Positions 1 to 64,000 of a stretch of DNA of 64,000 nucleotides are shown here, one piece after another. A model generated the notes under the pieces. The model was not told the DNA's origin. It searched no databases and saw only the letters and a list, made by a program, of their open reading frames with translations. Made by a program: the position numbers and the translations under genes. This DNA comes from Artemia franciscana (taxonomy: Eukaryota; Arthropoda; Branchiopoda; Anostraca; Artemiidae), in NCBI RefSeq assembly GCF_032884065.1, contig NC_088883.1:32800237-32864236 (forward strand). Direction: 5' to 3'. The first letter of the stretch is position 1. Each line of letters starts with the position of its first letter.

Positions 1-499
1 TTCTCTTATTTAAAAAATTGGGAAATTTAAGGGTTAGTTCTTCTTTAATCTATATCTTGTCAATTGATTTAATTTTTTATTTTTTTTACAGCTCCCAAAC
101 ACAAACATTGGTGGTTCTGGCTTCTCTTGCGCCTGGGCAAAATTTTTATTAGCCTACCCCTATCTCCCACAACATTTTAGCAAATTTTTATTTATCAACA
201 AAATTATTTTAATTTTTATCATCCAATTATTTTTTTGCTATTTTCATTTATTAATTATTGATTTATTAATTTTTTTTCATTTATTAACTGTATTCCCTAT
301 TTTATTTGAAAAAAAAAAATCAGAAATTGCCAAATGATTGTAATCGGTAGATTATTGTTTGAAATTTTGTGCCCCTAAAATATCGGGGTCCATGACCGTC
401 TCTGTGCACTAATTTAAGCCTATGGAACTATAGGAATATAGAAATCTCATATCTAAAACTTTTTCGAAATAAGCGCTATTCTTATCTTTTTCAACTCAA

Positions 500-536
<37 letters not shown>

Positions 537-1440
537 TATAGTGTAAATATATTATATTTATGTAATGTTTTAGAGGTAATTACTTGGCAAAAAAAAAGGA
601 GAGCAAAGAAGAAAAAAGCTATCATCCTAATCCAGCAATTAAGATAAATGTGCACTTGAACGAGGTTTTAACCTTACTTATCTATTCAATTGCCTAGGAC
701 AAAACAGTATAACCAAACCGTCAACCAAGTCGAAATCCATGCAAAGTCGTCATTAATAAATGTAAGCCATTGTAAATTTACAAGCAGAAGTACTTTAAAT
801 CTGGCGAAATATTTCCATGTAGTTATCTTCCATAAGGGATCATCAGAGGAATACCAGGTGCCTAAATATGTTTCGAAGCTTTACTTTCCTTACCTGGCAA
901 GGTGGAGCGTCTACCATAAAGCTCTTTTATGCTATCCCTATGTTAGGTAAAACTAGTAAAATACATGCATATTAGTCAAATTATTCAAAAAATATATACA
1001 AAATAAGATTAGTTCTATCCATATTGGAATGCCATTGGTCAGTGAAACTTGAATACAAATTTGGAACAATTACAGACTCTATGGGCCATAGTTGGGTTAT
1101 AAAATAGAGTGCTTTATTGGTTCCTGGAACCAATTGTAGGTTTAAAGTCCTTCAAGCTGGTACGGAAACCTTTTATAAATACGAAAATCCTAAAGGACAA
1201 ATAAAAAGAGAAATTACATTAAAATATTCTTCAGTATTTCTTGAAAATTTTTGTTTATTTTCCTAAAAGTTCATTACACAGAAAACTAAATTTTTTAAAT
1301 TGCCATCAAATTGTTTTTCAGAAAAACCGCTTAAGATCAATTTTTAGCTAAGCGTTTGACATTTATTTTTTAACATCTGTGTAATTACTGCAAATTCTTG
1401 CATACCTAAATAGTAGGGAATAAAATGCTTAATAAGTGAT
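1..1440. other. A+T-rich stretch, no gene seen
   Basis: No open frame with recognisable protein similarity, no splice-bounded exon and no RNA gene were found here. A short interrupted (TA)n run lies at about 500-540. A 86-codon open frame at 690-950 has no ATG at its head, no familiar motif and no flanking splice signals, so it is not called. Confidence 0.6.
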
Positions 1441-2137
1441 ACTTGAATGTATATTACTTTCGAGGAATGGGAAATTGATTACTTCAAAATTAAAATCATC
1501 AACTTTATTACATATTTTAAAAACTAATTTATTATTATCTGAAATATTAATATTTAAATCTAAAAAATGGTCAGAGTATTCCGTCCCATAGCTATCCTCC
1601 AGAATCAACTCTAGTGGATGAATATTTTTTGGAACCTCTCATGAACTCCGCGAAATTTATTACCTACAGATCATCCAGATATCTTTTATTATTTGAAAGG
1701 TAATATTTGACATTATTTTGGCTATTTTTACTTAACGTATATTCATATTCTAATTGACTTAAAAATAAGTTTGTTGTAAATGGACAGGTATTTCCACCCA
1801 TAGGAATGCCAATAATTTGTTTATATAAATTACCATTAAACCTTATAAAAGTATTGATCAAAACCAAATTCCAGTAAATCATATATCATGTCCAAGCTAT
1901 AACATCTAGAACTAATAGTCCTTCTAAAGAAATTTTTCTTATTTTCTAAGAAATTTTGCTTTTTCTTATTAAAAGCATCAGTTTTCAAAAATCCCATATT
2001 AGACCAAATAAAAGATTTCTTAATGACCATTTTCAATTTTTCGAATATTAAATTAAGTGACAGATTTGTATGCAGTGTAGTAAAATCAAATGAATCGACT
2101 CTTTTTGTTGAAACCATAGCCAAAGAGTCTATCTCAT

Positions 2138-2729
2138 GGATTAAAGTTAGAAAAATTTTAATTCAAGAGCAATATGCTGTAAATTTATTTCTAATGTTCC
2201 CTAAATTAAAGTTAGGTCAGGGGCCACAATTCTGGTTAGACACCTTGCTGCCTAAGCAGTAAAACGTTGTTTGGGCGGATTTTCATGAAATTATAGGCCA
2301 GGGGGCCACAATTCTGGCTATACACCTTGTTGTCCTGCAATAAAACGTTTTTAGGCGGAATTTCATGAAATTATAGGTCAGGGGGCCACAATTCTGGTTG
2401 GACTAAAGTTATGGATTAAAGTTAGAAAAATTTTAATTCAAGAGTAATATGCTGTAAATTTATTTCTAATGTTCCCTAAATTAAAGTTAGGTCAGGGGCC
2501 ACAATTCTGGTTAGACACCTTGCTGCCCCAGCAATAAAACGTTGTTTAGGCGGATTTTCATGAAACTACAGGTCAGGGAGCCACAATTCTGGTTGGACAC
2601 CTTGCTGCCCCAGCAATAAAACGTTGTTTAGGCGGATTTTCATGAAACTACAGGTCAGGGAGCCACAATTCTGGTTGGACACCTTGGTGCCCCAGCAATA
2701 AAACATTGTTTAGGCGGATTTTCATGAAA
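2138..2729. repeat. 82-bp minisatellite inside the Penelope-like element, with a higher-order duplication
   Basis: A unit of about 82 bp beginning ggtcaggg.gccacaattc and containing ggcggattttcatgaaa recurs from about 2215, 2296, 2375 (partial), 2490, 2571 and 2653. The last three are nearly identical. The stretch atggattaaagttagaaaaa and its ~75-bp continuation occurs at about 2138 and again at about 2412, so a block of about 275 bp was duplicated before the last units expanded. It interrupts the reverse transcriptase frame of the surrounding element. Confidence 0.9.
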
Positions 2730-3464
2730 TCTTGCCGTCCAATATAAGCAAGGAAACTTTTTATCATTGTCATTAATTTTAATATTGAATTTTTCCAAAA
2801 TTTTTCTTCTATATTTTCAATTAAACTATTATCCTCTAGAAAAGCCTTTTCGTATTTATTTGCTGTACCTAACTCTTAACAAAATACCACTAAAGAATTT
2901 CTAACAAATTATGGCAAAATTATTACTAGCTCTATCAACTGATACAATTACAAACTCATTCTGTATATTAGCTATTGGTTGTTTCGTATTAGCATTATAA
3001 AATATTGAAATTTCTTAGAATTATTTGAATTAATACTATATATGTTATTTCGTGCACTAGTCAAAATCGAATTCATCCAATTTTGAAAACTTTCCTTAGT
3101 AGTTTTCCCTTCTTACACATTTTATTAATGTATAAATTTAAATCATTCTTTAATCCATTAAGAATGCTTGATGGCTTTATGTGGTAGGAAGGACGGAATT
3201 TAGACCCCGTCTTCATTATATTTTGAAGATCAAGATGCTTTATAATGGACAAATCCCCTGTTACAACATGTTCGTAAGTTTGATTCACATATGGTAAAAA
3301 TTTACTTTTTTTTTACATATGGTAAAAATTGTTACATATTATAAAATGTTTTACATATGGTAAGAATTACAAACCGGTTTCCAATTACTCTCCTTGTCAA
3401 GTTTTTTAAGTATTAAATTATAGTTAAAAATCTCTTGACCTATTGTTTTTGAGAATATATACAT

Positions 3465-3571
<107 letters not shown>

Positions 3572-4666
3572 TGAATATATTTAATATATTGAATATTAAC
3601 ATTGAATATAGAGAATATATACATTGAAATGGCACTGTTCTTATGCATCAAATTAATTGGGGAAATTTCACTCTCCACTGGTTTAAGTTTCCTGGCAAAT
3701 TAATATCTTATATTCGTTTAGTGCTAAAATTTTATTAAAACCGAAAATTTTTTTATAAAACAGATTTATTATAATTTGAAATAAATTTTGTTTTAGCTAA
3801 AATACAAACTGCGTCATAAATTAATTTAATTGTAGAATCACATAGTTGTATTATTTTTTGCAATCCAGAATAAGTTATTCCTTGATAAGTTATTTAAAGA
3901 TTTTCTTATACTAGCCATACTATTAGTCTCAAATATCTGACATAAATCGATTAAAAATACTTTTAAATCCAAATGATTCTTTCTAGTATTTTTCCGATGT
4001 CCTCTTGATCGGTTTTTATGTTTAATGGTATAATTAAAACAAGGGTGCTCAATTAAACCATTAATACAATTAGCAACTACTCCGGACATATTTCTATATT
4101 TAGCTACTCGATCATTTAGCCCAAAAGGATAAGCCGTACCGAGAGCATGGATCCAATAACCTTCTCGTCTGCGTAATTTATTATTTTTTTTCTTCTTTAA
4201 TAAAGTTCTTTAGGTCCAGGTTTTCTAAAATTGTAATAGTCAGATTAGATAAAGAGCAAGTACCATTATTGTGAACTAGAACTAGAACCAGGTGAACAAG
4301 GTAATTATTAGTTTTTTCCCTGTAATTGTAGTTTTATGTCCTGAAAATCTCTTATATATAATGTTAATAGTTTGCCTCACATATTGTAAATGACAATTTT
4401 TACATTCTATTAACTAAATAATATTAATTGCTTTACAATTTATATGACCAGGTAATAAACATTGAAGCTTTATATAAAGTGCTTTTATTAAAACTTCGCA
4501 GGATGAAGAAATCTCGGCAGACCAATTTGAATATTAATATTCCCAGTCTTATTCATCATAAAATCAAAAATAAAACCAAAACGACAAGCAAAACGAAGTC
4601 CAAAACATCTCCAGCAGCCAAGCCAAAAGTCCGCAAATAATAAAATTATTCTAACCCTAAATCACA

Positions 4667-5074
<408 letters not shown>

Positions 5075-5075
<1 letters not shown>

Positions 5076-5639
5076 TATCTCTTTAAACGAGTAATAATTT
5101 TGTCTATAACGGCTCCATATTTTTTGGGGAAAATTGGCATCATGGGATTTTGTGGCCTAAAAAAGACGAGAGTGACATCATATTTGCCTCAAATGTGGTT
5201 ATACCGGTTTTAGTGTTTATAATGCAGACAAAATCACTCAAGAAACACATGATTGACGTCGTATTGAGTATATTTCAGAGAATAAATTACATCATTCCCC
5301 CCCCCCTCCCAGGAGTGAACGTCTCGTTTTATACCTAAGACGCGATAGCGAGTATCAGAACGTGTAAAAAATGGAGTGAAGAAGAAAGAATGTCCCCCTA
5401 ACAGCACAAGTAATGTCTAGAAGACGCAAATGTCTTCTAATAGCACAACTGTTAGACGACAAGTGACAGTAAAAATCATAACGATTAAAAATGGAAGTGA
5501 AATGTTACGTTTGAAGAAAAAACTCCATCATAATCTTCGACCCCAACAAAATGTGGCATAAAACCCAGTACAAACCTACAAAAATCCCATAAACTACGCA
5601 ACTACGCAAACTCTGGATATGGCGTAAAAGTAAGTAGTA
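5075..5639. other. non-coding sequence, no gene seen
   Basis: No recognisable coding segment. The stretch has a C-run at about 5297-5306 and resembles dispersed-repeat sequence. Short open frames here have no similarity that I recognise. Confidence 0.5.
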
Positions 5640-6448
5640 AGTAACTCTCGGATTTAGATTTCGCGGATGATCTACTCTTGCTAGAAGATTCTGAGGTTAC
5701 AACAGCTACTTGACGCAATTATGGAAAATTCAGAAAAAGTTGCGCTGACCATTAACGTTGACAAATCAAAGAGCATGTCCATCATGTCCATCATAAGCTC
5801 ATCACTTGTTCTGAATAACATGAATAAAACTTGAGAACAGGTGAAGGATATCAAATACCTAGGTAGCTGGATCGATTGTGATAGTGGAATAATGGCCAAG
5901 ATTAAACCAGAATTGGTTAGTCAACCGGAGCTTTTAATAGACTAAATCTCATTTGAAGGAGCAGCAAATATTCTTTGCGATTTAAGTAACGTCTCTTCAA
6001 TAGCTATTTACTCTCCATACTCCTCTACGCGAGTGAGTGCTGGAAAATGAATCAACAGCTCGGAAAGAGAATTCTTGGGTTCGAAAATATGTGCCTAAGG
6101 AGAATTTTGACTATAAGCTGGCAACAGAGAGTTAGTAACTCTTAAATTAGTAATAGAACTTGCCAGCCTCTCATTCCTGCTGTTTTAAGGAAGAAGAGGT
6201 GAACATATTTAGGATATGTACTCCTTATGAAAGAAGGCCGCCTTCCTCGGACAGCTTACGACTAGAAACTAGGCAACAGAAGAAGACAAGGTCTTGCGAA
6301 GAATACTTGGTGGTGAACTTTTGACCGAGATCTGAGGATGACTGCGACTTCGTTAGTATCTTAATGGGAAGATGTCACTGCTGTAGCATCGCTCCGGGAC
6401 GAGTGGAAAGGCTTTGTTGACGCCCTATGCGCCACAAATTATACCAGA
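5640..6448 (+). pseudogene. non-LTR retrotransposon (LINE), reverse transcriptase C-terminal part and 3' end
   Basis: On the plus strand, DLDFADDLLLLEDS at about 5657-5695 is the catalytic FADD box of a LINE reverse transcriptase. Across several frameshifts there follow a DKSKSM segment, a KYLGSWID segment, an ENMCLRRIL.ISWQQRV segment, a YLGYVL..EGRLPRTA segment and finally GFVDALCAT near 6410-6435. That order (RT palm, thumb, then a C-terminal W/R-rich tail) is usual for LINE ORF2 proteins. The element is 5' truncated and frameshifted. The stop at about 6446 is followed almost at once by (TA)n. The clade was not determined. Confidence 0.8.
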
Positions 6449-7274
<826 letters not shown>

Positions 7275-9212
7275 TATGGCACTTTTTATTTACTAAGTGA
7301 CCTATAGTGGTCGCAAATTCTGTCAGTCTGTCGGTCTTTCTGTCCCGGTTTTGCTAGTTTAGGCACTTCCAGATAAGTTAGGAAGATGAGATTTGGCAGA
7401 CGTATCAGGGACTAGACCAGATTAAATTATAAATAGTCTTTTCAGCGATTTGACCATCAGGGAAGGGGGGAGTGGGGGAGACTGTTAATTCGGAAAAATT
7501 AGAAAAAAAGAGGTGTTTTTAACTTGCAAACGGGTGATCGGATCTTAATTAAATTTGATATTTAGAATGATATCGTATCTCTGAGCTCTTATTTTAAATC
7601 CTTATTGGATCCGGTGACGCTGGGGAGAGTTGGAGGGGGAAAACTAAAATCTTAGAAAACGCTTAGAGTGGAGGGATCGGGATGAAACTTGGTGGGAAAA
7701 TAAACACAAGTCCTAGATACGTGATTGACATAACCGGAATGGATTCGATCTCTTTGGAGGAGTTGTGGGGGAGGGTTAATTTTGAAAAATTAGAAAAATG
7801 AGGTATTTTTAACTTACGAAGGAGTGATCAGATCTTATGAAATTTCATATTTAGAAGGACCTCGTAACTCAGATCTCTTATTTTAAATCCCGACCGGTTC
7901 CAGTGTCATTGAGGGGATCTGGGGGGGACCGTAAAAAAATACCGAACGGATCCAGTGTTGTTGGGTCGGTTGGGGGGTCGGAAATCTTGGAAATAGAGAG
8001 ATCAGCTTAGAGTGGAGAGATCAGGATGAAACTTGGTGGGAAGAATAAACAAAAGTCTAAGATACGTGACTGACATAACCGGACCGGATCCGTTCTCTTT
8101 GGGGGAGTTGGGGGAGGGGGTAATTCGGAAAAATTAGACTTTCGAACTTACGAACGGGTGATCAGATCTTAATGAAATTTTATATTTAGAAGGATCTTGT
8201 GCTTTATAGCTCTTATTTTGAATCCTGACCAGATCTGGTGACACTGGGGGGAGTTGGAGGGGGAAACCGAAAATCTTGGAAAACGTGAAAATTGAGGTGT
8301 CTTTATCTTACGAATGGGTGATTGGATCATAATGAAACTTGATATATAGAAATATTTTATGTCTCAGATGCTCCATTTTCCATTCGAATCGGATCCGGGG
8401 ACATAGGGGTTGGAGGGGGAAACAGAAATCTTGGGAATTGGAAATCTTGGAAAAAGCTTAGAGTGGAGAGATCGGGATGAAACTTGATGGGAAGAATAAG
8501 AACAAGTTATGGTTACGTGATTGACATAATTGGAACGGATCTGTTCTCTTTGGGGGAGCTGGGGGGTGTTAATTTGGAAAATTAGAAAAATTGAGGTATT
8601 TTTAACTTAAGATCGGGTGACCAGTTCTTAATGAAATTTGATATTTAGAAAGAACTCATGTCTCAGAGCTCTTATTTCAAGTCCCGATCAGATCTGTTGA
8701 TATTGGGGGGAGTTTGAGGGGGAAACCGGAAATTTTGGAAAACGCTTAGAGTGGAGAGATCGGGATGAAACTTGGTGGGTAGAATTAGCAAATATCGTAG
8801 ATACCTGATTGACGTAATGAGATTGGATCCGCTCTCTTTGGGGGAGCTAGGGGGTGGTGGTCAGTGCTTTGGTGAGTTTGGTGCTTCTGGACGTGATAGG
8901 ACGATGAAAAACGGCAGGCGCGTCATGGAGCTTCACAAATTGACTTGATAAAATCGTTTTTCCCGATTCGACCATCTAGGGGGCTGAAGGGAGAGGAAGA
9001 ATTAGAAAAAATGAGGTATTTTGAACTTACGAGTGGGTGATCGGATCTTAATGAATTTCGATATTTAAAAGGACCTCGTGACTCATGACCGGCATTAAGC
9101 CTCTGATTTTCCTTTTAAATCAATCTATTAATTCTTAGAATTTCACTAGAGCTCATGCCATATGAGCTCTTTGCTGTTCCGGCCTCTTCACAAGTGCCAT
9201 ATGAGGAGCTCT

Positions 9213-9284
<72 letters not shown>
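7275..9284 (+). repeat. dispersed repeat family A (gatccg units), full-looking copy with T-run end
   Basis: The copy opens with a hairpin-like gcac...aagtgac segment and a ctgtcagtctgtcggtc segment. It then holds degenerate units containing tggagagatcgggatgaaac, gattgacataaccgga.cgg, gaggtatttttaacttacga and cttattttaaatcccgac. The 'gatgaaacttggtggg' mark recurs near 7680, 8020, 8473 and 8760, so units are about 290-450 bp. The other end carries two gagctc-rich blocks (about 9150-9215) and closes with a 68-nt T run (9217-9284). Inverted copies of the same family lie at 42030-43420, 45895-46885 and 62735-64000. No coding capacity is visible. Confidence 0.85.
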
Positions 9285-9288
<4 letters not shown>

Positions 9289-10318
9289 GAGTCGTCATAT
9301 GAACCAGTGACCCGAGAAGATCGGGAAAGCGCTCATTCTATCGAAATCGAAAGTTCGAGTGCCCTTTTTAAGTGACCAAAAATATCCAAGAGCAACTAGC
9401 ACCCCTCCCGCGTCCCTTTTCCCCCAAAGTTGTACGATCAAAATTTTGAGATAGCCATTCTGTTCAGCATAGTCGAAAGATCTAATAACTATGTCTTTGA
9501 GAATAATTCCCCCCCCCTGAGGGAAGGGCTGCAAGCTATGAACTTAGCCCATTGTTTACGTATAGTATTTATTGGAAAATATACAGACATCTTTGGGGGG
9601 GGGAGATTAACATAGGAGGCTCTTTCCGTGGAAGTATTTGTCGTGGGGTAAGGGAATTTCACATGGATGGAGAGGTGGATTTCCCATTATTATTCGAAAT
9701 AACGATATGAAATTAAATAAAAAAAAACAAGGTTTTTCAACTGAAAGTAAGTAGCAGCATTAAAGCGAACAGCAATTACTAGGTGTGTTAGTGGGGTAAT
9801 CCCCTCCTCAATACCTCGGTCTTTACGATAAAGTTTTTCAAGAACTTTTAAAACAACTCTTTCTTATTAAACAGCTTTTGTGTTCCAGGAGTCATTCTTA
9901 AATTATTGGAACAAAGAGTCAAACTTTAGTGAAAAGGGCAAGGTTTTCGAGGAGGGGGCCACTCTCCACATCATAATTTCTACTTGTTTTAACTTTTAAT
10001 GTTGCTCCTTACTTTCGGTTGATTTTTGTTTTATCCGTGACAAAAAGTCACACTTTAGCGTGAAGGTATAAGAAGGGGCAGTCCCTTCACATACGTTTAA
10101 TTTCTGTCCTTTTTAATGTTGCTCCTTACTTTCACTTAAAAGCACTTTTTTTTTATTTCTAGCCATTTTTTCAAACGTGCCTGAAACCCCCCAACCCTCC
10201 CTGTGTAAAATTTCTCCTGGAAAATGCCCCCCAAAATCTCTTCTCAGCGGGAAATTCTTTTTATGGACCCACCCTCCTCCAAGAAAAGTTCTATATATTT
10301 CCCAATAACAGATACTAT
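9285..10318. other. intergenic; dispersed repeat family B fragment, no gene
   Basis: The segment at about 9720-10150 (ctgaaagtaagtagcagcat, tttaatgttgctccttactt twice) belongs to a dispersed family also seen near 15200, 25565, 34885, 45390, 45830 and 53165. No supported coding region. Confidence 0.55.
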
Positions 10319-10322
10319 ATGT

Positions 10323-10389
10323 CGCTACACTAAAATGAAACTATCCTACCTCCAAATGGGCGTCGATTCAAACTATCCTACGTCCAAAA
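10323..10389 (+). repeat. left 67-bp terminal inverted repeat
   Basis: Contains two tandem copies of the iterated motif (aaactatcctacctccaaa, then aaactatcctacgtccaaaa). It pairs with 14799-14865. The flanking target duplication atgt is at 10319-10322. Confidence 0.9.
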
Positions 10390-10779
10390 CCGCTACTTTT
10401 CAGGAGAGCTATTTGAAGTTTTTAAGATTATTTTTCCAGTACTTCAAAAAGAGGTTTTAGGGGAACACCCGGACTGTAGAGTTTATTTCGTATTGGCTAT
10501 GTATTAGTGAAGATATTTTTGACCTACTTAGGTCAGAACGTCGAAAAAACTGGATATAGGATGGTAGTTATATTATCTACATCGGAACGAGACAATCCTA
10601 AGTCTAATTTTCGGACATAGGATAGTTACAGATCTGAGAAGCCCTGCTGAAGGAAGGCACAGTCAATCCTATGTCCGTATTATATCAAATATTTCACCAT
10701 ATATTATTTTAATCATATTCAAAGTATGACAAAATGAAAATTACTATTCGAAGTATCAAAAGAGAAAAATAAAACAAAG

Positions 10780-13700
10780 TTAATCAGAATCATCCGACTC
10801 CGCAGAACCTTCTTTTAAACAATCGAACGGAAGGTTTCTGAAAAACTGGTGATAAGCTTCAGGAATCAAATTTTTTTTACAAAGATCTTGAATATCGCGG
10901 TACACTCTTTCGCGAATTGGAACTGGACCAGAATACAGCTTTTGCAAATTGCACGACCCAGCTGACTTCTTCACTGAAGCTTTCCCCCTTCTTGACCTCC
11001 TGATTGTTTCAATCATCTTGATGTCTTTAGCTGCCCAGCTGGTCCGAACAATAATCATGTCAGGCAATGTGTAATCAACTTTCAACATTTGGATTTCTGT
11101 GAAGTTCACTTTAACCCCGTTAATATCGACGTTAAAATTATCACTGGTCTCTCTACATAGCATATCAAGATCATAGAAATCAGACATTCCCATTTCCTTT
11201 ACTTTGTAAGGACTCTTCAAACATGCACTTTTTGCAATCTGAAACCACTGAGAAGGCACATACACTGTTTGGTTCTTAGCAAATCTCTCGATGACAGCAC
11301 GGACCGAATCGTTTTGATTTTGCGTGTGCCCGGTTTCAATATACATGTGAGTAATTACTATCTTAAATTTACTGGCACAGTATAAATAAAGGGAAACAAG
11401 ATTCTTGTTCTTGTTTTGTCCTCCGCAATTATCACTTATGAAAACGAATTCTTTTGCTCCTTTTTCTACCTTACTCACAATAAAGCTGTAAACACAACTC
11501 CCGATTTCTGACGAGCCTCTTAGCAGTGCCTGCATGCCACATGTAGCAGTTTCCTTCGCGAGTATTGCAGTTATAGATACTGAGATTGTAACAGTCAAGT
11601 TTCGACTTATAGTAATAAGAAGAAACTTCTCCACGCGGACACTGTAGGACCTTTTGTAAGTCAAAGCACGCTATGATAATCCTTTCAGGGTCCAACTTTC
11701 CTCTCTCTTGTTCCTCTGCCATAAACTTTCTACTTTCTTCCTTGTTTCTGATGTGCTCACTGTGCTGTATAGTCAACTGTTCTTTCATCTGAGGGCTTGC
11801 ATTTTCCATCGCAACACACTTGTCACATTGGTCTTTTTTGGGACGGAAAAGCTGAGATCGAACTCATGCTGAAAAATCTCTTTGTATTTGTCGGATCTTG
11901 CAGCTTGTCTATTGTTTTCCAGGCACCACTCTCGATAAAGTCTATAAAGGTGAGCATGACTCTTGATCCCATCTTCCAAATAGGACTACTGAGATTTAGA
12001 TCTAGCTCTGCAGTAATGGCTTGGGGCTTTTTTCAAAAGTTTTATATGCTCCCTGCATGATTTAAGTTCTCTTATATTGGTGAATCTGCGGGATTCCTCT
12101 TTTCGACCTCTTTCATCCCTTTTCGAAGCTCCCGTACCAGGCACTTTTTTCTTCAACGCAGTTTTCACCATCTGTTCAGAAATTCCTAGCGTATTTACGA
12201 AAAACAGTCGACAGACTTTCTCAGGTTCCTCATTAATGCACAAGGAATACGCTATTGAAAACACCCTCCTCTCTGCTTTCTCAGTGTCATTGTTCTGTCC
12301 CTCTGTTCCTTCTTCATGATTATCATTATCGCTTTTATGTATCCTAGAATGTTTTTTTTTTGGCTTGACTAACTTGCTGAAGTATGTAGTCTCTTTGTCT
12401 ATTAATATCACCCAATTCCCAGTAAGACCTGAAAATGCTTATTTGAGTCTCTTCCGGAATTCTTTCATAACACTTCATCCTGCACTTACAAGGCCCTTTC
12501 ATAGTCCTTTCTGGCACAGTCTTTCCTTTGCTACTAATGTGTTTAATGCCACCATTCAACATCTTCTTTGCTATGTGTCTTTTCCAGCTGGAAGGTCTTC
12601 TCTTCCTCTTCTTTCCCTGGGCAGTAGGACTTCCTTCTGTTACACTAAGTTCACCAGCAGACGCACTGTCATTTTCCTCTACTCCACTAAGTTTATTAGC
12701 AGAGGTATTCCCATTCTCTTTTATTCCACTAAGTTCAAAAGCAGATGCAGCACCAGTAATGCCTAGCTCACAAAAGTTCTCGGATTCATCCTGAATGGTA
12801 GTTTCGCTTGCACCTAGGGCAGAATCGTTATGCACAGAAAGATCTGCTCTAGAGCCTTGCTCATTAATTTGAAAGAACACGTCAAGATTCAGAATAGGAG
12901 TGTCTGACACATGAGGAGTGTCAGGAATGCACTGCATCATTTCTAGGTCAAGACTAGTCTTTACCGTCAAATGTGAATCTGCACGGGTTTCATTCGTTTC
13001 AAACGACCTGCCAGCTTCTGTGGTCATGGCCCATAGCATTCTTCCCAACTCCCCTGAGTAAATTACTGAGGTTTCTGGGGGACTCAAATAATTTGCGTTA
13101 GAGTTGCAGTCAGATTTGTTGCCAGTAGTTGTTGTCACTGCCGAACCTGGAAAAAAAGAAATTGTTACGTCAATGTCATACATAAGTACTGTTTTTTAGG
13201 GCAGTCAAATCTTATGTTGAAGCCCCGATAACTGCAGCAGCAGTGAGTTAAATAAAATAAGCTTTTTATGTTGTTTAAATTGTTGCCAGATTTAAAGGTT
13301 GCCACGTTAGATGTTTAGAGAAAATCTGATGTCACTGAATCACAGATGTTGACAATACTGTATGGCTTTATGTTTACTATTTATATGCTCCAAATATTCA
13401 GCCTATTCAGTTCAGTTCACTTAATGCTACCAAACTCTATAAAATAAACGGGCAGTATCCAGGAAGTATAGAAGACTTATATCCAGGAAGTCTAGAAAAC
13501 TTGTAAACTACTAATGGACTTGTAAACCTATAAATCCTACTCTAAAAAAATATTTAGACTGAAGTTTTTACAGCTACAAGCAACAATCTCACTCTCTTTT
13601 ACAACATCCGAGCAATCATGGCTCATTTGAACCTATTAACGCCACTGTCCACCAGTAATACAGGTTGTCCGGCACATTTTAGTAGTCACATCGACCATTT

Positions 13701-14438
13701 CATATTCCCCACTGTAGAGCTAGTGAACAGGCAGAAGGGATGATGTTAAGTTTGACCTAAGAGATGGTGTGTAACCAGTAAGACTTTATCAGTATTAGTG
13801 GAAAGGTCAGATAATACTGTAATAGTAGATCAGATGTTGTAAAATCGAATCCCTCAGTTCTAGTGGGCACAGTGCCAGTAGTGGGTATAGCTCAGGGATG
13901 GCAGCAACCATACATTTAGGAACTCTACCCCAGTCTGCCACAAATCCCAGATTTTTGGATACTCTTTGCAAAACGTTGGATATACCCAGCATTTGGCATA
14001 GATACCATATGCCAGACGCTCGCCTATTCCTAACGCTGGATACCCTATGCCAAACAGTGGATATCTGTTGCCAATAAAGTATTGATGATGTGACTGAAGC
14101 TCAAAAATGAACCAATCAGATTTCACCCATAGTGAGATAGGTCAGGTTTAGAGTGCCAACAGGTATCCAACGTTTTGCATAGGGTATCCAAAAATCAGGG
14201 TTTGTGGTTGACTGATCTACCTAGGAATGAGCTGACGTGACTGGCCAGAGTCGCCAGAGGGGACCTGAAGAAATCCACAATATCTAAGGAAAGCACAATA
14301 CCTAAATGGTCTACTGTCTAATGTTATAATAACACTGAAAAGGCAAAAAAAGGGACAAGAATAAGAATCAGGCAATTTTCTCTTACCTTTCCTGACCTTC
14401 TCTCTAGCTAGTTCCATTAGCATTCTTCCTCTATTCAT
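10780..14438 (-). pseudogene. transposase-like gene of the TIR transposon (SDNCGGQNKN family), two exons, broken frame
   Basis: Exon 1 is 14438-14387, MNRGRMLMELAREKVRK, ending AAAG|GTAAGA. Exon 2 starts at 13146 after tttttttccag; both junctions are phase 1. The protein (about 800 codons) has an acidic N-terminal part with degenerate ELSG..EN.S repeats, a basic KKRKRRPSSWKRH stretch and a C.C..KC cluster. Then come FSVPKK(D)QCDKC, CFDLQKVLQCPRGE, CYMWHAG, FVFISDNCGGQNKNKN and GHTQNQNDSVRAVIE. The D of CFDLQ, the D of ISDNC and D/E of NDSVRAVIE are candidate catalytic residues of an RNase-H-like DDD/E fold. I recall this block as the DUF7869-type family of arthropod and fungal proteins. Breaks: an A10 run near 12352-12361, a TAG at about 11986, an A6 run near 11835-11842, and a shift near 11519. 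Two of the four lie in homopolymers, so some may be assembly errors. Confidence 0.82.
13930..14215. mobile_element. 286-bp MITE-like element nested in the transposase intron
   Basis: The left end at 13930-13982 (cagtctgccacaaatccc, then gatttttggata, then gcaaaacgttggata) is matched in inverse by the right end at about 14160-14215. tctacc stands on both sides (13924-13929 and 14216-14221) as a candidate 6-bp target duplication. There is no coding capacity. It sits inside intron 1 of the transposase-like gene, so it inserted after the host element. The class is not determined. Confidence 0.7.
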
Positions 14439-14798
14439 TTTGCAACTTCACCCTTCCTTTATAATTGCAAATTTTTACTATAAATATTGATGATGGTGAA
14501 GGCAAACGTTGCCATCAAACTATCCCATGTCCAAAAAGACGTATCGATACTTTAGAATGGCAATATCCTAAGTCCAAACAAACTATCCTATGTCCTGCAA
14601 CTCATCAAAATTTACTGCTTGAAACTAGCCCAAGTCCAAATAAGGACATAGAATAATTTCAAGGTGTGAGAAAAGCAAATTTGCAACATAATATAAGAAA
14701 GAAAAAGCCTTTCTAGGGGCGTAGGACCAATTCTGACTGCAAATTTGGATTCAGCACACAATTTAGCACTAGATAGATTGAAAATCGATTTTTTCCAT

Positions 14799-14865
14799 TT
14801 TTGGACATAGGATAGTTTGATTCGTAGCACATTTGGAGGTAGGATAGTTTCATTCCAATGTAGCG
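14799..14865 (-). repeat. right 67-bp terminal inverted repeat
   Basis: Inverted partner of 10323-10389 with about 8 mismatches. It carries the same two iterated motifs, and the target duplication atgt follows at 14866-14869. Confidence 0.9.
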
Positions 14866-14869
14866 ATGT

Positions 14870-15832
14870 GAACAATGCACAAATTACGTAATTTGCAACC
14901 CTTTTCCCAGGAACTGGGGAAAGGGCTGTAAGTTACAATGGTATCATCCCTAAAGGCACAGTTTTGTAGATAGGAACTTGAAATCTATATAGTTAAGTTC
15001 TCTGATAAGCTAAATTTAATGCCATGATTTTTATCAGAATCTCTTGACTTTTTTGAGGTGTTTTCTCCCTTTTTCAATAATCAGGAAATTATTCTCGTGC
15101 TTGTAATTTTAATAGGTAAGACTAAAATTCAAACTATATATATCTGGAATCAGCATTAAATTCCGATTCTTTTGTGCATCCAAGGTTGTCAGCATTTCTT
15201 TTTTTTTTAGTTTTTACAAGTATTGGGCTGAGTCACTCTCTACTTGCAGTTTGTTGCCACGAACTGTTTGATTAGGTACTCTGTTCCATTTGTTAATGCG
15301 GACAAAATAACTAAGTCAGTGGTGGTTGAATACGTCCAAAGTGCTCGCATCTTTAGTTTTTATTGGCTATGTCTCACAAGCATAGAACAGCATAACTTGG
15401 ACAATTGCGTTCAAAGCTCTGACTTTTTTTTATAAGGATCTCTAGCCTACTTCTTAGGTAGTTGCTTTTTTTTAGAGAGGAGTAAAGATTTCCCGAGCAT
15501 TTAGTGTGCGAGTATAAACTGACTTCTCAGTTCCATCAGCCGGTGTCTTAAGAAAGCCAAGACTTCTTAATTTCGTGGTGTTTATTATTGGCTCGGGTCC
15601 AAAATTGTTAGGATTTGATTAGTTGAGAGCCATTACTCAAGCTTTTTGGTCTCTGCTGGCCAGTTTGAAGTCTTGGAAGCACTTCAATCATTTAGTGCAT
15701 TTCCCCTACCTTATTTATGCCTTGTGGCAAGTTGACTAAAGTTAGTTCTGGTTCTTAGCCATATGTTTGCACTTTAGTCAAACAAAAATACTGCTTATTA
15801 TAATGACTTATTTCCTGATTGCTCTCTTGCAG
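14870..15832. other. non-coding sequence upstream of the Tudor exon
   Basis: Contains family-B dispersed-repeat fragments (for example ttgccacgaactgtttgatt near 15253). A pyrimidine-rich tract ending ctctcttgcag immediately precedes the exon at 15833. No other exon recognised. Confidence 0.5.
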
Positions 15833-16235
15833 ACGTTTTTAAAATCGCCGAATTATACAAGCAGCCTTGAGCAGATGCCGGTTAGTCAAATGTCTGCAAT
15901 GAAACCGTGTTTGGGTGCTGTTGGACCAAACTCACAATATCAGCGTTGTCTTATCCTTACAGAGCCGACAGAGCCTAAAGTTTACCTGAAATCTGTTGAC
16001 ACAGGGATCATGAGCTACGTGCCAATTGATAAAGTTATGCCAATACGCACAGAGACAGTGACAATTATGCCTGCTCAAGCCTTAAACTGCACACTTGATG
16101 GCTTTGAAGGGCGAAGTGTCCCAAAGTCGATTTTGGATGAATTTAAGTTTTTGGTGTCTGATAAACTGTTGAAGATGACAGTGTTGAAAATATGTGGAGA
16201 AAAGCTAGTCGTTAACCTGCTAGATTTGGAATCCG
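15833..16235 (+). CDS. Tudor-domain protein, one internal exon
   Basis: The exon is bounded by an acceptor (ctctcttgcag) and a donor (CCG|GTTAGT). It starts in phase 0, ends after the first base of a codon, and encodes 134 codons without a stop. The core has KPCLGAVGPNSQYQRCLIL, then VYLKSVDTGIMSYVPIDKV, which fits the Tudor barrel pattern (a small substrate-binding loop, V-x-x-x-D-x-G-x-x-x-x-V). It is followed by PAQALNCTLDGFEG and a long helix plus EKLVVNLLDLESG, the staphylococcal-nuclease-like flank of extended Tudor domains. Such proteins bind dimethyl-arginine on Piwi-type proteins in germ granules. That role is known for the family and not shown here. The open frame upstream of 15833 is intron. 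The rest of the gene was not identified with certainty; see the phase-compatible exon at 23631. Confidence 0.75.
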
Positions 16236-18989
16236 GTTAGTTTTCTGATTTGTTTCTTTTTCAGGCTTTTAATAATACGCTCTAAGCAACCAGTGACTGA
16301 AATAGATGGTTTTCTAGATTCTGATGGAAGCTAGAAAAAAATGTAAAAAAAAAACTTTTTTATGTCCGTTTGTAAAATGTTTTTTTTTTTCAATATTGTC
16401 TATTTTAAGCTGGTGTACTCCTTGAGCAAAATCATTAAATTTCTAATCCCATATTCATCATGCTCTAATGTTTTCAGCATTATTTGCAATCTGGTTTGAG
16501 TCTTTCCAGATTAGAAATTTACAACTCCCTAGTTTACTCCTATTTAGATTTTATTTACTTTCTTTTTTTATCCACTGTTTTGGAAAACTTCTTTACAGAA
16601 ATCGCCTTTTCTCAAATGATGTAATTTTGTCCTAAAATTACGCTCTTTGAGTTATGAGACATTTAATCCCTATTGAGGTGTCACCCTTTTAGGGAATAAA
16701 TGCTTCCCCAAAAATCTAGAGTCTTATGTCGATGCCGATTTTGATGTCTTCTTATTTTTTAATGCTTTTATTTTTATTGGGAATATTATTTGATTTTGGG
16801 GAATTTTAAAATTTTAAACTAATTATCATCGGACTGAATCGGAACCTATATTTATTTTTTTCTTATATATATAATTTTCTCTTGTTTAGTTGCTGATTTT
16901 TGGGTAAAATCTAAAATTTTTAGAAAAGGAAATGTTTCTAATTTAAAATAATAATACATGAAGTACTACTTGGAATTAAAAAGCAGAATAAAAAAAGTAT
17001 ATTTTTGTTTCTAATTTCATAACTAGATTTGATCTATGGCTCATAAGTAGGTTGTCTGTGAAATTATGAAATTGACATCTTGAATTTATTTTTATTTTTG
17101 TATTTATTATGACAGTTCTGCCTTAAATTTTTATTTTATCAAAGTTTGAGGCATTGGCACTTTTCCACGAAAGTTATTATTTTTTTTAATTTTTAGTAAG
17201 GTGAAAACACGTAGGTGACACCAATCAAAAATAAATGTTAAAATAATAGTATATTGATTTTTCAAAATTCGCTAGTTCTGGTAAAAAATCCACAAATTCT
17301 GGAATTAAAAACCAAAAATATTTTTCTGTTTATTTGTATCAGGAAAAACGATATTGTCAACAAACTTGATGAAATGGCAATTTTGATCTAAATCTAAAAC
17401 ACGACAATTAGGTTTATTTAAGTGGTCGATAATGCTCACTTAACGTTCTACTCCTAACGTCTCATCGCAGCACTAGGCCGCCTGAATGTCTTAGAAGATG
17501 TGCTTAATCCCTCCCTACTGCATTTTTTTCAGAACATCATTTTATGTTCCATCAATAGAAATTTTCACTTTCTCTAAATCTGTTCTTATAGCCCGCTCCC
17601 GTTTTTATGATGTCTAACTTTTATAGTTTGGTAGCAGTTGGATTTCTGAAACGCACCATTTTGGCAACCTCTTAAACTTCACTCGTGAAATGTGACCTAA
17701 CTGGCACAACATTTATTTTATTATTAATTACAAAAGAAGTGTTTTGAAGTTTTTCGAATAAAAATAAAGAACAGTATTCAAAACTTAAAATAAGCAGAAT
17801 TAAATTTTTTTTTATGTTAGACTTAAAATGATCAGAAATTGAAATGAATTATTAAGTCAAATGTACCACGAAGCGAAATTTATATGAATGAATAGATGAA
17901 GCCTAAAATGGAGAGAGATTAAAGTAAGTAATCAAGTTGAACCTAAAAACTTTTAAACCTTTTGGTCGTTTCACAGTGGTAAGAACAATTCAAGCTCTTT
18001 TAAATATGAAATTATCATTTGACGATTCCAAAAAGCTCAACAACAAGTCTAGTCTGTTTTATACAGTGCAAAACAGAAGGGAAAAGTTGGCCCAGAGCTT
18101 AACTATCAAGTCAACTGTCTTGTCAGCAAAGGCATCCTGCTAAAACTTGTCTAAGTGCTTTGTCACCTGTGGCATATGCGCTGGTGGACACTCCTCTGTC
18201 ATCATACCATATTTTTATCCTACTATCTTTTCATCCTACCTCTGCCCAGTCTATCCCCCCCCAAAAAAAAAAAATCCCCAAGAAACTATAATTTCTTTAA
18301 TCTTTGTGAAATGTAGGACATCCGTTCTTTATATTACTACCCTTTGGGTATTGTAAAACCTTAAGAGGGTTGTGGTCTTTTTGCATCATGAGGATATTTT
18401 CAAACACCGAATCTGTTATTTCTAGGTACACATACTGAGTGGGTTCGAAGCGGTTGATTCATAAATGCCAGGTTTCTGCCTCTTACCACTGAGTTTTAAG
18501 TTCTTTATTTAACAATAAATTTCATAAACAAAAAACTACTTCAACACAATCTCCCCCATAAGGCTCCATGGCCGGGAAAGAACAGAAAAAAAATACCAAC
18601 ACAAAAAAAAAAAAATTCAGTCGCCCACCTTAATAATCCCCAAAATGACAACCTAGGCAGGGTGTAGTGCATGATTTCATCAAATCAATTAAATATCCAA
18701 CTCAATTCAGAGATATCAACTCCAAGGGAAACTGGAAAAAACGTATTTACTAGATAGAAATTCCCTAACATAATTTGTGAACATACCAAACGAGTGGCAA
18801 CTTCGTGCAGACTCTGAGAGCGTGTTCCAGATTCTGTTGCAAGGTGTCAGATGGTTGAAGCCATACCCCAACCCTCTGTAAATAACGTCATGAATTGAAT
18901 GTAAATAATTCAAGAGAGTTACACATGCATGCTCAGTTGAATGCATCGCCCTAAAACCAAACTAAAAATCATGAAAAAAGTGTTTAGAA
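16236..18989. other. long A+T-rich stretch, probable intron or intergenic
   Basis: No coding segment recognised on either strand. Several A and T runs and short open frames without similarity. If the Tudor exon and the exon at 23631 belong together, this is intronic. Confidence 0.5.
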
Positions 18990-19800
18990 TTAAGAAAATC
19001 AAGAAGTCGAGAAAGTATAGCTTTTTTCAAAAATTTTACTAAACAGTGATATGGAACGATAATCAGCAGGATCGTTCCTTGATCCACCTTTAAAAAAAAT
19101 AACACGAGCACGTTTTAAAGCACTTGCGAAGACACCATTTTCAAAAGAAAGATTGACAAGTCTCTTGAGGGCAGAAACGATGACTAGAAGAATGAACTTG
19201 ACAACCTTAGTCGAAATACAGTCTGGGCCAGAAGATGAAGAATCCCTCAAACTATTGACAATTCTGGCTATTTTAGCTTCAGAGACAGGTTCCAATCCCA
19301 TTGATTTAGGACAAGGTGGACCTAAAATCAGATAGAAAAGAAGAAGGACTTGCAGAAGAGACTGTAGTTTTGTCGATATTAGCAAAATAGGAAGTAAACG
19401 CATCTTGAACTTTTAGCTTACCCTCTACATTTTCGCCGTCAATCACAATACTTAAAGGACAGGAGGCAGAGAAGATGGCCATATAACAGATTTGATTTCT
19501 TGCCATGTCTTCCTATTGTCTTTACCGCACGCAGAGAATTTTTTATAATAAACAACAATTTAGCCTTTCGGCAAAGCGAATTGTAAACTCTTGTATAAGC
19601 CTTGAAGTCGAAAAGTTGAAGCCGAGGATCACGTAATAATAAATTAGAGGACCTGTAAGCCTTCCAAAGATTATTTTTCTTCCTCCAACTTTTAAGGAGT
19701 CCAGGAGTCATCCAAGGATTCATAGGGACTTTTCTTTTCGATGCCGGATTCGACTGGGGCGCATCACATGTATCCAAGGTAACTTTTTTCAACGACTCAT
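18990..19800 (-). pseudogene. LINE fragment: pre-RT linker and reverse transcriptase N-terminal part
   Basis: On the minus strand, 19792-19439 carries PWMTPGLLKSWRKKNNLWKA, a linker typical of jockey/CR1-like ORF2 proteins. 19403-18999 then continues with IVNSLRDSSSSGPDCIS, LVNLSFENGVFASALKRARV and FFKGGSRNDPADYRSISL (reverse transcriptase motifs 0-2). At least two frame changes separate the pieces. Both ends are missing. It lies directly downstream, in the same direction, of nothing it can be joined to, and it is probably intronic debris. Confidence 0.85.
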
Positions 19801-19849
19801 AAAACGAATTTGAAATTAAAAGACAGATCTCTCAATTTCAATTCTGTAT

Positions 19850-22460
19850 TATTTATACCTACTACTACTACTAACAATTCACCACACCACCAAGCTGTCT
19901 CAGGCCAACACTGCTACGTACGCTCTTCCTTCATCCCAATCTATTCAAAGCCTCCATCTTTACACCTTTCCAAGAAGTTCCCATTTCCTTTAAATCTTTC
20001 CTTATGACATTCTCCCACCCCAGACGAGGACGACCTGCTGTCTGTTTAGCCCTATATTGGCCGAAAAGGACAATCATTGGTAATCTGTCTTCCGTCATCC
20101 GCAGAACGTGCCCTAACCATCTTAACTTTTTTTTCATTATAGCCCTAGAAAGCGGGATTGAACCACACTTTGCGTACAGTCTACTGTTAGAAATACGATC
20201 AGTCAGCCGGGTACCCAGGACAATCTGTAGGCAATTTCTCTTGAAAACATCTAGTAAATATTCATCCGCTTTTCGGAGCGCCCATGCTTCAGAGCCATAC
20301 TTGACCCCCGTCATCTCTGTACCTTCCAATATTCTAATCTTGGTTTGCAGACTTATCGTTCTATTCGTTTAAACTTTATTTTAACTGTGAAAAACAGCCT
20401 AAGCCTTGGCTATTATACTTTTAACATCTCCACTGCTCCCGCCTTCTTTACTAATAATACTAGCAAGGTAAGTGAAGCAGCCCACCTGATCAACTTTTTT
20501 GCGTCCCAACGTCATGTTTTCATCTCCACTTATTCCTAGCCTTAGTGACTTAGTCTTCTTAACATTAATTTTCAAACCTATTCCAGCACCCTGAACTCGC
20601 AAAACCTCTAAAAGTTTATTCATTTTGCTCACACTTTCATCTAGGATGCTTAAATCATCAGCATAATCTAAGTCCGGGTGAGTTTTTCCTCCCCATTTGA
20701 TTCTGTAGTCTCACATTGCCTTCCCTGTGCTCCTTTAGACAAAGTCCATCAAAATAATCCATATAAAGGGGGATAGAACACAACCCTGCTTAACTCCTGA
20801 TTTAATACAAAACCAGCTACCAACCTCATTTCCTACCTTAACTGCCGCAGTATTATGCTCGTACACAGCAATAATCACTCTAATGTATTTGTCCGGTACA
20901 CCATGTAAGGATAAGACCTTTGCTTAAGTTCTTCTATCAATAGAATCGAACGTTTGCTCATAATCTATGAAACTGAGGACCAAAGGTGTTTGACAACTAA
21001 GGCACTTCTCAATTGTTATCCTAAGAGTAAAACTTGGTCGACACATCCTCTGCCTTTTCTAAAACCACACTGTTCTTCTCTTAGAATTTTGTCTACAGCA
21101 TCCCTCAGTCTAAAAATTATCATAATACTAAGTAATTTGCTACCTCCAGGGACCAGACTAATGCCTCGATAATTACGACACTCACTCTTATCACCTTTCT
21201 TATACAGTGGTTTAATTAAGGTTTTCCTAAAATCTTTAGGTACTTCCCCTTTTTCAAAAATCATATTCATAATCTTCAGTAACTCATTTCTAACTTCGGT
21301 GCCACCATATTTAAGAAACTCATTTACCACACTATCAGCACCTGGAGCCTTATTATTTTTTAATCCTTTTAGTACTGTCGCTAATTCTTCTTCACAAAAC
21401 AAATCTTGCTCCACATCCAAGGTTTCAAACTTTTTCATTTTCCTCTACATATTTTCCTGCAACTGTATCTCGGTTTAGCACATTCTCGAAATGTTCAGCC
21501 CATCTCTCTTTAACTCTTTCCTTATCACTAATTGTGGCCCCGTTCCCATCTTAAACTAGGACAAGTCCGGATTGACTGCTGCCTCTCAATTTATTAACAT
21601 ACCAGTACAATATTTTACTATTACGCCGTCTAGCTGTATCTTGCAGATCCTCAGCAATTTTATCCATTGCTTCCACTTCAAACCTCGTTAGTTCATATTT
21701 TCATGCTTTCTCCACTTTCTTTACATTCCTTTTGTTTTCATATGATCTATCACTAAGATAATTTTTGTACAAACCCCTTCTCTCTATTAAACATAAAGCT
21801 TTTTCACTAATATTCCTAGCTGCAGTCTTAACTTTTTTTCCCTAAGACACCATCAGCAACTTCACAAATGTATTTTTCAAAATTATTCCAACCATCTTCC
21901 ACATTGTCAAATTTTAAACTCTTAAGTCTAGTATTCGACTGTTCCTGGAAAGTTTCCCTCAAATTCTCATCCTGGAATCTACCAACATCATAACTTCCCG
22001 GGAGGTAGTTGCCCTTCCGAAATTTCAGGTTTAAATTAACCCTAGCCACTACTAGATGGTGATCTTTGCTTCTAATATCAATAACAGCACTCCTATATGC
22101 CCTAGTATCTTGTATTGTTCCTGCCAGTCTTCAGTATACTATAACATAATCAATAAAGTTTGTTGTCTTACCATCACGTGAGTACGTGTCAACTTATGGG
22201 CCATTTTATGACCAAACACCGTATTGGTTATAACTAGATGGTTATACCTACAAAATTGCAAAAGTCTGTATCCATTACTGTTTTCTTTTCCTACACCTAA
22301 TTTATATAGGCTAGGATACCATCTATACCTATTTCAATCGACCCGGGTGTAGAAATCTCCTAGTAAAAACACCAGATTTTTACCTGGAACCCTGTCTATT
22401 TGCTCCTGTAACTGTAAGTGAAATTCATCTGAGTCACTAATATCCCCGTCAGTTAGTCAT
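19850..22460 (-). pseudogene. LINE (endonuclease plus reverse transcriptase), 5' truncated, decayed, with TAG-repeat tail
   Basis: Read downwards: 22450-22060 keeps endonuclease pieces (NLVFLLGDF, YRLLQFCRYN, LVITNTVFGHKMAH). 22049-21828 is the linker (FRKGNYLPGSYDVGRFQDEN). 21438-21016 is the reverse transcriptase fingers and palm (LKNNKAPGADSVVNEFLKYG, PLYKKGDKSECRNYRGISL, EEQCGFRKGRGCVDQ). About 20690-20660 holds LDYADDLSIL. 20632-20399 is the thumb. 20329-19931 is the C-terminal part (YGSEAWALRKADE, LRWLGHVLRMTEDRLP, AGRPRLGWENVIRKDLKEMG). The element ends in a (TAG)-like tail seen as tactactactactaa at 19859-19873. Numerous stops and shifts. A second 3' fragment of the family is at 44550. 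Confidence 0.9.
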
Positions 22461-23630
22461 AAAAGTCATAAAATGAGCAATTAGTATTCTATTATTAATA
22501 CCTTCCCGGCCTAAACAAGACTTATCAGTCTTTTCACGGGAAGGGAGTTGTCAGTCTTACTCATGCGAGTCTGCTCGTTTTGAGTTCGACTAGGTAATAT
22601 ATTGAAATTTCTGTTCGTTTTGGGTTTTATTGATTTATCGACGGCGATTTGCGGTTATTTTACGCTTGGAAGATTGTTTGACTCAATTTTTGCACTATTT
22701 TGATTTAATAGAGCTCTTCACTTTTCTTTGAAAAACTAATTTAGTGGGAAAAGATTTTTTTTAATACATTTCTTTTCGTTTGTTATTAACATAGTCTTTA
22801 TCGTTGAGAAAGAAAATCATAATTTATATCTTTTCGGTTTTTTTCTATAAGAATCCTTAGTTGGCTTGCTATTTGTATATTGAAGGAATATATCCAACAA
22901 TTTTTAACAACTTACATCCTTTTGAAAATCTACACACAAGTAGTAGCCTATTGTTTAATATAGTTTTATACCTCTTCAAGTTGATTTCAGGAATAAAACA
23001 ATATCGTTCCCAAACAATCATCTCTGCTCGTTAAAAACCTGGATATGCTTACACTCATTATTTAGTTAAATTGTAAGAGCAGAAGTAGTGATAGTAGTAG
23101 CCCAGAAAATTTCAGCTTAATACCCTCAGTCATTTTTGTGATATTGTTGAGATGTCTCATTGGCAACCAGGATATACACAGTGTTTCATTTGATTTAGTT
23201 TTAAAGCATAATGGGCAACAGTAATTGTTGTAGGAAAAAACAAAAAAAAAATCTTAATTCTAGAATTTTCAGCTTGGGCTAGGGGTGGATCTAGAAAAAA
23301 AAATCTCAGAGGGGGGAGGCACCACACCACGGATGCCAATATGATTCAAGCGTAATGAAACATGGGAATGTAGATATCTCTTTCGTCAGACCAATTCGTT
23401 TGTGTGAATCTGGTCGGTGCTGATTAAAAATGACCAAGAAAACCTCTTTGAAAGCCAATACTGTTTTCCTATAGTAGTAAAATGCATATTAACAACAGAG
23501 TTGGGCGGATTTTTTGATGAATAAATTACTATGGCTTCATTGAGACTTTTTGAATGAGTAGGCCAGACTATTTTTTTTCCTTCAGAGCTTGATAAAAAAA
23601 TTAATTAATGTGGAAATCTCTTATTTCTAG
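22461..23630. other. non-coding sequence upstream of the heptad-repeat exon
   Basis: No exon or RNA gene recognised. About 23090-23220 resembles a dispersed repeat that also occurs near 37860 (ttaataccctcag followed by a ttgatttagtttaa segment). A pyrimidine tract ending ttatttctag precedes 23631. Confidence 0.5.
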
Positions 23631-24442
23631 ACAAGGACTTGTTTAAAGAAATCAAGGAAAGGTTCCAAATAGACAAGAAAAGCTTCGAAATAGACAAGGA
23701 AATGTTCAAAGAAGTCAGGGAAAGGTTCGAAAAAGACAAGAAAAGCTTTGAAATAGACAATGAAATGTTCGAAGAAGTCAGGAAAAGGTTCGAAATAGAC
23801 AAGGAAAGCTTTGAAATAGACAAGGAAATGTTCGAAGAGGTTAAGGAAAGGTTCGAAATAGACAAGGAAAGCTTTGAAATAGACAAGGAAATGTTCGAAG
23901 AGGTTAAAGAAAGGTTCGAAATAGACAAGGAAAGCTTTGAAATAGACAAGGAAATGTTCGAAGAGGTTAAGGAAAGGTTCGAAATAGACAATGAAAGCTT
24001 TGAAATAGACAAGGAAATGTTCGAAGAGGTTAAGGAAAGGTTCGAAATAGACAAGGAAATGTTCGAAGAAGACAAGGAAATGTTCGAAGAGGTTAAGGAA
24101 AGGTTCGAAGAGGTTAAGGAAAGGTTCCAAGTAGACATGAAAAGCTTCAAAATAGCCTACAAAATGTACGAAGCAGTCAAGGAAAGGTTCATAAAAGACG
24201 TGGAAAGCTTCGAAATAGCCTGCGAAATGTTCGAAGCAGTCGAGGAAAGGTTCATAAAAGACGTGGAAAGCTTCGAAATAGCCTGCGAAATGTTCGAAGC
24301 AGTCGAGGAAAGGTTCATAAAAGACGTGGAAAGCTTCGAAATAGCCTGCGTCGAAGCAGTCGTGGAAAGGTTCGAAACAGACGAGGAAAGATTTGAAATA
24401 GTCAAGGAAATGTTCGAACAGTCTAGGAAAGGTTCGAAATAG
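23631..24442 (+). CDS. terminal exon of a heptad-repeat (coiled-coil-like) protein
   Basis: The exon begins after a clear acceptor (ctcttatttctag), takes two bases to complete a codon, runs open for about 269 codons and ends at TAG 24440-24442. AATAAA follows 65 bp later. The protein is almost entirely 7-residue repeats grouped in threes, ERFEIDK / ESFEIDK / EMFEEVK, giving a 21-residue (63-bp) higher-order unit repeated about ten times. A second variant, KDVESFEIACEMFEAVEERF, is repeated near the C-terminus. Phe at a fixed heptad position with charged neighbours suggests a helical rod. Copy-number changes are all multiples of 3 bp, which argues for coding. Both antisense frames are also open because the repeat lacks stops; they lack splice and poly(A) signals. 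No homologue recognised. It could join the Tudor exon at 15833 by phase. Confidence 0.65.
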
Positions 24443-24506
24443 ACAAGAAAAGCTTTGAAGTGTGCTGAATGTTTTTGTATTTGCTGCACATTTAGTGGTT
24501 CGAGTT

Positions 24507-24512
24507 AATAAA
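24507..24512 (+). terminator. poly(A) signal AATAAA
   Basis: Canonical hexamer 65 bp after the stop of the heptad-repeat exon, in the same orientation. It supports that exon as the gene's last. Confidence 0.6.
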
Positions 24513-26114
24513 GTTTGATATACATTCAAGTTTCAGCTACTTCTCATTGGATTAGGCTTACATTTTCGTAAGATAGCCCCTCAAGAAGCTCGCTTTTTGG
24601 GAATACTCCGTGAGATTTTACACAACTATTTGTATCGGGATGGAGGGTAGTTTCCAATATGTACATTTAACTGGAGCTTTCATAAGGTTTCATTTCACAT
24701 TAGGCAGTAAATGAGTGTTTTATGCTAACGTTATACTTGCAATTTTTGTGTCGTGACCACTTTTTAAATGGGGCCATCATAGTTAACATTAAAAAAAAAA
24801 TTAATCGTAGTTAAGTAAAAAAAATTGCTGATTTAAAAAATTTAAATTCTCACGAGGCCCATCTATTTTATCTGAAATGGGAGGTCTGAAATGGGTGTTT
24901 TTTTTTCTGGCCCTAGTAGGTTTTGTGGTAATCAAAGAAAACACACTCTCTATTATGTAACATTTGCACAACTAAACAAACCCTTTTACATAAAAACAAA
25001 AGAATCCTGATTTGGCCAGCTCTTGAACGTTTTTCCCTGGCCCTCATGTTTTTTTTTAAGTAATTAACACATGTATCGTTTAGAAAGAACCCTCCTTATT
25101 ACGTAATTACTACCTGTATCGTTTAGAAAATATTCCCTATTACGTAGTAATCACCTGCATATTGTAGAAAAGATTCTCTATTACGTAACAGGCACCTGTG
25201 TCTTGTCCTTTGGGATCGCCGTTAAACCTCTTCGTCATCTTAAATCATTAAAGGAAGAAAAGAGTAGTGGGTATTGGTTTGCCTAAATCCCTAACCCCCT
25301 TACTAGTATCTTTGTAGAAAGGGCCTTGAAAACTCTGAAAAAGGAGTGTCTGATGTATTTAATTTAATCATGTAATTTTAATCAAAATCTTCAATCTACT
25401 TGGGACTCTGTTCTTTTTTGAAAATCAGAAAATTTTCGTTAGGCTATTAACTTTTCCAGGTATAAATTAACTTTAACGAATCGTACACATTTAGAATGAA
25501 CATGAGAAACTGATTCTTTTTATGCAGGAAAACTTTAAAGAGGAAAACTCTTTTTTTTTTAATTCTGGTTACTATTATCGTGAGTCGCTCGATCTCTGCA
25601 GTTTGTCACCACGAACTTTTTGAAAGTTCTCCTTTTACAACGAGGGTACGAGCTCCCCTCCTTAATGGGATAAGGTATGTTTGATTTAAGCTTTCAAGCT
25701 TTGATTATTATATTTGTTTTAATTTTATCTTTTTGACGCTATGTCTTACGAGTGTAAAATCTTTTTTATTTGAAAGTCTAAAGCAACTCATACACTCATC
25801 AGTGTATAGTTCATATAGTAATGTCGAGTTCACATTTAATCAGACCTTAGGGTATCAAAATATTTTTTTAAAAGAAGGGGCGTAAACAAATGGAAATTTA
25901 AATTTTTGTTAAAATTTTCAATATTTGGAGGGTCCTTTATTGCAATTACTATTGGAACTTTCCTTTACTCACCTATTTTCCTCCTCGTGAAACTGATTTT
26001 ATTCAGTGAACTTAATATGTGTTGATTTTTTCGTTTTTTATTCTTCATCAGTCTGATTTTTTTCATTGAACTTGTTGAGTGCTAATTTTCTTTATGGAAC
26101 TTCCTGATTTTTTT
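24513..26114. other. intergenic; short tandem and dispersed repeats, no gene
   Basis: A family-B fragment lies near 25575-25690 (ctgcagtttgtcaccacgaa). The rest is A+T-rich with no recognised coding content. Confidence 0.5.
25063..25205. repeat. ~55-bp tandem repeat, three degenerate copies
   Basis: The motif ctattacgta..aatcacctg, followed by tcgtttagaaaa, recurs near 25095, 25140 and 25185. The palindrome tacgta is kept in each copy. A fourth distant relative lies near 24950. Confidence 0.7.
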
Positions 26115-26362
26115 TGTTTTATCATCAGCATAAAAACCGCATAAAAATGCTAAAGATTTGCCAAAAATTATAAAAGACGAATTTATCAACTACGAGATAT
26201 TACTGGCAACATTTTAGTAAAACCATTCAAGACAAAATAAAAATTAAAATTTTGCCATTAAGATCGGATTTTTTGGACCCACTTTATTTTTTTAGTAGAG
26301 ACTAATCTAAATACAGAAAGACTCAAAATAAAAAATGACTTTAAAATTGTGATGATAAACAA
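26115..26362. mobile_element. ~248-bp MITE-like repeat, copy 1
   Basis: It begins ttgttttatcatca and ends tgatgataaacaa, giving 13-14-bp imperfect terminal inverted repeats. The body is about 90% alike, in opposite orientation, to 30968-31189. No coding capacity. Confidence 0.7.
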
Positions 26363-26689
26363 TTTACTACCCTGTGCTAATCCAAGAGGCATTCGGCGAT
26401 TTATTTCTGTGCAATGTGCCCAGTTGTGCAATTTGCTCATTTGTGCAATTTGCCCATTATTTAAATGCAGGGTTTATCATTGCAAAAAGGGGTGTGTTCG
26501 AAAAAGCTAAAAGGATCAAGGTGAAACTTTGGGGAATGTTAAGAGGGCTACTGAAGTAAATCAAAAGGCACATTGTATATCTAGGCTAGCAAAAGGGGGA
26601 ATCCATAATATCCTAAGAATGGTTCAGGATTGTAACTATATTTTCATATATTTCATGTTTACTCTTTTATTTGTTCCCACAAAGTAGAT

Positions 26690-27170
26690 CCTCGTGGGGA
26701 GCTTAGGCGTATTAAAATCATGCTGCTGGGCATATTTTACTTTTGTGTAAAAATAAGCTAGGTCTCTCGTTTATGGTCTCAAAAGTTTCACGTCTACTTT
26801 CTAATATTGGTCTTTCTCTTTATGTTGAGAAATGTGAATTTCTAGTTTTTAATGGTCCGACTTCCTCTGATGCTCCCTTAGCTTGTCGCGGTTTTTCTAT
26901 ACCCTTTGTTTCCGCCTTTCTGTTTTTGGGTATTACTGTTACGTATTCAATTTCTTGCCTACGGCAGTGCACTGTTCGTGATGTTCAAAAGAAAATTCAA
27001 ATGGTCTATTCTAAGATAGTTGCTAATCGAGGGAAGTATAATAGACGTGAACTCGGTAGACTAAATGCTACATTCTGTGATCATTATGTCCTTAATCTTT
27101 CTGGTCTTTATCCCCTTCTAGTCAAACTGTTCAGTGGAAGGGAGGTCTTAAAGAGCGTGATTTAATGCCC
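26690..27170 (+). pseudogene. LINE reverse transcriptase fragment
   Basis: An open frame at 26743-27165 encodes SNIGLSLYVEKCEFLVFNGP, then FLFLGITVTYSIS and VRDVQKKIQMVYSKIVANRGKY. This is the post-catalytic palm and thumb pattern of LINE reverse transcriptases (GL.LN..K.E.L.F, then F.YLG). The catalytic box itself is not preserved. Both ends are truncated. Confidence 0.75.
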
Positions 27171-30100
27171 AAATATCTTAACTCAAATTAAGTCCAGATA
27201 AGTATAGAATGGGTTTCGAAGAAAGAGGGGAGGTAGAAATCGACATTTAACTTTTTTATTTCAGTGATATTTTGGTCTAAAGCTTTATTACTAGTGCTGG
27301 GTGAGGGGTAGCAGTTCCCCTTCCATTGTTACAGTCTTTTTCTATGTATCATAAAATATTACACTCTCAAACTTATCAACAAATAAGTGGAAAAAGTGAG
27401 GCGGGACATCAAGAGCCTTGCCGAGGAATTTCTTGGCGTTTGGACAGGAGGTTAGTAAGTACAACCAAGAGCTCTGTTTTAAGTGTGTTCAATAATAATA
27501 TTCCTTTTTCCTATTTGTACACATTTTGAGTGTATTTAAACATATGTATGCATTATATTTATACATCAGAGAGCCTTATGGTATAGTTCACGCCACAATA
27601 GTGAAATATGGCGTCTCTTTGTTTTAATTTTTTTTGTTATTCTTTACTATAAATTTATTACTTTCTTTTTAATTTATTGAGATTGACAAGTTTCCTGCAA
27701 GTTTGACTATAGTTTGAAAAAGCGATCGTATTTGTAGTGAAATTTTTAAGTGTCACAAGGAGATTAGAAATATATTAAAGCATCAACTACAGTGAAAATG
27801 AAACCTGATCGTTTGGATTCATTAGGTGGAAATATACATAACCATAAACATCTTAAAAATTAGGGAAGATCAGTAATTTAATTTTTGAGGAAAAATACCA
27901 TCAATATTTTAATGAAGATTAAGAAGGTGATGATTTACTCTAGTTTTACTTTCGTGTTTTAATATCCAATTTCGGGTTTTAATATCCAATAATTTGTCAT
28001 CAACACTTTATGAAGTTCATTCAAAGTAGCAAATTTTAATTGCTTATCATGGAAACTTATTCGAGCGACTGAACGAGTTTACGGAACTTCATAAAGAAAA
28101 AATATGTGTTCTAAACCAAGAGTAAAAAATTTCATGGTTGACAAAAATAGAGCTTTGAGAGGATTTTTTTTTCAAGTTATTTTAATGTGAAAAAACGATC
28201 AAACTTGAAATGGAATTATATTTATGGTAAAAGAAGACCATTTTTATGCCAAATCTTTTTCTTACCTTACATTTTATGACATTTATTTATCCGCTACAAG
28301 AAAAATTAATGTTAATTCCGCCTAAAAAAGCTTTTTAAGCTGACAGGTGTTCCAGGGCGAAAATAAAGTGGATATCCTGTGCTTTGTGGCACTTAAATTT
28401 AGATTTAATGACTATAATTTAAAATTTTGACAGATGAATTAAAAATTTTTGAATTTAATATTTCTTTCGCCTTTGTTTTTATTTCTGAATTTTGTCCTTT
28501 TTATTTAACTTTTTTCAATGTCAATTGATCTTCTCGTCAGAGAAGTGTTTTGGTGGTTCAGCAAAAACGTACTTGTCAACTGCTATTGTCCAAATTGTAT
28601 GGCAGTGGATTCTCTTGGGGAAAAATTTGGGGTAAATATGATGGATGACTTTCATATGCCCAGGTCCAGAAACGCCATCAATTTCGATCCCCCTGGAAAA
28701 CTCCCTTTCACAAAATTCCTCCTCGAAAATCCTCCACCTATGTAAAACTGAGCAGCCCAAATGGAAAGTAAGACAAAGAAGATTGAAGAAAGGAAGGAAT
28801 CCTGAAATATTCAACCTAGACTCCAAAATACAGATAGGGTGCACAATATCCCACACTCGGAGTATCCTGGTGTGGAAAGTCGCCCACGAGGAATACCCCC
28901 TACTTTGAATATACCTCCCAGTGGACAATTTTTCCCTGAAAAATTCTCTGCACTTGTAAAATTGAGCAGCTCAAAAGAAAACTCGAATTGTGCTTTTAGT
29001 GTACCGTGTGGGACTTCAGGACGGCCTTGTCAAGTCTACTATATGAAAAAAAACGATAAGATGTAAGAATTAGCTTTTAAACGTCCTTAAATAGCCCTCT
29101 ATGATGCTCCTGTGTCTCAGTAGTGACGAAGAAAAATAAGAGGACATATCACTGCTGTCCGTGTAAAAATATAATTTTTTCTTGTGGTTCAATAAGGGGG
29201 GTGATAATTTTCCTATATAAAGTTTCAACAATTGCAATTTAAAGGGTATAGTTTTTTGATTTGCTAACATGTCATTTTCAAATCGCATACAACTGAGTGA
29301 CGCAATGCATGGGCTCTGGGAATAGTGCGAAGTTCAACTGTGAAATTTAGTCTCCTACAATGGGCGTGGGAGTTGAAGGAAGTGGAAGGGGGATACGCAC
29401 TTTAATATTAACGGTAAAGCTGGTAAAACAAAAAACCAAGCTTATTAAACTCACCATCATTCACCCAAAAGCTTGTTTACAGTACTCTAATGTCGTCTGC
29501 AGCAACTCATTGATGACAGGCTTAATAAAAGATGAGTCAACTACTTAATTTATGTTCGATTGATGCGTGCGAATTGTTTATTTATGTATTCTGTAATGTT
29601 TTTTTTAATTCATCCGAGTCATGTCTTTGCTAAACAGTAACTTTTCTTCGTTATAGCTTAAAGAAAAATGCCCTCTTGAAGACTTAGGGAAAAAATGGCT
29701 ATCTTTACTTTTTAACCGCTTGGTACATTCCCCCCCCCCACCCCAACATGTGAAAGAGTGTATGCACAGGTGGTCCGCGGATTAGAACAGATAGATTACT
29801 ATATATTCTGTAAATTACTGATTCCGAATAAGCTTGTCCATAGGCCCAACAATGTAAGACTGTCAAACTTTCGTTTCTTAACCAGTTCTACAAAAGCCAG
29901 CTTTGTCTAGTTCTAAATTTGATGTATTTTATAACGCTATGAAAATATAGTTTATATCAGTTTTAATTTGTTATAACAGGCTAACAAATCAATAAAGGGC
30001 AGAGCTACTTACTTTCTTTCTTTGGCTCAGAACCAACTTTAAAAAAAGTAACAGAAAGTGGAACAAGAAGAGGAAGGTATTGAAAAGGGATTTGATTTCT

Positions 30101-30967
30101 ATCTACGTCTTCTTTTAGTAGGGCCATTACAAAAAGTGAAGACAATCTTAACAGTGAAAGCAGATCAAATCAATTAACAAACGTGATCCAGCTTCAACTT
30201 TGGCTCATTATTATGATGGCCCCTTTCAGCAAAGAGACTTGATTTTCCCTTAAAGTAACGGGGAGAAATTAGAACAGAACCATCAGAACTTTCTGGAATC
30301 TTTAATACACATTTAGGCATAGGCTCACAAGTTTTCTAACAACCCTTTCCCATAGGTAGTTTGAGAAGAGAGGACATTCACGCCGGGAGTAGAAATTTTA
30401 TGGATCTAAATCTGAAATAAATTGACATTTATAATCATTTTTAGTTTTGAAATTTTATTTTTATTGAAATAAAATAGAGTTCGTAGTTTGCAGTAAGTAA
30501 CTTACTTATTGTAACACTTATATAATAATACTTAATACTTACTTTAAGTATAAGTAAAATGAAGAGGCGAAAATCATCATTGCTTCCCCCTGTAGAATAA
30601 CCGATGCCCATTGACCATCTGGATGAGGACCCCCTCTTCCCCCCCCCTTCTCAATAAAAGATCTTGAGCTACGACTCTGCCTAAGGCTGATGGCACCCAG
30701 AATAGAATTAACTCTTGCTTCCGTTATTAGTTGAATAATGAAGAAATATCCAAAATTTAGGTCTTTGCAGCAGCCCCCTCCCTCCACCTGGTTTTGCCCT
30801 CATGATAGCCTTCCCTGGCTTATTGAATGTCTTAGATTTGCTGCTGTGTTGCTCGTCGTGAAGCTACTAAAATATAAAATGGTACAGGTTTCCTTGTTAA
30901 ACATTAAATCCAGGTTTGATTTACAATCTCATCAAGTGTTTTAGCTATAATGAAATCTCACTGTTTT
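27171..30967. other. long stretch without a recognised gene
   Basis: Overlapping open frames on both strands at 28518-28928 were examined. They show no known motif and lie in G+C-richer sequence that looks repeat-derived. No RNA gene or exon could be supported. Confidence 0.5.
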
Positions 30968-31189
30968 CAATTTTAAAGTCATTTTTTATTTTGAGTCTTT
31001 CTGTATTTAGATTAGTCTCTACTAAAAAATAAAGTGGGTCCAAGAAATCCGATCTTAATGGCAAAATTTAATTTTTATTTTGTCTTTAATGGTTTTACTA
31101 AAATATTGCCAGTAATATCTCGTTGTTGATAAATTCGTTTTCGATCATTTTTGGCAAATCTTAGCGTTTTTATGCTGATGATAAAACAA
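30968..31189. mobile_element. MITE-like repeat, copy 2 (inverted)
   Basis: Reverse complement of most of 26115-26362, from caattttaaagtc to tgatgataaaacaa. The terminal repeat on its left side is lost, so the copy is incomplete. Confidence 0.7.
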
Positions 31190-33100
31190 AAATAGGATCT
31201 GTCTATGGCGTTTGGTTGTTACATGCCACTAGCGTATAAGTTGTTACCGGTGTATAAATAGGAATAGGCTATATTGAGTTCTAGAAACCGATAAAAATGT
31301 TTCCCGGCCGCTGAATCATCGACACAGAAACCTGAGGCCAAAAACAGATGAAATTTGCCAGATGACGAAAAATGCTGTTTTTTTCGTGAAAGCAGACTAG
31401 GGCAAACAAAGGTTAGGCAAGCAAGGTAAAAGTGGAGGTAAATTAGGGACAAAACTTTGTCTTGCTCATTTTGGGATTATTTTTCTTCTAGGGCTCACGA
31501 TTTATTTATTGTTTATTTCTCGCTTACTAGGGCGAAACATTGTCTTGCTTGAGTTTCCAAAGGTTCTGGTGTATTTTTGGCGTGTTTATCAGAGGGTCTG
31601 GGCAATTTTTTCTATCACCTTCTGGCAAGATTGCAGCTGTAAAATCAAACGAATTGACGAAGAAGAAGAACTAACTTTTTTGTATGCTGATAGGTCAAAT
31701 GAGAATCATGGAAATCTGACTAACTTAATGCTTTTACATTAAAACTAGGCTGCACTTTAGTAAGACAAATATTCCTCATCATTTTTTTATCAAAATTTGC
31801 ATCATAATAATGTCTCCTTATTTGCCAGGAATCATTGCTCCCTGATGGTGTCAATGGTTTCAACCAAAATTAGGCTAGGCCTTTTGTCACCTATTTTAAT
31901 TGTATTTTGGAAGCTAAAGGCTTGAGGGTAAAATTTTAGTCTAGCTACTTTTTGCTGTCTTGGAAAGGACCAAGTCTAGGAAAATGAAACTCAGGGATGA
32001 ATCTGTGGACTAAATTGCGCCCTGAGAAGTTATTTTGAATTACCTACCTCCTCTCCTTCTCCCTCTAGAGGACAATGACCTAAGATAACCTTTGAAAATC
32101 ATTGTGTTATAAAAATGAAACTTAGCAAAATAGATCTGCTGCTTAAATAAATCATAACAAAACTGTTTTCAGCTTCACAACTTTGCTCAATCCCAATTTA
32201 TGAAGTTTCGAAATCTAGAAATACATTTCCTAAAATTTGAGATTTAGAAATCAGGATAAAGTTAACATAGAAGTTTGACAATACCTTCCCTGAGTATGCT
32301 TTCGGATTGGTTACTGAAAGTTTTATTTCCCTATCTTACCCCCTTTCCAAGATAGCAAAAAGTGGCTAAACTGGAATTTTACCAACTTGAGTAAAATTCT
32401 ACAGAAGCTACTTTTTTCTATCTTGGGAAAAGGGCTAGCCTATGTTAGGAAAATTAAACTTTCAGTAATAAATCCAAGGCCAAAAATATAATCTTAGAAG
32501 GTATTACCAAGTTACTGTGTTAATTGTCTTCTAATTAATAAGTCTTAGAGAATTTCCTATTTGACAATTCAATACCTAGCCCATTAGAATTTGACAAAAT
32601 AGCATTATACAATAAATTATATAAATTTAGATTGAGTAAAGCTGTGAGGCTGATGATACATTTCTTGTGCCTTTTCAGGATGGCCAAAAGTGGCTTTTGT
32701 AGAATTTTGTCAAGGCTTGAAACAATCTTGATCTGAGTATTTATGTTGCTATTTGCATGTTTTGTGCACATTTTCAATGTTGCATAGTTAAACCAAGCTT
32801 GAATAATAATAATAATAAAAAAAATACCGTGAAATCCCCTTGTCTAAAGCAAATCTCCCAATTAGGATATTTTCAAAATATCAGGTTTGAAACTAGCTTG
32901 GAACAAAGATCATCCTTGCTATTTGCTTGTTTTAAGCCTTGAATAAAACTGGCAACAAGGCAGAAATAATATTGTACATTAATATTCTGCATGTTTGTCA
33001 AGTCAGGGAGCCTTTTAGCCCCGACACACTTGGCGTTTTCTACAAACCGTTTATTAGAGAAAGCGACATAAAACAAGGTTGAAAAGGTTCTTATCCCAGC
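31190..33100. repeat. dispersed repeat debris, including family C (also at 55340-55520)
   Basis: The segment near 31978-32100 (taggaaaatgaaactcaggg, then a ccctctagaggacaatgacc segment) recurs at about 55368-55480 (gttaggaaaatgaaactttc, then ctctagagggccttgatc). Two fragments near 32700-32760 and 32880-32945 share a 'caaacatgcaaatagca' type sequence in inverse. No host coding sequence recognised. Confidence 0.55.
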
Positions 33101-33195
33101 TGTTGAGCTAATGCTTGTTGATTCTAACTGCATGGGCACGGCCTCCTCTTCAATACTCTTCAAGTACTCCTCTTCAATAATCTTCAATTGTAATA

Positions 33196-47154
<13,959 letters not shown>

Positions 47155-47603
47155 CTAAAAAAATAAAGAACAATTGAAAAGGAAAATTTTACACAGGCCA
47201 AATAATTTTTTTTTTTCAAAATCACACCCCTCCGACTCAGGATTATTTAGATCAGGATATTTTTGTTTTAACTTGTGTATATGTAAATGACATACCCTAA
47301 TCTATTGAAAATGTGATTAACACAAAGCTTTTTAGATTCAATGAAGGACAGCAGCTACTTTGAATGGATGGATTAACATCTATGACTAGAAATTATTAAC
47401 TTTTGAAACTGCCATTGGACAGAGAAAAGATGGTGCAGTAAACTAATGTTTTCTGAAAACCCAATGAGCAAATGGCTAACCAGTGTGTCATTGAATGGAT
47501 GGAACATGGAAAGAAGTAAAAATGTAAGCAATGTTTAAGCTAGTAAATTAGAAAAAAAATGAGACGTTTTTTTTATTCATTTGATACTTGTGATTTATCA
47601 TCC

Positions 47604-47645
<42 letters not shown>

Positions 47646-48009
47646 GAAGAGCACTAGACTTAAAAGGTTTAAAAAACTATGTTTTGAATACTACTTGTTA
47701 AAATACAAAAAAGGCCATGTTGGTTCAAAAATACTGAATTTTAATACATATAAAACTATATGAAATGAACAACTGAGTAGGTTTTTTTCTCCTTTTTTAG
47801 GGTGGAATTGTCTTAAAGCTACAAAGGAGACAGAAAAAATGTTTTATTTCATTTTAGATGGCATACTCATATGAGAAATTAATAAAAGACAAAGAAAGAG
47901 AGTAGAGAATATAGAAACAGTAGAGAAAAAGTAGAGAATATAGAGTAGAGAGTAGAGAAACAGACAGATGAATAAAGCAACATATAGCATTTATGCTAAT
48001 AAAATGCAA
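47155..48009. other. upstream Fmr1-type intron, no gene seen
   Basis: Contains a 35-nt A run at 47607-47641 and a tagagaata / agtagagaa tandem simple sequence around 47897-47965. No initiator exon was recognised. Confidence 0.5.
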
Positions 48010-48375
48010 AACAGAAAAGTTCACTAGATGGTTAACAAAAGAGTTTCTGCGGCATTGTTGTTTGCAAACTAGATAGTTAACAGAATTGTTTCTGGGGCAA
48101 CAACTTTTTCCAGCTAGTTGGAAAAGGAAATATTTTTTTGGGTCAAAGTTTTTCATCAGCTAGGTGGTTAATAAAAACATTTCTTGGGAAGAGTTACTTG
48201 CCAACTAGATGGTTAATAAAAGTGTTTCTGTGGCAATGTTTGTCTCTAGCTAGTTGGAAAGACAGTGTTTCTGGGGGAAAATTACTTGTCAACTAGTTAG
48301 AAAAGGAATAGTTTTCTGGGGCAAATTTTCTTGTGAACTAGCTGACAAATTTGAGTATTGCTATAGAGATTGCCA
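48010..48375. repeat. ~60-bp degenerate tandem repeat
   Basis: The theme 'caactagatggttaataaaa', then gtgtttctgtggcaa, recurs about six times (near 48025, 48070, 48115, 48165, 48205, 48250 and 48290) with many substitutions. It lies just before the piggyBac remnant. Confidence 0.75.
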
Positions 48376-48659
48376 AATTATCCAACTAGATGGCAAAAAT
48401 ATTTGTATTTATAGGGAGATTGGATAGTACCTTTTTATATAGGCTTACATGCTATTTTTTTCCATTAGTCAAATGGTGTACATCCCTTGGAAAGGTATCA
48501 CTTATTGCCCACTTTCAGAATCTTATAAGCTCCACTGTGGCATATGCAAAAGTTCTTTGACAATGAGCATCTTCCACTCAATGTTGAACAAAGCAATATT
48601 TTTGTATATGAAACTGAAGGATTCAACCTTCCTCTCACATGAATTGCAAGCATTGTTTT

Positions 48660-49600
48660 ACTTTTAGGTGTGGCAAATTCTATACTATCAGAGCACTGGG
48701 AAGCAATTACAAGATACTCTCAAATTACTGATACAATGGGCAGACAGGTGTTTGACAGAATTAAATGGTTTCTTCATTTTTGTGACAATAATAAAGCTAA
48801 GAAACTCAAGGAGCAAGGGAACAAAATCAAGCCACTTCTTTCAGGTTACCTTCACTTAAATATTCATGAAGTTACTCCCAAAGAACACCATTTGACAGAT
48901 GATCAAATGATTCATTCTAAGGGAAGGAGTGCCTTGCAGCAGTATCTGCCAAAGAAACCAACTAAATGGGAAATACAGGTGTTTATAAAAGTAGGTCTCT
49001 CAGGTCTTATACATAATTTTGAAGTTTATTAAGGAAATTGAACTCTTTCAGACAACAACATATAGCCAGACCTTAGAATGGCATGAAACAGAGTTCTACA
49101 GCTTCTTCTTTTGTGAGCAATTTAATTATACAAGATCTGTAGGGGGATCACTATTTCCAAAGTCTGGTCCTCATGAGTTTGCTCAAACTGAAAGGTTTTC
49201 TGTTTGTTGGAGCATTGATCAAAGTCTAATTAAAAGGGTTGCCCTGTCATGCTGACAGAGATGTGTCAAACACAACTTTGGATACAGAAATGGCACATGA
49301 AATTTTTTTGCTTGCTCATTGATACAGCCATCTGTAACAGCTGTCTACTTTTCAATTCAGATATCAGAGCATTTACTTCAAGAACAAAACAATTAATAGT
49401 ACTGCAAGCATTTTGGTCCAAAGTTGCTGCAGGACTTTATACATCTGCTTGTGGAATGTATCAGCATAAAAGTAGGAGACCTTCAGAAGATTTAGAAGAG
49501 TCTGGAGTCCAATGTGCAGCAATAAAAGAATCCAATTACGTATTTCCAAGGTTGTTACTAGTCAAAACGTTTGGGGGGGGCAAGGGATTTTACTGAATGG
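48660..49600 (+). pseudogene. piggyBac-type transposase, broken
   Basis: 48670-49018 encodes ITDTMGRQVFDRIKWFLHFC, then KIKPLLSGYLHLNIHEV, LTDDQMIHSKGRSALQQYLP and KKPTKWEIQVFIKVGLSG, then IHNFEVY. This is the piggyBac DDE core (MSR.RFE.I.RFLHF, then DEQMIPFKGR, then MP.KPHKWG.K). The D of DDQMI would be the first catalytic aspartate. A stop at about 49030 and shifts follow. 49258-49370 keeps WIQKWHMKFFCLLIDTAICN, matching the KKWY.R.F.HLID...VN block. The N-terminal part and C-terminal zinc finger were not identified. Not functional. Confidence 0.85.
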
Positions 49601-50509
49601 CTGGTCATTTTTACCAACTGTTTTTGTCAACAACTAGTACAATGTCCATTTCAGATACAATATATAAATCACTCCACAAGTCAGCAAAACTGCTACATTT
49701 ACCACCTGAGATTTAGATTTCAGTACATATCATGCCACTACGCTAATGCTCTTTATCTAACCAAATGGAAAATTATGGCAACATCTGTAAACCTATGGCA
49801 GGAGTCAGTAAAACTGACTCCATGGTGCTTTGCTTTACTATTTTACTGACTTATTTTTTTTTCATGTGACTAAAACATTGCCCCCCCTCCCATGCATGAC
49901 AATCCTTTCCATATCTACAAAGTCAGATTGAATTGATCACTGGCCAAGGAAAACCAAAGAAATCAGTGGGTTTTTTTTTTAGCAATGTTTCTAATAAACC
50001 ATTTTTTTCAATGATAGAACTAATGGATCACTTGGATAAAATTCAGAATTTTCCCAAGGTCTAATAACAGTTCATGAGGGGTTAAATACCTGATTAACTA
50101 ATTGGGAAGTTAAAAACTTCATGAATACCAATCAAGGTAAATGTCTAGGGTTAAAAAATGTTTATGCAATGGTTTTCTAGCCAAGTACTATACAAAGTAT
50201 ATTGAGATAAATTCAAATGCATATATTATAGATCAGAGAGTTTCATTAAGAGACTTCAAACTTCATAGCCTTTCATTTGATCAAGATCTGGAAATGGTGT
50301 CCTCGAGCAATCAAAACTCTTTAGTTGCTTTCATCTTGCCTCTTTTTCACTGCTTATAAATTTTTGGTGAAGCCACTAGGCCTATTAGAATACAGTACTT
50401 TACTTCAGTTTGATGCTCCTTGAACAAATATGTGTAAAACAGAAAATCAGGGCATAAACTTAGTACAAAAAAGGTCTGCATTGCATATACTTCTGCCAGA
50501 TCTATACTA
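49601..50509. other. non-coding, no gene seen
   Basis: Probably remnant piggyBac 3' sequence followed by A+T-rich DNA. The terminal repeats of the piggyBac element were not found. Confidence 0.5.
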
Positions 50510-51803
50510 TTACCTTACCTTAAACCACAGCTTGGAGTGATATAAGGATTTTCCATGCTTGTGATGCTCCAGTGATGAAAAAAAAATTCGTTTAAAGGAA
50601 CTCCTAGCAGAGCCATTCCTTATCAAGGTGGGACTTGAAAGTATCAGTTAGAGTTGCAGAAACTGTTTCCTTAGACAGTTGATTCTACAGATTGATGACT
50701 CTTTGGCTGAATAAATGACTTCTATTTCTCCTTGTGGAGTGCTGCAAGGGGAGCTTCATTAAATGTCCTCTAGTACCAGAATACAAGGGCTGTGCAAAGA
50801 GACTAGGAAGGGTGTGTTTAGAAAGGATTTTTTTTTTATTAAAATAATTTCACCCCTTTTCCTTTGGTATGTCAGTGTTGGCAGCCTCAAACAATGTAGT
50901 CTTTCTTTGTAGGGAAATTTATTCATGCTGCTAACCATCTTAGTGGCATGATGCTGGACATCCTCAAGCAACTTCTTATCTTTTTTGAAAAAAGGGGCTA
51001 CCAATGACATTCTGACCTCCAGACATGGTTGTACAAGTGCCTTATATAACTTCATAAGAACTCTTGGGTGTTGGCTGGAGATGGTTCTTTTTATGATACC
51101 AAGGGATTTATTTGCAGAAGATGAAACAGACTTAGCATGGCTACTAAAACTTTCATTTTTAAGATCTCTTTCATCAGAAACAGCAAAAAGGAAGTTGCCT
51201 TGAAGGAAATACTTATGATGCTTGTTGTGTTTGCCAAAATGGATGACATGTCATTTGTCAATATTAAAAGTAAGGAGCCACTTATTTGCCCATCTTCCTA
51301 GACTGTCAAGATCTGTTTGAATTGATTGCTGGTCAGAGGGAGTAGCTGCTTTTCCAACTAGTTTTGAGTCATCAGCATAAAGGGTAACAAGATTTGAAAG
51401 AAGGGTTGGTAGATTGTTAACATAGAAGTTGAAAAGTGTTGGTGCAAGAATAGTGCCCTGGGGCATGCCACTTCATACAGTTGTGGGAGAAGAATAATGA
51501 GGAGTTCCTTGTGAATCAAAAACTCTGACACTCTGTGATCTTTCAGAGAGGAAGCCAATCCATTGTACAACACCTTCATTGACATCTACAGCCTTCAGCT
51601 TGATTATGAGGAATTCACAACAAACCTTGTCAATTGTTTTGAACAGATCAAGAAGAATCATGTTGACAGGAATACCCTAATCCAGCAGTGTAGTCACCAA
51701 TTCATATGTTTGGATAAGTTTAGTGTCCACAGTTCTACCAGATCTGATCCATGTTGTGATGAGGAGAGGATGTTATTGACCTCAAGATGTTCAATTAAAT
51801 TAC
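50510..51803 (-). pseudogene. LINE 3' half, tandem copy 1
   Basis: On the minus strand: LDLFKTIDKVCCEFLIIKLK (RT motif A with the first D), then MPQGTILAPTLFNFYVNNLP (motif B), LVTLYADDSKLVGKA (catalytic YADD), WANKWLLTFNIDK and ALVQPCLEVRMSLVAPFFKK. Then come LLEDVQHHATKMV and YKERLHCLRLPTLTYQRKRG. That is a CR1/jockey-like reverse transcriptase palm, thumb and tail. The 3' end at about 50515 shares its last ~70 bp with copy 2. Several frameshifts. Confidence 0.88.
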
Positions 51804-53010
51804 CTTAAATGGCAGCTTGGAGCGATATAAGGATTATCCATCCTTGTGATGCTCCATGAGAAAAAAAAAAGAATTCGTTTGGTGTAGATTGTGTCTGTTA
51901 GATTAGACTCTTGTGGAGGACTCTGCAGCTTTCCAATTGTAAAGGAACTCCTGGCAGAGCCATTCCCTATCAAGGTGGGACTTGAACATGTCAATTGAAG
52001 TAGCAGAAACTGTTTCTTCAGAGAGCTGGTTCCACCTATTGATGATTCTTTGGCTGAAGAAGTGGCTTCTATGTCTACTCGTGGAACGCTGCATGGAGAG
52101 CTTCAAAAAATGTCCTCTAGTACCAGAAAGCAAGGGCTGTGCAAAGAGACCGGGAAGGGTATTTTTAGAGAGGATTTTTTTGGTTAAAATAATGTCATCC
52201 CTTTTCCGTTGGTATGTCAGCGTCGGCAGCTTCAAACGACGTAGTCTTTCTTTGTATGGAAATTTATTCATGTTGGTAACCATCTTAGTGGCACAACGCT
52301 GGACATCCTCAAGCAACTTCCAATCTTTTTTTTTTGAAGAAAGGGGCTGTCAATGACATTCCAACCTCCAGGCGTGGACGTACAAGCACCTCATATAACT
52401 TCATAAGAACTCTAGGGTGTCTCTAGGGTGGCTGGAGATGGTTCTTTTTATGATACCGAGGGTTTTATTTGCAGAAGATGAAACAAACTTAGCATGGCTG
52501 CTAAACTTTAATTGGTGATCTACAATAACCCCAAGATCTCTTTCATTGGAAACAACAGAAAGGAAGTTGTCTTGAAGGAAATACTTATGATGCTTGTTAT
52601 TTTTGCTAAAATGAATTACATGGCATTTGTCAACATTGAAAGTCAGAAGCCACATGTTAGCCCATCTTTCTAGACTATCAAGATCTGTTTGAATTGATTG
52701 CTGATCGGAGGGAGTAGCTGCTTTTAAAGGGTAACAAGATTTGAAAGAAGGGTTGGTAGATTGTTAACATAGAAGTTGAAAAGTGTTGGTCCAAGAATAG
52801 TGCCCTGGGGCATGCCACTTAATACAGTTGTGGGAGAAGAATAATGAGGAGTTCCTTGTGAATCAAAAACTCTGACACTCTGTGAAATTCAGAGAGAAAG
52901 CCCATAATCCACTGTACAACACATTCATAGACATCTGCAGCCTTCAGTTTGATTATGAGGAATTCACAACAAACCTTGTCAATTGATTTGGACAGATCAA
53001 GAAGAATCTG
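51804..53010 (-). pseudogene. LINE 3' half, tandem copy 2
   Basis: Same family and orientation as 50510-51803 and about 88-90% alike: the same motif A/B region (52990-52780), MWLLTFNVDKCHVIHFSKNN, ERDLGVIVDHQLKFSSHAKF, LLEDVQRCATKMV and YKERLRRLKLPTLTYQRKRD. The YADD stretch is deleted here: the text jumps from gtagctgctttt to aaagggtaacaag near 52723-52728. The 3' ends are alike, so this is a head-to-tail duplication or a repeated insertion. Confidence 0.88.
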
Positions 53011-54598
53011 ACCATGTACAAAATATCCAAATATATGAACTGGGTACAGGATTCATCTTATTGCCAGTTTGATTTAAAGCAGTGGTTACACATTTCTTTA
53101 TTGTGTTGAATCTTGTGATAGTATCAATCTTCTTTGTTATTAAATAAAAAAGACCAAGTTTTTTTCTACTGAAAGTAAGGAGCACCATTAAAATGAACTG
53201 AAAGTATTCTGAATATAAGGGAGGGGGTAGAGCTTCCCCTTCTTCAATACTTTAAAAAGAAGTTTTTCAGTACTTTTAAAAAAGGTTCTGATACTAATTA
53301 AATGACCCTTATGTTTCAAGAATGTTTGTTTAATTTCTCATCATTTTTCAAATAATCCCAGGAAATCCATTCTCCTTCTATTTAAAATCCCTCTCCCCCC
53401 ATGAACTTACCCTTAATAATTCTATCCTTGCTGCAAACTCCCCCAGAAAATTTCTTATAGACAATTCTACCTGAAAAACCCTCCTGAACATACTTTCAAT
53501 TGAAGAAACAACTGTTTTTTTAAATTAACTTATAATTATTTTTCAGGTCATGGCAGAATCTTACCTAAGCTTAAATTTTCCCTTGAAACCACTCCCTGCC
53601 CCCCTCCCCTCAATAGAAAGTTGCTACTGCAGTTTTCCCCTGAAAAATTCCCCCAGAATAAAAATACCCAAGAAAATTTCAACTCTATTGAATATTTTCC
53701 ATGGAAAGTTTGTCAGTAAATGCTTAGTTTCATCACAAGCTATCTAAACTGGAAACTATGCTGCAAAGCAATGCAAAAATATGAACAGCAAAATATTTAC
53801 CTAGCCTAGGCCTACTAATTTTATTTGTTGGCCTGTTCCTTTCTGAACAATAGCCATTAGATATGTTGACTACCTAAATGAGGTACAAAAAATGTGTTTC
53901 AAACCTCAAAACCATGTTTAATCCTGACTGAAATGCTTTGAAGAGTTCAGAAAACAATATCAAATAGGCCTATGGAAAAATTATAGAGGCATATAACTTC
54001 AAATCCTACTTAAATTAGTGGAACTGTGTTTCTAAATCCTACAGTCAATGAAAGGTAGCCAAGGGTAAAATCAAAGCAAATTGGAGAAAAAGCACATTTT
54101 TTTCTATAAAACCTAGAAGCACAGTCTTCAATGCATATGCAATCCTCTGAGCCTAAGAAAGAGAGAAGAGGTAATCTAGAGACAGAATGTTGAAAACACC
54201 TCAGCAAAATTTTGGTGCCTTATTTATTCCTGATAGGTTATTCATACTCATAACTTGTTTTAGCTCCAAGGTAGCAAAAGACCTTCCATCTAGAATTTTG
54301 CCAGAATCTTAGCCGTATTTTAAATGAGCTTAGAAACTCAGCAAATTAAAATGTTATCTTTAGCCTTGCTTATAGGCTACATGGGTTCAGAAATAGCCTA
54401 TACTGCAAGGGCCTTATTTTAACAAACCACTAAAAATTTCAAAGTACCTCATAATAGGCTTCATCATCTAATTTAACTTCTATAAACAGATCCTCCATTA
54501 ATAAGAGGACCAATACAATAATTTATGACTTCTACAGCTCTACTTCGAAGTTCAAAGGTTTTAATTGACAGAATAGAAAATTGAAATCCCTAAAAGGT
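53011..54598. other. non-coding; family-B fragment, no gene
   Basis: 53155-53260 is a family-B fragment (ctgaaagtaaggagcaccat). The open frame at 53550-53747 is C-rich repeat sequence. Nothing else recognised. Confidence 0.5.
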
Positions 54599-54816
54599 CT
54601 AGGGTGTGTTCCAGGGACTTACTGTAGTAACCGAATGGTTACTATTTCCGTTCCTAGCGAGAAAATGGTTACTGCCCAACCCACTGGGAACGAGAATAGT
54701 TACTGCCGGCAGTAACCGCAGTAAGTGATTTTCTTACCGTGCTCAAAAGAATGGTTAGCGCAGTAAGTACATAATTCACCTTCTTCAATAAAAATCTCAT
54801 TCAACAAAAAATAAAT

Positions 54817-54907
54817 ATGGACAAGAATGAAGTAATGGAATATGAAGTTATTTGCTTGGAAGAAGGTGGGACAGTGATTTTGCAAAAGAAAGAGGGATCT
54901 GAGCCAG
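54817..54907 (+). CDS. candidate first exon inside the TIR element, unknown product
   Basis: ATG at 54817 opens 30 codons, MDKNEVMEYEVICLEEGGTV and ILQKKEGSEP, ending CCAG|GTTAGT. The ATG-to-donor structure close to the element's left end resembles the first exon of a transposon gene. No following exon was found, and no similarity is recognised. Confidence 0.35.
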
Positions 54908-56709
54908 GTTAGTAAATCACCATATTTTGGGATCAACATTAAAGGACACCCTGAGTAGTAGGCTATCTATTAGCAAGTAGGTTAAATCAATGAAAAACTT
55001 ATTATTTAATTTAAAGTTTTCAATGTTTTCTGGCATATCCAGGCAAAATTATTACCTTAAATTGCCATTTGGAATCATTCTAAGGATTGACTTCTTCCAG
55101 GTAACATTGAGGCTCCATTAAATTGCCACATGGTAGCATTTTAAGCATTAACTCCCTTTAGGCTCTGTAAACAGGCCTAGGTGAAGTATTACAGATAAGT
55201 TGAGGATTTATGGGCTGCCAAATCATTATTCTGTGACTGTCTTTAATCCTATTGAAGAAGTAGGCTAGGGTAGACTATTCAGAGTCTATTCCAAAGGATG
55301 GTAATTTTATCCAGTAAAATTCTAGTTGATTGAGACTTCTTGCTATCACTGAAATGGGTTAGGTTAGGAAAATGAAACTTTCAGGGATGGGTCTACAGGC
55401 TAAAGTATGTCCTGGGAAGGTTTTTCAAGGTACACATCTCTACTCATTCTTGCTCTAGAGGGCCTTGATCTTTGATGACCTTCAAAAATATTTATAGCAG
55501 AAGTTACATGTTTCCCATTGATTCTGCCAATCTATCCCTCAACCTTTAACTCCCTGTTAATTGAAGCAACTGTAAACAAAGCAAGAATGGGGGAAAAGGT
55601 AACAGGTGACAAAATACATTGGAACTACATAATTTTGGCTATATATTTGCACATTAGGCAGGTTGGAGGTAAATTATAGTATAGAGATGCATGCTTTTCC
55701 CTTTGGTATGTAGGCTAAGTAGAAGGTCACTTGTACCTGATGCCATCCATGTTGTTTTTAGTTGGATGGGAAACATCCAAAGAAAGTTTCCTTTGAAAAG
55801 GAAAGGTGAGAATGCCCAAAAGTGAGATTGAATTTGTCAAAGCTTGGAGGTTTGCCCCTTCAGTCTGTTTAAAGGAAAATGGATTCATAATTGAAGCTTT
55901 GTTCATTTCAATCTTAAGGGTGACCTATATTTGTGACAATTCATTAAATGGTTGCAAAGGGGTACTTTTGTTTATTCATTTGTCTTCTTTATTTTCTAAC
56001 AGTTTTTTTAATCTTTAAATTGATATCCATTTCTTACAAATTTTTATTGATACCAGAGGTTCATTTGCAAGTTTTCACCTACTTTGTAATCCCTGGTCTC
56101 ACAATTACATTTAAATTTACTGAAGCTAGGAAACATAGAGCTACTATCTATTTAATGAAAATCAATGGATATAAGTAGGTTTTATTGTATTTAAGCCCTA
56201 GGGCCATGGCAATTAAAGACAAATTAAAGAAGATTAACTTTAAAATACTGGACATTAAATAAGCATGATAGTCACAAAGAAAAACAAATAACAAAATTAT
56301 ACTTCTGTGTTCAGTTGCCAACCTGAGCAACAGTCATAAATTTTTTTAATCTTGCAGAACATTCACCCCAATTATATTCACAAGCTGTCTCTCATGACCC
56401 ACACTCTTGTCCATACATCCACATTTCAGGGAAATAGAAGGACCATCATACTGGTATTCTTCATTTTTACTTATATTTAATGGGTTTGAAAGAAAGTTTC
56501 TATGGCTAAGTCAGTAGGCCAGTAAAGGACCTGGTGGTCCTTTAGCCAGGTAGTGCAATAGGAAGCTAGGGACCAGCCAGCCTATGCTCTTGCATGCCCT
56601 TCCTTCCTACTGTCCCTAGATTTCCATCTGTACTCATTTAAAGTTAGGCCAATTCTAGCTGAGGTTAGTCATATCACCAACCCCTATCCAAAACAAAATA
56701 AACTGACAA

Positions 56710-56785
56710 TGCCAGGAATTAAACCTGTACCCCTTGGACAAAGCATTCCAGCCAAAAGTGCCTACCACTTAGCAAGGAACACAAA
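56710..56785 (-). repeat. tRNA-like sequence (possible tRNA-derived SINE head)
   Basis: On the minus strand, TTGCTAAGTGGTAGGC resembles an A box, and GGTTTAATTCC about 45 nt later resembles a B box. Acceptor-stem pairing is not evident. Non-functional. Confidence 0.4.
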
Positions 56786-57359
56786 TTTGACCAGAGAACA
56801 ATAATTATTTTAAAAAAAGTAGAATATTGAAAAAAAAATTGCTATAGTTGTCCCACTACTATCCTGTAAATGCTATAGGCCCATTTTATTTAGACAAATC
56901 AATTTAAGACAGGTATCAACAAAACTCCATCAGGGATTGTATATGCTAAAGATACAATCAAGCTATTTGAATGCTTAGTTATGTGATATTCTTGTCTTCA
57001 AATAATAAGAAACAGAAAAAGTATATGATCTATTTATTTTTCACCAGCTCATTTGAGCAAAATCATTTGTGACAGCCAAATGCCCATGGTTGGCTTAGAA
57101 CCTCTCTAAATGCTCTGAAACAGAAGGAATAAAGAATTATACTAATCAGCATTAAACTGTCCCTTAAATTTAAACACGTGCGTTTAATTCGAAAATGACG
57201 CTACTGCTAGTCAGCTTACTGTGCCGTTCCCACTGGCTCTACCGCAGTTAGAAATGGGCAGTTACCGCACAGTTACTGCAGTTACTGAAAAATCGTCAGC
57301 TGGAACACACCCCTAATAATTATGCAGTAAAACCCAGCATTTGTCGGGAAAGTAACCCT

Positions 57360-57540
57360 TAGTTCACACTGCTGCGTCAATCCCGACACGATTTTTTGCC
57401 TGTCGGAAGAGACGTACGACAGAATCGGATGGAGTGTTCACACTGAAACGCAGACTTTTGCGTCGTTGCGACAAGCTCTATTCTATAGTTCCCACTGCTG
57501 CGTCAAATCGGACACGATTTTTCAAATCAGATTTTCAAAC
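57360..57540. promoter_or_regulatory. duplicated sequence upstream of the Harbinger transposase (possible left terminal region)
   Basis: ttcacactgctgcgtcaatc and ccgacacgattttt at 57368-57402 recur as ttcccactgctgcgtcaaat and cggacacgattttt at 57488-57522. A third ttcacactg lies at 57437. Such repeated subterminal motifs often bind transposase. The true element end and a matching right end were not found in the window. Confidence 0.4.
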
Positions 57541-57547
57541 TGAAGCA

Positions 57548-60500
57548 ATGAGAGCATTAAGCCAAATCCAGAAGAAGGCTATTGCAGCGTATCTTCTGAA
57601 TAAGCGAAGAAAGCAGGCAAGTTGTTGCTTTTAGGTTTACATAGGATATATAGCTAAAGTTGGGTCACCAGTTTTTTGGAGAATCCTGTATGACAGGGAT
57701 GACTGAAGCTGGAAAATAGAAATATTTCAGCTCTCGACAGTGGGGTCCACAAGTTTTTTTGGGTAACCACTCTCTTGACAGGCCATTATTCTAATGGTTG
57801 ATGGCCTATTCTTAAAATCTGGGTGATCTCTCTATGGACTGATGACCTAGTTTGGAATGTGGGTGATCAGTCTATAGAGTGATTGCCTATTCTCTAAATC
57901 CTCTCTATGGACTGATGCCCCAGGTTGGGTTATCAGCTCACAGAGAGGTCACCTAGTCCAGGCCACCAGTTCTTAGAGAGGTCACCTTAGATTTGGACAA
58001 TTGAAGGATGGGCTATCAGTCCCTGGCATTATTACCTATCAAAATAGTGGTCATCGAGAAAGTTTTCCTTCCAAAATAAAATTTTCCTAGACAGTAATTA
58101 TTTAATCCTCTATGGATTTTCCCTGGGCAGACGAATCATCCAAAGAACCTGGTGCACAACTGTTGGTAGATGGATAAGTCAGTTTAACAAGCAAGAGAGA
58201 AAAAAAGTGCAGCTATGATCTTAATTTGCTAATATTACTTGCTGTATGCACTTAGTACTGTACTTGCAATTTTCATAGTTTCTTGTTAATCTTCTTCTCA
58301 GTTCTTTTTTACCTTAATTTTTGTAATTTTCTTGTTTCTTTACCACTGCAATGGAATTCTATGAACCTGTTCTTTGTCTTTGTAATATGCCTTTACTGCA
58401 TTTTGGATATACCTGTCAGCTTCTCTTTGATACTGTACAATAGCATCCTTATTCAGATCAGGTTGCATGTAGCTTTTTCTAAATGTTAGCAAGTCACTTA
58501 TACCTTATGCTGTCTCTGCTAAAGCTGGGTCACCATTTTTTTTAGAATCTTGTATGACAGGGATGAATGAAGCTGGAAAATAGAAATATTTGTTCTAGAC
58601 AGTGGGGTCCACAAGTTTTTCTGGGTAACCGCTCATTTAACAGGTCATTATTTTAGGGATTGGTGGCTCATTCTTGGTCTGGGTGATCTCTCTATAAAGT
58701 GTTGACCTAGTCTGAAATATGGGTGATCAGTCTATAGAGTGATGGCCTATTTTCTAAATCTGGGTAACATCTCTATGGACTGATGACCCTGTCTGGGTTA
58801 TCAGTTCACAGAGAGGTCACCTAGAGCAGGCCATCAGCCCCTGGAATTATCACCTATCAAAAAAGTGGTCATCCAGAAAATTTTCTGGACCCAAATGGTT
58901 CTACAGACCTAAGAAAGTATTAACTTGATCAGTGACACCTCCCTGACCCTCTTATAGTTCAATAGAATAGGTAACAGGACTTACAGTTTTCTCGACAGAG
59001 ATATTCAAAGGTTTTCCTTCCAAAATCAGATTCTCCTAGACAGTAATTATTTACTCCTCTATGGGATTTCCCTGGGCAGAAGAATCCTCCAAAGAACCTG
59101 GTGCACAACTGTTGCAAAATGGATGTGTTAGTTTAACAAGCATGAGAGAAAAAAAAAGTGCAGCTATGATCTCATTAATTTGCTAATAGTACTTGCTGTA
59201 TGTACTTAGTACTGTACTTGCAATTTTCAAATTTTCTTTTTAATCTTCTTCTTAGTTCTTTATCTTAATTTTTGCAATTTTCTAGTTTCTTTACCACTCC
59301 AACGGTATACTATGAACCTGTTCCTGTAGGTTCTTGTTCTTTGTAATGTGCCTTTACTGCAATAGGGATATACTTGTAGGCTTCTCTTTGATACTCTACA
59401 ATAGCATCTTTATTTAGATCAGGTTGCATGTAGCTTTTTCTAAATGTATGCAAGTCTCTTAAGTCTTGAAAGTAAGTTACTGCTTTACATCCCGGTATAA
59501 ATCACTAAACAAAGCTGGGTACAGGCTACGCTAAATGTATGAAAGTCTCTTGAAAGTAAGTTACTGCTTTACATCCCGGTATAAATCACTAAACAAAGCT
59601 GGGTACAGGCTATGCTAAATGTATGAAAGTCTCTTAAGTCTTGAAAGTAAGTTACTGCTTTACATCTCGGTATAAATCACTAAACAAAGCTGGGTACAGG
59701 CTATGCTGCAAAAGGCTCATAATAACCTCATCTACAGAAAAACAGCTAAGAAAAATAATGGATTTAAAAAAAATTGTAGTTTGCCCTTTGCTATTTTGCA
59801 ACAATTATAAGTGTTTCCTGTTTCACTTTGCTTGTCAAGGGCTTGAAAATGTTCACTATCAAAGACCTATTCCAGCTTTCTTTTAATAGAGACCTATGTT
59901 TATATTCTTTGTTTCTTATAGGAGCAGCTATATGGAAGTGCAAAACAAGCTACACGGAGGTGGTGGGTCAGACCAGTCCTTAGAAAAAGAGAAACAGATG
60001 GTGCCTTCAGCAAATTGGTGCAGGATCTAGAAAAGGAAGATCCACAATGGTATTTCGAATACCTTAGAATGACTCCTACAAAATTCAAGGAACTCTTAGC
60101 AATTGTTAAAAGTAAGATTGAGAAGAAACATACCAATTGGAGGAGACCTATTTCAGCAGCTACGAGACTTGCACTGACGATCAGGCATCTTGCCACAGGA
60201 GAGTCAAAGAGGTCTTTGTCCTACCAGTATTTGATTGGCCGTTCGACAGTCACTCTTATAGTGGCAGAAACGACAGAGGCCATTTGGACTAGCATGAAAA
60301 GCCAATGTTTGAAGCCACCAACCCAATCCACGTTCCAGACAATCGCTGACAAGTTTCTGAGGCGGTGGGACTTTCCAAATTGCATAGGAGCAATTGATGG
60401 AAAATATATCAGGTTGAGATGCCCAGAAAACAGTGGCTCTACGTATTTCTGCCACAAGAGATTCTTTAGTGTTGTACTGATGGCAGTTGTTGATGCTGAC

Positions 60501-61133
60501 TATAAGTTTCAGTTTGTAGACGTTGGAGCAGAGGGTAGTGCTGGTGACTCAAGTATATTTGCCAGGTCATCGTTTGGGTGTGCCATTCTGAACGGAACAA
60601 TTGAAACTCCTGAGCCTAAGCCCATCCCTAATGGGACCATCTTACCACATTTTTTCGTAGCTGACGAGGCATTCCCCTTGAAAATGAACATAATGAGACC
60701 ATTTCCAGGTGGCTTGAGTGTAGCTGACAGGCAGAAAAGGGTCTACAATTACCGTTTGTCTCGAACTCACTTGGTTGTAGAAAACGCATTTGGAATCTTA
60801 GCTGCACGCTGGCGTATTTTTTACTCACCTATTAATTGCAAACTTGAAACAGTTGATTCAATAGTCAAAGCTTGCTGTTGCTTGCATAATTTCGTAATGA
60901 ACGAGAACTCGCAGTATTGTCCAATTAACTTCGTAGATGCCCAGAGTGGAAACAGGGAGATTATCCCTGGAGCCTGGAGAACCATGGTCTCTGATAACTG
61001 GCTTCAGCGGCAGCAACGTCAGGGAGCAAACAATTTCGCAGTTACTCCCATGACAATAAGGACGAAATTTCTGGAATACTTCAATTCAGGGCAGGGCGCC
61101 CTACCATGGCAGGAAGAGTACCTGTTTGGATAA
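57548..61133 (+). CDS. PIF/Harbinger transposase (HARBI1-like nuclease), two exons, intact frame
   Basis: Exon 1 is 57548-57616 (MRALSQIQKKAIAAYLLNKR...), ending AAGCAG|GCAAGT, a GC-AG intron. Exon 2 is 59922-61133, after gtttcttatag, in frame. Together they give about 426 residues. QATRRWWVRPVLRKRETDGA, then YFEYLRMTPTKFKELL, form the usual N-terminal part. The DDE_Tnp_4 nuclease core shows CIGAIDGKYIRL (first D), VDVGAEGSAGDSSIF (second D), a PFPGG-type loop (FPLKMNIMRPFPGG) and VVENAFGILAARWRIF (E). Length and all conserved blocks equal those of full-length Harbinger transposases, with no stop or shift. The enzyme would cut and paste its element together with a DNA-binding partner. A convergent BESS-type gene at 61786 fits that partner. 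The start is the first ATG of the frame. Confidence 0.93.
57650..59470. repeat. ~900-bp tandem duplication in the transposase intron
   Basis: The copies at about 57652-58508 and 58515-59460 share gctgggtcaccattttttt, gacagtggggtccacaagtt, ggtgatcagtctatagagtg, aagaacctggtgcacaactg and ttagtactgtacttgcaatt in the same order. Identity is about 85-90%. Within each copy a shorter 'gggtgatc.ctctat.gactg' theme is iterated. Confidence 0.88.
59467..59706. repeat. ~84-92-bp tandem repeat, three near-identical copies
   Basis: gaaagtaagttactgcttta, then ggtataaatcactaaacaaa and gctgggtacaggctacgcta, recurs from about 59467, 59551 and 59642. Differences are single bases and an 8-bp indel (aagtcttg). 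Confidence 0.95.
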
Positions 61134-61785
61134 TATTCTCATGCTTAGTTTCTCCATTTTCAGTAGGCCTATTTATGTACATAGTTCTGTTCTTGGTTAT
61201 ATGCTCAGAGCATCATTTCTCCTCTTCCTTTCAGTGCATTCCTTCTTTTTTGTATAATACAAGTTGATCTGAAGCAGCAAAATATAAGCAAACAGCCGAG
61301 TCAAACGCTGGTTAATGGCGCAAAAATTTTTGTAGGTCAACCTTTTCAAGCTGCGCTTTTGCAGAAGCTATAGTTTTTGATATCACTCAAAAAGAACCTG
61401 CATTTTGTTCATTCTAGAGTTAACATGGTATCTAATACAACATTTACTTTACCCAAAAGGCAATTGCCGAATCTATGTTATTTAGAAGTCACCCAAAAAG
61501 AAGTTCTTCTATTTACCCAAATCAATAGCCCCAAACTGCTTTCTACTCAATCTGACAAAATGATATGGTCCTTCGACTTTCTTAGAAACTACAGTCAGGA
61601 TACCAGGGAACGCAAATTGGCAAGATACTGAGTATCTGCCGAAACGTGGTAACAGATACCATGATACATTGAAAACTCCAACTAATAAACCTGATATTTC
61701 TTGGTCCACTGAAATAAAAAAGAAGCTTTATATTCAAAAACAGTAAAAAATTAACTTAAAAAGAATAACTGACAGAACACTGCCA
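61134..61785. other. convergent 3' region between the two Harbinger genes
   Basis: Holds the 3' untranslated sequences of two converging genes. AATAAA-type hexamers on the plus strand at about 61684 and 61712 could serve the transposase. The open frame at 61377-61631 has no similarity. Confidence 0.5.
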
Positions 61786-62181
61786 TCAGTCGAGAGAGAT
61801 CTGATCAATAGACAATTTGAAAAGAAGCTCCTGAATTTTAAATTTGATGAAAGCTTTCTTTTTGTCACTTGGTTTTTTAATATCTGCAGCAAGAACAAGA
61901 CAAAACATCTCGTCTGGGTCTTGCTCCTTTCCAACAATACCGATCAGATCTCTCTCGAATTCTGACTTTGAACACTCTCCCTTCAAAGCTTTCTTTCTCT
62001 TCGGGGTGGGGGACTTGGGCTGAGCGAATGAGCACGACGATGTCCTGCCATTTGGGGATTCAAACAAGATAGGATTCGTTTCTTCCACAGAGTCTAACTG
62101 GACCTGGCCACTGTCTTCATATGTGACATTTTCTTCGGGTTCCTCTGTTTCTTGGATCTCTCCGCCTGACCCAACTTCAAC
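61786..62181 (-). CDS. C-terminal exon of a MADF/BESS-type DNA-binding partner protein
   Basis: The exon opens after ttacttttttaag and is open for 131 codons to its stop. It holds an acidic stretch (GGEIQETEEPEENVTYEDSG), a basic SPTPKRKKALKGE stretch, then DPDEMFCLVLAADIKKPSDK followed by KAFIKFKIQELLFKL. That last block fits the BESS motif (DE.F.LSL...LK.L....K...K..I..LL). BESS-plus-MADF (or Myb/SANT) proteins are the second gene of many Harbinger elements and import or target the transposase. The N-terminal MADF exon would lie above 62181 and was not found, so the gene is partial here. Confidence 0.7.
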   Translation of the reverse strand, partial: VEVGSGGEIQETEEPEENVTYEDSGQVQLDSVEETNPILFESPNGRTSSCSFAQPKSPTPKRKKALKGECSKSEFERDLIGIVGKEQDPDEMFCLVLAADIKKPSDKKKAFIKFKIQELLFKLSIDQISLD

Positions 62182-62734
62182 CTTAAAAAAGTAAAATTAC
62201 ATCCAAATGACCTATTTACCGATTAAGCTGATAACCGTTTATCAGTCTGCTCTTAACTGTTCATGTTTGTCTTTAAAGTGGCAAAAAATGCAGTAGTACA
62301 GCAGACGCTAGCAAAAACATAAGACATAAAAAATACTTGAAAAAGATAAAGGCTTTCAATGACACAGCCACAAATACATTTAACTAATCCTGAAGTTTTT
62401 AGCCCCATTGATAATATCATTACGCGGTGTTGGAACGCGTGATATAATATTCCTTGTAGCATCAACAATCCCAAGAGAAGAAAGATCAATGGTATATTAA
62501 TGAGTTTCAGGCCTTCAGTTTTGTAAATATATTCATCCTTCCATATATTCTGGATGCCTTCTTGCGGTTTCCATTGTTCTGCTCGTAGTTAACTACTATC
62601 CAGAATGGGAATATTGTGTAATTGAATATAGCGGGTGAACTGGCAGTCAGAATTGAATTAAAATTGGACCAAAGATGTGTAATGGCCCATGGTCCAAATC
62701 AAGTTGTAGGATGAAGACCCTAGCTCAAACAAGA
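62182..62734. other. non-coding, no exon recognised
   Basis: Expected place of the MADF-domain exon. None is visible on the minus strand. Confidence 0.45.
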
Positions 62735-64000
62735 GCTAAGAGCTCACATGGCACTTGTGACGAAGCAAGAAGAGCTACAAGCTAAGAGCTCATTTGGTAT
62801 GAGCTATAACAAAATTCTAAGAATCAATAGATTGATTTATAAGGAAAATTAGAGGCTTAGTACCGGTCAGGATTTAAAATAAGAGCCCTGAGTCATAAAG
62901 TCCTTCAAAATATCAAAATTCATTAAGATCCGATCACCCACTCGTAAGTTATAAATACATAATTTTTCCTCTCCCTTTAGCCCCCCAGATGGTCGAATAG
63001 GGGAAAACGACATCATCGAGTCAATTTGTTCAGCTCCCTGACACGCCTACCAATTTTCATTATCCTACCACGTCCAGAAGCACCAAACTCCCCAAATCAC
63101 TAAACCCCCCCCCAACTCCCCCAAAGAGAGCAAATCCAGTACGGTTATGTCAATCACGTATCAAAGACATTTGCTTATTCTATCCACCAAGCTTCCTCAT
63201 GATTCCTCCACTCCAAGTGTTTTAGTGTTTTCTAAGACCCCCCCCCGCCCCAACTTCTCCCAATTTCAAAAGATCTGGTCAGGATTTGAAATAAGAGCTC
63301 TGAAACATGAAATCCTTCTAAATATCAAACTTCATTAAGATCCGATCACCTATTTGTAAGACAAAAATAACCCAATTTACACGTTTTCCAAGAATTCCGG
63401 TTTCCCCCTCGAACTCCCCCGAATGTCACAGGATCTGGTCGGAATTTAAAATTAGAGCTTTAAAGGACCAGATCCTTCTAAATATTAAATTTCACTAAGA
63501 TCTGGTCACCTTTTTGTAAGTTAGAAATACTTCAATTTTCAAAATTATCCCCCCCCAACTCCACCAAAGAGAGCAGATCCGGTCTGGTTATGTCACTCAT
63601 GTATCTTAGACAGGTTTTTATTCTTCCCATCCAGTTTCATCCTGATCTCTCTGCTTAAAAGTATTTTCTAAGATTTCTGCCCCCCCCCCAATGACGCTGG
63701 ATCCGGTTGAGATTTAAAATAAGAGATCTGAGTTACGAGGTCCTCCTAAATATGAAGTTTCATGAAGATCCGATCACTCCTTTGTAAGTTAAAAATACGT
63801 CATTTGATCTAATTTTTCATAATTATCCCCCCCCCATAGAGCGGGTCCGTTCCAATTATGTAAATCACGTATCTAAGACTTCTGCTTATTTTTCCTAACA
63901 ATTTTTATCCCAATCCCTCCAATCTAAGCGTCTTCCATGATTTTAGGTTCCCCCAACTCCAACCTCCCTCCAATGTCACCAGATCCGGTCGGGATTTAAA
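62735..64000 (-). repeat. dispersed repeat family A, inverted copy, cut by the window end
   Basis: It begins with agagctaagagctcacatgg and cacttgtgac, then the ccaatttccattatcc-like block and about four units with agatccggt, catcctgatctctc and caaatttcattaagatc, plus C runs. It shares unit order with 42030-43420. Confidence 0.85.

Follow-up and report, generated by a model that had tools for sequence, protein, structure and literature searches.

The stretch of Artemia franciscana DNA analysed here (the window, 64,000 nucleotides, 35.2% G+C, no N) raises the question of what kind of mobile element lies at its positions 10323–14865, where inverted repeats enclose a gene whose protein family is probably widespread in arthropods. 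The locus holds a real, decayed transposon with terminal inverted repeats (TIRs), which probably encoded a DDD transposase, most likely of the Sola type. We consider it reasonably likely that these 4,543 bp are the decayed remains of a cut-and-paste DNA transposon closest in type to the Sola superfamily, and the family claim stands on this one element.

The ends of the element and its surroundings

A TIR transposon with 67-bp inverted repeats, identical at about 59 of 67 positions, and with an exact 4-bp target duplication (atgt) had been described in an earlier note on this DNA, and both features were recovered. The inverted repeats were found as a BLAST pair when the element was compared with the window (E 1.66e-16) and as a pair of 68 nt (88%) by an ungapped repeat finder, and ATGT lies directly outside both ends (Table 1). 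When the boundaries were shifted by −3 to +3, exact repeats other than ATGT were only 2 bp long. With the ends fixed, a 4-bp match arises by chance in 1 in 256 cases, which makes ATGT supporting evidence for the ends, short of proof. There is good support for a TIR transposon that has kept its two ends and a 4-bp duplication, and the terminal motif arrays described below add to it. The same note had called the element structurally complete, which holds for the ends and does not hold for the gene, whose main exon is interrupted. The repeats may also once have reached further inward, longer and decayed TIRs past 67 bp being suggested by the local alignment beyond them (score 38, null mean 25, with 5 of 500 shuffles reaching 38). 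A second copy of the element was not found within the 64-kb window (blastn, E up to 0.01).

Table 1. Features of the transposon, in window coordinates from the left to the right end
Feature	Positions	Strand	Basis or remark
ATGT, left copy of target duplication	10319–10322		exact match to 14866–14869; abuts left end
Left TIR, 67 bp, begins CGCTACA	10323–10389	+	59/67 identical to right TIR
Left array, 6 copies of AACTATCCTAYGTCCAAA (≤5 mismatches), two within TIR	10339–10679	both	motif scan
Putative coding piece for the C terminus, containing SDNCGGQNKN and NDSVRAVIE	10780–11534	−	within open frame 10780–11670; frame-change limit placed by eye
Putative coding piece, different frame, containing CDKC, HSEH and CFDLQ	11535–11837	−	within open frame 11471–11863
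Putative coding pieces sharing the frame of the C-terminal one, in-frame stop near 11987	11838–12353	−	open frames 11785–11985 and 11986–12438
Putative start of exon 2, ending in C-rich GPCKCRMKC and NRQRDYI	12354–13146	−	open frame 12344–13195
Putative intron, 1,240 bp; GT donor 14386–14385, AG acceptor 13148–13147	13147–14386	−	from sequence and frames
Putative exon 1 with start codon (MNRGRMLMELAREKVRK)	14387–14438	−	from sequence and frames; phase matches exon 2
Right array, 7 copies of the 18-bp motif (≤5 mismatches), two within TIR	14518–14849		motif scan
Right TIR, 67 bp	14799–14865	−	59/67 identical to left TIR
ATGT, right copy of target duplication	14866–14869		exact match to 10319–10322; abuts right end

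Several other features were observed in the window. Just downstream of the transposon there is an open frame of 164 aa (15746–16240) with a match to the Tudor domain (E 1.2e-7). Among the matches listed, related and partly inverted repeats that are 73–87% alike occur at 7273–9224, 42038–43423, 45979–46841 and 62727–64000. A tandem array at 23605–24532, whose repeat unit is about 63 bp, keeps frames open on both strands and has only weak Pfam matches, and an inverted pair of about 210 bp (26139–26349 and 30968–31175) is 94% identical.

The encoded protein

The motifs CFDLQ, ISDNCGGQNKN and NDSVRAVIE, already pointed out in the earlier note, are indeed encoded, on the minus strand. They were examined in P0001, i.e., the C-terminal 360 residues of the protein, read across the third of the frame changes discussed below. 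Its acidic residues D68 (CFDLQ), D144 (SDNCGGQ), and D185 and E192 (NDSVRAVIE) are spaced as D-75-D-40-D or as D-75-D-47-E. Both spacings lie within the range of DDD/DDE transposases, and a transposase of this type is a plausible reading of the residues. Before the first D there are CxxC (CDKC) and HxxH (HSEH) motifs, and GPCKCRMKC further upstream; a zinc site here would be a guess. We infer an RNase-H fold for the encoded protein. A single-sequence model of P0001 (mean pLDDT 33.4, with only 4 of the 360 residues reaching 50) was too poor to speak for or against this fold; at residues 59–72 it places a helix, where a strand is expected at the first D.

The DUF7869 profile (PF25273), with which a comparison had been proposed, gave a match to P0001, though a weak one in a decayed sequence (E 3.1e-4, 20.8 bits, below the curated Pfam cut-off of 26). 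The match covers residues 107–224 of P0001 and positions 27–147 of the 192 in the profile, and the 296-residue piece without the read-through gave 20.1 bits in Pfam. DUF7869 is a domain of unknown function, the profile title states no function, and we know of no description of it as a transposase. No transposase profile in Pfam or NCBIfam was matched by the protein, the NCBIfam scan giving no match at all up to E 1. The Pfam scan recovered its positive control, a Harbinger transposase elsewhere in the window: the open frame at 59922–61133 (403 aa) matched DDE_Tnp_4 over the full profile (E 6.5e-29) and apparently encodes an unbroken transposase of the PIF/Harbinger type. Pfam matches to ODC_AZ (E 0.039 and 0.05) and, on a 66-residue piece, to Pox_D5 (E 0.0077) and DUF4478 (E 0.098) were below the cut-off and were dismissed.

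Relatives were sought in several collections. None were found in phages, in plasmids or, either by protein or by an SDNCGGQ-type pattern, in viral contigs; in prokaryote contigs the pattern gave none, and the protein search yielded one stretch that matched a pattern, with none confirmed. Since animal genomes are scarce or missing in these collections, the absence of relatives from them says little. A looser NDSVRAVIE pattern picked out five viral contigs, all of which were treated as chance because the best tblastn match of P0001 had an E of 4.5. In the PDB, P0001 had no match by sequence and the 296-residue piece had one, with an E of 1.2.

These results bear on the reading that the element represents a cut-and-paste lineage outside the listed DDD/E superfamilies, which would use the same mechanism with DUF7869-like proteins as its transposases and would not be Sola. 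In its favour, none of the transposase profiles of Pfam or NCBIfam fits the protein, while the Harbinger protein of the window is recognised by Pfam, and the running text of the papers searched contains neither the term “DUF7869” nor any of six SDNCGGQNKN-type strings. However, we know of no Sola profile in Pfam or NCBIfam, so that the silence of the profiles does not speak against Sola, and the ends, the size and the duplication each fit Sola as well; we therefore regard a separate lineage as doubtful. The same tentative standing is given to its general form, in which proteins with a DUF7869 core would be the transposases of a DDD superfamily apart from the roughly 20 listed, with 18-bp motif arrays reaching to about 350 bp and 4-bp duplications. 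What the locus contributes here is that a protein of the DUF7869-like type sits between transposon ends with a duplication, which makes the proposition that such proteins are transposases testable. Since the broken gene weakly resembles DUF7869, the domain may belong to jumping genes, and if DUF7869-core proteins are transposases of a distinct superfamily, a domain of unknown function would gain a function.

Signatures of other superfamilies

The possibility that the element is a divergent member of a known DDD/E superfamily other than Sola was weighed by its diagnostic motifs and ends. According to excerpts of two papers, C/DxxH between the second and the last acidic residue is the signature of hAT, P, MuDR, Kolobok and Dada (PMC9587614), and C(2)C with H(3-4)H in the same interval is that of EnSpm, Mirage, Chapaev and Transib (PMC12730594). 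Neither motif is present in residues 145–192 of P0001, which, as far as a decayed sequence can show, disfavours hAT, P, MuDR, Dada, EnSpm, Mirage, Chapaev and Transib. Kolobok and piggyBac, of the DDD/E type, also duplicate 4 bp (PMC9587614, in excerpt), but theirs is TTAA whereas the element has ATGT, which disfavours both, and Kolobok is disfavoured as well by the missing C/DxxH. Ginger, for which an excerpt of PMC10741241 gives duplications of 4–6 bp and TIRs of 40–270 bp, overlaps with the element in both lengths; its ends, however, are TG...CA and those of the element CG...CG, and the protein matched no integrase profile up to E 10 (Pfam), whereas Ginger has a Gypsy-like integrase, so that Ginger too is disfavoured. 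In favour of such a member, decay may have erased the signature motifs, and the motif tests left out several superfamilies, e.g., Academ, Zator, IS3EU and Zisupton. Set against the two absent signatures, the ends, the missing integrase match and a duplication other than TTAA, this makes membership in another known superfamily improbable, and a Sola-type element remains the preferred reading.

The gene and its interruptions

The gene had been described as having two exons, and part of that description stands: exon 1 is credible, with an ATG at 14438 (minus strand) that opens 17 codons up to the GT donor, as are the donor itself and the AG acceptor. The main exon, by contrast, is not intact: its frame changes three times, near 12354, near 11836 and near 11535, and it contains one in-frame stop (near 11987). 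CFDLQ is encoded in a different frame from SDNCGGQNKN and NDSVRAVIE. These positions, like the exon–intron model, were placed by eye from the sequence and its frames. With these interruptions the element looks like a decayed copy that, as assembled, encodes no full-length transposase, and a two-exon gene would hold at best for its ancestor.

An assembly or sequencing origin of the interruptions, with a gene that is intact in the organism, is decidedly improbable. Two of the three frame changes, those near 12354 and 11836, do fall at A runs (of 10 and 6 letters), but the third has no long run beside it and a stop codon in frame is no indel, both of which favour decay; the TIRs, moreover, differ at 8 of 67 positions, although natural TIRs may be imperfect. 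That the interruptions are further small introns of a working gene with more than two exons is hardly credible, for although both exon models, the earlier one and ours, were drawn from sequence alone, overlapping frames meet without a gap at the frame changes, so that an intron would not fit at the two A runs. Decay remains the likeliest explanation of the broken gene.

Within the putative intron there is a nested element of about 285 bp (13930–14215) with inverted ends (52 aligned positions, 88%) that resembles a non-autonomous transposon. Which duplication it made is ambiguous, in that TCTACC fits and chance alternatives fit too.

Terminal motif arrays and a possible mechanism

The earlier note did not include a feature that strengthens the transposon reading, namely arrays of a short motif at both termini. 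The 18-bp word AACTATCCTAYGTCCAAA was taken by eye from the repeats of the element itself and scanned for with up to 5 mismatches, which gave 25 matches in the window, 13 inside the element and 12 in the 59 kb outside it; in ten 64-kb random sequences of first order, the number of matches ranged from 6 to 17. Because the word was derived from the element, finding it there does not count as separate evidence. Its confinement to the ends does carry information: all 13 copies are no more than 360 bp from one end or the other, and the 3.8 kb between the two arrays is free of the motif. With 3 mismatches or fewer, 9 copies were found in the element and none elsewhere in the window. Measured from the left end, the copies stand at 16, 48, 226, 268, 287 and 339, and from the right end at 16, 48, 207, 225, 267, 287 and 330. 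The orientation is mirrored between the ends at 16, 48, 226/225 and 287; the mirroring is only partial, as the 268/267 pair and the outermost pair do not follow it.

Arrays of this kind are the usual look of transposase-binding sites, and the copies of the motif are accordingly named as candidate binding sites for the transposase. In the proposed mechanism, the lineage would once have been active, with a DDD/DDE transposase of about 800 residues (a length taken from the exon model). This protein would bind the 18-bp motif clustered at both ends, bring the two ends together and cut at the CGCTACA termini; the ends would then be joined to a target cut with a stagger of 4 bp, and repair of this stagger would produce the ATGT duplication. 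We infer both the motif binding and the cut-and-paste chemistry.

Comparison with Sola

According to an excerpt of PMC10741241, Sola elements have DDD transposases and 4-bp duplications, are for the most part between 2 and 9 kb long, and carry TIRs of 11–1124 bp with highly variable ends; within the RNase-H-like superfamily, part of PMC3985635 assigns Sola to one clade. The element lies within the ranges of 2–9 kb and 11–1124 bp, which is a weak test of Sola. Its terminal motif arrays are absent from the excerpted description of Sola in PMC10741241. Should the protein family already be classed under Sola, the locus would be one further decayed copy of a known kind. With Sola (Sola1, Sola2 and Sola3) as described in that excerpt, the element shares the DDD positions, a 4-bp duplication (ATGT), a size of 4,543 bp and a 67-bp TIR, and by this comparison of descriptions, with its loose published traits, it would be a relative of Sola.
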